The translations under genes were made by a program, and so were the position numbers. A DNA stretch of 64,000 nucleotides from Salinibacterium sp. G-O1 (GTDB lineage: Bacteria > Actinomycetota > Actinomycetes > Actinomycetales > Microbacteriaceae). Of this stretch, positions 1 to 64,000 are shown piece after piece (within the stretch, counting starts at the first letter, position 1; each line of letters begins with the position of its first letter). The notes under the pieces are model-generated. The model was not told the DNA's origin and made no database searches. It saw only the letters and a program-made list of their open reading frames with translations. The DNA lies in contig NZ_JASISV010000004.1 in the NCBI RefSeq assembly GCF_030063305.1, forward strand, positions 62,001 through 126,000. The letters run 5' to 3'.

Positions 1-1581
1 GAGAAGCAGTCCTCCGTGACCTTTACCGCAGTGCGCCACGAGGCCGGTGGGGTCGTCTCTGCCGACGCCTACTTCAGGGCGGGTGGAGGTATCGCCGCAG
101 CGACCTCGACGTACGGTGCCGGCTTCACGAACACCCTGACGGCGCTCGCGGAGGCGGTGCAGGCGCACATTCCCCTCGTGCTCGTCGTGGGTGACGAGCC
201 CACCTCCGGCCCACGGGCGTGGGATGTCGATCAGATCGCCCTGGCGTCAGCGATCGGTGCGCGCACCTACACGGTCGGGCGAGCGGATGCCGCTGCCACC
301 ACGCTCATCGCGATCGAGCACGCCCTGGCGTACCGCATCCCCGCCGTCCTCGCGATTCCGTACGACGTCGCTGCGCTCGAAGCCGGGCCGGTGCCGGAGA
401 CCACCGAGCCCCGGCTGCCCGAACCTCTTCAACCCCATGGACCCTTCACCGCCGCGTCCATACGTGAGCTTGCCGTGGCGCTATCGCAGGCTCAACGGCC
501 GTTTCTGCTGGCCGGTCGCGGCGCGTGGCTTGCCGACGCGGGAGGCGCACTGGGGGAGCTGGCCGACGCAACCGGCGCACTGACGGCCGGCACGGCTCTC
601 GGTCGTGGCGTCTTCCCGGACGACGGGCACGATCTCGGCGTGACAGGTGGTTTCGGTGCCGACGGCGCAATGCAACTCGTGCGTGACGCCGACGTGGCGG
701 TCGTGTTCGGGGCATCCCTCAATCAATTCACCATGCGCTTCGGCGACCTCTTCGCGCCGGGTACGCGCGTGGTGCAGGTCGACACCGCGCCGGCCGCCAC
801 GCACCCGCACGTGGGTACCTATATTCGTGGCGACGCCAGGGTGGTCGCGCGGGAGCTGCTGAGTGAGCTGCGCGAAATCGGTACGGCGGCGGCGGGATGG
901 CGAGACTCGGTCAACGTAGCTGCCGCGAGGTCGTATCCGCGCGGAGACGACAGCGCCCCGGACGGCCGACTCGATCCCCGTTCGGTCGCGGTCCGCATCG
1001 GTGAGCTTCTGCCGGATGACCGGGTCGTCGTGTCGGACGGCGGGCACTTCATCGGCTGGGCGAACATGTATTGGACAGTTGCGGCGCCCGACCGAATGAT
1101 CATGGTCGGAACCGCGTTCCAGTCGATCGGGCTCGGATTTGCTTCAGTGCCAGGCGCGGCTCTGGCCAGGCCGGAGTCGACGGTCGTGCTGACCACCGGC
1201 GATGGCGGCGGTCTCATGGCCCTCGCCGATCTCGAGTCGGCGGTCAGGGCTGCCGGCGGAAGAGGGCTTGCGGTCGTCTGGAACGACGCCGCCTACAGCG
1301 CCGAGGTGCACCTCTATGGGCGCAAGGGATTGGCCGAAGCGCCGATGCTCATTCCCGAGGTGAACTTCGCCGGTCTCGCCGAGGCCGTCGGCGCGGAGGG
1401 TGTCATCGTGCGGGAGTTGGCCGACCTGGATCGATTGGCAGAATGGGTGACGATCCCGGCTTCGGAGCGGCGCTTCCTCCTGCTCGATCTTCGGATCTCC
1501 GGTGACGTGGTCGCGCCGTATCAGGAAGAGATCATTCGCGTGAATTCGCCGGCGTCAGGTTCTGCGCAAAGAAAGCGGTGA
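1..1581 (+). CDS. Thiamine-diphosphate-dependent decarboxylase / acetolactate-synthase-like enzyme (5' end outside window)
   Basis: The reading frame is open from base 1, so the start lies upstream. The visible N-terminus begins near VRHEAGG (bases 31-51), where this family has its catalytic Glu about 45 residues from the start. The middle has the Rossmann-like domain and the C-terminal part has the ThDP/Mg motif GDGG (near base 1200), ending in WND about 27 residues later. This supports a ThDP enzyme of the acetolactate synthase / benzoylformate decarboxylase superfamily; the substrate cannot be read. Its place beside aromatic-acid genes makes a 2-keto acid decarboxylase plausible, but that is inference. 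The 3' end overlaps the convergent flavin hydroxylase gene by 50 bp. A GTG at base 16 is unlikely to be the true start because the preceding helix would be lost. Confidence 0.85.
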   Translation, partial: EKQSSVTFTAVRHEAGGVVSADAYFRAGGGIAAATSTYGAGFTNTLTALAEAVQAHIPLVLVVGDEPTSGPRAWDVDQIALASAIGARTYTVGRADAAATTLIAIEHALAYRIPAVLAIPYDVAALEAGPVPETTEPRLPEPLQPHGPFTAASIRELAVALSQAQRPFLLAGRGAWLADAGGALGELADATGALTAGTALGRGVFPDDGHDLGVTGGFGADGAMQLVRDADVAVVFGASLNQFTMRFGDLFAPGTRVVQVDTAPAATHPHVGTYIRGDARVVARELLSELREIGTAAAGWRDSVNVAAARSYPRGDDSAPDGRLDPRSVAVRIGELLPDDRVVVSDGGHFIGWANMYWTVAAPDRMIMVGTAFQSIGLGFASVPGAALARPESTVVLTTGDGGGLMALADLESAVRAAGGRGLAVVWNDAAYSAEVHLYGRKGLAEAPMLIPEVNFAGLAEAVGAEGVIVRELADLDRLAEWVTIPASERRFLLLDLRISGDVVAPYQEEIIRVNSPASGSAQRKR

Positions 1582-3427
1582 GCTCGCCGGTCGCTGTGAG
1601 CGGCAAGACGTGCGCAACGTATTGGTCCGGGCGCACGACCACGACGGCGCCAGCTCGCGAGATCGCCCGAGCATCGAAGATGTCGTCGGTCGGGTCGACC
1701 GCATAGGCCTTTTCCCAGTCGGTCAACTCGAGCGGCCCGGTCTTCGGCAGGAACGTCCCGGGCACCCGTGCAATGTCGACATTGTCGAAGCTCTGCTGGT
1801 AGACCACCTTGACGTCGAGGACACTGTCGACGTCAGTGCCGTGCGGGGTGTGGCGCACCACAGGAGAATCGGGTGAGGTCGACAGCCATCGAGCCCAGTC
1901 GGAGAGCGCGGAGTCTTCGCCCGAGGCCGGAGCGTCGGCGAACGCGTAGATGCGCCAACGGCCGTCAGCCCTCGCATGGTGTCCGAGGTGCTGGCTGTTG
2001 CCGTCAGAAACCCGGGTCACCGGCGATGACTTGAATCGCTTGCCGATCGGGAACCCCTCCGCCAGTCCCTGATGCTCCGCGTTGCCCACGATCATCGATG
2101 GCGTGTACTGGGTCATGAAGCCCGACGGAAAGTCCGAGGTCTTCAGGTAGTAGTCCGCCAGCTCGCCAGGGTCGGAGATATCTTCCGGTTTGCGAGCCAT
2201 CAGGGTCGACCACTCCCGGTCGAAGTCGATGAGCTGTTGTGCCACCGGTTGACGCTCGGCCGAGAACGTTGACAGCAACGATTCGGGGCTGCGACCGGTG
2301 AGCACGTGACCCAGCTTCCATCCGAGGTTGAAGCCATCCTGCATCGACACGTTCATGCCCTGACCGGCTTTGGCGCTGTGGGTGTGGCAGGCGTCTCCGG
2401 TCAGGAACACCCGCGGGGTGCGATCGGAGTCAGCCGGTACATCGTCGAACTTGTCGGTGACTCGATGCCCGACCTCGTACACGCTGTGCCAGGCGACACT
2501 CTTCACGTCCAGTGTGTACGGGTGCAGGATCTGGTTCGCCCGCGCGATGATCGCATCGACCGAGGTCTCGCGCACGCGGTGCTTGTCATCCTCGGCCACC
2601 TCACCGAGGTCGATGTACATGCGGCTCAGATAGCCGCCCTCGCGAGGAATGTGAAGGATGTTGCCGGCCTCGGAGTTGATCGCACATTTGATGCGCCAGT
2701 CCGGGAAGTCGGTGTTGACCAGCACATCCATGACACCCCAGGCATGCAGCGACGCGGCACCCACATGCTTTCGTCCGATCGACTCACGCACGAGACTGCG
2801 TGCGCCGTCGCATCCCACCACATACTTTGCCCGCACAGACCGCACAGACCGCTCAGCCCCGTCGCCACCGGCGTGACGCAGCGTCACAGTCACGGGATGA
2901 TCGCCAGTCTCGTTCACGGTGAGACCGCGGAACTCCAGGCCGTAGTCGACACCGATCCGGCCAGGGCCATGGTGTGCGGCCTCGGCGAAGTAGTCGAGCA
3001 CCCGCGCCTGGTTGACGATCAGGTGCGGGAACTCGCTGATGAACTGCGCGTAGTCCTGGGTGCGTGACGTTCGGACGATGTTGCCGGGATTCTCCGGATC
3101 CGGGCTCCAGAAGTTCATGTGCGCGATGTTGTAGGCCTCGGCCACGATCTGGGGCGCGAATCCGAAGGCCTGGAACGTCTCGACGCTGCGCGGTTGGATG
3201 CCGTCTGCCTGACCGAGAGCGAGTCGACCTTCGCGTCGCTCGATGATGCGGGTCGTGACATCCGGGAACTGAGACATCTGTGCGGCAAGCAGCATGCCCG
3301 CGGGACCGCTGCCGACGATAAGCACGTCGACCTCGTCGGGAAGCTCCTGGGGCCGGTCAATCCCGGTGCCAGCGGCGGGGATGATGCGCGGGTCGCCCGA
3401 CACATAGCCGTGATGATGAAACTGCAT
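1532..3427 (-). CDS. mobA: FAD-dependent aromatic hydroxylase, 3-hydroxybenzoate 4-monooxygenase (MobA)-like
   Basis: A 631-residue class A flavoprotein hydroxylase. The N-terminal FAD motif is VLIVGSGPAG (about residues 34-43), and the second FAD/ribityl motif is GDACHTHSAKAGQGMN (about 345-360). The C-terminal thioredoxin-like domain ends in VVVRPDQYVAHVLPL, typical of the phenol hydroxylase/MobA subgroup. Length, N-terminus (MQFHHHGYVSGDP) and tail closely resemble what I recall of Comamonas MobA, which converts 3-hydroxybenzoate to protocatechuate with NADPH and O2. Here no protocatechuate cleavage genes are in view, but a homoprotocatechuate cluster is 2.4 kb away, so the true substrate may be a hydroxyphenylacetate (inference). 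It sits in one transcription unit with the downstream-named transporter gene at 3468-4856, which precedes it on the minus strand. Confidence 0.82.
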   Translation of the reverse strand: MQFHHHGYVSGDPRIIPAAGTGIDRPQELPDEVDVLIVGSGPAGMLLAAQMSQFPDVTTRIIERREGRLALGQADGIQPRSVETFQAFGFAPQIVAEAYNIAHMNFWSPDPENPGNIVRTSRTQDYAQFISEFPHLIVNQARVLDYFAEAAHHGPGRIGVDYGLEFRGLTVNETGDHPVTVTLRHAGGDGAERSVRSVRAKYVVGCDGARSLVRESIGRKHVGAASLHAWGVMDVLVNTDFPDWRIKCAINSEAGNILHIPREGGYLSRMYIDLGEVAEDDKHRVRETSVDAIIARANQILHPYTLDVKSVAWHSVYEVGHRVTDKFDDVPADSDRTPRVFLTGDACHTHSAKAGQGMNVSMQDGFNLGWKLGHVLTGRSPESLLSTFSAERQPVAQQLIDFDREWSTLMARKPEDISDPGELADYYLKTSDFPSGFMTQYTPSMIVGNAEHQGLAEGFPIGKRFKSSPVTRVSDGNSQHLGHHARADGRWRIYAFADAPASGEDSALSDWARWLSTSPDSPVVRHTPHGTDVDSVLDVKVVYQQSFDNVDIARVPGTFLPKTGPLELTDWEKAYAVDPTDDIFDARAISRAGAVVVVRPDQYVAHVLPLTATGELTAFFAQNLTPANSRE

Positions 3428-3467
3428 GGGGGCTCCTCAGCTCTTCGCGCGGTCGACTATCGGACAA

Positions 3468-4856
3468 TCAGGCGGTGGCTCGACCGTAGATGGGGCTCAC
3501 GGCCTGCTCGGCCTCGTGGTCCGGACCGAGCGGGATGCCCGTACGATCACGCAGCAGGAGAGTGGCAATGAGACCGATGAGCGTCATTCCCGCGAGATAC
3601 AGGGTGACCGACCACGTTGTCCCCGTGGCCTGCACGAGAGCGGTGGCGATCGTTGGCGCGAAGGCGCCACCGATGATCGCACCGAGGGCGTAAGAGATAG
3701 ATACCCCCGAGAACCGCACGGATGCCGGGAAGAGCTCCGAGTACAGAGCCGCCTGCGGGCCGTAGGTGAAGCCGAGCCCAACGGTGAGAATCGCCAGCGC
3801 GAGGAACAGCGGCACGATCTGGCCGGTGTTTACGAGGGGGAACAGGGTGAAGACGCCGCCGAGCTGCAGGATCCAGCCAAGGATGTAGGTGTTGCGTCGG
3901 CCAAATTTGTCTGACAGCCACCCTGCGAACCATGTCGATGCCAGCCACACGACGGCGGATCCGGCGACTGCCCACAGCACGGGTCCGCGCTCGATTCCGA
4001 CCGGGCCGTCGGGGTTGGTGGCGTAATTCTGGATGTAACCACCGGTGGTCATGTAGCCGACCGCGTTGTTTCCGGCGAAGACGAGGGCGGCGATGAGTAC
4101 GAGAAGCGAGTGCTTCTTGAAGAGTTGCACAATCGGCGTCTTCGTCTTTTCCTTTCGGGCTGCGATCTCCAGGAACACGGGGCTCTCTTCCACCCGGCGA
4201 CGAACCCAGTAGCCGATGGCGATCAGTACCACGCTGAGCAGGAAGGGCACGCGCCAGCCCCACTCGATGAACGCATCGCCCGGAGCGATGATCGACATGA
4301 GGGCGAGAGCGCCCGAGGCCATGAGAAGTCCGATCGGCACGCCGATCTGCGGTGATGCGCCGAAAAGTCCCCGGCGTTCGGGCGTCGCGTGTTCGACGGC
4401 CATCAGAACGGCGCCGCCCCATTCGCCGCCGGCCGAAATGCCCTGCAGGATCCGCAGGAACACCAGCAGGATCGGGGCAAGCACGCCGATCTGGGAGTAC
4501 GTGGGCAGCAGGCCGACGAGGGCGGTAGCCGAGCCCATCAGGACCAGGGTGCTGACGAGGATGATCCGACGTCCAAAGATGTCGCCCAGGTGTCCGGCCA
4601 GGAACGCGCCGAGGGGGCGGAACAGGAAGCTGACACCCACAGTCGCGAACGACAGCAGGATCGCCAGCTGCGCCCCCGCGGGCTCGAAGAAGAGCTGGCT
4701 GAAGACCAGGCCGGCAGCGAAGGCGTAGATGAAGAAGTCGTACCATTCGACCGAAGTTCCGATCACGGTCGCGAAGACGACCCGTCGTCGATCGAGCGGA
4801 GTGGCGATACGTCCGGGGGTCGTCGGCTCCGTGCGGTTCAGTGGAGATGTGGACAT
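3468..4856 (-). CDS. MFS transporter, metabolite:H+ symporter (MHS) type, probable aromatic acid uptake
   Basis: About 462 residues and 12 predicted membrane segments. The signature IGTSVEWYDFFIYAF near the N-terminus and the loop GDIFGRR are characteristic of the MHS branch (proline/betaine, shikimate, aromatic acid symporters). I chose the ATG at 4856 because ACGAGGGAG lies 9 nt upstream; an in-frame ATG at 4892 would add 12 residues without a better ribosome site. It is the first gene of a two-gene minus-strand unit with the MobA-like hydroxylase, so uptake of that enzyme's aromatic substrate is a reasonable inference. Its promoter region is shared with the divergent IclR gene and holds two operator-like palindromes. 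Confidence 0.85.
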   Translation of the reverse strand: MSTSPLNRTEPTTPGRIATPLDRRRVVFATVIGTSVEWYDFFIYAFAAGLVFSQLFFEPAGAQLAILLSFATVGVSFLFRPLGAFLAGHLGDIFGRRIILVSTLVLMGSATALVGLLPTYSQIGVLAPILLVFLRILQGISAGGEWGGAVLMAVEHATPERRGLFGASPQIGVPIGLLMASGALALMSIIAPGDAFIEWGWRVPFLLSVVLIAIGYWVRRRVEESPVFLEIAARKEKTKTPIVQLFKKHSLLVLIAALVFAGNNAVGYMTTGGYIQNYATNPDGPVGIERGPVLWAVAGSAVVWLASTWFAGWLSDKFGRRNTYILGWILQLGGVFTLFPLVNTGQIVPLFLALAILTVGLGFTYGPQAALYSELFPASVRFSGVSISYALGAIIGGAFAPTIATALVQATGTTWSVTLYLAGMTLIGLIATLLLRDRTGIPLGPDHEAEQAVSPIYGRATA

Positions 4857-4904
4857 TGAGAATGACTCCCTCGTCATAATGTCGTTTGGCACAATTGCCG
4901 CGCT

Positions 4905-4921
4905 TGTTCTATATTCGAACA
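4905..4921. promoter_or_regulatory. Inverted repeat TGTTC-N7-GAACA, possible IclR operator
   Basis: TGTTCTATATTCGAACA lies between the divergent transporter (start 4856) and IclR gene (start about 5015-5030). The arms TGTTC/GAACA are perfect and the centre is AT-rich. Palindromes of this size next to an iclR gene are often its autoregulatory site. Assignment to this IclR rather than to the GntR protein is inference. Confidence 0.4.
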
Positions 4922-4944
4922 GGCAGTTCTACTATTGGCCTGAA

Positions 4945-4954
4945 TCGTATACGA
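4945..4954. promoter_or_regulatory. GTATAC-core palindrome TCGTATACGA (copy 1)
   Basis: A perfect 10-bp palindrome in the transporter/iclR intergenic region. The same core lies inside a 16-bp perfect palindrome at 5794-5809 in front of the hpa genes. A GTATAC core is typical of operators bound by FCD-type GntR regulators, and one is encoded at 7347-8057. One regulator would then control both divergent transcription units (inference). Confidence 0.5.
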
Positions 4955-5029
4955 AGCAATTGTGGCGCACAAGGCCGCGTTCCGCGCAGGACGAAGAACT
5001 AAGGAGCAAGGGCAATCACCGACACGCCA

Positions 5030-5719
5030 GTGGCACCCGCCTCGCAGACGCTCAGCCGCGGAATCCGCATCCTCGAAATCCTTGCCGACTCCAGCGGCCC
5101 GCTCTCGATCGCGCAGATCGCAGACGCGCTTGCAGTGCACCGATCGATCGCCTATCGGCTTCTGCAGACGCTCGAAGTCCACCGGCTCGTCACCCGCGAC
5201 GGCTCGGGCCTGGTGTCACTCGGAGCGCGCATGGCTGCGCTCGCGGCCGGTGTCGCGCACGACCTTCAGGCCGAGGCCCTCCCGGAGCTCACCACCATCG
5301 CGAACCAGCTCGGGATGACCAGTTTCGTCGTTGTTCTCGACCACGACGAGTGCGTGACGCTGACCAGCATTGAGCCTCGACATGCCGTGGCATCGGTCGC
5401 GCAGCGGCCGGGCACGCGGCATCCCGTTCACGTCGGCGCCCCCGGCAAGGCGATCCTCTCCGTTCTTCCCCATGCTCGCTGGCCCGAGTCTGCTTCGCCT
5501 CAGCTGCATTCGGAACTCGTGGATGCTGCGGCGCAGGGTTTTGCGACGAGCCACGACGAGGTCATCCCCAGCCTTCGGTCGGTAGCAGTTCCGATCACCC
5601 TGCGTGGACGCAATCCCGCGGCCCTGGCGGTCGTGTACGTCGCAAGTGAGCACGCTCCGGACGAGATCGCCCGCGTACTCGCCACGTCGGCGGCACGGAT
5701 TCAGCAGGCCCTCGGCTAG
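5030..5719 (+). CDS. IclR-family transcriptional regulator
   Basis: About 230 residues. The N-terminal winged helix starts at SQTLSRGIRILEILAD and continues IAQIADALAVHRSIAYRLLQTLEVHRLV. The rest is the IclR effector domain (PVHVGAPGKAILSVLP is the typical signature). It is adjacent to the hpa cluster and divergent from mobA and its transporter, so it is a candidate aromatic-responsive regulator. The start is uncertain: the GTG at 5030 is the only canonical start, but the perfect AAGGAG at 5001-5006 is correctly spaced for an in-frame ATC at 5015, which would give the more usual N-terminus ITDTPVAPASQTL. An in-frame stop at 5000-5002 excludes anything longer. Confidence 0.9.
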   Translation: MAPASQTLSRGIRILEILADSSGPLSIAQIADALAVHRSIAYRLLQTLEVHRLVTRDGSGLVSLGARMAALAAGVAHDLQAEALPELTTIANQLGMTSFVVVLDHDECVTLTSIEPRHAVASVAQRPGTRHPVHVGAPGKAILSVLPHARWPESASPQLHSELVDAAAQGFATSHDEVIPSLRSVAVPITLRGRNPAALAVVYVASEHAPDEIARVLATSAARIQQALG

Positions 5720-5793
5720 CGAGACGCCGCGTTGTCCCGCGTTGTCCCGCGTGGGGGAGTGGGTTTTTGAACGATCATTGCGCAACCCCGGAT

Positions 5794-5809
5794 AGATCGT
5801 ATACGATCT
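5794..5809. promoter_or_regulatory. 16-bp perfect palindrome AGATCGTATACGATCT upstream of the hpa operon (copy 2 of GTATAC motif)
   Basis: It lies 27 nt upstream of the ATG of the FAH-RraA gene at 5836, where a repressor would block transcription or an early transcript. It shares TCGTATACGA with the site at 4945-4954. The form fits an FCD-type GntR operator, and the GntR gene is the second gene of this operon, so autoregulation by substrate-relieved repression is likely (inference). Confidence 0.6.
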
Positions 5810-5835
5810 TCACCACCACTCAGGTAGGGAAGCCC

Positions 5836-7350
5836 ATGACCGACATCACCGCAGACGCCGAGACAACTCCGGATGCCGCTGACCCACGGTTCCGCGCGCT
5901 CGCTGGCCGCCCGGGCAAGATCATCGCCATCCACCTCAGCTACGACTCGCGCGCACAGCAGCGTGGTCGGCGCCCGAACGACCCGTCGTACTTCTTCAAA
6001 CCCTCCAGCTCGGTCGCCGCATCCGGCTCGGAAATCGAGCGCCCGCATGGCACGGAACTGCTCGCCTTCGAGGGCGAGATCGCACTCGTGATCGGCGCGG
6101 CGGCGAGACGAGTATCCGTCGCGGACGCCTGGTCGCACGTGGCGGCGGTCACCGCGTCCAACGACTTCGGGCTCTACGACCTGCGAGCCAACGACAAAGG
6201 GTCAAACGTGCGATCGAAGGGTGGAGACGGCTTCACGCCCATCGGTCCGGCCCTCATTGAGGCGAGCTCGATCGACCCCTCGGCCCTCAGAGTCCGCACC
6301 TGGGTGAACGGCGAACTGGTTCAGGATGACACCACCGCCGGGCTCATCTTCTCGCTTCCCCGGCTGGTCGCCGACCTCTCGCAGCATTTCACTCTCGAGA
6401 CCGGAGATGTGATCCTCACCGGAACTCCGGCCGGATCATCCGTCGTGACCCCCGGCGATGTCGTCGAAGTGGAGGTCGACGCACCTGATGCTCCTGGCGC
6501 CCCGACGTCTGGCCGGCTGGTGACCACGGTATCTCAGGGAACCGCGCCATTCGATCCCCAGCTCGGCTCGATGCCGGCGGTCGACGACACCCAACGCGCC
6601 GAGGCCTGGGGCTCTGCCGAGCTGGCGGGGCTGCCCTCCGCCGAGGCCGGAGGCACGCTCGGAGACGAACTTCGCCGAAAGCTGGCGGCCGTGCCGGTGG
6701 CCGCGCTCTCCGGCCAGCTGCGCAAACGCGGGCTCAATAACGTCACCATCGACGGGGTGCGTCCGATGCATCCCGGGGTCAAGATCGTCGGCACCGCGAA
6801 GACGCTTCGATTCGTGCCCAACCGCGAAGACCTGTTTGGCACTCATGGCGGCGGTTACAACGCGCAGAAGCGGGTGTTCGATACGGTCCGCGCCGGCGAG
6901 ATCATCGTCATTGAAGCTCGGGGCGATGCCAGTTCCGGCACCCTCGGCGACATCCTCGCCATTCGTGCTCATGCGCGCAACGCGGCAGCAATCGTGACCG
7001 ATGGCGGCGTGCGTGACTACGACGCCGTCGGAGCTGTCGGCATCCCCGTGTACTCGAACGGTGCCCACCCTGCAGTTCTGGGTCGCCGGCATGTGCCCTG
7101 GGAAGGCGACGTGACCATTGGATGCGGCGGCACCACCGTGCAGCCCGGTGACATCATCGTCGGCGACAACGACGGGGTGATCGTGATCCCGCCAGGGCTC
7201 GTTGAAGAGGTGGTGGATGCCGCACTCGCCCAGGAGGACGAGGACGCCTGGGTTGCCGGGCAGGTCGCAGCGGGACATCCGATCGAGGGGCTCTTTCCCA
7301 TGAACGCCGAATGGCGAGCACGCTTCGACGCCGAACGGAGTGGACGATGA
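5836..7350 (+). CDS. Two-domain fusion: FAH-family isomerase/decarboxylase + RraA-like aldolase/decarboxylase domain
   Basis: About 504 residues. Residues 20-240 are a fumarylacetoacetate-hydrolase domain (HGTELLAFEGEIALVIG; NDFGLYDLR; KGGDGFTPIGP; GDVILTGTPAG), as in HpaG, which decarboxylates 5-oxopent-3-ene-1,2,5-tricarboxylate and isomerises the product. Residues about 275-490 are a RraA/HMG-aldolase-like domain with the GTLGDILA...GGVRDYDAVG motif whose Arg-Asp pair is catalytic in 4-carboxy-4-hydroxy-2-oxoadipate aldolases and oxaloacetate decarboxylases. Enterobacterial HpaG is a tandem of two FAH domains, so this is a different pairing. The ATG at 5836 follows AGGTAGGGA; an upstream TTG at 5767 would include the operator. 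The gene overlaps the GntR start by 4 nt (ATGA). It is likely the decarboxylase/isomerase step of the pathway; the role of the RraA half is unproven. Confidence 0.85.
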   Translation: MTDITADAETTPDAADPRFRALAGRPGKIIAIHLSYDSRAQQRGRRPNDPSYFFKPSSSVAASGSEIERPHGTELLAFEGEIALVIGAAARRVSVADAWSHVAAVTASNDFGLYDLRANDKGSNVRSKGGDGFTPIGPALIEASSIDPSALRVRTWVNGELVQDDTTAGLIFSLPRLVADLSQHFTLETGDVILTGTPAGSSVVTPGDVVEVEVDAPDAPGAPTSGRLVTTVSQGTAPFDPQLGSMPAVDDTQRAEAWGSAELAGLPSAEAGGTLGDELRRKLAAVPVAALSGQLRKRGLNNVTIDGVRPMHPGVKIVGTAKTLRFVPNREDLFGTHGGGYNAQKRVFDTVRAGEIIVIEARGDASSGTLGDILAIRAHARNAAAIVTDGGVRDYDAVGAVGIPVYSNGAHPAVLGRRHVPWEGDVTIGCGGTTVQPGDIIVGDNDGVIVIPPGLVEEVVDAALAQEDEDAWVAGQVAAGHPIEGLFPMNAEWRARFDAERSGR

Positions 7351-8057
7351 CCAGCGAGGTAACCACCCCCACGGAGCCGGGCCAGACTGCGCAGAGCAAG
7401 TCGCAGCGCGCACACGAGTGGATCAAAGAGCGCATTGCGGCGGGAGATTTAGCCCCCGGCCACCGGCTGGTGCTCGGTTCCATTGCGGCCGAACTCGATA
7501 TGAGTGTCGTGCCGGTCCGCGAGGCGATCCGTCAGCTCGAAGCGGCGGGACTGGTCACCTTCGAGCGCAATGTCGGCGCGCATGTCGCGATGGTGGATGA
7601 CGCTCAATACCGCTTCAGCATGCAGTCACTCAGCATCCTCGAGGGGGCGGCAACCGCGCTGGCAGCGCGGGCGCTGACGACGGAAGATCTTCGCGCAGCG
7701 CGAGACATCAACGACGAGATGATCAAGCAACTCGACGACTTCGATCCCCGAGCTTTCACCACGCTGAACCAGCAATTCCACGCAATTCTGTTCGCCCGCT
7801 GCGCGAATCCCCGCATGCTCGAACTCGTCAACGCGGAATGGGCCCGGCTCGGACATCTCCGTGAGTCGACCTTCAGCTTCGTTCCGGGGCGTGCGGCCGA
7901 ATCCGTGCGCGAGCACGAGGAGATCCTCGCGTGCATCGCCTCCGGTGAACCGCTCGGAGCGATCGAGCAGATCGCCCGACGCCACCGCGCGGCAACCCTC
8001 GACGCATACATGATTCACGAACATCCGGATGCGGCGCTCAACATGCCCGCGTTCTGA
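7347..8057 (+). CDS. GntR-family (FCD) transcriptional regulator
   Basis: 236 residues. The N-terminal winged helix is SQRAHEWIKERIAAGDLAPG followed by SVVPVREAIRQLEAAGLV, the GntR signature. A helical FCD-type ligand domain follows, with metal-ligand-like residues in DINDEM and NQQFHAILF and a later His. The start ATG overlaps the stop of the FAH-RraA gene (ATGA), with GGAG at 7337-7340. Being inside the hpa operon, it is the best candidate for binding the GTATAC palindromes at 4945-4954 and 5794-5809. The inducer is probably a homoprotocatechuate pathway compound (inference). Confidence 0.9.
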   Translation: MTSEVTTPTEPGQTAQSKSQRAHEWIKERIAAGDLAPGHRLVLGSIAAELDMSVVPVREAIRQLEAAGLVTFERNVGAHVAMVDDAQYRFSMQSLSILEGAATALAARALTTEDLRAARDINDEMIKQLDDFDPRAFTTLNQQFHAILFARCANPRMLELVNAEWARLGHLRESTFSFVPGRAAESVREHEEILACIASGEPLGAIEQIARRHRAATLDAYMIHEHPDAALNMPAF

Positions 8058-8110
8058 ACGACGTGTCACCCCGCGACCACAACCTGACCCCGACGAACCC
8101 GGAGGTTCAC

Positions 8111-9661
8111 ATGACCGACACCAGCACCGCGGCACGCTACGTTCCCGCCGACCTTCCTGACCGCATCCAGCACTACATCGACGGCGAGTTCGTCGACTCG
8201 ACCGACGGCGACACGTTCGATGTGCTCGACCCGGTATCGAACGAGACCTACCTGAAGGCCGCTGCCGGCAAGAAGGCCGACATCGACCTCGCGGTTGCTG
8301 CCGCCACCCGTGCTTTCACCGACGGACCATGGCCCCGGATGCTGCCGCGTGAGCGATCCCGCATCCTTCACAACATCGCGAACATCGTCGAATCCAGAGA
8401 CGCACGGCTCGCGGAACTCGAGAGCTTCGATTCGGGACTGCCGATCACCCAGGCGCTCGGCCAGGCCCGACGGGCCGCCGAGAACTTTCGCTTCTTCGCT
8501 GATCTGATCGTCGCCCAGTCGGACGACACCTATAAGGTGCCCGGACGCCAGATCAACTACGTCAACCGCAAGCCGATCGGCGTGGCCGGGCTGATCACTC
8601 CCTGGAACACCCCCTTCATGCTCGAGTCGTGGAAGCTGGCCCCGGCGCTCGCAACCGGCAACACTGTCGTGCTCAAGCCAGCCGAGTTCACTCCGCTCTC
8701 AGCCTCACTGTGGGCGGGAATTTTCGAGGAGGCCGGCCTGCCCAAGGGCGTCTTCAACCTCGTCAACGGGCTCGGTGAGGATGCCGGCGACGCCCTCGTG
8801 AAGCATCCCGGCGTTCCGCTGATCTCGTTCACCGGAGAAAGCAGCACCGGCCAGCTGATCTTCGGCAATGCCGCGCCCTTCCTCAAAGGACTGTCGATGG
8901 AGCTGGGCGGCAAGTCGCCCGCAATCGTCTTCGCCGACGCGGACCTCGACGCGGCGATCGACGCGACGATCTTCGGCGTCTTCTCGCTCAATGGCGAGCG
9001 GTGCACCGCGGGCAGCCGGATCCTCGTCGAACGGTCGATCTACGACGACTTCGTCGAGCGCTATGCGGCGCAGGCCAAGCGCGTCATCGTCGGCTACCCG
9101 CACGACCCTCGCACCGAGGTGGGAGCGCTCGTGCATCCCGAACATTACGACAAGGTGATGAGCTACATCGAGATCGGCAAAACCGAGGGCCGACTCGTGG
9201 CCGGAGGGGGCCGCGCAGACGGATTCGATGCCGGCAACTTCGTGCAGCCGACGGTGTTCGCCGACGTCGCGCCGGACGCCCGGATCTTCCAGGAGGAGAT
9301 CTTCGGCCCGGTGGTCGCCATCACACCGTTCGACAGCGACGAGGAAGCTTTGGCGCTCGCGAATGGCGTGAAATACGGCCTCGCTGCCTACCTCTGGACG
9401 AATGACCTGACGCGCGCGCACAACTTTTCGCAGGCGATCGAGGCGGGGATGGTCTGGCTCAACTCCAACAACGTTCGCGACCTGCGCACCCCGTTCGGCG
9501 GCGTGAAGGCTTCGGGCCTCGGGCACGAGGGCGGCTACCGGTCCATCGACTTCTACACCGACCAGCAGGCGGTGCACATCACTTTGGGCGCTGTGCACAA
9601 CCCCACCTTCGGCAAATCCGAGACGGTCGAGCCCTCACTCGATAACCCAGACCCCCGCTAA
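8111..9661 (+). CDS. hpaE: 5-carboxymethyl-2-hydroxymuconic-semialdehyde dehydrogenase
   Basis: A 516-residue NAD-dependent aldehyde dehydrogenase. The oxyanion Asn region is GLITPWNTPFM, the catalytic Glu is in LSMELGGKSP, and the nucleophilic Cys is in LNGERCTAGSR. The N-terminal RIQHYIDGEFVDS and overall pattern match the HpaE/HpcC subgroup that oxidises the ring-cleavage semialdehyde of homoprotocatechuate. The ATG at 8111 has GGAGG at 8101-8105. It is followed 34 nt later by the matching ring-cleavage dioxygenase, which fixes the substrate assignment. Confidence 0.93.
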   Translation: MTDTSTAARYVPADLPDRIQHYIDGEFVDSTDGDTFDVLDPVSNETYLKAAAGKKADIDLAVAAATRAFTDGPWPRMLPRERSRILHNIANIVESRDARLAELESFDSGLPITQALGQARRAAENFRFFADLIVAQSDDTYKVPGRQINYVNRKPIGVAGLITPWNTPFMLESWKLAPALATGNTVVLKPAEFTPLSASLWAGIFEEAGLPKGVFNLVNGLGEDAGDALVKHPGVPLISFTGESSTGQLIFGNAAPFLKGLSMELGGKSPAIVFADADLDAAIDATIFGVFSLNGERCTAGSRILVERSIYDDFVERYAAQAKRVIVGYPHDPRTEVGALVHPEHYDKVMSYIEIGKTEGRLVAGGGRADGFDAGNFVQPTVFADVAPDARIFQEEIFGPVVAITPFDSDEEALALANGVKYGLAAYLWTNDLTRAHNFSQAIEAGMVWLNSNNVRDLRTPFGGVKASGLGHEGGYRSIDFYTDQQAVHITLGAVHNPTFGKSETVEPSLDNPDPR

Positions 9662-9695
9662 CCGCCATCACCTCTCAACACGCAAGGACGCTGAC

Positions 9696-10790
9696 ATGAG
9701 TACCCCCATCCCCACGCCACAATCACCCGCCCCAGACATCCTGCGCTGCGCGTACATGGAGCTGGTCGTCACCGACCTCGCCGCATCACGCGAGTTCTAC
9801 GTCGACGTGCTCGACCTGACCGTCACCGAGGAGGACGAGAACACCGTCTACCTGCGGTCGATGGAGGAGTTCATCCACCACAACTTGGTGTTGCGTCAGG
9901 GCCCGGTTGCTGCGGTCGCCGCGTTCTCATACCGCGTGCGGGCCCCCGAAGATCTCGACAAGGCTGTTGCCTTCTATGAGGAACTCGGATGCCGCGTCGA
10001 GCGCCGCGCCGACGGCTTCACGAAAGGCATCGGCGACTCGGTGCGCGTCGAAGATCCCCTCGGCTTCCCGTACGAGTTCTTCCACGATGTCGAGCATGTC
10101 GAGCGCCTCGCGTGGCGCTACGACCTCTACACGCCAGGTTCGCTGGTTCGACTCGACCACTTCAACCAGGTAACCCCCGATGTTCCCCGCGCGGTGAAGT
10201 ACATGGAGGATCTCGGATTCCGCGTAACCGAAGACATTCAGGATGAGGCGGGCACGACGTACGCGGCCTGGATGCGCCGCAAGTCCACGGTTCACGACAC
10301 CGCGATGACCGGGGGAGCCGGCCCGCGGATGCACCACGTCGCGTTCTCCACCCACGAGAAGCACAACATCCTCGCGATCTGCGACAAGCTCGGCGCGCTG
10401 CGTCGATCGGATGCGATCGAGCGCGGCCCCGGTCGTCACGGTGTCTCGAATGCCTTCTACCTTTACCTGCGGGATCCCGACGGCCACCGCGTCGAGATCT
10501 ACACACAGGACTACTACACGGGTGACCCCGACAACCCGGTGGTCACGTGGGACGTGCACGACAACCAGCGGCGCGACTGGTGGGGAAACCCCGTGGTGCC
10601 CAGCTGGTACCGCGACGCGTCGCCCGTGCTCGACCTCGACGGAAACCCGCAGCCGATCATCGAGCGCACCGATCCGTCCGAGATCGATGTGACCATCGGC
10701 GCCGACGGGTTCTCGTACACCCGCAAGGACGACGACCAGCCCATGCCCGACTACAAGCAGGGCGAGTACAAGCTCGGAAACCAGCTCTGA
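9696..10790 (+). CDS. hpaD: 3,4-dihydroxyphenylacetate 2,3-dioxygenase (homoprotocatechuate extradiol dioxygenase)
   Basis: A 364-residue type I extradiol dioxygenase with two vicinal-oxygen-chelate repeats. Counting from the ATG, the metal ligands of the Brevibacterium/Arthrobacter enzymes fall at the same numbers: His155 (LDHFNQ), His214 (MHHVAF) and Glu267 (HRVEIY). The second-sphere residues His200 and Tyr257 are also present. The length matches the 360-365 residues of the actinobacterial Fe/Mn enzymes. It opens the ring of homoprotocatechuate proximally to give 5-carboxymethyl-2-hydroxymuconate semialdehyde. Its TGA stop shares one base with the start of hpaH. Confidence 0.96.
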   Translation: MSTPIPTPQSPAPDILRCAYMELVVTDLAASREFYVDVLDLTVTEEDENTVYLRSMEEFIHHNLVLRQGPVAAVAAFSYRVRAPEDLDKAVAFYEELGCRVERRADGFTKGIGDSVRVEDPLGFPYEFFHDVEHVERLAWRYDLYTPGSLVRLDHFNQVTPDVPRAVKYMEDLGFRVTEDIQDEAGTTYAAWMRRKSTVHDTAMTGGAGPRMHHVAFSTHEKHNILAICDKLGALRRSDAIERGPGRHGVSNAFYLYLRDPDGHRVEIYTQDYYTGDPDNPVVTWDVHDNQRRDWWGNPVVPSWYRDASPVLDLDGNPQPIIERTDPSEIDVTIGADGFSYTRKDDDQPMPDYKQGEYKLGNQL

Positions 10791-11575
10791 TGCTACCCAC
10801 CGGCACCATCACCGCCATCGCCGACGAGCTGGCCGAGGCCGAGAAGAACCGATCCATGGTTCCGCTGCTCTCCGCGCGACATGCAGGCATGACCGTCGAG
10901 GACTCATACGCGGTGCAGAACGAGTGGCGCCGACGCTCGATCGAATCAGGCCGTCGGCCTGTTGGCCGCAAGATCGGGCTGACCAGCAAGGTCATGCAGG
11001 TCGCGACCGGCATCTCAGAACCCGACTACGGGATGATCTTCGCCGATCAGGTGTACGAAAACGGGTCGGTCATCGAGCATGCGCGATTTTCCAACGTGCG
11101 AGTGGAGGTCGAACTCGCCTTTGTGCTCGCCGAGCCGCTGGAAGGCCCGAATGTCACTATCTTCGACGTGCTGCGTGCGACGGAATACGTGGTTCCGGCA
11201 CTTGAGATCCTCAGCTCGCGCATCGAGATGGAGGGTCGCACGATCGTCGACACGATCAGCGACAATGCTGCCCTGGGTGGGATGGTCTACGGCGGAAATC
11301 CTGTGAAGGTGGGAGAGGTCGACCTGAGATGGGTTTCGGCCTTGCTCTACCGCAACGAGGTGATCGAGGAATCCGGGGTGGCCGCCGCCGTGCTCAACCA
11401 CCCCGCGGCCGGTGTCGGGTGGCTCGCCAACAAGCTCGCCCAGCACGGCGATCGACTCGAAGCGGGCGAAATCGTGCTCGCAGGTTCCTTCACGCGCCCG
11501 ATGTGGGTGCATCCTGGCGACACAGTGTTTGCCGACTATCGAGAGCTGGGGACCATCACATGCCGCTTCGTCTAG
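10790..11575 (+). CDS. hpaH: 2-oxo-hept-4-ene-1,7-dioate hydratase
   Basis: 261 residues of the hydratase branch of the FAH-like fold (HpaH/MhpD/DmpE). Motifs visible are [31 protein letters not shown] and [16 protein letters not shown]. The Glu pair in VEVELAF corresponds to the metal ligands of this family. It adds water to 2-oxohept-4-ene-1,7-dioate. The ATG at 10790 overlaps the hpaD stop by one base (TGATG), so translation is coupled. It ends 16 nt inside hpaI. Confidence 0.93.
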
Positions 11576-12363
11576 CTGACACCTTTCGCGATCGGCTGCA
11601 GCAGGCATCCAGACCCCTCGCGGGCATGTGGGTGTGTTCGGGCAGTCCGCTCGTGGCCGAGATCTGTGCGGGCGGGGGACTGGACTGGCTCCTCATCGAC
11701 ATGGAGCACTCCGCGAACTCGCTGGAATCGACCCTCGTTCAGCTCCAGGCGGTTGCCGCCTACCCGTCCACACCGGTCGTGCGGGTTCCCACCGCAGACG
11801 TCGTCATCATCAAGCAGATTCTCGATATCGGCGCCCAGAACCTTCTCGTGCCGATGGTGTCGTCCGCCGAGCAGGCGCGCGCCGTCGTCGAAGCCGTGCG
11901 CTACCCGCCCCGCGGACTGCGAGGGGTGGGCAGTGCGCTGTCCCGGTCGGCACGCTGGAACCGCGTCGACGACTACCTGGCATCCGCCGATACTCATGTC
12001 TCGTTGACCGTGCAGATCGAGACTGCGGCCGCCGTGGAGGCTGCCGCCGAGATCGCGGCTGTCGACGGCATCGACGCAATATTCGTCGGACCATCCGACC
12101 TCGCGGCATCCATGGGCCTGCTCGGGCAGCAGTCGCATCCGGATGTCATCGCCGCCGTTGTGCGCACCTTCGAGGCCGCGCACGCCGCCGGCGTCCCGGT
12201 CGGCGTGAACGCCTTCGATCCCGCCGTGGCGCAGACCTATGTCGACGCCAACGCCGACTTCATCGCCGTCGGAGCAGACGTATCCCTCCTGGCGCGGGGA
12301 TCCGAGGCCTTCGCGCAGCGCTGGTCACCGGCAGCCGACGGCTCCGAACGGGCCTCGTACTAA
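11560..12363 (+). CDS. hpaI: 4-hydroxy-2-oxoheptane-1,7-dioate aldolase
   Basis: A 267-residue class II HpcH/HpaI aldolase. His50 in LIDMEHS and Arg75 in VVRVPTAD match the catalytic His and Arg of E. coli HpaI. The metal-binding Glu is in LTVQIETAAAVEAA and the Asp in FVGPSDLAASMG. It cleaves the last intermediate to pyruvate and succinate semialdehyde. The ATG at 11560 overlaps the end of hpaH by 16 nt with GGGGA just upstream. It is the last recognisable hpa gene; no succinate semialdehyde dehydrogenase is adjacent. Confidence 0.93.
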   Translation: MPLRLADTFRDRLQQASRPLAGMWVCSGSPLVAEICAGGGLDWLLIDMEHSANSLESTLVQLQAVAAYPSTPVVRVPTADVVIIKQILDIGAQNLLVPMVSSAEQARAVVEAVRYPPRGLRGVGSALSRSARWNRVDDYLASADTHVSLTVQIETAAAVEAAAEIAAVDGIDAIFVGPSDLAASMGLLGQQSHPDVIAAVVRTFEAAHAAGVPVGVNAFDPAVAQTYVDANADFIAVGADVSLLARGSEAFAQRWSPAADGSERASY

Positions 12364-12437
12364 AGTCGCGCATTCCCGTTCATTGCGGAAGTGCCTGAGC
12401 CGGATGCCCGTACGATGACAGTGAGCGAGGAGGCTCC

Positions 12438-13331
12438 GTGCCCAATTTCACTGTGATTCGCGATCATCAGACCTTCACTGATGCCCAGGGCGTTACCGTC
12501 CACTATTACGTGTGGAAGTCGGCCACGCCCAAGGGAGTGGTGCAGCTCGCGCACGGCATTGGCGAGCACGCGCTGCGCTACGAATACCTCGCCCAGGCTC
12601 TCGTCACCGCCGGGTACACGGTCTACGCCGACGACCATCGCGGCCACGGCGCGACCGGCATGCAGCAGTACAACAACGACGTCTCCCGCCTCGGGCGCCT
12701 CGGGGTCGGCGGCCTCCGTGCCACGATCGAGGGCGTGCGCCAGCTCTCCGGCATCGCGCGCGGCGAAAACCCGGACATCCCGCTGGTTCTGCTCGGGCAC
12801 TCCTGGGGCTCGCTCATGGTGCAGAAGATCTTCAACGAGCACTCGGCCGAATACGACGCGGTGGTACTCACCGGCACGGCACACCGCTCGCCCAGGTTCA
12901 TGAACGGCGGCGATCTGGCCGCGAAGCACCGTCACCTCGGCCCGACCGGATACGACTGGCTTTCGCGCGATCCTGCAATCCTGCAGGCCTTCGTGGATGA
13001 CCCGCTCACGTTCGACGCGAAGGTGCTCAAGTTATTCGGGGTCGCCGACGGATTGCGGCTCTACGGCAGCCCGGCGAAGAACCTCGAGCGCGACATCCCG
13101 CTGCTCATCATGATCGGAAGCGACGACTCGCTCGGAGGTGAGAGGAGCGTCGAGAAGCTCGCTGAGGCCTATCACCGCCGCTCGCAGCTCACCGATGTGA
13201 TGGCTGTCATCTACCCGGATGCGCGCCACGAGGTGTTCAACGAGATCAACCGGGACGAGGTCATCCACGACCTGATCGTCTGGCTCGACGCACGCCTGCA
13301 CACCGCAACCCCGCCGCCGCCCGCGGGTTAG
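12438..13331 (+). CDS. Alpha/beta hydrolase, monoacylglycerol lipase / lysophospholipase type
   Basis: 297 residues in the serine-aminopeptidase S33-like hydrolase family. The nucleophile elbow is LLGHSWGSLM. The oxyanion region is LAHGIGEHALRYEYLA, and DDHRGHGATG is the usual conserved strand motif of monoacylglycerol-lipase-like proteins. The catalytic Asp and His are likely in MIGSDDSLGG and DARHEVFNE. The GTG start at 12438 has GAGGAGG just upstream. No signal peptide, so it is cytosolic. Not obviously linked to the hpa operon, from which it is separated by 74 bp. Confidence 0.85.
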   Translation: MPNFTVIRDHQTFTDAQGVTVHYYVWKSATPKGVVQLAHGIGEHALRYEYLAQALVTAGYTVYADDHRGHGATGMQQYNNDVSRLGRLGVGGLRATIEGVRQLSGIARGENPDIPLVLLGHSWGSLMVQKIFNEHSAEYDAVVLTGTAHRSPRFMNGGDLAAKHRHLGPTGYDWLSRDPAILQAFVDDPLTFDAKVLKLFGVADGLRLYGSPAKNLERDIPLLIMIGSDDSLGGERSVEKLAEAYHRRSQLTDVMAVIYPDARHEVFNEINRDEVIHDLIVWLDARLHTATPPPPAG

Positions 13332-13364
13332 CCTTGCTTGGTACGTTTCGAGAGGCGGTCACTG

Positions 13365-14414
13365 ATGCACGGTGAGTTCAAGGTTCCAGGGGGAAAGCTC
13401 GTCGTCGTTGACCTCGAGGTCGTCGACGGCAAGATCGCGGAATTCCGTCTCGCGGGTGACTTCTTCCTCGAGCCGGACAGCGCGCTCGACTCGATCAACT
13501 CGGCCGTCAACGGCATGCCGGCAAACGCCGAGGCCGCGGCCTTCGCGAAGTCGATCGCCGCAGCGCTACCCGAGGGGGCGCTGCTCCTCGGGTTCTCGCC
13601 AGAAGCTGTCGCGACCACCATTCGCCGGGCACTGCAGAAGGCGACGGGATGGCGCGACTACGAATGGCAGGTCATCCAGGGCCCCGCCATCGCCCCGGTG
13701 CTGCAGATGGCGCTCGATCAGGTGCTCTCCGAGGAGGTCGGTGCCGGCATCCGGAAGCCCACCCTGCGTATCTGGGAATGGGACAGGCCGGCCGTGGTGC
13801 TCGGCAGCTTCCAGTCTGTGAAGAACGAGGTCGATGAGGCCAACGCCGCGAAGCACGGTTTCGAGATCGTGCGCCGCATCTCGGGCGGAGGCGCGATGTT
13901 CATGGAGGCCGGCTCGGTCATCACCTATTCGATCTACGCTCCCTCAGAGCTGGTGCAGGGCATGAGCTTCGCCGATTCGTACGCGTTCCTCGACGAGTGG
14001 GTCATTGTCGCTCTGAAGTCGCTCGGCATCGATGCGTCGTACGTTCCCCTCAACGACATCACGAGTCCCACGGGCAAGATCGGTGGAGCCGCGCAAAAGC
14101 GGCTCGGCAGTGGTGCAGTGCTGCACCACGTCACCATGAGCTACGACATGGACGGCGACAAGATGGTCGAGGTGCTGCGCATCGGGCGCGAGAAGATGAG
14201 CGACAAGGGCACCAAGAGCGCCAACAAGCGCGTCGACCCCTTGCGCAGCCAGACCGGCCTGAGTCGCGCCGAGATCATTGACAGGATGACGGCCACCTTC
14301 ACCGGACTGTACGGTGCGACCGCGAGCGAGATCACACCGGACGAGCTGGCGAAAGCCGAGCAGCTGGTCGCCGAGAAGTTCGGCACCGAGGACTGGCTGC
14401 GGCGGGTTCCGTGA
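13365..14414 (+). CDS. lplA: Lipoate-protein ligase with N-terminal accessory domain
   Basis: 349 residues. Residues about 1-85 (HGEFKVPGGKLVVVDLEV) resemble the small accessory domain usually found at the C-terminus of bacterial lipoate ligases. The catalytic domain follows, with EIVRRISGGGAMF (the RRxSGGG motif) and the lysine-bearing TGKIGGAAQKR. It activates lipoate with ATP and attaches it to lipoyl domains, such as Lys44 of the E2 protein at 51698-52924. ATG 13365 follows GAGG; a TTG at 13338 is less likely. It overlaps the next gene by 4 nt (GTGA). Confidence 0.88.
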   Translation: MHGEFKVPGGKLVVVDLEVVDGKIAEFRLAGDFFLEPDSALDSINSAVNGMPANAEAAAFAKSIAAALPEGALLLGFSPEAVATTIRRALQKATGWRDYEWQVIQGPAIAPVLQMALDQVLSEEVGAGIRKPTLRIWEWDRPAVVLGSFQSVKNEVDEANAAKHGFEIVRRISGGGAMFMEAGSVITYSIYAPSELVQGMSFADSYAFLDEWVIVALKSLGIDASYVPLNDITSPTGKIGGAAQKRLGSGAVLHHVTMSYDMDGDKMVEVLRIGREKMSDKGTKSANKRVDPLRSQTGLSRAEIIDRMTATFTGLYGATASEITPDELAKAEQLVAEKFGTEDWLRRVP

Positions 14415-15175
14415 GGCCCGCAAGCAAGCAGGTCACCCTGAGCGTGCTGCGCCGCGAGCAGCTGAGCCCACATCTCGTACGAATCGTTGCCGGCGGTGAC
14501 GGATTCGACGACGTCGAGCCGAACGACTTCTCAGACAGATACGTGAAGATCTTCTTCGCGCCGGATGGCGTGCCGGTGACCCGCACCTATACCGTGCGTG
14601 CCGTCGACCCCGTCGCCCGCACCCTGAGCATCGACTTCGTGGTGCATGGCGACTACGGGATCGCTGGCCCATGGGCAGACCGGGCTCGGCCCGGCGACCT
14701 CATAACCATCACGACGCCCGGCGGGGGCGGCTACTCGCCAGACCCCGCTGCCGACTGGCACCTCTTCGTCGGCGACCAGTCCGCGCTGCCGGCGATCGCC
14801 GCGTCACTCGAGGTGCTCGCATCCACGGCGGTTGGCCTGGCCTTCATCGAGGTCGCCAGCCCCGACGAAATTCTTGAGCTGGATGCGCCAGCCGGCGTCG
14901 CCGTGCGGTGGCTTGTATCCGGCACCGGGGTTGTCGGGGCATCCACCGCTCTCGCTGACGCCGTGGCCGCCGCCCAGTGGCCCGACGGCCGCGCGGAGAT
15001 CTTCGCCCACGGTGAGCGCTCGGCCATGAAAGCACTGCGAGATCTGTTCCGCGACCGGGGAATCACCCGCGACCAGTTGTCGCTCTCCGGATACTGGGCC
15101 TTCGGCCGCACCGAAGATCGTTTCCAGGCCGAGAAGCGCGAGCCCATCGGCGTGATCGCGCCCGTCTCGGAGTAG
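14411..15175 (+). CDS. Siderophore-interacting protein (FAD-linked ferric-siderophore reductase family)
   Basis: 254 residues with the two domains of the SIP/ViuB family. The N-terminal FAD-binding barrel contains RTYTVRAVD (the RxYTxR flavin motif) and FVVHGDYGIAGPWADRARPGD. The C-terminal NAD(P)H-like domain contains LFVGDQSALPAIAASLE and ends in GYWAFGRTED, another family signature. It would release iron by reducing imported ferric siderophores in the cytosol. The GTG start overlaps the lplA stop. No siderophore importer is near, so the partner system is unknown. Confidence 0.9.
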   Translation: MRPASKQVTLSVLRREQLSPHLVRIVAGGDGFDDVEPNDFSDRYVKIFFAPDGVPVTRTYTVRAVDPVARTLSIDFVVHGDYGIAGPWADRARPGDLITITTPGGGGYSPDPAADWHLFVGDQSALPAIAASLEVLASTAVGLAFIEVASPDEILELDAPAGVAVRWLVSGTGVVGASTALADAVAAAQWPDGRAEIFAHGERSAMKALRDLFRDRGITRDQLSLSGYWAFGRTEDRFQAEKREPIGVIAPVSE

Positions 15176-15202
15176 ACCCGCCCGCGCGAGACCTCCCCGC
15201 GC

Positions 15203-15260
15203 CGAGACCTCCACTTTTGCTGCCTCTGGCGCCGCAGACCCAGCAGAAGTGGAGGTCTCG
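15203..15260 (+). repeat. 58-bp hairpin repeat, copy A
   Basis: Left arm CGAGACCTCCACTTTTGCTG (15203-15222), 18-nt loop, right arm CAGCAGAAGTGGAGGTCTCG (15241-15260). Arms match at 19 of 20 positions; the exception is a U.G pair when read as plus-strand RNA. Copies with the same 20-18-20 layout and identical right arm occur at 31485 and 32481. It lies between the convergent siderophore-interacting protein and oxidoreductase genes, with no T-run after it. A shorter GCGAGACCTCC is repeated just upstream at 15187. Confidence 0.9.
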
Positions 15261-15302
15261 ATGACGCAGCCGCGCAACTCGCCGCGGCCGCGATCGTGAG
15301 CG

Positions 15303-16328
15303 CTACAGGCGAACGATCGCCTTGCCGGTGTTGGCGCCGTTCATCATTCCGGTGAACGCGTCGAACGCGCTGTCGATTCCCTCGGAGATGGTCTCGTCGT
15401 AGGCGATCTTGCCGTCGCCGAGCCAGCCGCGCATGGCCTCGCCAAACTGCGGGGCGAACTGGAAGTAATTGCCCATGGTGAAGCCCTTGAGGGTGAGGCC
15501 GCGGGTGACGATGTTCGACATGTTGCGCACCCCGATGTCGCCGTTGGCGTTGTAGAGCGAGATCGCGCCGCAGATCGCTGCGCGTCCTCCGTCGTTGAAG
15601 GCGCCCAGAGCTGCGGTGAGGTGGTCACCGCCGACGTTGTCGAAGTACACATCGATGCCATCGGGGGCGGCCGAGGCCAGCTGCTCCGAGAGGTCGCCGT
15701 CGCGGTAGTTGAAGGCCGCGTCGTAGCCGTACTTCTCGGTGAGAGTCGTGACCTTTTCTGCGGTTCCGGCGCTGCCGATGACGCGGGATGCGCCCAGCAG
15801 TCTCGCGATCTGTCCCACCATCGTGCCGACTCCGCCGGCCGCGCCTGACACGAAGACGGTGTCGCCTTCCTTGATGCCGGCGATCTGGGTCAGTCCGACC
15901 CAGGCCGTGATTCCGGTGATGCCCAATACGCTGAGGAACAGCGAGGGTGACACTCCGGGGATGCTCGGCAGGGGTCGGAACTGCGCCGCTGGCCCCTGTG
16001 CGATGTCACGCCAGCCGAGCTGGTGCTGCACGAGCGTGCCGATGGGCAGCGAGTCATCCTGTGACTCGATGACTTCGCCGACCGCGGCGCCCTCCATGGT
16101 CTCGTTGAGAGCAAACGGCGCGACGTACGAGCGGCCCTCGTTCATGCGGCCGCGCATGTATGGGTCGACCGAGAAGTAGGTGTTGCGCACGCGAACCTCG
16201 CCGGCGCTGAGGTCAGGCAGCTCCACCTCGACCTTGGCAACGTTGTCGGCGGTCGGCTCGCCCTTGGGGCGGGAGACGAGTTGCCATTGGGTGCTGGTGC
16301 TGGTGTTCGTGCTGATTGTGGTGGTCAA
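15303..16328 (-). CDS. NADP-dependent oxidoreductase, medium-chain (CurA / leukotriene B4 12-hydroxydehydrogenase-like)
   Basis: 341 residues of the zinc-independent MDR group. Motifs are SVDPYMRGRM at the N-terminus, LGITGITAWVGL, and the nucleotide-binding AAGGVGTMVGQIARLLGA, then DVYFDNVGGDHL. These enzymes reduce activated alkenes or quinone-like carbonyls with NADPH. The start is a TTG at 16328; AGGAG at 16336-16340 is well spaced and no ATG/GTG lies nearby. It is transcribed divergently from a TetR gene, and the shared region holds two TCAAACC elements, so electrophile-responsive repression is likely. Confidence 0.87.
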   Translation of the reverse strand: MTTTISTNTSTSTQWQLVSRPKGEPTADNVAKVEVELPDLSAGEVRVRNTYFSVDPYMRGRMNEGRSYVAPFALNETMEGAAVGEVIESQDDSLPIGTLVQHQLGWRDIAQGPAAQFRPLPSIPGVSPSLFLSVLGITGITAWVGLTQIAGIKEGDTVFVSGAAGGVGTMVGQIARLLGASRVIGSAGTAEKVTTLTEKYGYDAAFNYRDGDLSEQLASAAPDGIDVYFDNVGGDHLTAALGAFNDGGRAAICGAISLYNANGDIGVRNMSNIVTRGLTLKGFTMGNYFQFAPQFGEAMRGWLGDGKIAYDETISEGIDSAFDAFTGMMNGANTGKAIVRL

Positions 16329-16343
16329 GACTGTGCTCCTTTA

Positions 16344-16400
16344 TCAAACCGTTTGGTTCGATCGTATGCTTCCCTGTAGCCTTAGTCAAACCAGTCGGTA
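16344..16400. promoter_or_regulatory. Two TCAAACC-N3-YGGT elements between the oxidoreductase and tetR
   Basis: TCAAACCGTTTGGTT (16344-16358) and TCAAACCAGTCGGTA (16386-16400) are spaced 42 bp start to start, each with an AACC-N4-GGT inverted core. One lies just ahead of the oxidoreductase TTG, the other just ahead of the TetR ATG. This is the placement expected for operators by which the TetR protein represses both divergent genes (inference). Confidence 0.5.
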
Positions 16401-16421
16401 CGGTAAGGGAGGTGGCGCGGC

Positions 16422-17018
16422 ATGGAACCCACAGCACCGCGCGATCAGCTTCGCGGTCGCGAAACGAAGCAGCGGGTGATCGAGGCAGCGACGGCGGAGT
16501 TTGCCGAATATGGTGTCGCCGGCGCCCGGATCAACCGCATCGCAGACACCGCGAGAGCCAGCAAGGAACGCATCTACGCGTGGTTCGGAGACAAAGACTC
16601 CCTCTTCGGGCACGTGATGCAGCAGGGCCTCGACCGCCTCGCCGACGCCGTCCCCATCGAGGTCGACCTCGTCGAGTACACCGTGATGCTCCACGACTAC
16701 TTCGCGCGCGACGAGAGCGTGCAGCGGATCGCGACGTGGGCGTGGCTACACGACACGGCCACCGCGGGTGCCTTCTCGAGCGACCGAACGCTCGGGTACC
16801 TCCACAAGCTCGACGTCATTCGGGATGCACAGCAACGCGGGCTCGCCGATCAGAGCTGGCGACCGGAGGAGCTGCTCGCCATTCTGCTTGCCGTGGCCAC
16901 GAACTGGAATCGTGCGCCAGCCGAATTGCGCACCATCGATCCAGCAGGCTTTGACGCAGACCGTGAGGCCCAGCGCGCATCGGTGCGGCAGGCGGCACGC
17001 CGGATCGTCGGCCCCTGA
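16422..17018 (+). CDS. TetR-family transcriptional regulator
   Basis: 198 residues. The N-terminal helix-turn-helix is RVIEAATAEFAEYGVAGARINRIADTARAS in overlapping pieces, followed by KERIYAWFGDKDSLF, the family signature. The C-terminal half is a helical ligand domain with a TetR_C-like WAWLHDT segment. ATG 16422 has GGGAGG about 9 nt upstream. It is divergent from the NADP oxidoreductase and likely represses it and itself. Confidence 0.9.
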   Translation: MEPTAPRDQLRGRETKQRVIEAATAEFAEYGVAGARINRIADTARASKERIYAWFGDKDSLFGHVMQQGLDRLADAVPIEVDLVEYTVMLHDYFARDESVQRIATWAWLHDTATAGAFSSDRTLGYLHKLDVIRDAQQRGLADQSWRPEELLAILLAVATNWNRAPAELRTIDPAGFDADREAQRASVRQAARRIVGP

Positions 17019-17043
17019 TCCGCGCATCGCCTAGCGTGGAGTG

Positions 17044-17460
17044 ATGGATGCGTGCGCGAAGCTGGTGAGGGTTGTCGAGCTGATTGCCATCGAGACGAGC
17101 GACCCCCGCCGGGCACTTGTTGCGCTGGGAACTGCCGCGGCGGGCATCCGCACGGGACCGCTCGCACTCATCGACCTCGCACGCGGCGGCCGCAATCACT
17201 TCCCCGGGCGAGGGATGGCCAGCGAATTCGATGACGACTCCGACGGCCAGGCTCGCCATTTCGCCGGCATCGCGACCTCGGCAGCGCGGGTAGGACCCAC
17301 GCTCACCCGGTGGCTGTCGATCGTGGTGGGGCGCGATGCCCCGTCATCGCCCGACGGCAAGTTAACCGACCTCGCCGTGGAGTTTGCGCGCGCACTGTTG
17401 AGAGGTGACCTGGCAACGGCCGACGCGGCCGACTGGCTCCGCGAACGACTATGTAACTGA
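17044..17460 (+). CDS. Hypothetical protein, about 138 residues
   Basis: I do not recognise the family. The protein is soluble, with no signal peptide. It begins CAKLVRVVELIAIETSD and contains the acidic segment GMASEFDDDSDGQARHFAGIA and a helical C-terminus ending DWLRERL. The FDDDSDGQARHF stretch could be a metal- or ligand-binding loop, but this is speculation. GTG 17041 and ATG 17044 are both possible starts. Codon use and GC look like the neighbours, supporting a real gene. It lies between the TetR gene and a small membrane protein on the same strand. Confidence 0.6.
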   Translation: MDACAKLVRVVELIAIETSDPRRALVALGTAAAGIRTGPLALIDLARGGRNHFPGRGMASEFDDDSDGQARHFAGIATSAARVGPTLTRWLSIVVGRDAPSSPDGKLTDLAVEFARALLRGDLATADAADWLRERLCN

Positions 17461-17488
17461 CCCGGCACGAGCCGCTCCACCGTAAGCT

Positions 17489-17821
17489 GTGATGGTGGAG
17501 CCCTGGATCGTCATACTCATCATCGTTGGCGTCGGTGTCGTTTTCTACATCGCACAGCATGTCGGACTCATCGATCTCACCGACAAAAGCAAGTCGCCGG
17601 GTGGCAGTGGCGGTGGCATCGCCGGAATCGGTGACGAGGTGTTCAACCCCACTCGTCACGAGGCCCAGATCGAGATGGATCGCCAGTCGATCCTGCCAGC
17701 GCCCGCTCCGCTACCGGGGGATGGCGATTTCGGCATCTACGACGGCCAGCTCAAAATCGACCTCTCGCAGCGCGGCAAGCACTACAAGGACGACGACGAG
17801 GGCCCCGCGGCTAGCGACTGA
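17489..17821 (+). CDS. Small single-pass membrane protein, unknown function
   Basis: About 110 residues. Residues 5-25 (WIVILIIVGVGVVFYIAQHV) form one membrane segment. It is followed by a Gly/Ser-rich linker (GGSGGGIAG) and an acidic, Pro-containing tail that is probably cytosolic given the few positive charges before the segment. No known domain is recognised. The start is GTG 17489 or ATG 17492. Its last 11 bp overlap the convergent acetyltransferase gene. Confidence 0.6.
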   Translation: MMVEPWIVILIIVGVGVVFYIAQHVGLIDLTDKSKSPGGSGGGIAGIGDEVFNPTRHEAQIEMDRQSILPAPAPLPGDGDFGIYDGQLKIDLSQRGKHYKDDDEGPAASD

Positions 17822-18095
17822 GCAGGTCTTCGTACTCCGGATGCTTCGAGATCCAGTCAGCGGTGAACGGGCAACTCGGAACGACGCGGTAGTCGGTATC
17901 TGCCCGGATCAGGTTGAGTGCTCCGCGCACCAGCTCCCCAGCGAGACCTTTGCCGCGCTGCGACGGATCGATCTCGGTGTGGGTTATCACGATCGAGTTG
18001 TCCTGAATCCGGTAGTCAGACTCGCCCACGCTGGCGCCGTCCAGGAGCAGTTCGAAACGGTTCATGTTCGTGTCCTGCTGCACCTCGGTGGTCAT
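17811..18095 (-). CDS. GNAT-like N-acetyltransferase, small YjdJ type
   Basis: 94 residues, the usual length for YjdJ-type GCN5-related proteins. The acetyl-CoA loop is IDPSQRGKGLAGELVRGAL, preceded by beta strands ending SIVITHTEI. The C-terminal VPSCPFTADWISKHPEYEDLL contains the Cys-Pro-Phe-(x)5-7-His-Pro-x-(Y/F) motif conserved in this subfamily. The substrate is unknown. It overlaps the small membrane protein gene tail to tail by 11 bp and lies 9 bp from the end of the LacI gene. Confidence 0.85.
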   Translation of the reverse strand: MTTEVQQDTNMNRFELLLDGASVGESDYRIQDNSIVITHTEIDPSQRGKGLAGELVRGALNLIRADTDYRVVPSCPFTADWISKHPEYEDLLSR

Positions 18096-18104
18096 GCTTC
18101 AAGC

Positions 18105-19130
18105 CTACGCGCTGTCGCGGATGACCATTCTCGTCGGCATGATGCACTCGCGCTCCGTGGGCTCCCCGCGCAACAGGGACAGCATCATCCTGGCCATTTC
18201 GACACCCATCTCGAGTGAGGGCTGATGCACAGTGGTGATGCCGATGTTGCCGCCGGTGGCCGCCGAGCTGTCGTCGAACCCGACGATTGCCACGTCTCCG
18301 GGCACGGCCAGCCCTCGATCGCGCAGTACCGCGATCGCCCCTGTTGCCATGAGGTCGCTCGCGACGAATACCGCGTCGATGTCGGGTGCCTCGTCGAGCA
18401 ACTCCCTCATCGCGGATGCGCCACTCGCTACCGTGAAATCTCCCTGGGCGCGAAGATCGTCGCTCATCCCGGCGTCGCGCAGGGCGCGACTCCAGCCCTC
18501 GGACCGGTCGAGCGCGGCCTGCATGTTGGCCGGTCCGGCGATCGTCGCGATGCGTTTGCGACCCAGCCCGACGAGGTAGTTCGTCGCCATCGCGGCACCG
18601 GCCGCGTTGTCAACATCCACGTAGTTGTTGGTGTGCAGTTCCGGATAGTAGGGCCGGCCGCCGAACACGACGGGGAGGGTGGCATCCAGCGTCGTAAAGA
18701 AGTCATCGCCCGAATGGTGCGACACGACGATCGCACCATCGACGTTGCCGCCGAGCAGGTAGCGGATGGTTTTGGCAGACGGGCTTGAGGCGCTCGCGAG
18801 CTGCAGGTTGAGAACGTAGTCGCTCTCCTCAAGACCCTGTGCGATTCCCTGCACGATCTGGGCGAAGAAGGGGTCGCCGAAGAATCTGGTCGTATCCTCC
18901 GGCACCACGAGCGCGATAGCCATCGTTTGGCTGTTCGCGAGGGATCGCGCCGCGCGGTTCGGGATGTAGTTGAGGTGGGCGATGGCCGCGTTGACGGCGG
19001 TGACCACATCCGGTCGCACCTGGCTCGACCCGTTGACGACCCGCGACACCGTCGAGCGAGACACCCCGGCCTCGGTCGCGACGGCCTCCAGCGTTGGCGC
19101 ACTGCGTCTGCCGGGTTGTTCGAGCGTCAT
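18105..19130 (-). CDS. cebR: LacI-family repressor, CebR-like
   Basis: 341 residues. The N-terminal LacI HTH is TLEAVATEAGVSRSTVSRVVNG, with hinge-helix residues NRAARSLA. The periplasmic-binding-like effector domain includes DAVFVASDLMATGAI and DVAIVGFDDSSAA. It is the last gene of the sugar operon, 15 nt after the GH1 gene. Two TGGGAGCGCTCTCA sites lie upstream of the operon's first gene; this is one base from the Streptomyces CebR operator TGGGAGCGCTCCCA, which is released by cellobiose. So it is probably a cello-oligosaccharide-responsive repressor. Confidence 0.82.
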   Translation of the reverse strand: MTLEQPGRRSAPTLEAVATEAGVSRSTVSRVVNGSSQVRPDVVTAVNAAIAHLNYIPNRAARSLANSQTMAIALVVPEDTTRFFGDPFFAQIVQGIAQGLEESDYVLNLQLASASSPSAKTIRYLLGGNVDGAIVVSHHSGDDFFTTLDATLPVVFGGRPYYPELHTNNYVDVDNAAGAAMATNYLVGLGRKRIATIAGPANMQAALDRSEGWSRALRDAGMSDDLRAQGDFTVASGASAMRELLDEAPDIDAVFVASDLMATGAIAVLRDRGLAVPGDVAIVGFDDSSAATGGNIGITTVHQPSLEMGVEMARMMLSLLRGEPTERECIMPTRMVIRDSA

Positions 19131-19145
19131 GGGGTGAAGTCTAGG

Positions 19146-20567
19146 TCAGAGTGAACGGCCCGAGATCACGCGGGTGTAAGCGATTGCGCTGTCTTTCGGC
19201 GTGCGCTCCTGCGTCTCATAGTCGACCCGAACGATGCCAAACCGCTTGTCGTAACCCCACGCCCACTCGAAGTTGTCCATCAGCGACCAATAGAAGTATC
19301 CGGTCACGGGCACGCCGTCGTCGATCGCGTCCAGAATGGCCCGCAGGTGAGCTTCCAGGAAGCTGACCCGCTCGGTGTCGTGCACCGCGCCGTCGACCAG
19401 CTCGTCGTCGTAGGCCGCTCCGTTTTCGGTGACGGCGAGGGCGATGCCTGCCGGTCCTGTGTACTCGTCGTGCACCCGCTTCAGCAGTCGGGTGAGCCCC
19501 TCGGGCTGCACCTCCCAGCCCATGCCGGTCGTCGGGAGGTCACGCAGGTGCCAGTACACGTCGTCGGCGGCCGGGAACGGCGAGCGCTTCGGCCGCACGG
19601 AGGGCGCTGCCGTCGTCATCGCGGCGTCGGTGGGCCGCGAGCTGACGGCGTCGCCGTGGTAGTAGTTCACTCCGAGCGAGTGGATGGGTGAGCTGATGAT
19701 CTCGAGATCGCCGGGCTGCACGTGCTGCTCGAAACCGAGGTGTGCGACATCCTGCATCACGTCGGCCGGGTACGACCCGCGGAAGATCGGATCGAGGAAG
19801 AACCTGTTGAACTGGCCGTCGATGCGGCGTGCGGCATCGAGATCGCCAGCGTCGGTGGGGTCGACGGCGTCCGCCACCGTGAGGTTCAGCGTGATGCCGA
19901 GCTGCAGGCTGTCGTCACGCGCGGCGAGGTCTTTCACCGTCAGCCCGTGCGCGAGCAGCAGGTGGTGGCCCGCAGCGAGTCCGGTCGCCGGATCCTGGAT
20001 GCCGGGCGCGTGCTCCCCGCCGATGTAGCTCAGGAATGACGCGCACCACGGTTCGTTGAGGGTGGTCCACGAGGTGACCCGGTCGCCGAGGGCGTCGTGC
20101 ACCCCCAGCGCGTAGTCCCGGAATCGGAACGCCGTATCGCGGTTCGCCCAGCCTCCGAGCTCCTGAAGGGCCTGCGGAAGATCCCAGTGATACAGCGTCA
20201 GCCACGGGGCGATCCCTTTATCGAGGAGCTCGTCGACGAGTCGCGAGTAGAAATCGAGACCCTTCGGGTTGAACGCACCGCCGTCTGGCTGCACCCGCGA
20301 CCACGACGTCGAGAACCTGTACGCCTCGAGCCCGAGGTCTTTCATCATCGAGACATCGTCGCGATAGCGATGGTAGTGGTCGCACGCAACGTCACCGTTG
20401 TCGGCATTCACGACCGCGCCGGGCACCCGACAAAAGGCGTCCCAGATGGAATCGGTGCGCCCATCCTCGTGTGCGGCGCCCTCGATCTGGAACGCGGCCG
20501 TGGCCGCACCGAAGAAAAAGGTGGGCGGGAACGATCGGGGGGAGGTGGCGTCGGGCATAAAACTCAT
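19146..20567 (-). CDS. bglC: GH1 beta-glucosidase
   Basis: 473 residues, typical for family GH1. The N-terminal signature is FFFGAATAAFQIEGAAHEDG. The catalytic acid/base is Glu172 in TLNEPW and the nucleophile is Glu381 in VTENG; YFYWSLMDNFEWAWGY is the substrate-site segment. No signal peptide, so it hydrolyses imported cellobiose or other beta-glucosides inside the cell. It lies between the second permease and the LacI repressor, as bglC does in Streptomyces ceb clusters. Confidence 0.93.
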   Translation of the reverse strand: MSFMPDATSPRSFPPTFFFGAATAAFQIEGAAHEDGRTDSIWDAFCRVPGAVVNADNGDVACDHYHRYRDDVSMMKDLGLEAYRFSTSWSRVQPDGGAFNPKGLDFYSRLVDELLDKGIAPWLTLYHWDLPQALQELGGWANRDTAFRFRDYALGVHDALGDRVTSWTTLNEPWCASFLSYIGGEHAPGIQDPATGLAAGHHLLLAHGLTVKDLAARDDSLQLGITLNLTVADAVDPTDAGDLDAARRIDGQFNRFFLDPIFRGSYPADVMQDVAHLGFEQHVQPGDLEIISSPIHSLGVNYYHGDAVSSRPTDAAMTTAAPSVRPKRSPFPAADDVYWHLRDLPTTGMGWEVQPEGLTRLLKRVHDEYTGPAGIALAVTENGAAYDDELVDGAVHDTERVSFLEAHLRAILDAIDDGVPVTGYFYWSLMDNFEWAWGYDKRFGIVRVDYETQERTPKDSAIAYTRVISGRSL

Positions 20568-20574
20568 TCTTTCA

Positions 20575-21498
20575 TCAGCCCTTTACGGCGCCTTGCATAA
20601 TGCCGGAGACGAGCTGCCGGCCGGCCACAATAAACAGGATCAGCAGCGGGATCGTCGACAGGATCACGCCGGCGAGCACCACCGAGTAGTCCACGAAGTA
20701 GTTGCTCTGGAGCAGCGCGAGGGCCACCGGCAGGGTGGGGTTCTGCCGGTCGAGCACGATGAACGGCCAGAAGAAGTTCGTCCACGTCGAGATGAAGATG
20801 AACAACCCGAGCATCGCAGCCGCGGGCCTCGCCGCCGGCAGGGCGATGTGCCAGAAGGTGCGGATCATGGATGCCCCATCCACCCGTGCCGCCTCGATCA
20901 GTTCGTACGGCAGCGCCTGGCTGAAGTATTGCGTCATCCAGAACACACCGAAGGCCGACACGATGGCGGGCAGGATGACCGCCGACAGCGTGCCAGCGAG
21001 CTGCAACTGCGACATCACGATGAACAGCGGGACGATGCCCAGCTGGGTCGGCACGGCCATGGTCGCGATGACGAACACCAGCATGCCGGTCTTGCCGCGG
21101 AAGCGCAGTTTCGCGAACGCGTAGCCAGACAGGGTCGAGAAGAACACGACGCTGGCCGCAACCACCGTCGACACGATGATGCTGTTGCCGATGGCGCGCC
21201 AGAAGTTGACGCTCTGGTTCTCGAGCACCGAGGCCGCGTTGACGAGGAAGTTGCCGCCCGGCCACCACACAATGTCCTGCTTAGTGATGGTGGAGGCGTC
21301 GCCGCTCCCGATCAGGAACGACCAGTACAGCGGGAACACGGATCCGAGGATGACGGCCGCGAGAAACCCGTAGGTCAGGAAGCCGGGGCGCTGGCGGTTG
21401 GCGAGCCGGTTCGGGCGGCGACGAATCGCGCGGTCGCGTTCGAACGGAGCGGATCCAACGTGGTTCTCCACGCGGTCGGGAGTGAGCTGGGCGGTCAT
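20575..21498 (-). CDS. cebG: Sugar ABC transporter permease (MalG/CebG type)
   Basis: 307 residues with six predicted membrane segments. The cytoplasmic ATPase-coupling loop is EAARVDGASMIRTFWHIALP (EAA motif). The ATG at 21498 overlaps the stop of the first permease (ATGA). An open frame extends far upstream in the same phase, but it is only the shadow of the first permease. It pairs with the MalF-type permease to form the import pore. Confidence 0.92.
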   Translation of the reverse strand: MTAQLTPDRVENHVGSAPFERDRAIRRRPNRLANRQRPGFLTYGFLAAVILGSVFPLYWSFLIGSGDASTITKQDIVWWPGGNFLVNAASVLENQSVNFWRAIGNSIIVSTVVAASVVFFSTLSGYAFAKLRFRGKTGMLVFVIATMAVPTQLGIVPLFIVMSQLQLAGTLSAVILPAIVSAFGVFWMTQYFSQALPYELIEAARVDGASMIRTFWHIALPAARPAAAMLGLFIFISTWTNFFWPFIVLDRQNPTLPVALALLQSNYFVDYSVVLAGVILSTIPLLILFIVAGRQLVSGIMQGAVKG

Positions 21499-22499
21499 AC
21501 CGTTACCTTCTGCCTGCGAGGTTGTGCCGGCTTCGTCGTCCGCGCCGCGGCGGTGATGTCGCTGGAGGCCGCGATCCTCCTGGTGATGGCAAGGTTCAGC
21601 AGCCCGATGAGCACGATGATCAGGAACAGCAGCCAGGCGACGGCGGAAGCCCGACCGAAGTTCAGCTGGCCCCAGCCGAGGTTGTAGAGATAGATGGTGA
21701 TGGTCATCCACTGGCTGTTGGCGCCGCCCTGGCCGTACTGGTCGTAGAGGCGAGGCTCGTCGAAGATCTGCAGGCCGCCGATGGTCGAGGTGACGATCAC
21801 GAAGATGAGGGTCGGGCGAAGCTGCGGGATCGTGATGGAGAAGAACTGGCGGGGCTTTGAGGCTCCATCGATTGATGCCGCTTCGTACAGGTCGCGGGGG
21901 ATCGCCTGCATCCCCGCGAGCAGGATCAGGGCGGTGTAGCCGGTCCAGCGGAAGTTGACCATGGTGGCGATGGCGAGATGACTCGGCAGCTCCTGCGAGT
22001 GCCACTGCACGGGCGGGATGCCCAGCTGGCCGAGCATGTTGTTCACGAGGCCGTACTGGTCGCCAAACATGTTGCTGAAGATGAGGGTGACGGCGACCGG
22101 CGCGACGATGTACGGCAGTAGCACGCCCATGCGCCAGAAGGTTTTTGCGCGAAGGTTCTCGTTGAGCACGGCCGCGATGAGGAGGGCGAACGCCACCTGC
22201 GGAACCATCGAGAACAGGAAGATGCTGAAGGTGTTGCGCAGCGCTATCCAGAACTGGGGCTGCTGCAGCACGAACGCGAAATTGTCGAGGCCGACGAAGT
22301 CGCCCTGGCCGCCGATCAGGTGCCATTCGTGCACTGACACAAACGCCGTGTAAAGCAGCGGGAACAGGCCCGTGATGGCGAAGAGGATGAAGAAGGGCGA
22401 GACGTAGAGGTAGGGGGAGATTTTCACGTCCCAGTGCGAGAGCTTCTGGGAGAACGCGATCCGCCTGATGCGGCGCTCATCGTCGAGTGCGGTGGTCAT
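21495..22499 (-). CDS. cebF: Sugar ABC transporter permease (MalF/CebF type)
   Basis: 334 residues, six membrane segments. The first segment is PYLYVSPFFILFAITGLFP and the EAA loop is EAASIDGASKPRQFFSITIP. It lies 84 nt after the solute-binding protein gene and overlaps the next permease by 4 nt. No ATP-binding protein is encoded in the operon. Actinobacterial carbohydrate importers of this kind usually share one ATPase (MsiK) encoded elsewhere. Confidence 0.92.
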   Translation of the reverse strand: MTTALDDERRIRRIAFSQKLSHWDVKISPYLYVSPFFILFAITGLFPLLYTAFVSVHEWHLIGGQGDFVGLDNFAFVLQQPQFWIALRNTFSIFLFSMVPQVAFALLIAAVLNENLRAKTFWRMGVLLPYIVAPVAVTLIFSNMFGDQYGLVNNMLGQLGIPPVQWHSQELPSHLAIATMVNFRWTGYTALILLAGMQAIPRDLYEAASIDGASKPRQFFSITIPQLRPTLIFVIVTSTIGGLQIFDEPRLYDQYGQGGANSQWMTITIYLYNLGWGQLNFGRASAVAWLLFLIIVLIGLLNLAITRRIAASSDITAAARTTKPAQPRRQKVTV

Positions 22500-22583
22500 G
22501 ATGTCGATTCCGTTGCGCTTGGTGGTGCAGATTCAGGATGGGCCGCGCGGCCGTGGTGGAACCGCGCGGCCCTGGTCCTGTGG

Positions 22584-23870
22584 CTAGCCGAGCGCCTTCA
22601 CATCGGCGACGAACTGGGCCCACGAGTCGGAGATCGACTGGGACTTGTCTACGTCGACCCTCGTGAGTGACTTCTGCAGCGCGTCGTTGATGGGGAAGTA
22701 CTTCACGCTCTTGAAGGGCGTGACGGTGATGGCCTCTGAACGGTCGGAGAAGATCTGGCCGACAGGTGCGTTGTTGAAGAACTCGTCGGTGGACTCCAGC
22801 AGGGCGGGATCGCTGTAGGTCGCGACCTGGCTCGGGAAGGTTCCCGCGGCCGTGAACGCCTGCAGCTGCTGCTCAGGGGCGGTCAGCCATGCTGCGAACT
22901 CCTGAGCTTCCTTGGGGTGCTTGCCCTGCGCCGGAACGGTCAGGTACGAGCCGCCCCAGTTTCCGCCGCCGCCGGGGAAGACGTTGGCGATGTTCCAGTC
23001 AGCGATCTCCGGTGCGTTGCCGGAGATGACGCCGAGCATCCAACCTGGGCAGAGCATTGTGGCGAACGAGCCGTTCGCGAGTCCAGCGCTCCAGTCATCG
23101 CTCCACTGGCCGAGGTGTGCCGAGAGGGTGCTGCTCGCCTCGAGCACCGACGTGAAGGCTTCCTCCACCTCGGGGTTTTCGGTGGCGATGACGGTTCCGT
23201 CATTCTCCTCGTAGGCGTTCTCCACCTGGTTGATGACGCCCTGGTATGTGGCGCCCGCCGAGTCGAACCACGGGTTGCCCGTGGCATCCACGTACTGCTG
23301 GCCGACCGAGTAGTAGTTGTCCCAGTCGCCATCGAGAAGGGCGGCAACCTCGGCGGGCTCGCTTGGCAGCCCGGCCGCCTTCAGCAGGTCGGCGCGGTAG
23401 CACACGGCCTCGGGGCCGATGTCGGTGCCGTAGCCGACAAGACGACCGTCGGGGTCAGTCGCGGAGGCGGTCTTCCATTCGACCCAGCGCCCGTCGACCT
23501 CGGGGCTCGACAGGTCGGTGAGCTTGTCCGAGTACTGCATGATCTCGGCGAGCCAGTCGACCTCGATGGCCTCGACGTCGGCGAGACCCGAACCCGCGCC
23601 GAGCTTCGTGAAGAAGTTGTCGCGTGCGTCGTTGGAGGTCGCCGCCTTGTTGTGAACGATCGTGATGTTCGGGTGAGTCTCGGTGTACTGGGCGAGCATC
23701 TCGTCCGAATATCCGAAGTCGTTGAAGGTCGCGAGTGTGAGGGTGATCTTCTCGTTGGGATCGGCAGCAGCGCCGTCACCGGATGATGCGCAGCCGGTGG
23801 CTACGAGTGTGATGGCTGCTGCGCCGGCGACTACTGCGGCAATTGTGCGTCGTGATGTTCTCACGGTCAC
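22584..23870 (-). CDS. cebE: Extracellular sugar-binding lipoprotein of an ABC importer (CebE-like)
   Basis: 428 residues. A lipoprotein signal peptide (RRTIAAVVAGAAAITLVATGC) ends in a lipobox with Cys27, so it is membrane-anchored outside the cell. The rest is a cluster-1 solute-binding protein, with LTLATFNDFGYSDEML at the start of domain 1 and EAQEFAAWLTAPEQQ and LQKSLTRVDVD later. It is the first gene of the five-gene sugar operon and is preceded by two LacI-type operators. The ligand is inferred as cellobiose/cellotriose from the operator sequence and the GH1 partner. Confidence 0.9.
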   Translation of the reverse strand: MTVRTSRRTIAAVVAGAAAITLVATGCASSGDGAAADPNEKITLTLATFNDFGYSDEMLAQYTETHPNITIVHNKAATSNDARDNFFTKLGAGSGLADVEAIEVDWLAEIMQYSDKLTDLSSPEVDGRWVEWKTASATDPDGRLVGYGTDIGPEAVCYRADLLKAAGLPSEPAEVAALLDGDWDNYYSVGQQYVDATGNPWFDSAGATYQGVINQVENAYEENDGTVIATENPEVEEAFTSVLEASSTLSAHLGQWSDDWSAGLANGSFATMLCPGWMLGVISGNAPEIADWNIANVFPGGGGNWGGSYLTVPAQGKHPKEAQEFAAWLTAPEQQLQAFTAAGTFPSQVATYSDPALLESTDEFFNNAPVGQIFSDRSEAITVTPFKSVKYFPINDALQKSLTRVDVDKSQSISDSWAQFVADVKALG

Positions 23871-23943
23871 TCCTTTGTGCGTGGGTGGGTTCTACGGATG
23901 TGCTGGATGGGCCCGGGATGTCCGAGCGCCTCATCGACTGCGA

Positions 23944-23957
23944 TGGGAGCGCTCTCA
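23944..23957. promoter_or_regulatory. LacI/CebR-type operator TGGGAGCGCTCTCA (site 1)
   Basis: It lies 74 bp upstream of the cebE-like start. It is one base away from the perfect Streptomyces CebR operator and identical to site 2 at 24009-24022, 65 bp upstream. It probably mediates repression of the sugar operon by the LacI protein at 18105-19130. Confidence 0.8.
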
Positions 23958-24008
23958 CGGGCTGAAGCTCAGAGTAAACAGGCCGTAAGCCGGGTGTCAA
24001 GAACTGTT

Positions 24009-24022
24009 TGGGAGCGCTCTCA
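24009..24022. promoter_or_regulatory. LacI/CebR-type operator TGGGAGCGCTCTCA (site 2)
   Basis: Identical in 16 bases (TGGGAGCGCTCTCACG) to site 1. The centre-to-centre distance of 65 bp is about six helical turns, compatible with looping or cooperative binding on one face. Confidence 0.8.
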
Positions 24023-24037
24023 CGCGGCGGGCCCTGT

Positions 24038-24051
24038 CGCAAGCGCTTGCG
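24038..24051. promoter_or_regulatory. 14-bp perfect palindrome CGCAAGCGCTTGCG, possible second LacI-family operator
   Basis: It has the central AGCGCT of a LacI-family site, flanked by different outer bases (GCA/TGC). It lies 16 bp beyond operator site 2. It may bind a different LacI-family protein or be a weaker site for the same one. Nothing more is visible. Confidence 0.4.
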
Positions 24052-24198
24052 CCGCCCAGGACGCCCGCCATTGCGCGGGTTCCCTCCGCGACATCCGTCT
24101 CGAAAAGATTTCTGCGCAGGATGCCGGCAGCCACCCCCGCGCGCGGTGCATCCGCTCGCTCCCTCCGCCCACCGCGTCCCGTCCGCCCGTCCCCTCCG

Positions 24199-24279
24199 CC
24201 CAAATGAAGGAGAAATGCAGTTTCGCGGGGTGATTACGCGGCAGGATGCCCCTGCCCGCCGAAATCTCCTTCATTTGGG
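24199..24279. repeat. Long inverted repeat with CCCAAATGAAGGAGA arms
   Basis: The perfect 15-nt arms are CCCAAATGAAGGAGA (24199-24213) and its complement (24265-24279). After a 7-nt bulge on the left, TTTCG (24221-24225) pairs with CGAAA (24260-24264). The loop is GC-rich. It is not a simple terminator because the arms are far apart and no T-run follows on the exporter strand. It is unrelated in sequence to the 58-bp repeat. Confidence 0.7.
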
Positions 24280-24329
24280 GGGGAAAGGGAGCGCGGCGCT
24301 GAGTGCCGGAGCGCGGCCGGCGGGCAACG

Positions 24330-24370
24330 AAAAACGGATCCGGCCCGCCCGTGGGGCTGAGCCGGATCCG
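24330..24370 (-). terminator. Rho-independent terminator of the exporter gene
   Basis: Read on the minus strand, CGGATCCGGC (24370-24361) pairs with GCCGGATCCG (24344-24335) around a 16-nt loop, followed at once by a TTTTT run. It starts 13 bp after the exporter stop codon at 24383. Confidence 0.8.
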
Positions 24371-24382
24371 CTTCGGGACTCT

Positions 24383-26164
24383 CTAGTTGGCGGGCTTGTC
24401 CGGTGCGTCGGGAGCATCCACGTCGGCAGCAGCGCCCGGTGTCACCAGCGCGCCGGCCGTGTCCGCGGCGTTCTGGGCGAGCAGGGCTGCCTCGTTGTCC
24501 GCGTTCTCCTGCAGGGCCGACTTCGCGCGCAGCGGGGTCGCCTTGAGGAAGAAGCTCAGGATGAACGCCACAACGACCACAATCAACGCAACCCAGTAGA
24601 TGGTCACTGTCGCATTGCTGAACCCCTCGAGGAACGGGGCCGCGAGCCGCGGGTCCGAGCCGTTGAGGAAGGACGTGTCACCGTCGAGTGCGCTTCCGAG
24701 GCCGCTCGGATCCTGGAGCAGCCCGAGGATTTGCGTGTTCGAGCTGTCGCTCAGCACCTCCGGATCGGCCGTCGCTGCGGCGATCCCATCCTGCACCGAC
24801 TTGCTCGAGAAGGCGGCGGCGATCGTCTCAGGGATGCGTGAGAACAGCACCGAGAACAGCACGGCCACACCCAGCGTTCCACCGATCTGGCGGAAGAAGG
24901 TCGACGAGCTTGTCGCCACACCGATATCGCGCGGGCCGACGGCATTCTGTGACGCGATGGTCAGCGTCTGCATGAGCTGGCCGAGGCCGAGACCGATGAA
25001 GAACATGCCGATCATGATCCAGATGAGTGGCTTGTCAGCGGTGAGGAAGGTGAGCCAGAAGAACCCGATCACCATGAACGCGGTGCCGGTCTTCGGGAAC
25101 ATTCCGTACTTTCCGGTGCGCGCGATCAGCTGGCCGCTCACGATCGACGAGATCATGAGTCCCAGGATCATCGGCAGCATCAGGAAGCCGCTCTCGGTGG
25201 GGGTCGCGCCCTCGACAAGCTGCAGATACAGCGGGATGGTCATCATCGCGCCGAACATACCGAAACCGACCAGCACACCGATGATGGTGGCCATGCGGAA
25301 GGTCGCGTTCTTGAACAGTTTGAGCGGGATCAGCGCGTCGTCGCCCATGAGTTTCTCGCTCAGGATGAACGCGGCGATACCGAGTCCACCGATGACATAG
25401 CTCAGGATGGCGGGGGTGGAGTCCCAGCCCCACTCGCGGCCCTTCTCGGCGACGAGCAGCAGCGGAACCAGCGCGATGACGACGGTCGCGGCGCCCCACC
25501 AGTCGATGCGCACCGCGTGACGGGTGTGCGGGATGTGCAGGAAACGCATGACGATCGCCAGCGCGACGAGCCCGATGGGAAGGTTGATGAGGAACACCCA
25601 TCGCCATCCCGTGACGAAGAGGATTTCGGGGGTGCCAGCCAGCAGGCCACCGATGAGCGGGCCGATGACACTGGAGATTCCGAAGACGGCGAGGAAGTAC
25701 CCCTGGTATTTGGCGCGTTCACGCGGAGCGAGGATGTCACCCATGATGGCCAACGGGAGCGCCATGAGTCCACCGGCGCCGAGTCCCTGAAGGGCGCGGA
25801 AGATGGCGAGCTGGTACATCGAGTCAGCAAAGCCCGCAGCAACCGAACCGATGAGGAAGATGACGATGGCGATGATGAACAGCGGCCGGCGGCCGAAGAT
25901 GTCGCTGAGCTTGCCGTAGATCGGCGTGGCGATCGTCGAGGTGATCAGGTACGCGGTGGTGACCCAGGCCTGCAGTGCCAGCCCGTCGAGGTCGTCGGCG
26001 ATGGTACGCATGGAGGTGCCGACGATTGTCTGGTCGAGCGCAGACAGGAACATCCCCGCCATGAGGCCGAAGATGACGAACAGGATCTGCCGGTGGGTCA
26101 TCACTCCGCCAGCGTCCGCTATGGCTCGGGCCTGCTGTTTGCCCTTTGATTCGACGCGTGTCAT
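24383..26164 (-). CDS. MFS drug exporter, DHA2 (EmrB/QacA) type
   Basis: 593 residues, 14 predicted membrane segments, as usual for DHA2. Motif A-like LSDIFGRRP follows segment 2, and LDQTIVGTSMRTIADDLDG in segment 1 is the DHA2 signature. The long extracytoplasmic loop near the C-terminus and an Ala/Asp-rich cytosolic tail are typical of actinobacterial members. ATG 26164 follows GAGG; the longer in-frame start at 26308 would place the predicted promoter inside the gene. The substrate is unknown, probably hydrophobic toxicants. A terminator follows the gene. Confidence 0.88.
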   Translation of the reverse strand: MTRVESKGKQQARAIADAGGVMTHRQILFVIFGLMAGMFLSALDQTIVGTSMRTIADDLDGLALQAWVTTAYLITSTIATPIYGKLSDIFGRRPLFIIAIVIFLIGSVAAGFADSMYQLAIFRALQGLGAGGLMALPLAIMGDILAPRERAKYQGYFLAVFGISSVIGPLIGGLLAGTPEILFVTGWRWVFLINLPIGLVALAIVMRFLHIPHTRHAVRIDWWGAATVVIALVPLLLVAEKGREWGWDSTPAILSYVIGGLGIAAFILSEKLMGDDALIPLKLFKNATFRMATIIGVLVGFGMFGAMMTIPLYLQLVEGATPTESGFLMLPMILGLMISSIVSGQLIARTGKYGMFPKTGTAFMVIGFFWLTFLTADKPLIWIMIGMFFIGLGLGQLMQTLTIASQNAVGPRDIGVATSSSTFFRQIGGTLGVAVLFSVLFSRIPETIAAAFSSKSVQDGIAAATADPEVLSDSSNTQILGLLQDPSGLGSALDGDTSFLNGSDPRLAAPFLEGFSNATVTIYWVALIVVVVAFILSFFLKATPLRAKSALQENADNEAALLAQNAADTAGALVTPGAAADVDAPDAPDKPAN

Positions 26165-26265
26165 TGATCCTCGTTCAGGTGTAGTCGTGCAGACAGTCAG
26201 AAGCTGCGGGGAGAGTAAACGGAGGATCCGCGGCGCACACACGCTCCACGATCTCTCCAGAATAA

Positions 26266-26310
26266 TTGCGCAGACTGCAAAGTTATACCTGATGCATGAT
26301 TCTCGCAAGT
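26266..26310 (-). promoter_or_regulatory. Possible promoter and operator of the exporter gene
   Basis: On the minus strand TTGCGA (about 26308-26303) and TATAAC (26287-26282), spaced 15 bp, resemble -35 and -10 boxes. Directly downstream, TTGCAGTCTGCGCAA (26280-26266) has inverted TTGC/GCAA ends. No regulator gene is adjacent. Low certainty because the spacer is short. Confidence 0.3.
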
Positions 26311-26410
26311 CGGAAATCGAGACCGCGACAACTTATGGATCTGCCATGAGTGGCCCTCGGGAGAGCCGATTTCGGGATGGCCCCCGACGGCACCGTGGCA
26401 CCATGGCACC

Positions 26411-27316
26411 ATGACTTCCCCATACGCCGCTCGACGTTTGGGCCTCTCTGCCGCCGTGCTCGGCGTCGTGGCCGGCGTGACTGCGCTCGTGGTTATCCTG
26501 TCGCCCCTGGCATCATCCCCGTCATCGGACCAGCCGGAAGAGGTCTCCGCAGCAGTCGCCGCGGTGCCTGGAATCAGCTCGGTCAGTGCCTTGGCAGGAT
26601 CTCTCTCCGGCGGAGAATCGATCGTCATCGCCGGCACTGCGCTGGACGCCGTATCGGATGTAACGTTCGGCGGCGTGCCAGCGGCCGCCGTCACCGTGCT
26701 GGACAGTGGAAGCCTTACCGTGACAGTGCCGGCGAGCACCGACTATCAGGCGGCCACCGTTGCCGTCGAAGTCATCGCGGATTCCACGGCGGTACCGTCT
26801 GCGACCACCCTCGAGTACACCTACGAAGCCTCCACCGCGGTGGATCGCCAGATGCAGTACCTCATGGCGCACTGGGACGACTACAACGTTGCCGACTTCG
26901 GCGATCTGAACTCGGTTGGCGGAGACTGCGCCAATTTCGCGAGCCAATCCCTGCTGGAGCGCGGCTGGACCATGACTGACGACTGGTACAACTACGACGC
27001 GGGAGCCGACTGGAGCGGTGCGTGGGGATACGTACCGAGCTTCGAGAACTGGCTCACGGCGAACCCCCAACTCGGTGCCACTGTGTTGACCCTGGACGAG
27101 CGGTCGCAGGTGAAGGTCGGCGACCTCGCCGTCTTCGACTGGAATGACAACGACTACCTCGACCACATTCAGGTTGTCTCCTCGGTGACGACAGTGGATG
27201 GAGTGATCAAGATCGAGATGGTCGGTCACAACCTCGACACGAACTACCGCGACCTTGACGAGACCATCACGGTTGACCACCCCGGCGCGACCGGACACTT
27301 CTGGAGCATTCCTTAG
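26411..27316 (+). CDS. Exported IPT/TIG-domain protein with C-terminal amidase-like domain
   Basis: 301 residues. A hydrophobic segment (residues 9-30, LGLSAAVLGVVAGVTALVVI) is a signal peptide or anchor. Residues about 55-130 look like an IPT/TIG Ig-like fold (GGESIVIAGTALDAVSDVTFGG). Residues about 145-300 match the putative amidase domain type: RQMQYLMAHWDDYN, then the likely nucleophile in GGDCANFASQ and the His in YLDHIQVVS. Such proteins act on the cell surface, probably on peptidoglycan peptides. It is followed by a VanY-type peptidase gene on the same strand 31 bp later, which supports a wall role. Confidence 0.8.
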   Translation: MTSPYAARRLGLSAAVLGVVAGVTALVVILSPLASSPSSDQPEEVSAAVAAVPGISSVSALAGSLSGGESIVIAGTALDAVSDVTFGGVPAAAVTVLDSGSLTVTVPASTDYQAATVAVEVIADSTAVPSATTLEYTYEASTAVDRQMQYLMAHWDDYNVADFGDLNSVGGDCANFASQSLLERGWTMTDDWYNYDAGADWSGAWGYVPSFENWLTANPQLGATVLTLDERSQVKVGDLAVFDWNDNDYLDHIQVVSSVTTVDGVIKIEMVGHNLDTNYRDLDETITVDHPGATGHFWSIP

Positions 27317-27347
27317 CGAGCTGACCGTGGCCGCCTAGGATCGGTTC

Positions 27348-28201
<854 letters not shown>

Positions 28202-28214
<13 letters not shown>

Positions 28215-28792
28215 GCGACGGCACTGCTCCGCACCGCTGACCGCGTCACGGCCACGGCCATGAGCGCGAAGCCTGCCGCGAGGAGGACCATCGCCACCGT
28301 GCCGAGACCAGGATAGATGTGGCCCTGCTGCACGAGGATCGCCCCAACCGAGGCGAGGATCGCGCCCGGCAGCGCCACGACACCCGCGACGCGGAACGCC
28401 GCAGCTCCGGCGACGACGCATCCGGCGACCAGGCTCACCACGCCGATGCTGCCCAGAGCGCGAGCGATCGCGAAAACCGAGCCGGTGACGTCGGAGTGGC
28501 CGGCGAGCACCAGCGCACCGCCCGCGACCCCGGCGAGGATGTCGAGGGCCGTGTAGAAGATGGCGAAACCGTAGCCGAACAGCGCCGCAATCCGAGCCCA
28601 CCACACGCCGGCCTTGCGCGCGATCAGCCAGCGCGCGAGGCCGATCAGCGGAAAGATCGGAATCAGGATGAGGTGCATGTTGCGCCAGTGTTCCGCGCTC
28701 GCCGCCGTGAGGTGCCCGGGGTGGGTGAGGCCCACGAAGGCGCACGCCACCGCGGGCAGTGCGACGAGCAGCACCAGGGTGCGGCGACTCAT
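28202..28792 (-). CDS. Multi-pass membrane protein of unknown function
   Basis: 196 residues with about six hydrophobic segments (first: [18 protein letters not shown], then LTHPGHL). The segment [20 protein letters not shown] carries a conserved-looking His. I recognise no catalytic motif or family. Its start overlaps the pgm stop by 4 nt on the same strand, suggesting co-transcription with pgm, although no functional link is evident. The 3' end overlaps the convergent VanY gene. Confidence 0.65.
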
Positions 28793-30408
28793 CCCGCGAG
28801 TGCTGTATCCACGATCGACTTCGCCTCGGCCTGCACCTGCAGGAGGTGCTCTGGGCCCTTGAACGATTCCGCGTAGATCTTGTACACGTCCTCGGTGCCG
28901 CTCGGGCGGGCGGCGAACCAGGCGAACTCGGTCGTCACCTTCACGCCGCCGACCGCTGCGCCGTTGCCCGGTGCTTCCGAAAGTCTGGCCGTGATCGGGT
29001 CGCCAGCGAGCTCGGTGGCCGTGATCGCGGCACCACTCAGCTTGCCGAGCCTGGCCTTCTGCTCCTTGGATGCCGCGGCATCCACTCGCTCATAGGCGGG
29101 GTCGCCGAACTCTTCGACCAGCTCCGCGTAGAGCTGCGACGGAGTCTTGCCCGTCACCGCGAGGATCTCGCTCGCGAGCAGCGCCAGCAGGATGCCGTCT
29201 TTGTCGGTCGTCCAGGCCGTGCCGTCTTTGCGCAGGAAGCTCGCGCCGGCGCTCTCCTCGCCGCCGAACCCCACCGAGCCGTCGATGAGGCCGGTAACGA
29301 ACCACTTGAAGCCGACCGGGACCTCCCACAGCTCACGGCCGAGCGACGCGGCCACCCTGTCGATCATGGAGCTCGAGACGAGGGTCTTGCCGATCGCGGC
29401 ATCCTGACGCCAGCCGTCGCGGTGGGTGTACAGGTACCGGATGGCCACGGCCAGGTAGTGGTTGGGATTCATCAGGCCGCCATCGGGGGTGACGATGCCG
29501 TGGCGGTCGGCGTCTGCGTCGTTGCCGGTGAGGATGTCGTACTCGTTGCGTCGGGCGACGACGGAGGCCATGGCCGATTTGGACGACGGATCCATGCGGA
29601 TCTTGCCATCCCAGTCGAGTGTCATGAACGACCAGGCCGGATCGACCAGCGGGTTCACGACCGTCAGGTTCAGGTCGTACTTCTCGGCGATCGCCTTCCA
29701 GTAGTTCACGCTGGCGCCACCGAGCGGGTCTGCCCCGATGCGAATGCCAGCCCCACGGATGGCGTCGACGTCGATGATGTTTTCGAGGTCGTCGACGTAG
29801 TTGCCGCGGAAGTCGTAGGTCTCCACCGCACTCGGCTCGGCGCGCTTCACATCGTGGCTGCCCTCGGCGATGATCGCGTTCGCGCGATCGGCAATCCAGC
29901 CTGTCGCGTCGCTGTCTGCTGGCCCGCCGTGCGGGGGGTTGTACTTGAAGCCGCCATCGCGGGGTGGGTTGTGGCTCGGCGTGATGATGATGCCGTCGGC
30001 CAGGTCGCCGTGACCCTCAGCGTTGTACTTGATGATCGCGTGGCTGAGGGCGGGAGTGGGTACGTAGTCGTCGAACTCGTCGACGAGGGCCCGGACACCG
30101 TTCGCCTCGAGCACCTCAAGCGCCGTCGTCTCTGCAGGTCGCGAGAGGCCGTGGGTGTCGCGGCCGACAAACAGCGGCCCCGTGGTCCCCTGCGACGCGC
30201 GGTACTCGACGATCGCCTGGGTGATGGCGGCGATGTGCACCTCGTTGAACGCGGTGTCGAGCGACGAGCCGCGATGCCCGCTCGTGCCGAACACGACGCG
30301 CTGCTCGGGGATCGAGACATCCGGAACAAGTTTGAAATAGGCCTGCACCAGATCGTGCACGTTGATGAGGTCGGATGGCTGGGCGGCGGTGCCTGCGCGA
30401 TCATTCAT
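28789..30408 (-). CDS. pgm: Phosphoglucomutase (alpha-D-glucose-1,6-bisphosphate type)
   Basis: 539 residues, close to the 546 of E. coli Pgm. The phosphoserine loop is [17 protein letters not shown], the metal loop is [12 protein letters not shown] (DxDxD-like), the sugar-specificity loop is [10 protein letters not shown] and the phosphate loop is [12 protein letters not shown]. It interconverts glucose-1-phosphate and glucose-6-phosphate for glycogen, UDP-glucose and wall precursor metabolism. ATG 30408 follows TGAGGG. It is divergent from pheA with a very short gap of 35 bp. Confidence 0.95.
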
Positions 30409-30443
30409 GCCCTCAGTCTGGCACTCGCCCCGCCGATACACTC

Positions 30444-31403
30444 ATGTTCATGCCAGATAGTGCCAACCCCATGACTGCCGCCCCGGAGACGTACAGCTAC
30501 CTGGGCCCGGCAGGCACCTTTACCGAGGCGGCGCTCAAACAGGTGCCCGCCGCCGTCGGTAAGTCGTGGCACTCCGTGAACAACGTGGGCGAGGCGCTGG
30601 ACGACGTGGTCACCGGGCGTTCCGTGGCCGCCATGATCGCGATGGAGAACTCCATCGAGGGTGGCGTGAGTGCCACGCAGGACGCCCTGGCGAGCATCCC
30701 GCACCTGCGGATCATCGGCGAATATCTCGTGCCCGTCAATTTCGTGCTCGTCGCCCGGCCGGGAACGGCGCTCGCCGACGTGAAGGTGGTCAACGCGCAT
30801 CCTGTCGCCTACGCCCAGACGCACCTCTGGCTCGATGCCAACCTTCCGAGCCACGGGCACATCCCGTCCACCTCGAACGTCGCCGCCGCGGCATCCCTGC
30901 TGCAGAATGACCTCGCCGACGCGGCGGTGGCGCCTCCCGGCATCACCGACCATCACGACCTGGTCGTGCTCGCCGAGGGGATCGGCGACAACCCGAACGC
31001 GGTCACCCGGTTCGTGCTGGTGTCGCGCATCGCCGAGCTTCCGGAGCCGACCGGCAGCGACAAGACCTCGATCATCGCGGAGCTTCCGGATGACACGGCC
31101 GGCCGCCTCCTCGACATGCTCGAGCAGTTCGCCACCCGCGGCGTGAACATGAGCCTGCTGGAGTCGCGCCCCATCGGCGACGCCCTCGGCCGCTACAGGT
31201 TCGTCATCGACCTCGACGGTCACATCCTCGATGAGAGGGTCGCGGATGCCCTGCTCGGGCTCAAGCGATTCAGCCCCCGTGTCACGTTCCTCGGCAGCTA
31301 CCCTCGCGCAGACAAGATGCCGATCCAGGTCAGCCCGCGCTACGACAACGACGCCTTCGTGGACGCCCGGGACTGGCTGCGCGGGCTCATCGCGGGGGAG
31401 TAG
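30444..31403 (+). CDS. pheA: Prephenate dehydratase
   Basis: About 319 residues. The N-terminal dehydratase domain begins YSYLGPAGTFTEAAL and contains AMENSIEGGVSATQDAL. The C-terminal ACT domain includes GVNMSLLESRP, the ESRP motif that binds phenylalanine for feedback inhibition. It converts prephenate to phenylpyruvate. Starts at 30444, 30450 or 30471 are possible; none has a clear ribosome site, so the mRNA may be leaderless or nearly so. The end runs into a GCC-rich tract and the hairpin repeat copy B. Confidence 0.93.
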   Translation: MFMPDSANPMTAAPETYSYLGPAGTFTEAALKQVPAAVGKSWHSVNNVGEALDDVVTGRSVAAMIAMENSIEGGVSATQDALASIPHLRIIGEYLVPVNFVLVARPGTALADVKVVNAHPVAYAQTHLWLDANLPSHGHIPSTSNVAAAASLLQNDLADAAVAPPGITDHHDLVVLAEGIGDNPNAVTRFVLVSRIAELPEPTGSDKTSIIAELPDDTAGRLLDMLEQFATRGVNMSLLESRPIGDALGRYRFVIDLDGHILDERVADALLGLKRFSPRVTFLGSYPRADKMPIQVSPRYDNDAFVDARDWLRGLIAGE

Positions 31404-31484
31404 CCGCGCCGCGCCGCCGCACTCCCGCCGCGCCGCCGCCGCTCCTGCCGCCGCGCCGCGCCGCCGCGCTCCCACCACCTCCGC
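31404..31484. repeat. GCC/GCG low-complexity tract before hairpin copy B
   Basis: Imperfect CGCCGC/GCGCCGCC repeats fill the gap between the pheA stop and the 58-bp repeat. No coding or regulatory signal is recognised. The sequence is of the kind expected from slippage beside a structured element. Confidence 0.6.
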
Positions 31485-31542
31485 CGAGACCTCCACTTCT
31501 GCTGGGTCCAGCAGCGTGCAGGCAGCAGAAGTGGAGGTCTCG
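31485..31542 (+). repeat. 58-bp hairpin repeat, copy B (perfect 20-bp arms)
   Basis: Left arm CGAGACCTCCACTTCTGCTG (31485-31504), 18-nt loop (31505-31522), right arm CAGCAGAAGTGGAGGTCTCG (31523-31542): all 20 pairs match. It ends 4 bp from the stop codon of the DUF559 gene. The loop sequence is unrelated to the loops of copies A and C. Confidence 0.92.
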
Positions 31543-31546
31543 ATGC

Positions 31547-32443
31547 TCACCGCCCCGAGAGCACCCGCTGGATGCGGGCGACCAGCTCGGTCGGGTTCCG
31601 GAGGTCGTCCACGTTTATCTCCATCACGTACCAACCGGCGGCTTCGAGCTGCGAGCGTCGGGTCATGTCCTTGCGCCATTGACGCGCCGTCCGGTGGTAG
31701 TCGCCCTGGTACTCCAGCACCACCTTTTTTTCGGGGAACGCGAGATCCAGCCGCACATTGCGCCCGGTTTCGGTGGAGACGACGACGTAATTGACCGCGA
31801 AATCCCGGATGCCGGCGAGCGTCAGGATGACCCGGAGGTGCGACTCCTGCCGCGACTCGGCGCGAGCGTCCAGCAGGTCGACGGCCTGGGTTGCGGTGCG
31901 AAAACCGCGGCAGCCCCGCCGCTGGAGGGTGCGCTCACGCAGATCCTCCAGTGAGCACAGTGGAGTACGCCAATGGATGAAATAGTCGCCGACGGCAACG
32001 AGGTCCTCGAGCGCCAGCTGGGTGCTGAGGTCGATCCACGTGCGCGCGGCGGTCGTATGCCTGACCGCTCCCCGCGAGGTGATGTCGGCGGGCGCGATAA
32101 CGGTCCGATGGCCGAGAATCCCCGCAGCGTGGGGCGCGCGGCTCGGATGTGGTGCCGAGACATCCAGCTCAGGTCGGTGCTCGAGCGCCAGCGGCAACGG
32201 GGCGCCGAGGATCAGGGCAGCCGTGGCATGGCTGAAATACAGCTCGGGAGCGAGCCGGACGGCGAACATCGCGCACCGGTCAAGCAGGGTCGAGGGGCCG
32301 CCGCGCCGAATACCCCACACCGTGCGGTCGAGATCGCTCGCGCGGAGGCGTGCCGGCGACAGTCCCGATCCGGCGACGGCGAACGGCCGCCCAGCGAGGT
32401 GGGGAGGAAGCGGCGCAGGATGCATCGGCCGATGATCCCGCAT
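31547..32443 (-). CDS. DUF559 / Vsr-like nuclease-fold protein with N-terminal AbiEi-like region
   Basis: 298 residues. The N-terminal two thirds (for example VWGIRRGGPSTLLDRCAMF and YFSHATAALILGAPLP) resemble the winged-helix and linker part of actinobacterial AbiEi/DUF559 proteins. The C-terminal domain (about 195-298) has the endonuclease-like pattern: Glu196/Glu200 in ESRQESHLR, Asp233 in RLDLAFPEKK, and Glu244-Tyr-Gln in VVLEYQGDYH, with a late WYVMEINVDDL strand. Family function is not established; a nuclease or DNA-binding role is inferred from the fold. The gene is bracketed by two copies of the 58-bp hairpin repeat in the same orientation, 4 bp after its stop and 37 bp before its start. 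Start 32443 or the ATG at 32425. Confidence 0.8.
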   Translation of the reverse strand: MRDHRPMHPAPLPPHLAGRPFAVAGSGLSPARLRASDLDRTVWGIRRGGPSTLLDRCAMFAVRLAPELYFSHATAALILGAPLPLALEHRPELDVSAPHPSRAPHAAGILGHRTVIAPADITSRGAVRHTTAARTWIDLSTQLALEDLVAVGDYFIHWRTPLCSLEDLRERTLQRRGCRGFRTATQAVDLLDARAESRQESHLRVILTLAGIRDFAVNYVVVSTETGRNVRLDLAFPEKKVVLEYQGDYHRTARQWRKDMTRRSQLEAAGWYVMEINVDDLRNPTELVARIQRVLSGR

Positions 32444-32480
32444 CGAGCGACACTGTCGGCCGAATCATCCACACCGCAAT

Positions 32481-32538
32481 CGAGACCTCCACTTTTGTGG
32501 CCTGGACGCTCGTGGAGACAGCAGAAGTGGAGGTCTCG
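32481..32538 (+). repeat. 58-bp hairpin repeat, copy C
   Basis: Left arm CGAGACCTCCACTTTTGTGG (32481-32500), 18-nt loop, right arm CAGCAGAAGTGGAGGTCTCG (32519-32538), identical to the right arms of A and B. The left arm has two U.G pairs and one mismatch in plus-strand RNA. It lies between the DUF559 start and the end of the lipid-kinase gene, 4 bp from the latter's stop codon. Confidence 0.9.
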
Positions 32539-32542
32539 GCGC

Positions 32543-33526
32543 TCAGGCCGCGGGCACGCGAACCGTGAGGGCGCGGTGGTCGACCCACGCGTGCACGCTC
32601 TTGGCCTCGCCAAACTCGTCGCCGTCGAGCTGGAACTCCTGCGGAGTCTCCACCGTCATCTGCAGGGACTTGCCCGTGACGTAGGTCACATCCCGCACGT
32701 CCACCGACAGGTCGATGATTTTTCGGCCGATGGCAGACTTTCGCAGCACGCCGTTTTCCCACGCGATCTTGCGCCAGACCATCGCCCAGCCAAAAGGTCC
32801 CCGGGGGCGCAGGGCGGCGACGTCGAGGATGCCGTCGTCGGGTTTCGCCTCCGGCATGAGCAGCAGACCGCCCGGCAGCAGGCCGCAATTGCCGATCATG
32901 ATCGAGTGCGCCTTGATGGATTTCTCGGGGTCGTCGTCGATCCGATACGTGAGCTTCACCGGCTTCAGTTCGGGCAATGAGCGCGCGATTCCGTCGACGT
33001 AGGCCAGCCAGCCAACGGCCTTCTTCAGCGCGGTGCTGGTGTTTTTGATCATCTTCGCGTCGAGGCCGAGCCCCGCCATGACCATAAACGCGTGTTCCTC
33101 CGAGTGGCCATCGTCGCGCACAATTCTCGCCATCCCGACGTCGATCACGCGGTCTTCGCCGCCGAAGGCAGTCGCCACACTCGCGCCAAGATCCGACAGG
33201 GGCAGCTCGAGGTTTCGCGCCAGCAGGTTGCCGGTTCCGGAGGGAAGCAGCGCGAGAGCGATCCCCGAGCCGCGAAGGCCCTCGGCGACAGCGCGGACAG
33301 TACCGTCGCCGCCGGCGGCAAGCACAACGCTCGCGCCCCGCCGGATGGCGCTGGCTGTGGCACCCTGGCCGGCATCCTGAAGCGACGTCTCGAACCACGC
33401 TGTCTTCGCCCAGCCGTGAGCCTCTTCGGCCGCGTCGACGGAGGCTCTCAGCTTCCTGATGTCGACCTTGATGGGATTGAAGACCACCGCAGCCCGCTTT
33501 TTGCGCTTGCGGAGGGCATTGTTCAC
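32543..33526 (-). CDS. Diacylglycerol/lipid kinase family protein (YegS/DgkB-like)
   Basis: About 327 residues. The nucleotide-binding domain starts AAVVFNPIKVDIRKLRA and has the signature VVLAAGGDGTVRAVAEGL and the glycine-rich ALLPSGTGNLLARNL. The second domain contains FMVMAGLGLDAKMI and DDGILDVAAL. Enzymes of this family phosphorylate diacylglycerol or related lipids. The start is uncertain: GTG 33526 has AGGAG directly against it, and earlier in-frame starts would run into the divergent serS. Confidence 0.87.
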   Translation of the reverse strand: MNNALRKRKKRAAVVFNPIKVDIRKLRASVDAAEEAHGWAKTAWFETSLQDAGQGATASAIRRGASVVLAAGGDGTVRAVAEGLRGSGIALALLPSGTGNLLARNLELPLSDLGASVATAFGGEDRVIDVGMARIVRDDGHSEEHAFMVMAGLGLDAKMIKNTSTALKKAVGWLAYVDGIARSLPELKPVKLTYRIDDDPEKSIKAHSIMIGNCGLLPGGLLLMPEAKPDDGILDVAALRPRGPFGWAMVWRKIAWENGVLRKSAIGRKIIDLSVDVRDVTYVTGKSLQMTVETPQEFQLDGDEFGEAKSVHAWVDHRALTVRVPAA

Positions 33527-33565
33527 TCCTGCAACGCTACGGCACGGGCTGGGTAGGCTATACAG

Positions 33566-34831
33566 GTGATTGACCCCCAGCTTCTTCGCGAAAATCCGGA
33601 CTCCATTCGACACTCGCAACAGTTGCGAGGCTCATCTGTGACCCTCGTCGATGATGCGATTGCGGCCGACGCGAATCGCAGAACCACCATTCAGCAGTTC
33701 GAGAAGCTCCGCGCGGAACAGAACGCGTTCGGGCGCACCGTGGCGACTGCGCCGAAGGATGCCAAGAGAGCCCTTGTGCTGCAGGCTCAGGCGCTCGCCG
33801 CCCAGGTGAAAGACGCGCAGCAGAAGTCGGTCGAGGCCGAAGCCGAGTTCGTCAAATTCGTCGGAGCCATCGGCAACGTCACGATCGACGGTGTTCCCGG
33901 CGGCGGCGAGGAGGATTGGAACCTCGTTCGCGAGGTGGGCACGCCCGCGACCTTCGACTTCGAGCCTCGTGACCATGCCGACCTCGGCGAACTGCTCGGA
34001 GCGATCGACATCGCCCGCGGAGTGAAGGTGTCTGGCAGCCGGTTCTACTTCCTCAAGGGCGTCGGTGCGCGACTCGAGCTTGCGCTCATGAACATGGCGC
34101 TCGACAAGGCGATCACCGAGGGCTTCGTGCCTCTCATCACGCCAACGCTGGTTCGACCCGAGATCATGGCGGGCACCGGATTCCTCGGCGAGCACGCCGA
34201 CGAGATCTACTACCTGCCCGCCGACGACCTCTACCTGACGGGAACGAGTGAGGTGGCGCTCGCCGGCTACCACTCGGACGAGATCCTCGACCTCTCGGGC
34301 GGGCCCCTCCGCTATGCGGGCTGGTCGACCTGTTATCGCCGCGAGGCCGGCTCCGCTGGCCGCGACAACCGTGGCATCCTGCGCGTGCACCAGTTCAACA
34401 AGCTGGAGATGTTCAGCTACGTGCTTCCGGATGAGGCCGAGGCCGAGCACGAGCGGCTTCTCGCCTATCAGGAGTCGATGCTGCAGGCATGCGGCCTCAG
34501 CTATCGGGTCATCGACGTAGCGGCTGGCGATCTCGGTTCCAGCGCAGCGCGCAAGTTCGATGTCGAGGCCTGGGTGCCGACCCAGGGCGCGTACCGTGAG
34601 CTCACCAGCACGAGTAACTGCACGACATATCAGGCGAGGCGCCTCGACATTCGTCACCGCACAGAATCGGGCAAGACCGCTCCGGTCGCGACTCTCAACG
34701 GCACTCTTGCGACCACCCGCTGGCTCGTCGCCATCCTCGAGACCCACCAGCAGGCCGACGGTTCGGTGGTGGTTCCGGATGCCCTGCGCGGGTACCTCGG
34801 CGGCCTCGAGATCTTCGAGCCGATCGCATGA
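33566..34831 (+). CDS. serS: Seryl-tRNA synthetase
   Basis: 421 residues. The N-terminal antiparallel coiled-coil arm covers about residues 25-100. The class II core follows, with motif 2 [22 protein letters not shown] and motif 3 near [16 protein letters not shown] (each quoted in part). It charges tRNA-Ser, and two tRNA-Ser genes lie 0.9 and 2.5 kb downstream. The GTG at 33566 follows GGTAGGCTATACAG, where TAGGCT or TATACA could be a -10 box, so the transcript may be leaderless. It overlaps the HAD gene by 4 nt. Confidence 0.96.
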
Positions 34832-35637
34832 GCTCCACCAACGAACGCTGGCTCATCGCCCTCGACATCGACGGCACTGTGTTGCTCGAAGATGGCATCA
34901 TCAACGAGCCCGTGACCGATGCTGTGGCAAAGGTTCGGGATGCGGGCCACGAGGTCATGCTCGCGACGGGTCGCTCCGTGGCCATGACGCTGCCCATCCT
35001 GGGCAGGTTGTCAATTGCACCCGAGTACGTGGTGTGCTCCAACGGGGCGATCACCCTGCGCCGCGACGCTGACGCACCCTCGGGATACACGCAGTGCCAC
35101 GTCGAAACTTTCGATCCGAGCGACGTTCTGACGACCGTCCGCTCCAACCTCGAGGCTGCGAATTACGCGGTCGAGGACGAGGACGGGTTCTACAAGTTCA
35201 CGGGACATTTTCCTGACGGGGCCCTCGGCGCCGCCAGCGAGAAGGTGCCGTTCGACGAGCTGCTGACCGTGCGCGCCACCCGGGTTGTCGTCATCTCTCC
35301 GGGTCACAAGGTCGAAGACTTTCTCACCGTGGTGGAGAAGATGGGGCTCCACAAGGTCAGCTACAACGTCGGCTGGACCGCTTGGCTCGACATCGCCCCC
35401 GATGGGGTCAACAAGGCAACGGCCTTGGAGCGCGTGCGCCGCTTGCTCGATATTCCGCGCTCCCGCGTGATGGCGGTCGGTGACGGTCGTAATGACATCG
35501 ACATGCTCGAGTGGGCGTCGGTTGAGGGCCGTGGAGTCACCATGGGCCAGGCCCCGGACGACGTGATCATCGCCGGTAACGAACGCACGGCCAGCGACAT
35601 CGACAACGGTGTGGCGGCGCTCCTCGACGCGTTCTAG
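34828..35637 (+). CDS. HAD-superfamily hydrolase, Cof type
   Basis: 269 residues. Motif I is [11 protein letters not shown] (catalytic Asp pair), motif II is around MLATGRS, and motifs III/IV are NKATAL and [14 protein letters not shown]. The large C2 cap between is typical of Cof-like sugar-phosphate phosphatases. The substrate is unknown. The ATG overlaps the serS stop (ATGA), so the two are translated together. Confidence 0.9.
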
Positions 35638-35702
35638 ACCGGCCGAATGGTGGTGGTTGGCGAGGGCGGGCCATCTGTCGGCTAAACTCTGAAGTTGTAC
35701 CA

Positions 35703-35787
35703 GGAGGGCTGTCCGAGCGGCCGATGGAGCCAGTCTTGAAAACTGGTGGGCAGAAATGTCTCGCGAGTTCGAATCTCGCGCCCTCCG
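35703..35787 (+). tRNA. tRNA-Ser (UGA anticodon)
   Basis: The acceptor stem GGAGGGC/GCCCTCC, anticodon stem CCAGT/ACTGG with loop CTTGAAA (anticodon TGA), a long serine-type variable arm and the T arm GCGAGTTCGAATCTCGC are all present. The discriminator is G, as in bacterial tRNA-Ser. CCA is not encoded. Confidence 0.95.
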
Positions 35788-35970
35788 CAAGATTTACCCT
35801 ATTCACAGGTTACTTTTGATATCGTGGTGCCCGTCACGCGGCTTTGATCGCGCCGCGAAGCTGGGGGGCATCGATTCGACTGTCCCTTCGGAATCGTTCG
35901 CACATGGTTCCCATCTACGTTCCATGCCGCGTGATCGTGCCCGTCCATGGGCTGACGAAAGGGTTTGGTC

Positions 35971-37254
35971 ATGAGTGAATTGACTCCGAGGTCGGATGTG
36001 CGCTCGCGCTCGCGCTCTGAGCTGCGCACGCGCAGCGCCGCAGCCACCCTCCCGGGCATCGCTCGCCACGGGCGCCTCCCCAAGTCCAGCCCGGTTTCGA
36101 CGGTTTTTAAGCTCCTCGCCGCCGTGCTCGCGGTCGTTCTCGTCAGTGGCGTCTCCATCGGAGCGCTCGCCGTTACGAGCCTCACGTCCAAGGCAACCGT
36201 GGTGGATATCCCGAGCACACAGGGCGACGGCGCTGCCCTTCCTGAAGTGGGCGCCATCGAGGGCGGCTTCAACGTACTGATCGCCGGAAGCGACACCCGT
36301 GCAGGTCAGGGCGGAATCGGCGGCACAGTCGAAGACGACAGCGGTGAACTGAACGACGTCACGATGTTGCTTCACGTGTCGCAAGACCAGACGAACGCGG
36401 TGGCCATCAGCTTCCCGCGTGACATGGTTGTGCGCATCCCCGACTGCACCGACAGCGACGGCTACACCAAGCCATATTCGAGCGAACCGATCAACGTCGC
36501 ACTGTCCTATGGCGGCCTTGGCTGCGTGGCGCAGACAGTGACCGAGCTGACCGGGCTGCCCGTTCAGTACGCAGGCCTTATTACCTTCACTGGCGTCATC
36601 AATATGGCGGATGCTATCGGCGGGGTGGATATCTGCGTCGACGGTCCCATGATCGACTCTGAGACCGGCATGAACCTCCCCGAGGCGGGAACCTACAACC
36701 TCGGCGGTGTCGATGCCTTGGCCTTCCTGCGCTCCCGCGCGTCAGTGGGTGACGGCAGCGACCTGACACGCATCAGCTCGCAGCAGGTGTACCTCTCGTC
36801 TCTCGTGAGGAAGTTGAAGAGCCAGGAGACGCTCAGCGACTTCTCTAAGGTCTACGCTCTCGCCAACGCCGCGCTCAGCAACCTGACGGTCTCGTCGAGC
36901 CTCAACAGTGCCAACACCATGGTTTCGATTGCTCTCGCCCTGAAGAATGTGCCGCTGGAAAAGGTCACCTTCGTGCAGTATCCCGGAACCACCGGCGCCA
37001 CGGAGGGCATCTACGCGGGCAAGGTCAAGCCCAACGACTACCTGGCCGATCCGATGATGGAGTACATCCGCAACGACCAGCCGTTCAACCTCGCCTCCGT
37101 CGGTGACGATCGCGGTTCGACGGTAGACCCCAATGCGCCAGTGTCGACCGAGGCGCCGGTCGATCCAGGCACGGCCACTGAGGAAGCCCCCGTGGTGGAT
37201 GTGCCGGGGCAGCGGGCCGACCAATACACCTGCACCGTCACGAACACGTATTGA
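35971..37254 (+). CDS. LCP (LytR-CpsA-Psr) family cell-wall glycopolymer transferase
   Basis: 427 residues. A basic cytosolic N-terminus (SDVRSRSRSELRTRS) is followed by one membrane segment (LLAAVLAVVLVSGVSIGALAV). The LCP domain is outside: NVLIAGSDTR, NDVTMLLHVSQD, ISFPRDMVV and LAFLRSRASVGDGSDLTR, including the Asp and Arg residues that bind the polyprenyl pyrophosphate. The C-terminal part is a LytR_C-like region and an acidic, Thr/Pro-rich tail. Such enzymes attach teichoic-acid-like polymers or arabinogalactan to peptidoglycan. ATG 35971 chosen with GAAAGGG upstream. Confidence 0.9.
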   Translation: MSELTPRSDVRSRSRSELRTRSAAATLPGIARHGRLPKSSPVSTVFKLLAAVLAVVLVSGVSIGALAVTSLTSKATVVDIPSTQGDGAALPEVGAIEGGFNVLIAGSDTRAGQGGIGGTVEDDSGELNDVTMLLHVSQDQTNAVAISFPRDMVVRIPDCTDSDGYTKPYSSEPINVALSYGGLGCVAQTVTELTGLPVQYAGLITFTGVINMADAIGGVDICVDGPMIDSETGMNLPEAGTYNLGGVDALAFLRSRASVGDGSDLTRISSQQVYLSSLVRKLKSQETLSDFSKVYALANAALSNLTVSSSLNSANTMVSIALALKNVPLEKVTFVQYPGTTGATEGIYAGKVKPNDYLADPMMEYIRNDQPFNLASVGDDRGSTVDPNAPVSTEAPVDPGTATEEAPVVDVPGQRADQYTCTVTNTY

Positions 37255-37303
37255 GCCGATTCGGGCATGCGCCCGGTATTGGCTATGATTGCTGACGAAC
37301 ACT

Positions 37304-37392
37304 GGAGACGTCGCATAGTTCGGCCTAGTGCACCACCCTGCTAAGGTGGAGTACCCTAACGGGTACCGAGGGTTCAAATCCCTCCGTCTCCG
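37304..37392 (+). tRNA. tRNA-Ser (GCU anticodon)
   Basis: The acceptor stem GGAGACG/CGTCTCC, anticodon stem CCACC/GGTGG with loop CTGCTAA (anticodon GCT), long variable arm and T arm GAGGGTTCAAATCCCTC fit tRNA-Ser; the discriminator is G. A TATGAT box at 37284-37289, 14 bp upstream, is a likely -10. CCA is not encoded. Confidence 0.95.
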
Positions 37393-37408
37393 CTCTGTGA
37401 CACACGCG

Positions 37409-37435
37409 AAAGGTCCTGAATTTCAGGGCCTTTTT
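37409..37435 (+). terminator. Rho-independent terminator after tRNA-Ser(GCU)
   Basis: AAGGTCCTGA pairs with TCAGGGCCTT (one U.G pair) around a 3-nt loop, followed by a T-run. It starts 17 bp after the tRNA. It would end the tRNA transcript before the convergent ABC ATPase gene at 37478. Confidence 0.85.
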
Positions 37436-37477
37436 GCTTTTCCGGGTTTGAGCGTGCCCGTCGCGTCAGGGGATTCC

Positions 37478-38302
37478 CTAGCCACCCCGCACGACGGCGT
37501 ATTGACGGCCTGGCAGCGCGAACCATCGGCCATCGTGCTGTCCGACGCGGATGGGGTACTTGAACGCTGCGGAAACGTTCTCGGTGGTCAAGACCTGTTC
37601 CGCCAGACCTGTCTCGACGATCCGGCCTTCCGCGATCAGCGCGGCATGAGACGTGGTGGACGGAAGCTCCTCGAGGTGATGGGTAACGATGATCGAGGCA
37701 AGTCGCGGGAAGTCGTGATCCAGCGCATCGATTGTTTCCAGGAGTTGTTCGCGTGCAGCGACGTCGAGTCCGGTGGTGGGTTCGTCGAGGAGGAGAAGGT
37801 CTGGTTCTGCGATCAGCGCGCGCGCGATCAGGGCCCTGCCGCGCTCTCCTTGAGAAAGCGTCGGCCACCGGTCCTCGTCTTTGCCTGTCAGCCCGATCTG
37901 GTCGATGAGCTCTCGCGCGAGTCGCACTTGCTTGGAGGAGGGTTCCCAGCGTGGTTGGAGTTCGATGGAGCCAGTCAAGCCGGTGAGGACCACCTCCCGG
38001 ATGGTGAGAGGCGACCCCAGCGGGTGACGGGGGTTGACGTGTCCGATGGAACGGCGGAGCGCCTGTAACTCGACCCGGCCGAGGCGTTGGCCCAGGACAT
38101 GAACGGAACCGGAGGACGGGTGAGTCAGGGCGCCGGCGAAGCCGAGAACGGTGCTCTTCCCAGCGCCGTTGGGCCCGATAAGCGCCCAGTGCTCGCCAGC
38201 ACGCACAGAGAGGTCGACTGCGTCGAGAATTGTGCGGTCGCCGCGTCGGAACGACACGCTGCGCAGCTCTACGACCGCGGAGTCTGGAGGGCTATTACTC
38301 AC
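37478..38302 (-). CDS. Stand-alone ABC transporter ATP-binding protein
   Basis: 274 residues, one nucleotide-binding domain: Walker A GPNGAGKST, signature LSQGERGRAL, Walker B LLLLDEPT and H-loop VTHHLEEL. The overall form (RPHPLGSPLTIREVVLTG-like Q-loop region, VTHHLEELP) is closest to the YlmA/ModF-like soluble ATPases rather than sugar importer ATPases. No permease is adjacent. The GTG start overlaps the GH3 stop (GTGA), so it is made with the glycosidase. Whether it serves a transporter elsewhere is unknown. Confidence 0.88.
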   Translation of the reverse strand: MSNSPPDSAVVELRSVSFRRGDRTILDAVDLSVRAGEHWALIGPNGAGKSTVLGFAGALTHPSSGSVHVLGQRLGRVELQALRRSIGHVNPRHPLGSPLTIREVVLTGLTGSIELQPRWEPSSKQVRLARELIDQIGLTGKDEDRWPTLSQGERGRALIARALIAEPDLLLLDEPTTGLDVAAREQLLETIDALDHDFPRLASIIVTHHLEELPSTTSHAALIAEGRIVETGLAEQVLTTENVSAAFKYPIRVGQHDGRWFALPGRQYAVVRGG

Positions 38303-40638
38303 GCAAGCGACACTCCATTTACGGCAACGGGCGAGATGATCATTCGATTATGTCCGGAAGGCCGCGACTCACCGGTGACCGTTAGCGGTAACGCACAGAT
38401 TAGGTTGCGGCTCGAGGTGCCGACGCTAAGAACGAGCTCGCCGGGATCGACGATACGCCGCAAGTCGATGCCCGTGTACGCGCTGAGATCGGGGCTGATC
38501 GTGAACGATACCTGCGCCGATTCGCCTGGCTCGAGAGTGACGCGTGCGAAACCCACGAGCTTTTGCACGGGACGAGCCACGCTGGCCACCGGATCGGAGA
38601 GATAGACCTGCACTGTTTCAGATCCGCCGACGGCACCAGTATTTATCACGTCGACCGAAAGCGTGGTCGTCCCGTCGACATCGATCGAGTCGTCAGCAAG
38701 GGCGGCCGGCGAAAGCGTGAACGTCGTGTAACTGAGTCCGTGGCCGAACGCGAACACCGGTGACGTGGACTGGTTTGAGATCTTGTCGATCGTGCGGGTG
38801 AGAGGTGCCCCGAGATAAAGATGCTGTCCACCACCCGAGGTGTGTGGGATCTGTACGGGAAGTTTCCCGCCGGGATTGACTCGTCCACTGAGGACCCCGG
38901 CGAGGGCGCCCGCGCCCTCTTCGCCTGGGATGAATGTCTGCACTGCAGTGAGTATCCGGTCGCCGTACGTGAATGCGTATGGTCGCCCGCTGTTGGTCAC
39001 CAGGATGACGGAAGTTCCGGTGTCGAGCACGGCATTGACGAGTTCAGACTGGGAGCCCGGCAGTGTGAGGTCGGCTGCGTCGCACCCCTCGCCAGAGGTG
39101 CCGCGGCCGAACATCCCGGGCAGATCGCCCACGGTCAGAACGACCAGATCGGCGTCTCTGGCTAGTTCGACCGCTCGTTCGAGGTTGCCCGTCTCTGCCC
39201 CCAGAAAGCTTGCCCCCGTCTCGTGAGTCACGATCGCGTGGGGGAACTCCGAGCGGAACGCCTCGAGAAACGAGGGCACAGCAATGCCGAGTCCAAATTC
39301 CGGGTATCGCGGTAGCACGTGTACGGGATAGGAATAGCAACCAAGAAGCGAGCGCGGTTCGGAGGCCATGGGGCCGAGCACTGCAACGCGTCCAGAGAAG
39401 TTAGGAGAGAGTGGCAATAGTTCTTCATCGTTGCGTAGCAACACGATGGATGCTTCGGCCACGGCGCGAGCGAGGGAACGGTTTTCTGACGAGTCGAGGT
39501 CTACTACGCGACCGCCTGTTCCGGGATTCTCGTCCAGCAGCCCGAGCTGAGACTTTTGCACAAGCACGCGATGAACCGCGCGATCGATCAGCGCTTCATC
39601 GATCTGGCCAGCGCGCACCGCGTCGACGAGTGGTGGGAAACACATACCGTTGGGCAGCTCAACATCCATGCCGGCGGCGAGTGACAGTGCGCCCGCCGCC
39701 GCTGCGTCCGGGGCAACACCATGAGCTGTGGCCAGGAAGGCGATAGCCCAGTAGTCGGAGACGACCGTTCCGGTGAAACCCCATTCGTCGCGAAGAAGTT
39801 CGGTGAGCAACGCTCGGTCGGCGGCAACCGGTACGCCATCGATATCGCTGTACGAGTTCATCACCGAGCGCACGCCGCTTTCGCGCACAGCCAACTCAAA
39901 CGGAACCAACATCACATCCGCCATGTCACGCGGACCCGCCGCGACCGGTGCGTGGTTGCGCCCAGACACGGATGCGGAGTACCCCACGAAGTGTTTCAAC
40001 GTTGCGATCAGGCCACTGGCCTCGAGACCGCTCGTGTATGCGCAACCGACAGCAGCGACGAGTACAGGGTCTTCGCCGATCGTCTCCTCGACGCGGCCCC
40101 AACGGTAGTCCCGAACGACATCCAAAACCGGTGAAAGCCCTTGATGCACACCGAGGGCCCGAAGGTCCGCCCCGATTGCCTCGCCGACCCTCCTGGCGAG
40201 GGTGGGGTCAAACGTCGCGCCCCATGCGAGCGGCGCGGGATAAACGGTTGCGCCCAACGAATTGACGCCGGTTAGACACTCCTCATGTGCAATGGCGGGG
40301 ATGCCGAGTCGTGAGGCATCGACGACCATCTGCTGTTTCTCGCTCAGCCGTTCCGTGACCTCGGACACCGTCCCAGGCTCCGTGCCGATTACCCGTGTGA
40401 AATGGCCGAGGCCGAAGGGGGCGACTTCATCGAACGGCGGTCGAGCGGCGCCGAGTGTGTCCTGCATCGGCGCGACGACTTCGCCCGCGCCGCGCTTATC
40501 GAACCAATAGCCGACGAGCTGAGCGACTTTCTCTTGCAGCGTCATCTCCGAGAGCGCGGCGGTTGCGCGCTGCTCGTCGGATAGCGACACATCATGCCAT
40601 GCTGCAGCGCGGATGGAGGTGAGGGGAAGTGTGGTCAC
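38299..40638 (-). CDS. GH3 beta-glycosidase (beta-glucosidase/beta-xylosidase type)
   Basis: 779 residues. The GH3 N-terminal barrel contains LKHFVGYSA and the nucleophile Asp295 in TVVSDYWAIA. The C-terminal alpha/beta sandwich (from about 400) contains DLVVLTVGDLPGMFGRGTSGE. A fibronectin-III-like domain follows at about 660-750 (GGSETVQVYLSDP). No signal peptide, so it acts on imported oligosaccharides. The barrel is closest in style to bacterial beta-glucosidases/xylosidases; the sugar is not certain. The GTG start overlaps the LacI remnant's stop by 4 nt. Confidence 0.92.
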   Translation of the reverse strand: MTTLPLTSIRAAAWHDVSLSDEQRATAALSEMTLQEKVAQLVGYWFDKRGAGEVVAPMQDTLGAARPPFDEVAPFGLGHFTRVIGTEPGTVSEVTERLSEKQQMVVDASRLGIPAIAHEECLTGVNSLGATVYPAPLAWGATFDPTLARRVGEAIGADLRALGVHQGLSPVLDVVRDYRWGRVEETIGEDPVLVAAVGCAYTSGLEASGLIATLKHFVGYSASVSGRNHAPVAAGPRDMADVMLVPFELAVRESGVRSVMNSYSDIDGVPVAADRALLTELLRDEWGFTGTVVSDYWAIAFLATAHGVAPDAAAAGALSLAAGMDVELPNGMCFPPLVDAVRAGQIDEALIDRAVHRVLVQKSQLGLLDENPGTGGRVVDLDSSENRSLARAVAEASIVLLRNDEELLPLSPNFSGRVAVLGPMASEPRSLLGCYSYPVHVLPRYPEFGLGIAVPSFLEAFRSEFPHAIVTHETGASFLGAETGNLERAVELARDADLVVLTVGDLPGMFGRGTSGEGCDAADLTLPGSQSELVNAVLDTGTSVILVTNSGRPYAFTYGDRILTAVQTFIPGEEGAGALAGVLSGRVNPGGKLPVQIPHTSGGGQHLYLGAPLTRTIDKISNQSTSPVFAFGHGLSYTTFTLSPAALADDSIDVDGTTTLSVDVINTGAVGGSETVQVYLSDPVASVARPVQKLVGFARVTLEPGESAQVSFTISPDLSAYTGIDLRRIVDPGELVLSVGTSSRNLICALPLTVTGESRPSGHNRMIISPVAVNGVSLA

Positions 40639-41174
40639 GGTCGGTTCCTGTCTGAAGGCGGCGCCGTCGATTCGCGGACGATGAGCCGGGTGGCGAGTTC
40701 AATGTGGTGGGAGTCGAGCTGATCGCCGGCATGCAGCTGCTGGATCGTGCGGAGGGCGACCCTGCCGATGTCCTGCAAGGGCTGATACACACTCGTGAGT
40801 GGGGGGTTTGCCCAGGACGCGACGTATGTGTCGTCATATCCGACAAGGCTCAGGTGCTCAGGCACGCGAATGCCTAGTTGGCGGGCGGCTTCCAGCACAC
40901 CCATTGCCTGCGCATCGCTCGATGCGACGATGGCGGTGGGGCGGTCCTCGCGATTCAGCAGCACACTGGCAGCGCGTTCGGCCGCGTCGTGATCGAAGCT
41001 TGTGTGCATGATAAATGCTGGTGGTACGGATATGCCAGCCGCTTCGGCAGTTTGGTGCCTCGAGCAGGGTGTGATCTGTCGCGTAAACGAGACGAGATTC
41101 TCTCGTGGAACGCGAATAGACATAGACCTCAGAGCGTTGTCCCGGCTCGAGCTGACGCCCCGATGCCGCGGCCG
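40635..41174 (-). pseudogene. C-terminal remnant of a LacI-family regulator
   Basis: The frame begins directly after the in-frame stop of the Gfo/Idh gene (41175-41177) and encodes the C-terminal half of a LacI effector domain. Recognisable parts are SSSRDNALRS, TAIVASSDAQAMGVLEAARQLGI, LSLVGYDDTYVASWANPPL and the final ELATRLIVREST. The DNA-binding helix-turn-helix and the N-terminal subdomain are missing and no matching piece lies upstream. A start at 41123 would give 162 residues, but such a protein could not bind DNA. It is probably a deletion relic; it still ends in a GTGA overlap with the GH3 gene. Confidence 0.82.
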
Positions 41175-42140
41175 TCATCGCACGCCCGCTGCTGTGTAGA
41201 TGCCGTCGATGACCTTCATATTGTTCACGTAGTCGCCTCCTTCTGTCGGCAGTGTTGTGCCTGCGCGCAGTGAGTCGATAACTGCCGAAAGCTGGTGGTC
41301 GTACGTTGTATCTCCGGCAACCGTCGACACGAATGAAAGTCCCTGCCGATCGATCTCGATCGAATGGCCCGCTGAGGGAAACACCATATTCTCGACGTGC
41401 ACGGTCCCTGCGCTGCCGGTGATGTGAATAAACGATTGAAATGTTGCATCCTCACCGGCGTTCGTTCGCAGGTGACACGTGATGCCGCCGGCGAAGGTCA
41501 GCGTTGCCTCAGTGGACCGGTCGGCGCCGAGCGGGTTCAATTCTGCGGTCGCGACGGTGCTCGTCGGCTCACCGAAGAGGCTTCTTACCCAGTGCACGGG
41601 ATAGCAGCCCAAGTCCATGAGTGCACCGCCACCGAGCGCGGGGTCGTGACGCAGCGAGGCGGGATCGAACGTGTTGGTTGCATTGAATTCGGCAGTGACC
41701 TCGGTGATCGTGCCGAGCTGCCCTGATTCAACGAACTCCCTGAGCCATCCCTGCAGAGGGTGGTAGTAATCGTGGAAGGCCTCGATGACGCGGTGCCCGG
41801 TACGTTCGGCGGCATCGCGCACCGCGATAGCCTCGGCGGCGTTCATCGTGATGGGCTTCTCGCACAGCACATCTTTACCGGCCTCGAGCGCGGCGATGGT
41901 CCAGCGCGCATGCTCCGACGGTGGCAAAGCCACATAAACGAGATCGATTGAGTCGTCGCTCAAGAGGGCGTCATAGCCCGTATACGCGGTCGGGATTTTG
42001 TGCTCAGCGGCGTAGGCGGACGGGTCTTTTCGCCCGGCGACGGCAGTGACCCTGACATCGTCGCGACGGTGGGCCGGATCGATGACGGAACGTTGGGCGA
42101 TGCCGGATGCGCCGAGCAGGCCGATAGTGAGAGGTTTCAT
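41175..42140 (-). CDS. Gfo/Idh/MocA-family NAD(P)-dependent sugar dehydrogenase
   Basis: 321 residues. The Rossmann motif is TIGLLGASGIA and the catalytic motif CEKPITMN (Glu-Lys-Pro) is present, followed by EAFHDYYHPLQGW and GGGALMDLGCYPVHWVR, which carries the active-site residues of the C-terminal domain. It oxidises or reduces a sugar or cyclitol. The ATG at 42140 has AAGGATC upstream; a long in-frame extension to 42386 is not protein-like. It lies 40 bp after the aldo/keto reductase gene and directly abuts the LacI remnant. Confidence 0.9.
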   Translation of the reverse strand: MKPLTIGLLGASGIAQRSVIDPAHRRDDVRVTAVAGRKDPSAYAAEHKIPTAYTGYDALLSDDSIDLVYVALPPSEHARWTIAALEAGKDVLCEKPITMNAAEAIAVRDAAERTGHRVIEAFHDYYHPLQGWLREFVESGQLGTITEVTAEFNATNTFDPASLRHDPALGGGALMDLGCYPVHWVRSLFGEPTSTVATAELNPLGADRSTEATLTFAGGITCHLRTNAGEDATFQSFIHITGSAGTVHVENMVFPSAGHSIEIDRQGLSFVSTVAGDTTYDHQLSAVIDSLRAGTTLPTEGGDYVNNMKVIDGIYTAAGVR

Positions 42141-42180
42141 GAAACAGATCCTTCGAGTTGTGTCGAGTTTGAGGTGGCTG

Positions 42181-43140
42181 TCAGCGAGGCGAGTCGAGCC
42201 AGTTCTCGGATGACGGCAGGAGCTCCTCGATCCGATCCCAGAATTCGTCGGGGAGTACTGCCCCGGCTGATGCCAGGAGGCCGTCGAGGCGTGCGGGCTT
42301 GCTGATACCGACGATGGTGGTGTCGACCAGGGGCTGACGCAGCGAGAACTGCAGGGCCGCCGTGGCCAGGTCGGTGCCGTACTCATCGCACAGGTCAGCC
42401 ATTGCGGACACGGCGGCCAGGGTGTCTTTGGATGCTTGCCCGTAGCCGTACATGGTCTTACCCGAACGGGGTGCTGCGAGGATGCCTCCGCCGTAGATTG
42501 CGGCGTTGAAGACGCCCATTCCTGCGTCGCGCGCCTGCTTCAACAGATCGCCCGCGCTGCGGTCGAGAAGAGTCCAGCGGTTGTGCACGAGGAGCACCTC
42601 GAAGATGCCGAGATCAAGGTAACGGCTCATCTCTTGCGAGGGTCCACCCGCGAGGCCAATGTGACCGATCGCACCCTCATCGCGCAGCGCCATGAGAGCT
42701 TCAACGGCTCCGCCGGGGGCGCTCATCTCTTCGAAAGCGAAGTTCTCGGGGTCGTGCAGGTGAACAACCGGCAGTGTTTCCAGGCCCAGACGCTTCTTGC
42801 TCTCTGCGACGGACTGCCGTACGCGCTCGCCCGAGTAGTCGTTGTCTTTCGCGTCGACCTTCGTAACCACGAGGAAGTCATCGGGCTTGCCGCCGTGCGC
42901 GGCCAAGCCCAGACCAATTCGCGTTTCGCTCGCGCCGTCGGAATAACCGTTGGCGGTGTCGATGGAGCGGATCAAGCTGTCGAGCACAGCCTCGACGAGC
43001 TCGACCGCCTGCGCTTGCGGGGTTTCGTAGCCGAATAGCTGAGGTTGGCTGCCAAGCGGTCCGCCGCCGATGGTGACGGCCGTGGTGGAAACTCCGGTCG
43101 AGCCGAGGGTGCGATTCCAGTTGTCGCCGAGGTCAATCAT
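42181..43140 (-). CDS. Aldo/keto reductase (aldose 1-dehydrogenase-like)
   Basis: 319 residues. The tetrad is visible: Asp in IRSIDTANGYSDGASE, Tyr in the same segment, Lys in FLVVTKVDA and His in VVHLHDPEN. The form is that of the D-threo-aldose 1-dehydrogenase / galactose dehydrogenase branch. With the adjacent Gfo/Idh enzyme it probably processes the sugar released by the GH3 (and formerly other) glycosidases. It is now the first intact gene of the minus-strand unit downstream of LacI operators. Confidence 0.9.
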   Translation of the reverse strand: MIDLGDNWNRTLGSTGVSTTAVTIGGGPLGSQPQLFGYETPQAQAVELVEAVLDSLIRSIDTANGYSDGASETRIGLGLAAHGGKPDDFLVVTKVDAKDNDYSGERVRQSVAESKKRLGLETLPVVHLHDPENFAFEEMSAPGGAVEALMALRDEGAIGHIGLAGGPSQEMSRYLDLGIFEVLLVHNRWTLLDRSAGDLLKQARDAGMGVFNAAIYGGGILAAPRSGKTMYGYGQASKDTLAAVSAMADLCDEYGTDLATAALQFSLRQPLVDTTIVGISKPARLDGLLASAGAVLPDEFWDRIEELLPSSENWLDSPR

Positions 43141-43182
43141 GAGTTCTCCAATGTTGGGGTGGGAATTTTCTGGGTGAGTGGA

Positions 43183-43536
43183 TCAACGTGGGTGCCGAGC
43201 CGGCAGGCTGGCTACTGAGTGGAAGGACTCGCCGAGCCCGTACTGCGACTCACCGAACGTGAGGCCTAGGGGCAGGGTGAAGACCTCGCGAAGCATCGAC
43301 TTGACCTCGACTTGGGCGACATCGTCCGTCGCGGTCCGCGCGAATCTGACCACCGGTGATGCGAACCGGAAACCGCGCAAAAGCGGCAACTCTCGCTTCG
43401 AAAGGCTGCGACCAGAATCGATGCTTGAGATATCGACATTCGTAGTGACGGGGTGCGGTGTTCGGAACCACGTCGTCATTCGTCCGCCCCCTGCATCGCC
43501 CGCCCTGCGGTCTCGCCGCCGTTCTCGAGCCAACAA
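43183..43536 (-). pseudogene. Possible remnant of a GH31 glycosidase N-terminal region
   Basis: The 493-bp gap between the reductase and the LacI gene has no intact gene. On the minus strand the frame at 43536-43183 reads LTFGESQYGLGESFHSV, resembling the GETVYGLGERFT segment of GH31 alpha-xylosidases, and then stops. Nothing else of the enzyme is present. If correct, the first gene of the operon has been lost by deletion. Alternatively this is chance coding in a spacer; I rate it weak. Confidence 0.3.
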
Positions 43537-43547
43537 AATAATTTCGT
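43533..43547. promoter_or_regulatory. LacI-type operator half-conserved palindrome ACAAAATAATTTCGT
   Basis: It shares AAATAATTTCG with the perfect palindrome at 43608-43622, 75 bp away. It lies directly upstream of the minus-strand remnant frame, where the operator of the glycosidase/dehydrogenase operon would be expected. Confidence 0.55.
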
Positions 43548-43607
43548 GCCGTACCTGCGCGCATGAATAGAATGCTCCTAGTTGTTCAGTAGTTCAACGG
43601 CAAACCA

Positions 43608-43622
43608 GCGAAATAATTTCGC
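43608..43622. promoter_or_regulatory. LacI operator GCGAAATAATTTCGC (perfect palindrome)
   Basis: A 15-bp palindrome with a central A, ending 11 bp before the ATG of the LacI gene. It would give autorepression, and together with the site at 43533-43547 control of the divergent operon. AT-rich cores like AAATAATTT are unusual beside the GC-rich CebR sites of the other LacI protein. Confidence 0.7.
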
Positions 43623-43633
43623 GAAAGAGGATC

Positions 43634-44656
43634 ATGGTCCGCGGTCGGGTAACCCTGAATCAGGTGGCTGAGCGAGCCGGTGTTTCGCCGGCGACGGTGT
43701 CGAAGGTGATGAACGGCCGGGTCGGAGTGGGAGCCGCAACCCGCGAAGCTATCGAGAAGCTGGTCGATGAGCTCGGATATGTCGGCATAAGCGAAACGGA
43801 ACGACCGATCCGGAGGCAACGGGATCCGCTCGTTGAGTTGATTATCGATTCCTTCGAAAACCCATACTCGCTGATGATCATCGCTGGGGCGACGACCGCT
43901 GCCGAGACATCCGGGGTGACCATCGCCACAGGGCGGCTGACAACTCCCGCTCGGGAAGACCCCGTGCGTTGGGCCGAGCGCATCGCACGAAGCGGTCGGG
44001 TCGGAGTGGTCGAGGTTACGTCGAGGTTTTCTACCGCCCGGGAGGCCGCGCTGCGTGCCGTCGGCCTGCCCGCCGTCTTCATCGATCCTCTCGATGTGCC
44101 ACGGGTCGCGGTGTACAGCGTCGGCGCCACCAATTGGGCTGGTGGCGTTGACGCGACGCGTCATCTTGCCGCGTTGGGGCACCGGAGGATTGCGTTCATC
44201 GGCGGTGCGACGGGGGCGGCGTGTGACCTCGCGCGCCGGCAAGGTTACGCCACGGCGCTCGAGGAATATGGTCTGCCCTACGACCCGAGCCTCGTCGTTG
44301 ACGGTTCCAGGAGCTTTGACGAGGGAGGGGCGATCACTGCCGCCCTGCTTTCCCAGCGCAACCCACCTACCGCGATCTTCACCTCCAGCGATGTGACAGC
44401 CCTTGGCGCCTTGGATGCGGCCCGAAAGCTCGGGGTCTCGGTGCCAGACCAATTGAGCATCGTCGGGTTCGACGACATCCCTTTCACGTCGATGTCGCCG
44501 CCGCCTCTCACAACAGTTCACCAGCCCATCCGTGAGATCGGGCAGGCTGCTGTCGCCATGGTCATGGGGCTCGCCGCGGGGCAACCTCCGCCCACCAGAC
44601 GGATCGAACTCGCCACGCATCTGGTGGTCAGAGGCTCGACGGCTCCGCGCCCATAA
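43634..44656 (+). CDS. LacI-family transcriptional regulator
   Basis: 340 residues. The HTH is TLNQVAERAGVSPATVSKVMNG. The effector domain has IIDSFENPYSLMIIAG, RRIAFIGG, TAIFTSSDVTALGALDAARK and LSIVGFDDIPF, closing with ELATHLVVRGST. It is divergent from the glycosidase/dehydrogenase cluster, and two AAATAATTTCG operators lie just upstream. Its C-terminal third resembles the remnant at 40635-41174, so the remnant may be a former paralogue. Confidence 0.93.
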   Translation: MVRGRVTLNQVAERAGVSPATVSKVMNGRVGVGAATREAIEKLVDELGYVGISETERPIRRQRDPLVELIIDSFENPYSLMIIAGATTAAETSGVTIATGRLTTPAREDPVRWAERIARSGRVGVVEVTSRFSTAREAALRAVGLPAVFIDPLDVPRVAVYSVGATNWAGGVDATRHLAALGHRRIAFIGGATGAACDLARRQGYATALEEYGLPYDPSLVVDGSRSFDEGGAITAALLSQRNPPTAIFTSSDVTALGALDAARKLGVSVPDQLSIVGFDDIPFTSMSPPPLTTVHQPIREIGQAAVAMVMGLAAGQPPPTRRIELATHLVVRGSTAPRP

Positions 44657-44698
44657 CTTTTTTCGCCACTTGGAATCCTCACCAGAAAGAAGACCCCG

Positions 44699-45001
44699 AT
44701 GATCGAACACACAGTCTGCTTCTCGCTCCTGCACGACGCAGGGAGTGCCGAAGAGAAAGAGTTTTTGCAGGCGGCGGTCACCGACCTGGCTCCAATCCAG
44801 GGGGTCGAGCACTTCAGGGTCGCGCGACAGATCAGCGCACAGAGTGATTTCCGCTGGCAATTGTCGATGCAGTTCGTTGACGATGATGCGTACCGGGCCT
44901 ACAACGAGCATCCCGACCACCAGAAATTTGTGGGCACTAGGTGGGCGACTGAGGTGGTGAAGTTTCAGGAATTGGACTTCATCGCCGAAACTCCGAGCTG
45001 A
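44699..45001 (+). CDS. Dabb-family (stress-responsive alpha/beta-barrel) protein
   Basis: 100 residues, the usual length of a single Dabb ferredoxin-like domain. It begins IEHTVCFSLLH, where the family has a conserved His, and contains DLAPIQGVEHFRV and YRAYNEHPDHQKFV, the second family signature. Dabb proteins dimerise into a barrel; several occur in sugar or polyketide clusters but their role is mostly unknown. It follows the LacI gene by 42 bp on the same strand, probably in one transcript. Confidence 0.87.
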   Translation: MIEHTVCFSLLHDAGSAEEKEFLQAAVTDLAPIQGVEHFRVARQISAQSDFRWQLSMQFVDDDAYRAYNEHPDHQKFVGTRWATEVVKFQELDFIAETPS

Positions 45002-45132
45002 TCCTCGAGTGCACGAGGGGCCCCTCGGTCTGAACTGAGGCGGCTCTCGCGCTTGCCTATCGGTGGAGCACCGAGCAGACTGAGGGCACTCACCACGCGC
45101 AAAGTTGCGCGAACAGGGAGAGGGGATGCGTC

Positions 45133-45975
45133 ATGGCAGACACCGGATCGATGCGGTTGCCGCGCCGGTCCGCGTATTTCGTTTCGGGGGGAACGGGAAT
45201 CACCGCTGAAACTCTCGGCAACGCACTGCTGGCGAATTTTCCCGGCATCAGTTTCAAGCGTCACACTGTTCCCTTTGTCGATTCCCTCGCGCAAGTGGAG
45301 AAATTCAACGCCGAGGTCGGTCGATCCGTTGCTGCAGGCGAAGGGCCGCTGGTCTTCTCCACTGTCAAACAGCCGTCGTTGCGCACGGCGTTGGCGCACT
45401 GCGAGGCGCCACTGATCGATCTTCTGGCCGGTCACCTGCCTGAGGTCGAAGAAGCACTCGGAACGACCGCGTCAGACCAGTTGGGTCCGTACCACGGTGT
45501 GGGCAACATGAACGATTACCTGCAGCGCATGCGAGCGGTCGAGTACGCCATCGAACATGACGATGGACAGAGCTCCCGGGCGCTGGATGTAGCGGACGTC
45601 ATCATCATCGCGCCGTCGAGGTGCGGCAAAACGCCGACGACCATGTACCTCGCGTTGCAACACGGACTCCTCGTCGCCAACTATCCGCTGACCGACGACG
45701 ACTTTCCGACGGAAAATCTCCCCGGGAAGGTCGCGCTGTACGGCGCGCGCTGTTTCGGGCTGACGACGACCCCGCTGCGGCTGAGCCAGGTGCGGCACGA
45801 ACGCAAACCCAACTCCCGATACTCCAGCCTGGCGCAATCGACGATCGAAGTGCGCCGAGCGGAAGACCTCTACCGCCGCAACAACATCCCGTACGTCAAC
45901 TCCTCCACCAAGAGCGTCGAAGAGATGTCGGCGGTCATCATGCAGGCCCTGCAACTTCGCGAGTACGCACTGTAA
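45133..45975 (+). CDS. ppsR: PEP synthase regulatory protein (bifunctional kinase/pyrophosphorylase, DUF299)
   Basis: 280 residues. The family signature loop is [15 protein letters not shown] (P-loop-like) and the N-terminus is [19 protein letters not shown]. It inactivates PEP synthase by ADP-dependent phosphorylation of a Thr next to the catalytic His and reactivates it by phosphorolysis. It lies 20 bp upstream of ppsA, its expected target. ATG 45133 has GGGAGAGGGG upstream. Confidence 0.94.
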
Positions 45976-45995
45976 ACCATCAAGAAAGGCGCGCC

Positions 45996-48368
45996 ATGAC
46001 GAGCATCATGTGGTTCAACGAAATCGGCATGAACGACCTCCCCCAGGTGGGAGGTAAGAACGCGTCGCTCGGCGAGATGGTGTCGAACCTGTCGTCGGCC
46101 GGAGTTCACGTGCCAGGGGGCTTCGCGACCACGTCGGATGCGTACCGAAGTTTTCTCGCGAAGGACGGACTGGAAGACCGGATCCGCGAGCTCGTCAATT
46201 CCTTCGACGTCGACGATGTCGTGACCCTCGCCAACGTCGGCGCAACGATACGGCAATGGATCGAGGACCAGCCGTTCCCCGAGGATCTCGAAGCGGGCAT
46301 CCGATCTGGGTATGAGCAGTTGATTGCGAATGATCCCGATCCGAGTTCGGTGACTTGGGCTGTGCGCTCCAGCGCCACGGCCGAGGACCTCCCCGACGCA
46401 TCCTTCGCCGGGCAGCAAGAGACCTTCCTCAACATCGGCGGAATCGACAATATCCTTCACGCTGTGAAGATCGTGTTCTCATCGCTCTACAACGATCGAG
46501 CGATCTCGTACCGAGTGCATCACGGATTCGACCACCACGACGTCGCACTCTCCGCCGGCGTGCAACGGATGGTTCGCTCCGACATCGCCTCATCGGGTGT
46601 GATGTTCACCATCGACACCGAATCAGGTTTCGACAAGGCGGTGTTTATCACCAGCTCCTACGGCCTCGGCGAAGCCGTGGTTCAGGGCGCGGTCAACCCC
46701 GACGAGTTCTACGTCTACAAACCAGCCCTCGAGGCCGGACGCCCCGCCATCCTGAAGCGCACAGTCGGCGAAAAGGCCATTGCGATGCGGTACGGCGACG
46801 GCCAGAACGCGGGCGGCTCCACTGTCTTTGAAGACGTACCGGTATCCGATCGCACACTGTTGAGCATCACCGATGATGAGGTCGAGCAGCTTGCTCGGCA
46901 GGCCGTCACGATCGAGAAGCACTACGGCCGGCCCATGGACATCGAGTGGGGTAAAGACGGCATCGACGGGCAGTTGTACATCCTGCAGGCTCGCCCCGAG
47001 ACCGTCGTGTCACGCGAAGAGGGAAACGTCATTCGCCGTTTCGTCCTGAGCACCAACGGCGCATCCATCCTCGCCACCGGGCGCGCGATCGGGCAAAAGA
47101 TCGGAGCGGGCGCGGTCACCGTGCTCAGCAGCATCGACCAGATGGAGCATTTCGTTCCCGGCAATGTGCTCGTCGCCGACATGACCGATCCCGACTGGGA
47201 GCCGATCATGAAGCGCGCCTCAGCGATCGTGACCAATCGCGGAGGGCGCACCTGTCACGCGGCGATCATCGCCAGGGAACTGGGCATCCCCGCGGTCGTC
47301 GGCACCGGCGACGCGACCGAGATCCTGGCCGATGGTCAGGAGGTCACGGTCTCGTGTGCGGAGGGCGACGACGGACAGGTGTACGAAGGCGTGCTCGAGT
47401 TCAGGGAGGAGCTGACCCGGCTCGATGAGATGCCCGACATCCCCGTCAAGATCATGATGAATGTCGGAACCCCCGACCAGGCGTTCTCGTTCTCGAAACT
47501 TCCCAACCGCGGTATCGGACTGGCCCGGCTCGAGTTCATCATCAACCGGCAGATCGGCATCCACCCCCGCGCGCTGCTCGATTTCGACACGCTTGAGGGA
47601 GACGTGAAGCAGCAGATCGCCGACCGGATCGCCGCATACCCGTCCGCGCGTGAATTCTTCGTGCAGCGCGTCGCCGAAGGAGTCTCGATGCTCGCGGCCG
47701 CCTTCGCTCCGGAGCCGGTGATCGTTCGGATGTCCGACTTCAAATCCAACGAATACGCCAACCTCATCGGCGGCGACCTCTACGAGCCCCACGAGGAGAA
47801 CCCGATGCTCGGGTGGCGTGGGGCCTCGAGGTACATCTCGCCGGACTTCCGCGAATGCTTCGACATGGAATGTGAGGCGTTGAAGTGGGTGCGCGACGAG
47901 ATGGGGCTGACGAACGTTCGCATCATGATCCCGTTCGTCCGCACCGTCGCGGAGGCCGAAGCGACCATCCAGCTGCTGGCCGAAAATGGCCTGCGACGCG
48001 GAGAAAACGGCCTCGAGGTCGTGATGATGTGCGAGATCCCGTCCAACGCCCTGCTGGCCGATGAATTCCTCGACCACTTCGACGGGTTCTCCATCGGTTC
48101 CAATGACATGACCCAATTGACGCTGGGTCTGGACCGCGATTCCTCACTCGTCGCGGCGACGTTCGATGAACGAGACCCAGCGGTATTGAAGCTGCTATCC
48201 ATGGCGATCGAGGCCTGCCTGCGCCGGGGTAAGTATGTGGGCATCTGCGGCCAGGGGCCGTCGGATCATCCCGATCTCGCGGAATGGCTCCTCGGCCAGG
48301 GGATCGAATCGATGTCGCTGAATCCCGACACGGTCGTGGAGACCTGGACCAGATTGTCGAAGGTGTGA
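45996..48368 (+). CDS. ppsA: Phosphoenolpyruvate synthase
   Basis: 790 residues, as in E. coli (792). The N-terminal ATP-grasp domain begins with [14 protein letters not shown] and contains [20 protein letters not shown]. The swivelling phosphohistidine domain has [14 protein letters not shown], with the catalytic His at residue 421, the same number as in E. coli. The C-terminal PEP/pyruvate barrel ends in [16 protein letters not shown]. It converts pyruvate and ATP to PEP, AMP and Pi for gluconeogenesis. ATG 45996 follows AGAAAGGC; upstream open frame is a shadow of ppsR. It lies between ppsR and adk. Confidence 0.96.
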
Positions 48369-48369
48369 C

Positions 48370-48954
48370 GTGATCCGGCTACTCATCGTTGGGCCGCCCG
48401 GCTCCGGGAAAGGCACCCAGGCGGCTGCCATCGCGGATCAGTACGGCGTGCCTGCGATCGCGACCGGAGATATCTTCCGATCCAACATTCGCGAGGGCAC
48501 CGATCTCGGCCTTCGGGTCAAGGAGGTTGTGGCAGCCGGCGACTATGTCCCCGACGAACTGACCAACGCTCTCGTCGATGAACGCCTGCACGAGGATGAT
48601 GCTCTCGACGGATTTCTGCTCGACGGCTATCCGAGAACCATCGACCAGGTCACGTTCCTCGATGAGCTTCTGGCGCGACGCGGCCAGGACCTGGAGGCGG
48701 TCATCCTGCTGATCGTAGACACCGACGAGGTCGTGCGCCGCCTGCAACAGCGGTCCAGTGAGCAAGGACGGGCGGACGACTCAGAGACTGCCATCCGGCA
48801 TCGCCAGGAGGTGTTCATGCACGAGACGGCCGCAGTGATCGACCACTACCGCGAGCGGGGCATCGTCATCGAGATCGATGCCCTCGGATCGGTGGATGAC
48901 GTTGCCGCGCGAATCAGTGCCGGGTTGGCATCCCGGGGGATCAGTCCATCCTGA
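48370..48954 (+). CDS. adk: Adenylate kinase (short-lid form)
   Basis: 194 residues. The P-loop is [11 protein letters not shown], the AMP-binding segments are [17 protein letters not shown] and [11 protein letters not shown], and the lid is the short actinobacterial type ([12 protein letters not shown]). It converts AMP + ATP to 2 ADP. The GTG start lies 1 base after the ppsA stop. In this operon its likely purpose is to remove the AMP made by PpsA and supply ADP, which PpsR uses. It may be a second adk, since the usual one lies with secY in ribosomal operons. Confidence 0.93.
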
Positions 48955-48976
48955 TCAGCCGGGGGCCGCGCCCGCG

Positions 48977-49417
48977 TCACGCGTGAGTGGTCTCGAAGTC
49001 CTCGAAGATGAGGGCCGTCTTCGTGGCCCGCACGGCCGGAATCGCCTGCAGTTCTTCGAGGACGACCCGCCGCAGGTCGCCGTTGTCGCGCGCTCGCACG
49101 AGAATCATCACGTCGTAGTCGCCGCCGACGAGCGCGACGTGCACCACCTCGGGTATCTGGGAGAGGCGCGCTCGTATCTCCTGCCATGAGGCCTGTTCGA
49201 CTGTCAGGGTCACATAGGCCGAGGAGTGTTGGCCGGCAAGAACGGGGTCGACTCGCGCCCCAAAACCGATAATGACGCCGGATTCGATGAGGCGCTTGAC
49301 TCGCGCATAGGCATTCGCCCGAGAGATGTGGGTTGCCTGCGCAACCGCGCTCACCGACGCTCGGCCGTCTTTGCGCAGTTCGGCAAGGACCCGAAAATCG
49401 ACTTCGTCCAAGTCCAC
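48977..49417 (-). CDS. Lrp/AsnC-family transcriptional regulator
   Basis: 146 residues. The HTH domain is DEVDFRVLAELRKDGRASVS with VAQATHISRANAYARVKRL, and the RAM ligand domain contains VHVALVGGDYDVMILVRA. It is divergent from the 2-oxoacid dehydrogenase operon with a 173-bp gap, as BkdR is in other bacteria, so branched-chain amino acids are the likely effectors (inference). The 3' end faces adk with a 22-bp gap. Confidence 0.92.
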   Translation of the reverse strand: MDLDEVDFRVLAELRKDGRASVSAVAQATHISRANAYARVKRLIESGVIIGFGARVDPVLAGQHSSAYVTLTVEQASWQEIRARLSQIPEVVHVALVGGDYDVMILVRARDNGDLRRVVLEELQAIPAVRATKTALIFEDFETTHA

Positions 49418-49590
49418 AGGTGAATCCCCTCGGTCGCTGGCTGGTTGCGCAGAACTATTTGCTCAATTTAGCTCGACGGAGCTCTTTTCGTCCAATACCA
49501 CGCGCATTCATTGCGACGCTATGGCGTGCAGGGCGATGCTTAATGTTCAAAGCGTCCACAAGACGTAGGTGTCGACCAACGGAGATCGCC

Positions 49591-50685
49591 ATGCCCGACC
49601 GCACACTGCTGCCGCGAAATGTTCCGGTTCAGTTGATCGATGCCGCTGGAACAGAGCACCCGGATGAGGTCTACCCCACCGCGAGCCCGGCGGTACTCAC
49701 GGAGGGTTACCGCTCGCTTGTGATCTCGAGGCGGGTTAACGACCAGTGCTATTCCCTGGTGCGACAGGGGCGACTCGCCGTCTATCCATCGTCACAGGGT
49801 CAGGAAGCCTGCCAGGTGGCCGCGGTGTCTGTGCTTGACGACGGGGACTGGCTGTTCCCGACCTACCGGGATTCGGTCGCGGTGATGCTGCGTGGGGTCG
49901 CGCCGGCGGACGCGATGACGCTGCTGAAGGGCGACTGGCACTGCGGCTACAACCCGCACGAGTTCAGGGTGGCGCCGCAATCGACTCCGCTGGCAACGCA
50001 GCTCCTTCACGCGGTCGGCTTCGCCCACGCGGCCGTGCTGAAGGGTGAGCCCACGGTCGTCGTGGCCCTGTGCGGCGAGGGCGCAACAAGCGAGGGTGAC
50101 TTCCACGAGGCCATGAACTTCGCCGCCGTTTTTCACCTGCCGGTCGTCTTCTTCGTGCAGAACAACCGGTTCGCCATCTCCGTGCCGCTCTCCCGCCAGA
50201 GCGCCGCCGAATCGCTCGCGCACAAAGCTGTGGGGTACGGGATGCCCGGTGAGCAGGTCGACGGAAACGACCTCGCCGCACTGCTCGCGGTGTTGGGTTC
50301 GGCGGTGGATCGCGCCCGCGCCGGCGGCGGCCCGTCCCTCGTGGAGGCCCACACGTACCGGATGCAGGCACACACCAACGCCGACGACGACACGCGCTAC
50401 CGTGACAGCGCGGAGGTTCAGGAGTGGGTCGCCCGCGATCCCCTCGTACGGTTGCGGTCGTACCTCCGCGGCAAGGACGCGCTCGATGACACGACAGAAG
50501 CCGCGTTCGCCGCGGAGGCCGACGAGGTCGCTGCGACGCTGCGAACGGCACTCAATGCCGACATCGCACCGGATGCCGCCGAGCTGTTCCGTCACGTCTA
50601 CGCCACCAGCACGCCGCAACTTGAAGAACAGTGGGCCTCACTTCAGGGTGAACTCGAGCGATCAGCGGAGGGGACGACACCGTGA
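49591..50685 (+). CDS. bkdA: 2-oxoacid (branched-chain) dehydrogenase E1 alpha subunit
   Basis: 364 residues. The ThDP motif is ALCGEGATSEGDFHEAMNFA ending in VQNN. YPSSQGQEACQVA and TYRDSVAVMLRG are E1-alpha signatures, and the phosphorylation-loop region YRMQAHTNADDDTRYR is present. With E1 beta and E2 it decarboxylates branched-chain 2-keto acids or pyruvate; the Lrp neighbour and separate alpha/beta subunits favour the branched-chain substrates. ATG 49591 has GGAG at 49581. It overlaps E1 beta by 4 nt. Confidence 0.9.
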   Translation: MPDRTLLPRNVPVQLIDAAGTEHPDEVYPTASPAVLTEGYRSLVISRRVNDQCYSLVRQGRLAVYPSSQGQEACQVAAVSVLDDGDWLFPTYRDSVAVMLRGVAPADAMTLLKGDWHCGYNPHEFRVAPQSTPLATQLLHAVGFAHAAVLKGEPTVVVALCGEGATSEGDFHEAMNFAAVFHLPVVFFVQNNRFAISVPLSRQSAAESLAHKAVGYGMPGEQVDGNDLAALLAVLGSAVDRARAGGGPSLVEAHTYRMQAHTNADDDTRYRDSAEVQEWVARDPLVRLRSYLRGKDALDDTTEAAFAAEADEVAATLRTALNADIAPDAAELFRHVYATSTPQLEEQWASLQGELERSAEGTTP

Positions 50686-51698
50686 CCATGCTGAGAGAGG
50701 ATCAGCCGCAGGTCGGCGCCGGGGTGGAAACTCTGTCGATGGCTGCGGCCCTGAATCGGGCGCTCGCCGATGAACTGGCGGCCGACGACCGGGTCGTGGT
50801 GTTCGGCGAAGACATCGGGGCGCTGGGTGGCGTCTTCCGCATCACGGATGGCCTCACCGCCAGGTTCGGCGAGAAGCGCTGCTTCGACACTCCGATCGCT
50901 GAGGCGGGGATCGTGGGCAGCGCGGTGGGGATGGCGATGAACGGCCTGCGGCCCGTAGTCGAGATGCAGTTCGACGCCTTCGCATACCCGGCGTTCGAGC
51001 AGGTCGTGAGCCACGTCGCGAAGATGGGCAACCGTACTCGTGGCGCCGTGCGACTTCCCATCGTCATCCGGATTCCCTACGCGGGCGGCATCGGCGGGGT
51101 GGAGCACCACTGCGACTCCTCGGAGGCCTACTACGTGCACACCCCCGGCCTCACCGTCGTGGCGCCCTCGAATCCGCAGGACGCCTACAGCCTCCTCCGC
51201 GAAGCGATCCGCTTCCCCGATCCCGTCATCTTCCTTGAGCCGAAAAAGCTCTACTGGGCGAAGGGCAGTGTCGATGTCAGCAGCACCGCCACCATCGGCT
51301 CGGCACAAGTGGTCCGCGAGGGAACGGATGCCACCCTCATCGCCTACGGCACCTCGGTGCCTATCGCGCTGGAGGCGGCCGACGCTGCCGCGGCCGAGGG
51401 GCGCAGCCTTCAGGTCGTCGACCTTCGGACGCTGTCTCCGTTCGACGATGCCACGGTCGATGCCGCCGTGCGCTCCACCGGCCGAGCCGTGGTGATCGCC
51501 GAGGCACCAGGCTTCGCGAGCATGGCATCCGAAGTCGCCGCCCGCATCTCGGAGCGTTGCTTCTCGTGGCTTGAGGCCCCGGTGCGCCGGGTGACAGGCT
51601 TTGACATCCCCTATGCGCCGCCCAAGCTCGAACACTTCTATCTGCCCGACGTCGACCGTGTTCTGGATGCCGTCGATTCGCTCTATTGGGAGGACTGA
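50682..51698 (+). CDS. bkdB: 2-oxoacid (branched-chain) dehydrogenase E1 beta subunit
   Basis: 338 residues. Motifs are VVFGEDIGALGGVFRIT, FDTPIAEAGIVGSAVGMAMNG and RIPYAGGIGGVEHHCDSSEAY, all conserved in E1 beta, with the C-terminal transketolase-like domain (DATLIAYGTSVPIALEAA). It forms an alpha2-beta2 tetramer with the upstream gene product. The GTG at 50682 overlaps the E1 alpha stop (GTGA); an ATG 6 nt on is an alternative. Its stop overlaps the E2 start by one base. Confidence 0.93.
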   Translation: MTMLREDQPQVGAGVETLSMAAALNRALADELAADDRVVVFGEDIGALGGVFRITDGLTARFGEKRCFDTPIAEAGIVGSAVGMAMNGLRPVVEMQFDAFAYPAFEQVVSHVAKMGNRTRGAVRLPIVIRIPYAGGIGGVEHHCDSSEAYYVHTPGLTVVAPSNPQDAYSLLREAIRFPDPVIFLEPKKLYWAKGSVDVSSTATIGSAQVVREGTDATLIAYGTSVPIALEAADAAAAEGRSLQVVDLRTLSPFDDATVDAAVRSTGRAVVIAEAPGFASMASEVAARISERCFSWLEAPVRRVTGFDIPYAPPKLEHFYLPDVDRVLDAVDSLYWED

Positions 51699-52924
51699 TG
51701 GGCGTCAACGTGTTCCGTCTGCCCGACCTTGGTGAGGGCCTCACCGAGGCTGCCCTGGTGCGCTGGATCGTCGAGGTCGGAGATACCGTCGCCGTCGACC
51801 AGGCGATCGCCGAGGTCGAGACGGCAAAGAGCATCGTCGAAGTTCCGAGCCCATACGCCGGCACGGTGTCGGCACGTCATGGTGAGGAAGGGGAAGTGCT
51901 CGCTGTGGGCGCGCCGCTTCTCGAAGTGGATGACGGCGCCACCGGCTCCGGAAACGTGCTCATCGGCTACGGCACGAAAGAGCGCCAGGCGAGTGGCCGC
52001 ACTCGCCGCAGGGCGAACGGCGCCGCGCTCGTGCCGGCCGCGGCATCCGCAGAGCCAATGTCAGCCAGCAGCGGCCCGGTAGCCGTGCGCTCACCCATCG
52101 TGCGCAGGCTCGCACGGAGTTCAGGCGTCGACCTGCTCACGATCGAGCCGACAGCTCCGGATGGCGTCATCCGCCGTTCGGACGTGTTGAAGGCCGCTGC
52201 TGACACGACCGGCCCCCCGGAATCGGCGCCGGCCGAGCTTCAGGTGGTGCGCCGAGAACCGATGGGGATGCTGCGCAAGGCCGTCAGCGAGAGGCTGACC
52301 CGCAGTCGCACCGAGATTCCCGAGGCCACGATCTGGGTCGACGTCGACGCGACCGCGCTGTGGGAGTTGCGGCAGGCGATGGGCGACAGCCGCCCGTCGT
52401 TCACCGCCATCATCTCGAAGTTCGTGCTCATCGCCCTGGGGGAGTACCCGGTGCTCGCCGGTCGGCTGAGCGCGGACGGCTCCGAGATTGTCGAGTTCGA
52501 CGGCGTCAATCTGGGCGTTGCCGTCAATACGCCCCGCGGCCTCATGGTCCCGGTGCTGCGGCACGCCGAGCGCGACAGCATCGCTGCGCTCGACACGGGC
52601 ATTCGCCGTCTCGCCGACGACGCCCGCGAGGGGCGACTTGCCCCCGCGGAGCTATCGGGCTCGACCTTCACCCTCAACAACTACGGCGGCTTTGGGGTCG
52701 ACGGTTCAGCCGGGATCATCAACTACCCGGAAGTGGCCATGCTCGGCGTCGGCAGGATGATCGAGCGCCCCTGGGTTGTCGGTGGAGCAATAGTTCCGCG
52801 CCGCATCGTGCAGCTGGCCATGGTGTTCGACCACCGTGTCTGCGATGGTGGCTATGCGGCCGGTTTCCTCAGGTCGGTCGTCGACGCCATGGAGTCACCG
52901 GCGTCCCTGTTTTCCCGCATCTGA
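51698..52924 (+). CDS. bkdC: Dihydrolipoamide acyltransferase (E2) of the 2-oxoacid dehydrogenase complex
   Basis: 408 residues. The lipoyl domain (1-80) has the lipoylated Lys44 in EVETAKSIVEVPSP. A Gly/Arg-Thr linker leads to the peripheral-subunit-binding domain (about 130-165, SPIVRRLARSSGVDL). The catalytic domain ends with the active-site His379 and Asp383 in FDHRVCDGGYAAG. One lipoyl domain is usual for branched-chain E2. No E3 (lpd) gene follows, so E3 must come from another locus. The lipoate ligase at 13365-14414 could modify Lys44. Confidence 0.94.
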   Translation: MGVNVFRLPDLGEGLTEAALVRWIVEVGDTVAVDQAIAEVETAKSIVEVPSPYAGTVSARHGEEGEVLAVGAPLLEVDDGATGSGNVLIGYGTKERQASGRTRRRANGAALVPAAASAEPMSASSGPVAVRSPIVRRLARSSGVDLLTIEPTAPDGVIRRSDVLKAAADTTGPPESAPAELQVVRREPMGMLRKAVSERLTRSRTEIPEATIWVDVDATALWELRQAMGDSRPSFTAIISKFVLIALGEYPVLAGRLSADGSEIVEFDGVNLGVAVNTPRGLMVPVLRHAERDSIAALDTGIRRLADDAREGRLAPAELSGSTFTLNNYGGFGVDGSAGIINYPEVAMLGVGRMIERPWVVGGAIVPRRIVQLAMVFDHRVCDGGYAAGFLRSVVDAMESPASLFSRI

Positions 52925-52940
52925 GCGTCGCGTTGCCCGG

Positions 52941-53720
52941 TTAGGCGTTGCTGCCGCCGAACACGGGCTTGCGTTTCTGTTGGAAGGCGGCGAAGCCTTC
53001 GCGGTAGTCATCGCTGGCACACAGCTCGCCCTGGGCGGCGTTTTCGTCATCGACAGACGCCCATAGCCCGATCCGTTCGTCGCGCAGGCGGTGAACGAGT
53101 CGCTTGCTCGCAAGGAATGCGCCGGTCGCGCCGACGGCCGCGCGGTGCGCGCGCTCCCGAGCGAACTCGACGACCTCCGCCTCCGGCACCACTCGGCTGA
53201 ACAGCCCGAGCGCTACTGCCTCACTTCCGGACATCAACTCGGCCGTGTAGATCAGATCGAGGGTGCGGTGGGCACCCAGTCGCTCGAAGAACAGCGCGTG
53301 GCCTCCCGAGTCGAGGGTCGCCCCCAGGTTCGCGAACGGGGATCCGATCTTTGCCGAGTCGGCCACGTAGACCACGTCAGACGCGATCAGCAGCCCCAGC
53401 CCGACGCCGAGGCAGGCGCCGGTCGCGACCGCAAAGGTGGGCGCGGGAAACTCGTCAATCGTGCGCAGCAGGGGAGTCACGATGTTCGCCAGATACCCGG
53501 TCGCGTCGTCTGTGGCGGGGTCGACCCGCGAGATGTCGCGTCCCGCGCAGAACGCGCGGCCCTCACCGCGCAGCAGCACCGCGCGCACACCCGCCTCCCG
53601 GGCGCCGGCGTACGCCTCCGTCAGCCCATGAATCGCCTCCTCATCCAGCGAGTTCAGCTTGCCGGGATCGTTCAGCACGATTTCCGCGACAGCATCCGCA
53701 ATGTGCAGCTCGATCGGCAT
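52941..53720 (-). CDS. paaG: Enoyl-CoA hydratase/isomerase, probable 1,2-epoxyphenylacetyl-CoA isomerase
   Basis: 259 residues of the crotonase fold: oxyanion-hole segments AFCAGRDISRVDP and GACLGVGLGLLIASD. Asp137 in GATLDSGGHALF sits where E. coli PaaG has its catalytic Asp136, while ordinary hydratases have Ala/Pro-Gly there. This points to PaaG, which converts the ring epoxide to oxepin-CoA. It is the last gene of the paaABCDE run, 12 bp after paaE, which supports the role. Confidence 0.85.
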   Translation of the reverse strand: MPIELHIADAVAEIVLNDPGKLNSLDEEAIHGLTEAYAGAREAGVRAVLLRGEGRAFCAGRDISRVDPATDDATGYLANIVTPLLRTIDEFPAPTFAVATGACLGVGLGLLIASDVVYVADSAKIGSPFANLGATLDSGGHALFFERLGAHRTLDLIYTAELMSGSEAVALGLFSRVVPEAEVVEFARERAHRAAVGATGAFLASKRLVHRLRDERIGLWASVDDENAAQGELCASDDYREGFAAFQQKRKPVFGGSNA

Positions 53721-53732
53721 GGGGCCTCCGGG

Positions 53733-54833
53733 TCAGGCGTCGTAGTTGACTTCGACGAAGTCGCTGGTGGGAATGGACTGGCAGGTGAGTACGAAGCCGC
53801 GGGCGAGTTCTTCGGGTTCCAACGCGTAGTTCTCGACCATGTTGACCGTGCCGGTCACGAGCGTTGCGCGACAGGTGCCGCACACCCCGCCCGCACAGGC
53901 GAAGGGAACATCGCCGCGCACCCGCAGTGCCGCATTCAGGATGCTTTCGTTGCTGTGCACGGGCGTCGTCACGGTTGCCGTCGTACCATCGAGGCGGAAC
54001 TTCACCGTATGCACGGCCTGATCCGCAGAGACGACGATCGGGCGCCCCGACTGGCCGCCGATGCGGTCGGGTCGACCGGTGGTGAAGAGTTCGTAGCGGA
54101 TGTCTGCGGCCGCCACCCCGCGCTCGGCCAGAGTGTCTCTGCACAACTGCACGAGGTCGAACGGGCCGCAGATGAACCATTCGTCGACGCCAGCGGGATC
54201 GATCAATTCGTCGAGGATCCCGCCCAGCTTTTCGGCATCCAGCCGCCCAGATAGCAACTCCGAGCTGCGGTGCTCACGCGTGAGCACGTGGTACAGGGCG
54301 AGGCGGGCGGGGAATCGATCCTTCAGGTCGGCAAGCTCATCCACAAACATCGTGTCCATCGCCGTGCGGTTGGAGTAGACGAGAGAGAACTGGTTTCTCG
54401 GGTCGGCCCGCAACGCGCTCTCGATCAGCGCGATGATCGGCGTGATGCCCGAGCCGGCCGCGATCGCGACGACATGCGCCGGGGCGTCGACGAGTTGCGA
54501 GATGAAGTTGCCCTCGGGAACCATCACCGACAGCTGCATCCCCGCCCGCAGGTTGTCGACCGCCCAGGTCGAAAACAGTCCGCCGAGGTCTCTCTTGATG
54601 CCGACCTTCAGCTCGCCGGTGACCGGCGCCTGGCAGATCGAGTAGCTTCGCCGAACATCCTCGCCCTCAAATTCCGTGCGGAGGGCAATGTACTGTCCGG
54701 GCGCGTAGTCGTAGTCGTCGACGAGCTGCTCAGGCACCGTGAAGGTGACCTCGATCGCATCGTCCGTGAGCGTGCGCACGTTCGACACCGTCAGTTCGTG
54801 GAAGGCCGCCCGCCGCCTCGTCGCGGTCGTCAT
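53733..54833 (-). CDS. paaE: Phenylacetyl-CoA epoxidase reductase subunit
   Basis: 366 residues. The FAD/NAD(P)H reductase part has RRSYSICQAP (RxYS flavin motif) and AAGSGITPIIALIES. The C-terminal plant-type ferredoxin has the four cysteines of a 2Fe-2S cluster in FACAGGVCGTCRATL and LTCQS. It passes electrons to the PaaAC oxygenase. ATG 54833 shares a base with the paaD stop (TGATG); the frame stays open far upstream but only as a shadow of paaD and paaC. Confidence 0.95.
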   Translation of the reverse strand: MTTATRRRAAFHELTVSNVRTLTDDAIEVTFTVPEQLVDDYDYAPGQYIALRTEFEGEDVRRSYSICQAPVTGELKVGIKRDLGGLFSTWAVDNLRAGMQLSVMVPEGNFISQLVDAPAHVVAIAAGSGITPIIALIESALRADPRNQFSLVYSNRTAMDTMFVDELADLKDRFPARLALYHVLTREHRSSELLSGRLDAEKLGGILDELIDPAGVDEWFICGPFDLVQLCRDTLAERGVAAADIRYELFTTGRPDRIGGQSGRPIVVSADQAVHTVKFRLDGTTATVTTPVHSNESILNAALRVRGDVPFACAGGVCGTCRATLVTGTVNMVENYALEPEELARGFVLTCQSIPTSDFVEVNYDA

Positions 54834-55357
54834 CAGTGCTCCTTGAAGTAGTCGAACGGCTCTTGGCACCGCTGGCACACATACAGTGCCTTGCAGGATG
54901 TCGATCCGAACCGTGACGCCTCGCGAGTGTGCAGCGAGCCGCAGTGTGGGCAGCGCACACCGAGCCCCAGGCTGACGACGCCGTCCGTGCGCCGCAGTCC
55001 GGGCGGCGCAATCCCGTACTCCTCGAGCTTGTCGCGGCCGGATTGACTCATCCAGTCGGTCGTCCACGCCGGCGCCAACACCACCTGGACCGTCACGGCG
55101 GTGTGACCGGCCCCCGCGAGAACCGCGGTGATGTCGTCGCGCATGGCGTCGACTGCGGGGCATCCTGAGTACGTCGGAGTGATCTGCACGATGATGCCGC
55201 GGTCGGTCACCCGCACGGAACGAAGCACTCCGAGATCCTCGATGGTCAGCACCGGCACCTCCGGGTCGACGACGGTCGCGGCCAGGTCCCACAGCTCGCG
55301 TTCGAGCGCGTCGGCTGGACGTGGCCTGGCGATCTGCTCGATGGTTGACGTGTTCAC
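54833..55357 (-). CDS. paaD: Phenylacetyl-CoA epoxidase assembly protein PaaD
   Basis: 174 residues. The N-terminal MIP18/DUF59-like domain contains VVDPEVPVLTIEDLGVLR and PTYSGCPAVDAMRDDI. The C-terminus has a Cys-rich zinc-ribbon-like motif (RCPHCGSLHT and CQRCQEPFDYF). It is needed to mature the epoxidase complex, probably in Fe-S assembly. The GTG start overlaps the paaC stop by 4 nt. Confidence 0.94.
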   Translation of the reverse strand: MNTSTIEQIARPRPADALERELWDLAATVVDPEVPVLTIEDLGVLRSVRVTDRGIIVQITPTYSGCPAVDAMRDDITAVLAGAGHTAVTVQVVLAPAWTTDWMSQSGRDKLEEYGIAPPGLRRTDGVVSLGLGVRCPHCGSLHTREASRFGSTSCKALYVCQRCQEPFDYFKEH

Positions 55358-56160
55358 CAGGACGCCCCAGGGTGAGCTCGAGCGAGCACCTGCATCTCGG
55401 CGAGTAGGGGACCCAATGACTCTGAGTGCTGGCCGAGTCGACCGCCTCCCCTCGCCTGCGGGGTGGTCGGAACCTGCAATCCGGCATCGATGATGAGGCG
55501 AGGAACCAGGGCGTCGAAGTCGGCGCGCAGGGTCCGCGGGTCGACGGCGATCCCCTCAAGAGAATCGCCGAGCGGATCGGCGCTGTACAGCTCATCGACC
55601 CACGCCCACATCGTGTCGATGCCGCGTTGCATGCGCTTGTGCGAAAATTCGGTGCCGCCGGCGAGGCGCTTGAGCCACTGCACGCTGTGGTCGAGGTGGT
55701 AGTCCACCTCTTTGCGGGCCTTTGCCGCGATTGCCGCAAGCGTCGAATCTGTGGATGTCGACAGTTCCCGGTACAGCGAGTCGAAATAGGTGGACGCAAT
55801 CAGTTGACGCGCGATGGTGTGCGCGAAGTCGCCGTTCGGCCGCTCAAAGAGCAGCCGGTTGCGGAAATCCGATTCCCCGCGAAAATAGGCGAGATCGTCT
55901 TCGGTCTTGCCCCACGCAGAACTCGCGTAGGTCAGCAGGCTGCGGGCATGACCCAGCTGGTCGAGCCCGATGTTGCCCAGCGCAACATCCTCTTCGAGCT
56001 CCGGGGCGTTGGCAATCCACTCCCCGAGGCGCTGGGCCAGAATGAGCGCATCGTCGCCGAGTCCCAATGCGTACAGCGCGACCGCCTCGGGCGCGACGGT
56101 TCCCACCTCGGCGATCGACTCCGGGGTGATGGCGGTGGATGTCACGTGGCTGGTCTTCAC
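55354..56160 (-). CDS. paaC: Phenylacetyl-CoA epoxidase structural subunit PaaC
   Basis: 268 residues, ferritin-like four-helix fold without the full diiron set. Family segments are ALGLGDDALILAQRLGEW, EEDVALGNIGLDQLGHAR and EDDLAYFRGESDFRN. It forms the heterodimer with PaaA. The GTG at 56160 overlaps the paaB stop. Confidence 0.94.
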   Translation of the reverse strand: MKTSHVTSTAITPESIAEVGTVAPEAVALYALGLGDDALILAQRLGEWIANAPELEEDVALGNIGLDQLGHARSLLTYASSAWGKTEDDLAYFRGESDFRNRLLFERPNGDFAHTIARQLIASTYFDSLYRELSTSTDSTLAAIAAKARKEVDYHLDHSVQWLKRLAGGTEFSHKRMQRGIDTMWAWVDELYSADPLGDSLEGIAVDPRTLRADFDALVPRLIIDAGLQVPTTPQARGGGRLGQHSESLGPLLAEMQVLARAHPGASW

Positions 56161-56465
56161 AGGTGGGGTACCGAATCTGACTCGGTGTAGTAGGTGGCGT
56201 GGCGATATTCCTTGCCCTGGGGCGACTCGAAAAACGCGCCGCGGGCGTCAGGGTCAGACGCCGTGATGCTCGAGGCGGGCACCACCCAGATCGACACACC
56301 TTCGGCTCGCCGGGTGTAGAGGTCGCGAGCGTTGCGCACTGCCATGATCTCGTCCGGAGCATGCAACGACCCGGCATGCACGTGCGACAGTCCGCGCGAT
56401 GAGCGGATGAAGACCTCCCAGAGAGGCCAGGTTTCGCGCGTTCCGGAGTCGCCGGGGCTCGTCAT
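56157..56465 (-). CDS. paaB: Phenylacetyl-CoA epoxidase subunit PaaB
   Basis: 102 residues, the family length. It begins [20 protein letters not shown] and contains [12 protein letters not shown]-like [20 protein letters not shown], both diagnostic. It bridges PaaAC dimers in the complex. It overlaps paaA and paaC by 4 nt each. Confidence 0.95.
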
Positions 56466-57430
56466 GATGCGACCCTTTCGGTTTCGGTGGCATGGGCGTC
56501 GGCGTAGGCCCGCGCGGCCTCACGCACCCAGGCGCCCTCCTCGTGGGCCTGGCGCCGGCGCTCGACCCGGATGCTGTTCGCCTGGCCGCGGCCGGCGAGA
56601 ACCTCGTGAAACTCGGTCCAGTCGAGATCGCCGAAGTCGTAGTGACCACGCTCCTCGTTCCAGCGGATCTCCGGGTCGGGAAGCGTGATCCCGAGAATCT
56701 CGGCCTGGGGCACGAGCATGTCGACGAAGCGCTGGCGCAGGTCATCGTTGCTGAAGCGTTTGATGTTCCAGGCCATACTCTGCTTCGAGTTGGGGGAGTC
56801 GTCGTCGGGCGGTCCGAACATCATGAGCGCGGGGGCGAACCAGCGGTTAACTGATTCCTGCGCCATCGCGCGCTGCTGTTCGGTGCCGCGCATCAGCTCA
56901 AGCAGGATCTCGAATCCCTGTCGCTGGTGGAACGATTCCTCCTTGCAAATACGCACCATGGCGCGGGCGTACGGGCCGTACGATGCCCGACACAGCGGCA
57001 CCTGATTGCAGATCGCCGCTCCGTCGACCAGCCAGCCGATGGAGCCCATGTCGGCCCAGGTGGGGCTCGTGTAGTTGAAGATTGAGGAGTACCTGGCCTT
57101 GCCCGTGATGAGCTGCTCGAACATTGTGTCGCGGTCGATCCCGAGGGTCTGGGCCGCTGAGTAGAGGTAGAGGCCATGGCCGGCTTCATCCTGCACCTTC
57201 GCCATGAGGATCGCTTTGCGCTTGAGGCTTGGCGCACGCGAGATCCAGTTGCCTTCTGGCTGCATCCCGATGATCTCGGAGTGAGCATGTTGCGAGATCT
57301 GCCGGATGAGCGTCTTGCGGTAGCCCTCGGGCATCCAGTCGGTGGGCTCGACCCGCTGCTCATTGGCCAGCAGTTCGTCGAAGTGTCGCTGTCCGTCAAG
57401 GTGCTGTCCGTCAAGGTCATCCGCAGTCAT
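56462..57430 (-). CDS. paaA: Phenylacetyl-CoA epoxidase oxygenase subunit PaaA
   Basis: 322 residues. Diiron ligands are in [18 protein letters not shown] (Glu and His) and [13 protein letters not shown] (Glu, Glu and His), as in bacterial multicomponent monooxygenases. [15 protein letters not shown]-like [20 protein letters not shown] is a family hallmark. It inserts one oxygen atom into the ring of phenylacetyl-CoA. It is first in the minus-strand operon, with a PaaR-type palindrome 18-35 bp upstream. Confidence 0.96.
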
Positions 57431-57447
57431 GATGGCTCCTCTTCAAC

Positions 57448-57465
57448 TTACCGGGCGTTCAGTAA
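57448..57465. promoter_or_regulatory. PaaR-type operator, site 1 (TTACCGGGCGTTCAGTAA)
   Basis: An imperfect 18-bp palindrome between paaA and the divergent tetR gene. Its reverse complement begins TTACTGAACG, similar to TTACTGACCG at site 3 and CTACTGACCG at site 2. Three matches, each beside a paa promoter, argue for a shared TetR-type operator. Confidence 0.7.
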
Positions 57466-57552
57466 CTCTACCAACTATGATGTGACTGATCAAGCGTCCG
57501 GCTCCACTAGAGTCGGGAGACCAACGACCGGCAGCGTCCCAAGGAGTACCGC

Positions 57553-58191
57553 ATGGCAGGCCCAGCCCCGGAGGCGCGCGAACAGCGGCGCGGAGGCAAC
57601 GGACGAAGCGGTCGCGATCCCTACGACCTCAGCGCCGTGCTCGACATAGCGGTCGCCGCATTCAACGACTTCGGCTACGAAGCGACGTCGATGGGCGCTC
57701 TCGCAGAACGACTGGGCACCAGCAAGTCTGCGGTCTACTACCACGTCTCCGGCAAGGAAGACCTGTTGCGGCTGGCGCTCGATCGCGCGCTTGGCCACCT
57801 CGAGGCTGTGCTCACCGAGCCCGAGGCGACCTCTGGGCCCGCCGATGAGCGACTGCGGTTCGTGCTGCGTGGAGCCGTGCGGGTGCTCGTCGACGATTTG
57901 CCGTACGTGACGCTGCTGCTGCGCTTGCGAGGCAACACTCAGGTCGAACGGGACGCGCTCGAACGTCGTCGCGAGTTCGATCACTCCGTCGCCACCCTCG
58001 TCGATGAGGCACGCACCGCCGGCAGCCTGCGGTCAGATGTCGATGCCCGCACCACAACCCGGCTTCTGTTCGGCATGATCAACTCGATTGTCGAGTGGTA
58101 CAAGCCGGGCGGGCCGCTCACGAGCGAACAGCTCGCCGATGATGTCATCACCGTCGCCTTCGACGGGCTCGGCGAACGGTCCGACCGCTAG
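57553..58191 (+). CDS. paaR: TetR-family regulator of phenylacetate catabolism
   Basis: 212 residues. The HTH part is LDIAVAAFNDFGYEATSMG and LAERLGTSKSAVYYHVSGKE. The ligand domain ends in MINSIVEWYKPGG, common in acyl-CoA-responsive TetR proteins such as PaaR, FadR and KstR2. Phenylacetyl-CoA is the likely inducer (known for PaaR family; inferred here). Divergent from paaA, tail to tail with paaZ with no spare base. Confidence 0.9.
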   Translation: MAGPAPEAREQRRGGNGRSGRDPYDLSAVLDIAVAAFNDFGYEATSMGALAERLGTSKSAVYYHVSGKEDLLRLALDRALGHLEAVLTEPEATSGPADERLRFVLRGAVRVLVDDLPYVTLLLRLRGNTQVERDALERRREFDHSVATLVDEARTAGSLRSDVDARTTTRLLFGMINSIVEWYKPGGPLTSEQLADDVITVAFDGLGERSDR

Positions 58192-60258
58192 TTATTTCTT
58201 GGCGACGAGGGTCAGCACCTCGTAGGTCGCTACCGGTTCGTCCCGCTGGTTCGTCAGCACGGCATCCCAGCGCACCTCGCCATACTCCTCGTTCTCGCGC
58301 GGAGTGATCTCTTTGGCGGTGAGGCTCACCTTCACCCGGTCACCCGGTACGACCGGCGTCAGGAAGCGGAGGTTGTCCAGGCCGTAGTTTGCCAGCACGG
58401 GGCCTGGCGCCGGGTCGACGAACAGTCCGGCCGCCCACGACAGCAGCAGGTACCCGTGCGCGACTCGGCCGGGGAAGAACGGGTTCGCGGCGGCGGCCTC
58501 CTCGTCGGTGTGGGCGTAGAACGTGTCGCCGGTGAACTCGGCGAAGTGGGCGATGTCGTCGAGGGTGATCTCACGTTCGGCCGACTTGACGGCGTCGCCG
58601 ATGGTGAGGCGCGACAGCGGCTTTCGGAACGGATGCTCGCCCTCGACGATCTCGGCACCGGCGCGCCACTGGCCGGTCAGGCCGGTCAGCACCGCGGGGG
58701 AGCCCTGGAGGGCGAGACGACGCATGAACCGTTTGACGGCCCGGATGCCGCCGAGCTCCTCGCCGCCGCCGGCACGGCCGGGGCCGCCGTGCACCAGGTG
58801 CGGCACGGGTGATCCGTGTCCGGTGCTCGTGCGCGCGTCATCCCGGTCCAAAACAAGGAGGCGGCCGTGGTACCCGGCAATGCCCTCAACGATCCGGGCG
58901 ACGGTCTCGGGTTCGTAGCTGGCGATGGTGGCCACAAGCGAGCCGCCGCCACGATTAGCAAGGCGGATCGCATCATCGACGTCGGTGTAGCCCAGCACGG
59001 ATGCCACGGGCCCGAAGGCCTCGATCTCGTGCACGGCCTCGCAGTCTGCATCATCGAAACGCAGCAACACCGGTGCCAGGAACGCGCCATCCGGAGCGAC
59101 TGCGTTGGAGCCGTCCTCCAAGGTCACCGTCGGGTCGTCGAGGCTTCCGTGGACGATCCGGCCGCCGCCTGAGACGAGCGCCTGCACGCTGCGGCGCACC
59201 TCATCACGCTGCTCGACACTCGCAAGCGGGCCCATCGTCACGCCCTCGGCGCGCGGGTCGCCCAGCGTCACCCGGGAATCGAGCCGTTCGCCGATCGCCC
59301 CGATGACTGCGTCGACCATCTCGACGGGAACGATGATCCGGCGAATACTGGTGCATTTCTGCCCGGCCTTCGAGGTCACTTCCGTGACGACGGATGCCAC
59401 GAAGGCGGCGAATTCGGGGGCATCGGGCGTGACATCCGGCCCCAGAATCGCCGCGTTGAGTGAGTCGGTCTCCACAGTCAGGCTCACACCCCGGGATATC
59501 ACGTTTCGGTGCACCGCCAACGAGGCAGCCGTGCTCGCCGATCCGGTGAACGACACGTGGTCGCGCATGTCCAGCAGGTCGAGCAGGGTGCGTGCCCCGC
59601 CGCACACGAGCTGCAGCGATCCCTCGGGCAACAGACCGGATTCGACCATCACCCGCACCGCGGCTTCGGTCAGGATCGCCGTCGGGGTCGCCGGCTTGAC
59701 GATGCTTGGCACGCCCGCCAGAAAGGCGGGTGCAAATTTCTCGAGCATGCCCCACACCGGGAAGTTGAAGGCGTTGACCTGGAACGCGACACCGGGGATG
59801 CGTTCGTAGACATGCTGGCCCCCGAACGACCCGTCGCGCGAAAGGTTCTCGGCGTTGCCGTCCACGATGCGCGTGTGCACGTTGGGCAACTCTCTGCGAC
59901 CCTTCGAGCCGTACGTGAAGAGCACACCAATGCCGCCGTCGACGTCGACCATGGAGTCGCGGGATGTCGCGCCCGTGCCCGCGCTGATTCGGTAGAGCTC
60001 CGCCTTCGCCTCGGTGAGTGCTCCCGCCAGTGCCTTGAGCAGCAGGGCCCGCTCGTGAAAGGTCAGGGCGCCGAGGCTCTTCTGGCCCACCGTGCGGGCG
60101 TAGTCGATCGCCCCGGCAAGGTCGATCCCGTCACTGCCGACGAGCGCCAGCACCTCGCCGGTCGAGGCATCACGAGTGGGAGTTCCCTCGGTGCCTTCCC
60201 ACCAGTGACCCTGCACGTAGCTGGGAAGCATGCGGGTTTCGACGAGCGTCGCGGTCAT
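58192..60258 (-). CDS. paaZ: Bifunctional oxepin-CoA hydrolase / 3-oxo-5,6-dehydrosuberyl-CoA semialdehyde dehydrogenase
   Basis: 688 residues. The N-terminal aldehyde dehydrogenase domain (about 1-520) has LTVETDSLNAAILG (Glu) and KAGQKCTSIRR (catalytic Cys). The C-terminal MaoC-like hydratase (about 540-688) has HFAEFTGDTFYAHTDEEAA and GRVAHGYLLLSWAAG. This two-domain layout is diagnostic of PaaZ, which opens the oxepin ring and oxidises the aldehyde. ATG 60258 is preceded by AGAGG-like AAGAGGAACC on the minus strand. Divergent from paaI, with PaaR-type site 2 between. Confidence 0.95.
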   Translation of the reverse strand: MTATLVETRMLPSYVQGHWWEGTEGTPTRDASTGEVLALVGSDGIDLAGAIDYARTVGQKSLGALTFHERALLLKALAGALTEAKAELYRISAGTGATSRDSMVDVDGGIGVLFTYGSKGRRELPNVHTRIVDGNAENLSRDGSFGGQHVYERIPGVAFQVNAFNFPVWGMLEKFAPAFLAGVPSIVKPATPTAILTEAAVRVMVESGLLPEGSLQLVCGGARTLLDLLDMRDHVSFTGSASTAASLAVHRNVISRGVSLTVETDSLNAAILGPDVTPDAPEFAAFVASVVTEVTSKAGQKCTSIRRIIVPVEMVDAVIGAIGERLDSRVTLGDPRAEGVTMGPLASVEQRDEVRRSVQALVSGGGRIVHGSLDDPTVTLEDGSNAVAPDGAFLAPVLLRFDDADCEAVHEIEAFGPVASVLGYTDVDDAIRLANRGGGSLVATIASYEPETVARIVEGIAGYHGRLLVLDRDDARTSTGHGSPVPHLVHGGPGRAGGGEELGGIRAVKRFMRRLALQGSPAVLTGLTGQWRAGAEIVEGEHPFRKPLSRLTIGDAVKSAEREITLDDIAHFAEFTGDTFYAHTDEEAAAANPFFPGRVAHGYLLLSWAAGLFVDPAPGPVLANYGLDNLRFLTPVVPGDRVKVSLTAKEITPRENEEYGEVRWDAVLTNQRDEPVATYEVLTLVAKK

Positions 60259-60277
60259 GAGGTTCCTCTTTTCACCT

Positions 60278-60295
60278 GCAGAGCGGTCAGTAGAC
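60278..60295. promoter_or_regulatory. PaaR-type operator, site 2
   Basis: GCAGAGCGGTCAGTAGAC; its reverse complement contains CTACTGACCGCTC, close to sites 1 and 3. It fills most of the 44-bp gap between the divergent paaZ and paaI genes, so one bound repressor could block both. Confidence 0.7.
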
Positions 60296-60302
60296 TGGCG
60301 CG

Positions 60303-60701
60303 ATGACGCCGCAGCCATGGAAGATCGTGCTCGGAGACCTCGACCGCAAAATGGGAATCGAGATCGTCGAAGAGTCGGCGGAGCGCGTGGTGGCGACCAT
60401 GCCGGTGAGCACCAATACGCAGTCGTTCGGCATGCTTCACGGCGGGGCATCGCTCGTGCTCGGCGAGGCGCTCGGCTCGTGGGCGGCCGTCATCCACGCG
60501 AGCACGCTGGGCAAGACGGCGGTCGGTCTCGATATCAGCGCGACGCATCACCGAGGGGCGAAAGCGGGAATCGTCACGGGCACGGCGACCGCCATCCAGC
60601 TCGGCAAAACCGTGACCAGCCATGAGGTCGTCATCACCGATGAGAGCGGAGCGCGGCTGTGCACCGTGCGCATCACGAACCTCATCGTGGAGAAACGCTA
60701 G
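60303..60701 (+). CDS. paaI: PaaI-type hotdog thioesterase
   Basis: 132 residues. The hotdog motif is SFGMLHGGASLVLGEALGSWA, with HGG and the catalytic acid (E/D) in the helix. RGAKAGIVTGTATAIQLGKT follows. It hydrolyses ring-hydroxylated or dead-end phenylacetyl-CoA esters and frees CoA. ATG 60303 is only 7 bp from the PaaR-type site. The last 4 bp overlap the convergent paaH. Confidence 0.9.
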   Translation: MTPQPWKIVLGDLDRKMGIEIVEESAERVVATMPVSTNTQSFGMLHGGASLVLGEALGSWAAVIHASTLGKTAVGLDISATHHRGAKAGIVTGTATAIQLGKTVTSHEVVITDESGARLCTVRITNLIVEKR

Positions 60702-61552
60702 CCCTCCCACAGGAAGAACCCCTCACCCGTCTTGCGGCCGAGCTTGCCCGCCGCGACCATCTCGCGCATCAACGCTGGCGGTTCGAACCGGTCACCGAGG
60801 GTGTCGTGAAGGTAGGTGGCAATGTCCAGCCGAACGTCGAGTCCCACCATGTCGGTGAGGCGCAGCGGCCCCACGGGGAACTTGTAACCCAGCACCATCG
60901 CGGCGTCGATGTCTTCCGCCGAAGCGACGCCCTCTTCGAGCATCCTGATCGCTTCGAGTGCGATGACAACACCCAGTCGCGAGCTCGCGAAGCCGGGTGA
61001 GTCGTTGACGGTCACCGGGGTCTTGCCGATGGCGGCAACCCAATGCTGTGCCTCACCGATCAGTGCCGGGGAGGATGCCGCGCCGCGCACGATCTCGACG
61101 AGCGTCGAACTCGGAACGGGGTTGAAAAAGTGCAGTCCGCAGAAGCGTTCCGGGCGCGTCAGCGACTCGGCGATGAGGGAAATCGACAGTGAGGAGGTGT
61201 TCGAGGCGAGCCAGGCATCGGCGCCAACCACGGCCTCCACGCGAGCGAGCGTCTCGGTCTTGAGCGAGAGCATCTCGGGCACGGCCTCGATGACGAGGTC
61301 CGAGCCGGCAAGCTCCGCGACCTCGGTCGTGACCCGGGCCCGGGCTGCGAGCCGGTCGCGCATCTCAACTGTGGTGCCGCGGGCGATGCTCGACTCGATC
61401 GCGGTCGTCAGCGCGCTCATGGCACGCTCCGCGGTCGCGTCGTCACGCTCGAGCACGGTGACCCTTGCGCCGGCGAGCAGGAACGCGTGGGCGATGCCGA
61501 CACCCATGCGTCCGCCTCCCACGACCGAAACGATCTGCGGGACGCCGCTCAT
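60698..61552 (-). CDS. paaH: 3-hydroxyadipyl-CoA dehydrogenase (3-hydroxyacyl-CoA dehydrogenase)
   Basis: 284 residues. The NAD motif is VSVVGGGRMGVGIAHAFLLAG. The catalytic His-Glu pair is in RFCGLHFFNPVP and the following VEIVRG. The C-terminal domain ends in KTGEGFFLWEG. It oxidises 3-hydroxyadipyl-CoA to 3-oxoadipyl-CoA. Start ATG 61552 overlaps the paaF stop by 4 nt; third gene of the paaJ-paaF-paaH unit. Confidence 0.93.
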   Translation of the reverse strand: MSGVPQIVSVVGGGRMGVGIAHAFLLAGARVTVLERDDATAERAMSALTTAIESSIARGTTVEMRDRLAARARVTTEVAELAGSDLVIEAVPEMLSLKTETLARVEAVVGADAWLASNTSSLSISLIAESLTRPERFCGLHFFNPVPSSTLVEIVRGAASSPALIGEAQHWVAAIGKTPVTVNDSPGFASSRLGVVIALEAIRMLEEGVASAEDIDAAMVLGYKFPVGPLRLTDMVGLDVRLDIATYLHDTLGDRFEPPALMREMVAAGKLGRKTGEGFFLWEG

Positions 61553-62289
61553 GTCGCGCGCCTCGCGAGAAAGGCTGCCATGCGCTCGAACTTGGCTTCC
61601 GACTCAAACAGCACCGATTGGGCGAGCTCATCGATGGCTGGATGCTCAGACCGCGGGGCGCTCATGACCCGTTTGCTGTGCTGCACGGCGAGCGGGTCGA
61701 GGGCTGCGATGCGGTCGGCGAAAGCATTGGCGGCCGCATCCAGGGCATCAGCCGTGTGCACCTCGGTGACCAGGTGGGCGTCGAGGGCCTGCTGCGCATC
61801 GAGCACGCGACCGGCCAGCAGCATCTCCTTGGCCAGCGGTTCTCCCACCAGCTCGAGCAGGCGCCAGGTCGCACCCGCTGCCGCGATGATCCCCAGCGAG
61901 GCCTCCGGATTGCCGAATCGCGCACGGTCGCTCGCGATCCGGAAGTCGGCGGCGTAGGCGAGCTCAGCGCCTCCGCCGAGAGCCCAGCCGTCGACGGCTG
62001 CGATGACCGGCATCGGCAGTGCGGCGATTCGGATGAAAAGTCGGGAGTTGATGCCATCGAGCGCGTCTGCCGCCCGGCGCTCGTGCAGCTCGGCGATGTC
62101 CGCGCCTGACGCGAACACGCCGTCACCGCCACTCAGAATCAGGATGCGCGGGCTGGCCTCGAGGCCCGCACACACCTCGTGCAACTCGTCGACCATCGCG
62201 CGGTCGATGGCGTTGCGCACGCTGGGGCGATGGAGCCTCACGTGCAGGCGGTCGGCCCGATCGTCGACTATCAGCAGGGTCGTGTACAT
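61549..62289 (-). CDS. paaF: 2,3-dehydroadipyl-CoA hydratase (enoyl-CoA hydratase)
   Basis: 246 residues of the crotonase family: GDGVFASGADIAELHE and AVDGWALGGGAELAYAADF form the oxyanion hole, and FGNPEASLGIIAAAGATWRL holds the catalytic Glu of true hydratases, unlike the Asp of the paaG product. ATG 62289 shares one base with the paaJ stop, with GGAGG upstream. A longer in-frame start at 62337 would overlap paaJ. Confidence 0.88.
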   Translation of the reverse strand: MYTTLLIVDDRADRLHVRLHRPSVRNAIDRAMVDELHEVCAGLEASPRILILSGGDGVFASGADIAELHERRAADALDGINSRLFIRIAALPMPVIAAVDGWALGGGAELAYAADFRIASDRARFGNPEASLGIIAAAGATWRLLELVGEPLAKEMLLAGRVLDAQQALDAHLVTEVHTADALDAAANAFADRIAALDPLAVQHSKRVMSAPRSEHPAIDELAQSVLFESEAKFERMAAFLARRAT

Positions 62290-63476
62290 CACACGGCCTC
62301 CACCATGAGTGCGGCACCCTGGCCGACGCCGACGCACATCGTGGCGAGACCTCGTCGCGTGTTCTCGCGGTCCATCCGGCCCAGAAGCGTGACCAGCAGC
62401 CGCGTGCCCGAGGCCCCAAGGGGGTGCCCCAAAGCGATCGCGCCGCCGTCGGCGTTCACGATCGACGCGTCGAATCCGAGCGCGCGGATGCAGGCCAGCG
62501 ACTGGGTCGCGAAAGCCTCGTTGAGTTCCACGGCACCCACGTCGTCGGTCGTCAGGCCGGTGCGCTCGAGCAGTTTGCGGGTCGCCGGGATGGGGCCGAG
62601 ACCCATGACTTCGGGTGCGAGACCCACCGAGGCGCCGCCGACGACGCGCGCTCGTGGCGTGAGGCCGAGCCGTTCGACAGCGGACTCGCTCGCGACCAGT
62701 ACCGCTGCCGCACCGTCGTTGAGGGGGGAGGAGTTGCCCGCCGTCACAATGCTGCCGCCGGGGACGACGGCCCGCAGGCCGGCGAGGGCCTCGAGCGTCG
62801 TGTCTGCGCGCGGGCCCTCATCCTTCGACACCTGCGTTCCCCGGCTGGTGGTGACCGACACGATCTCGCGATCGAAGTGGCCGGCCGCCACGGCAGCGAG
62901 TGCCCGCTGGTGAGAGCGGAGCGCAAACTCGTCGGCGTCTTGCCGCGAGACCCCCTCCTGCACGCCCACGAATTCGCCGGTCTCCGTCATGGAGAAGGTC
63001 GCCTTGTCTCGGGCCGCGAGCCTCGGGTTGGTGAAACGCCAGCCGATCGATGTGTCGAAGATCTCTCCCGGCCTGGCGAACGCTTTCTCGGGTTTGGCGA
63101 GCACCCACGGCGCCCGGGTCATGGATTCAACACCGCCAGCAATCACGAGGTCGGCCTCGCCTGACTTGATCATGCTTGCCGCGAGATGAACGGCGGAGAG
63201 TCCCGAGGCGCAGAGCCGGTTCACGGTGATGCCCGGCACGGAATCGGGCAGGCCGGCAAGCAACAACGCCATGCGGGCAACGTTGCGGTTGTCTTCGCCC
63301 GCCTGGTTCGCATCGCCAAAGATGACGTCATCGATCAGGGCCGCATCCACACCGGTTCGGGCGATGATTTCCGCTATCGCGACGGCGGCGAGATCGTCCG
63401 GTCTGACGGTGGAAAGAGTTCCTCCGTACCGGCCGATCGGGGTGCGAACCCCGTCGATCACAAATGCCTCTGCCAT
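62289..63476 (-). CDS. paaJ: 3-oxoadipyl-CoA / 3-oxo-5,6-dehydrosuberyl-CoA thiolase
   Basis: 395 residues. The acyl-accepting Cys is in NRLCASGLSAVHLA, the His in ALGHPLGASGTRL and the second Cys in LATMCVGVGQGAAL. The N-terminus FVIDGVRTPIGRYGG is typical of the PaaJ/PcaF thiolases. It releases acetyl-CoA and succinyl-CoA. It is first in the unit with paaF and paaH and has PaaR-type site 3 at 42-59 bp upstream. Confidence 0.94.
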   Translation of the reverse strand: MAEAFVIDGVRTPIGRYGGTLSTVRPDDLAAVAIAEIIARTGVDAALIDDVIFGDANQAGEDNRNVARMALLLAGLPDSVPGITVNRLCASGLSAVHLAASMIKSGEADLVIAGGVESMTRAPWVLAKPEKAFARPGEIFDTSIGWRFTNPRLAARDKATFSMTETGEFVGVQEGVSRQDADEFALRSHQRALAAVAAGHFDREIVSVTTSRGTQVSKDEGPRADTTLEALAGLRAVVPGGSIVTAGNSSPLNDGAAAVLVASESAVERLGLTPRARVVGGASVGLAPEVMGLGPIPATRKLLERTGLTTDDVGAVELNEAFATQSLACIRALGFDASIVNADGGAIALGHPLGASGTRLLVTLLGRMDRENTRRGLATMCVGVGQGAALMVEAV

Positions 63477-63517
63477 TGTTCGCTACCTTGCGTTACAGCT
63501 CGTCGATCCTCGAGTAC

Positions 63518-63535
63518 TTACTGACCGTTCGTTCT
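63518..63535. promoter_or_regulatory. PaaR-type operator, site 3
   Basis: TTACTGACCGTTCGTTCT lies in the 151-bp gap between paaJ and psuG. It matches sites 1 and 2 in the TACTGAMCG core. It probably places the paaJFH unit under the same regulator as paaABCDE and paaZ. Confidence 0.7.
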
Positions 63536-63627
63536 GCAAGAATGGCACGGCTGCGTGACGCCGTCAACCTACGTGCGATGGTGTGGTTTCGTCGATCCCT
63601 GGGGCCAAAACGCTTAGATTGAGGGGG

Positions 63628-64000
63628 ATGCCATCACCATTCGTTCTCTCGGCCGAGGTTGCCGACGCCATCGCCACACGCCGTCCCATCGTGGCGCTGG
63701 AGTCGACGATCATCTCCCATGGACTTCCTCGTCCGCGAAATCATGAGGCCGCCGTCGAATTTGAGACGATCCTCAGGGATGCGGGCGTCACGCCGGCGAC
63801 GATCGCGGTGCTCGACGGTGTCGCGAGGATCGGGCTCGATGCCGAGGGCCTCGGGCGCATCGCAAACGAGGATCTCGCCAAGGCGAGCGTCCGCGACCTG
63901 CCGATCATCGCTGCGGCCGGGCTCAGCGCTGCAACCACGGTGGCCGCGACATCCCATCTCGCCGCGCTCGCGGGCATCAGGGTGTTTGCGACGGGCGGTC
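63628..64000 (+). CDS. psuG: Pseudouridine-5'-phosphate glycosidase, N-terminal part (runs off window)
   Basis: 124 codons are visible, with no stop before the window ends. The diagnostic N-terminus is VALESTIISHGLPRPRNHEA, followed by AVLDGVARIGLDAEGL and SVRDLPIIAAAGLSAATTVAAT, with the conserved catalytic Lys probably in EDLAKASVRD. The family splits pseudouridine-5'-phosphate into ribose-5-phosphate and uracil. ATG 63628 has GAGGGG directly upstream. It is divergent from paaJ and functionally unrelated to it. Confidence 0.92.
   Translation, partial: MPSPFVLSAEVADAIATRRPIVALESTIISHGLPRPRNHEAAVEFETILRDAGVTPATIAVLDGVARIGLDAEGLGRIANEDLAKASVRDLPIIAAAGLSAATTVAATSHLAALAGIRVFATGG

Follow-up and report, generated by a model that had tools for sequence, protein, structure and literature searches.

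A 64,000-nt stretch of the genome of Salinibacterium sp. G-O1, hereafter the window, holds a gene for a DUF559 protein that sits between two copies of a 58-bp hairpin repeat. Do the gene and the hairpins belong to one unit, and if so, what might the protein do to the hairpins? REP palindromes offer a precedent: a single class of enzymes, the HUH transposases, has been linked to them, and how they spread is described as poorly understood (PMC8266576). REPtrons (RAYT/TnpAREP) are described, in excerpts of two papers, as a gene beside its own palindrome, with dispersed copies and repeat-specific enzymes; the RAYT gene is mostly single-copy, and those excerpts report no evidence of its own mobility (PMC8266576, PMC3733652). 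Here, we argue that the window gene and its two hairpins likely form one REPtron-like unit built on an unrelated, homing-type endonuclease, which would bind the hairpin arms and cut near their variable centre.

The window locus and the hairpins of the host genome

Table 1. Positions of the nuclease gene, its parts, and the hairpin copies, counted from the first letter of the window.
Feature	Position	Strand	Remarks
Hairpin copy A, solitary 58-bp palindrome	15203..15260	.	Convergent genes on either side by simple ORF calls
Hairpin copy B, 58-bp palindrome, 20-18-20	31485..31542	.	Downstream of the nuclease gene, 4 bp from its stop codon
Nuclease gene, 298 aa	31547..32443	-	N-terminal half weakly AbiEi-like; C-terminal DUF559/MTES_1575 domain, predicted EDxHD/Vsr fold
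Nuclease domain, residues 196–298 (Glu196, Glu200, Asp233, Glu244, His250, Asp259)	31550..31858	-	Alignment; sequence and fold match to 3r3p
Residues 54–148, presumed DNA-binding part	32000..32284	-	Weak similarity to AbiEi antitoxin; putative role
Hairpin copy C, 58-bp palindrome	32481..32538	.	Upstream of the gene, 37 bp from its start codon; centre probably opposite in orientation to that of B

The short distances from the gene to copies B and C, which an earlier note on this DNA had pointed out, are borne out by the coordinates (Table 1), and the right arms of the two copies are identical, as it had said. Each hairpin in the window consists of two 20-bp arms around an 18-bp centre. Folding of the single-stranded DNA gave z = –7.6, –8.9, and –4.2 for copies A, B, and C, respectively, and none of 200 shuffles of each was equally stable. 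The earlier note had further described a 1-kb cassette between two repeats of the same orientation. The 1-kb bracketing holds, but the shared orientation probably does not: over the central 12 nt, copies B and C have an identity of 0.42 in direct and 0.75 in inverted comparison. The inverted value lies above 99% of a cross-locus null, whereas over the central 10 nt the inverted similarity merely equals the 99% level of that null. The outer bases are mirrored between the two copies as well (GC-hairpin-AT versus AT-hairpin-GC). The hairpin is nearly symmetric, and the centres of B and C probably face opposite ways.

The direct neighbours of the nuclease gene encode prephenate dehydratase and diacylglycerol kinase, and no methylase or toxin gene was found as a direct neighbour. 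No Rfam intron match fell within positions 31300–32700. We also rejected a known RNA family for the hairpin itself, since its best Rfam match scored 25.5 bits against a gathering score of 74 bits. Imperfect repeats of GCCGCGCCGCGCCGCCGC lie at positions 31403–31476, in the gap that separates hairpin B from the prephenate dehydratase gene.

The window protein passes the Pfam DUF559 model (PF04480; 24.5 bits, gathering cut-off 20.6) and reaches 25.2 bits with MTES_1575, under the cut-off of 38.2; the MTES_1575 model matched 25 of 27 family members at E ≤ 0.1. The domains that Pfam recognized in the nuclease protein were MTES_1575, DUF559, and DUF2726, with no Y1 (HUH) transposase among them. An AlphaFold2 model built from 27 sequences had a pLDDT of 93.7. 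The catalytic domain of I-Bth0305I (3r3p) was the sole PDB sequence match of the C-terminal domain at E ≤ 1 (E = 1.6 × 10–4), and Foldseek matched the same structure by fold (E = 8.5 × 10–4, TM 0.76 over the target domain). AbaSI was a weaker Foldseek match than 3r3p, while the row ranked above 3r3p was a Toxoplasma mitoribosomal protein with a TM of 0.28 and an rmsd of 16.5. The acidic residues picked out by the earlier note (Glu196, Glu200, Asp233, and Glu244) lie at the positions it gave. Across an alignment of 24 genus sequences, Glu200, Asp233, His250, and Asp259 do not vary, and Glu244 hardly does. Because His250 aligns with a tryptophan in 3r3p, we do not claim the same catalytic set as in that enzyme. 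By sequence and modelled fold, the C-terminal half is a nuclease of the EDxHD/Vsr type, not a RAYT. The N-terminal half (residues 54–148) gave a weak PADLOC match to AbiEi (E = 7 × 10–5); the Pfam AbiEi model did not match the window protein and reached E ≤ 0.1 in two of the 27 members. PADLOC also gave a weak match of the window protein to a methyl-directed REase.

We then searched the host genome (3.14 Mb, six contigs) with the hairpin arm, allowing up to three mismatches. The search returned 29 matches, and a reversed control returned none. The matches make up 14 pairs, always spaced by 38 bp, and one copy with a weaker second arm, that is, 15 hairpins with 20-bp arms and an 18-bp centre that varies chiefly in its inner 10 bp. 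By simple ORF calls, nine of the 15 lie in gaps between convergent genes, a class that makes up 11 of 50 adjacent gene pairs in the window. Inspected by eye, the bases next to most copies are asymmetric (GC on one side, AYG on the other), apparently regardless of the orientation of the hairpin centre across the 15 copies; this asymmetry may reflect a target preference. No GTAG or CGTC tag was seen by eye beside these hairpins.

The exact two-arm pattern of the window hairpin, which recovers eight of the 15 host hairpins and which diverged copies in other genomes could escape, occurred in one of 60 genomes, the host itself, and was absent from 26 other genomes of the genus. Single-arm matches with up to three mismatches were found in 26 of 299 family genomes including the host, about as many as had reversed-control matches. 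One of the family genomes (G241) holds four identical single-arm matches. With the exact form confined to the host and single-arm matches at about the level of the control, we rejected a repeat common to the relatives. A plasmid or phage origin was not upheld either (partial weak matches in 5 of 72,556 plasmid records and none in 50,697 phage records).

Gene-specific palindromes around the nuclease family

In Microbacteriaceae, genes of this family usually have a palindrome of about 58 bp on either side; its sequence is specific to the gene, and gene and palindromes change together. Homologues occur in 15 of 27 genus, 243 of 299 family (Microbacteriaceae), and 112 of 296 phylum genomes, and their flanks often carry a pair of palindromes, one on each side, of the same build but of different sequence. 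The five homologue loci read in the host genome (the window gene, L091, L163, L164, and L165) have five different palindromes; the homologue gene at L164 is split into two pieces. At L165 (G000:C1:634000–645000, G000 being the host genome), a DUF559 gene is bracketed by palindromes of 77–79 bp, at 1819–1897 and 2907–2983, which are of another design (CCAAATGAAGGAGAT...).

Palindromes were scored in 68 Microbacteriaceae loci, namely 69 of the 71 best places (two that had already been read were skipped) minus one with an internal stop. This sample includes the window gene and is not blind, as it was ranked by likeness to an alignment of partly inspected loci. Palindromes with a score of at least 14 lay on both sides in 41 of the 68 loci and on at least one side in 57. 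By contrast, control genes had such palindromes in none of 38 upstream and three of 48 downstream flanks, and Markov shuffles in 0.3% of 680. "Far ORF" windows within the same loci (10 upstream, 26 downstream) gave one and six matches at score 14; they were not used as a control because they can reach the same hairpins. Upstream and downstream flanks resembled each other above the cross-locus 95th percentile in 62 of 68 loci (median score 35 versus 12), and above the 99th percentile, a null inflated by same-genus pairs, in 25. Counter-cases are the six loci with unlike flanks and the 27 in which a palindrome of score 14 is missing on one or both sides; at L252, the two bracketing palindromes differ from each other. 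The earlier note had proposed asking whether DUF559 genes are flanked more often than random genes; in this sample they are, by palindromes that are specific to each gene. Nor is the repeat spread without a link to DUF559, since the homologues mostly lie between palindromes peculiar to them.

The length of the palindromes is nearly fixed. Among the 98 that passed, 58 bp was the commonest length (17 palindromes), and 54 measured 55–60 bp. The copy at the 3' end of the gene is as regular as the upstream one and often overlaps the stop codon. A second palindrome pattern (GAGTTGCCCACTT arms, with a gap of 14–40 allowed) was present in 14 of the 299 family genomes at 1–10 copies each, and the control gave none. 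With totals of 40–66 allowed, the lengths among the 58 copies listed of 60 were 56 in 50, 55 in three, and 57 in five; a length of 56 becomes 58 when the outer C..G is counted. Palindromes found by this pattern only lie 27–76 bp from the matched homologue in five genomes. All 14 genomes carry a homologue, but so do 243 of 299, which makes this a weak pointer. By eye, matching palindromes on both sides were seen at eight of 14 loci from the same class outside the genus, versus about one of 15 from other classes of the phylum. The trait therefore seems to belong to this actinobacterial class.

Solitary cognate palindromes are scattered in the genomes tested and, in the host genome, often lie between convergent genes. 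The bracketing palindromes of G022, G023, and G024 are dispersed in those genomes (7, 27, and 7 arm matches, respectively), with none in the other 24 genus genomes. Five of seven genomes of the Plantibacter group hold 12–20 arm matches of their palindrome, and two hold none. In a member of this group, G270 (L404 and other stretches), 13 places have at least one hairpin arm, and no cognate nuclease gene was found in the stretches read, which cover nine of the 13. Hairpins may thus outlive their gene.

How do gene and palindromes come to change together? Among 39 genus loci, nine synteny groups have two or more members. Nine locus labels and one mixed label change 11 times on the protein tree, the minimum possible being nine, and the pheA and g3 synteny groups are not single clades. 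The gene itself rarely moves: different species have it at shared loci, and the protein tree mostly agrees with these. One protein of the pheA-locus clade is encoded at another locus (L072, G003:C23:78643–79524), a possible relocation of the cassette. At the 33 synteny-group loci, palindromes were present on both sides in 22, on one side in eight, and on neither in three, so that 11 of 33 lack one or both. Relatives that keep the gene at the window locus without repeats, a case foreseen by the earlier note, did not turn up: in all seven genus loci where the gene has the prephenate dehydratase and diacylglycerol kinase genes as neighbours, palindromes of other sequence bracket it.

In 27 of 27 locus pairs, the two palindromes of a locus were more like each other than like the orthologous palindromes of other species. 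These pairs were drawn from the 22 two-palindrome loci, are not independent, and include L175, a locus with mismatched palindromes. We read this within-locus likeness, seen at the sequence level, as concerted evolution. Furthermore, the two copies that flank a gene had centres alike above the 99% cross-locus null in 13 of the 52 loci with a central 12 nt that is not self-complementary, six in direct and seven in inverted comparison, the window gene being among the inverted. Selection for binding sites alone would not copy the centre; shared centres therefore point to copying of DNA between the sites. Arm similarity also increased with protein identity (Spearman 0.23; none of 200 permutations was as high), although shared descent contributes part of this correlation. 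Arms were shared in nine of nine pairs above 80% protein identity, in 53% of 30 pairs at 60–80%, and in 8% of 218 pairs at 50–60%. When the protein was split into parts, none was clearly marked as setting the arm specificity.

These results bear on an alternative in which the palindromes are operators through which the AbiEi-like half of the protein represses the nuclease gene along with a small regulon, while the nuclease domain acts on some other target. The AbiEi of Streptococcus agalactiae autoregulates via inverted repeats, according to excerpts of PMC7319586. The weak AbiEi similarity of the N-terminal half and the place of the upstream palindrome, 37 bp before the start codon, would suit such a role, and operators would be expected to co-evolve with their protein. 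Nevertheless, we consider operators an unlikely explanation. An equally regular copy lies at the 3' end of the gene, often over the stop codon; nine of the 15 host hairpins occupy convergent gaps, a poor position for an operator; the centres on the two sides are alike in a quarter of the testable loci; and hairpins form the joints of gained or lost segments, as described below.

Segments bounded by hairpins

Where one species has a single hairpin, another may have two with a segment in between, which in some cases is the nuclease gene itself. The joints are exact in the Plantibacter group, in which identity is 92–95%. The clean empty site that the earlier note had proposed to look for exists in this group: G222 has L-hairpin-gene-hairpin-R where G270 has L-hairpin-R, with exactly one hairpin, and the flanks are 94.5% and 92.2% identical over 400 bp. 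In G632 and G311, the arrangement is hairpin, TetR-family regulator and short-chain dehydrogenase, hairpin, gene, hairpin; in G099, it is hairpin, gene, hairpin. At a second Plantibacter site, G632 and G311 carry 2.15 kb between two hairpins where G270 and G099 have a single one, and the single hairpin of G099 looks, by eye, like a chimera that joins the left half of one of those two hairpins to the right half of its partner. Such differences may be gains or losses; ordinary homologous recombination between two 55-bp repeats can delete a segment and could also yield them.

For four host hairpins that lie alone between convergent genes, the corresponding gaps were read in relatives. At the M48-peptidase site, eight of 12 relatives have hairpin-free gaps of –4 to 61 bp, and the other four contain other sequence. 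At the transglutaminase/MFS site, the gap measures –4 to 14 bp in four of 12 relatives; seven contain other sequence, and one has lost synteny. The gap at the SpoU site is 5 bp in one of the four relatives that are still syntenic. At the nucleoside phosphorylase/hydrolase site, where the host has its solitary hairpin and one relative a 6-bp gap, six genomes (G007, G013, G015, G017, G022, and G023) have a nuclease gene. Of the five that remain, three contain other DNA, and synteny is lost in two. Palindromes lie on both sides of four of these six genes and on one side in G022, and none is clear in G013. 

In G023, a 5.4-kb hairpin-bounded stretch of other genes lies where G022 has a different gene. 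At L160 and L158 (G022 1211000–1217000; G023 709000–719500), hairpins are orthologous in position and the sequence diverges directly after one of them. Two relatives carry other repeats at the M48-peptidase site (L328, G023:C1:1284100–1285000, and L324, G015:C17; GGTTGAGTAGGCC... and TATCGAAACC), perhaps another dispersed palindrome family.

The palindromes might alternatively be bidirectional terminators or passive repeats that the host recombines, the nuclease gene being merely one further cargo. The excess of hairpins in convergent gaps (nine of 15 copies, compared with 11 of the 50 neighbouring gene pairs of the window) would be expected of terminators, and segments without the nuclease gene are likewise bracketed and lost. 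Neither a terminator nor a passive repeat, however, explains why a family present in 243 of 299 genomes is usually bracketed by palindromes that are specific to each gene and vary along with the protein, or why the hairpin length is nearly fixed. We give this possibility slightly less credence than operators.

A proposed mechanism and its relation to known systems

We return to the reading of gene and hairpins as one unit with a homing-type endonuclease. Fold, symmetry, and length led us to propose that the protein would bind as a dimer with a subunit on each 20-bp arm, with a spacing given by the near-fixed 58-bp length, and that its EDxHD/Vsr-type domains would cut in or near the variable centre of 10–18 bp. 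In excerpts of a review, I-Bth0305I is described as dimerizing on a target of nearly 60 bp (PMC3943268), which would fit a 58-bp palindrome of near-fixed length. The break would be repaired against another hairpin, copying sequence between sites, so that gene-flanking and dispersed copies would stay alike. Repair after the loss of a segment would leave one hairpin, and repair may also carry hairpin-bounded segments into a new hairpin; concerted evolution and the chimeric joints suggested this homogenizing and joining role. We infer that the protein binds and cuts the hairpins, that their spread is active, and that the enzyme, rather than the host alone, would cause copying and segment exchange. 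Entry into a hairpin-free site lies outside the model.

The unit resembles a REPtron in that a nuclease gene is bordered by its cognate palindrome, copies of which are dispersed in the same genome. It differs in its enzyme, predicted to be of the EDxHD/Vsr type versus the HUH tyrosine transposase (IS200/IS605-like Y1) of REPtrons, in a palindrome of about 58 bp and near-fixed length versus 20–40 bp for REP, and in the lack of a GTAG or CGTC tag at the host hairpins as seen by eye. With the EDxHD homing endonuclease I-Bth0305I, the modelled protein shares the Vsr-like catalytic fold and a multi-domain build, and the reported dimer target of nearly 60 bp (PMC3943268, in excerpt) is close to the 58 bp found here. 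The match to I-Bth0305I covers the nuclease domain. Moreover, the setting is not that of a mobile intron: the window gene lies between two host genes with no intron found there, and the candidate targets are palindromes scattered in the genome as well as flanking the gene.

Integron attC sites are imperfect palindromes with conserved arms and a variable centre; they are lineage-specific and bound gene segments that come and go. The palindromes described here share all of these traits, but they are dispersed and accompanied by a nuclease, in contrast to the tyrosine recombinase of integrons. The AbiE type IV toxin-antitoxin system pairs AbiEi with the AbiEii nucleotidyltransferase, and no such direct neighbour is present at the window locus. 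The MTES_1575 Pfam domain, which the C-terminal domain here resembles, occurs as a Vsr REase domain in HEPN-linked defence proteins of more than 2000 residues with helicase, HEPN, and wHTH domains; the window protein has just 298 aa, and excerpts of that study make no mention of palindromes (PMC3710099).

A defence or restriction-like system, with a nuclease directed against incoming DNA and hairpins that mark self or act as decoys, would be in keeping with a nuclease fold common to AbaSI and with the weak PADLOC matches to AbiEi and a methyl-directed REase. We think this improbable, given direct neighbours that encode prephenate dehydratase and diacylglycerol kinase and no methylase or toxin, and such a system gives no reason for hairpins at segment joints. 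Least probable of all is another transposase, such as a true RAYT, that spreads the hairpins in trans: their dispersal is REP-like, but their sequence tracks the nuclease locus by locus, and the ends of the 15 host hairpins show no GTAG tag by eye.

The system combines the life-style of a REPtron, without the REPtron enzyme or tags, and an EDxHD nuclease domain without an intron setting. No description of hairpins that bracket DUF559 genes was found in the CC-licensed PMC literature, which leaves most subscription journals outside. It looks like an undescribed selfish or genome-shuffling system. In its fullest form, which we rate as evenly balanced between true and false, the proposal is an unrecognized class of mobile palindromes, in which a stand-alone EDxHD enzyme would recognize its own 58-bp double-stranded palindrome, homogenize the copies by cut-and-copy repair, and make exchange joints for the nuclease gene and for unrelated cassettes of host genes, and which would be widespread in this actinobacterial class.

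If this is true, a homing enzyme plays the part that HUH transposases play in REPtrons, and to some extent the system acts as integron cassettes do. A second, unrelated enzyme paired with palindromes would mean that a REP-like life-style arose at least twice in evolution, and the recognition rules of long-target nucleases could be read from dozens of natural protein-palindrome pairs. In addition, a widespread protein of unknown function, found in 243 of 299 Microbacteriaceae genomes, would gain a role, and the lineage-specific palindromes and variable segments in these genomes would be accounted for.
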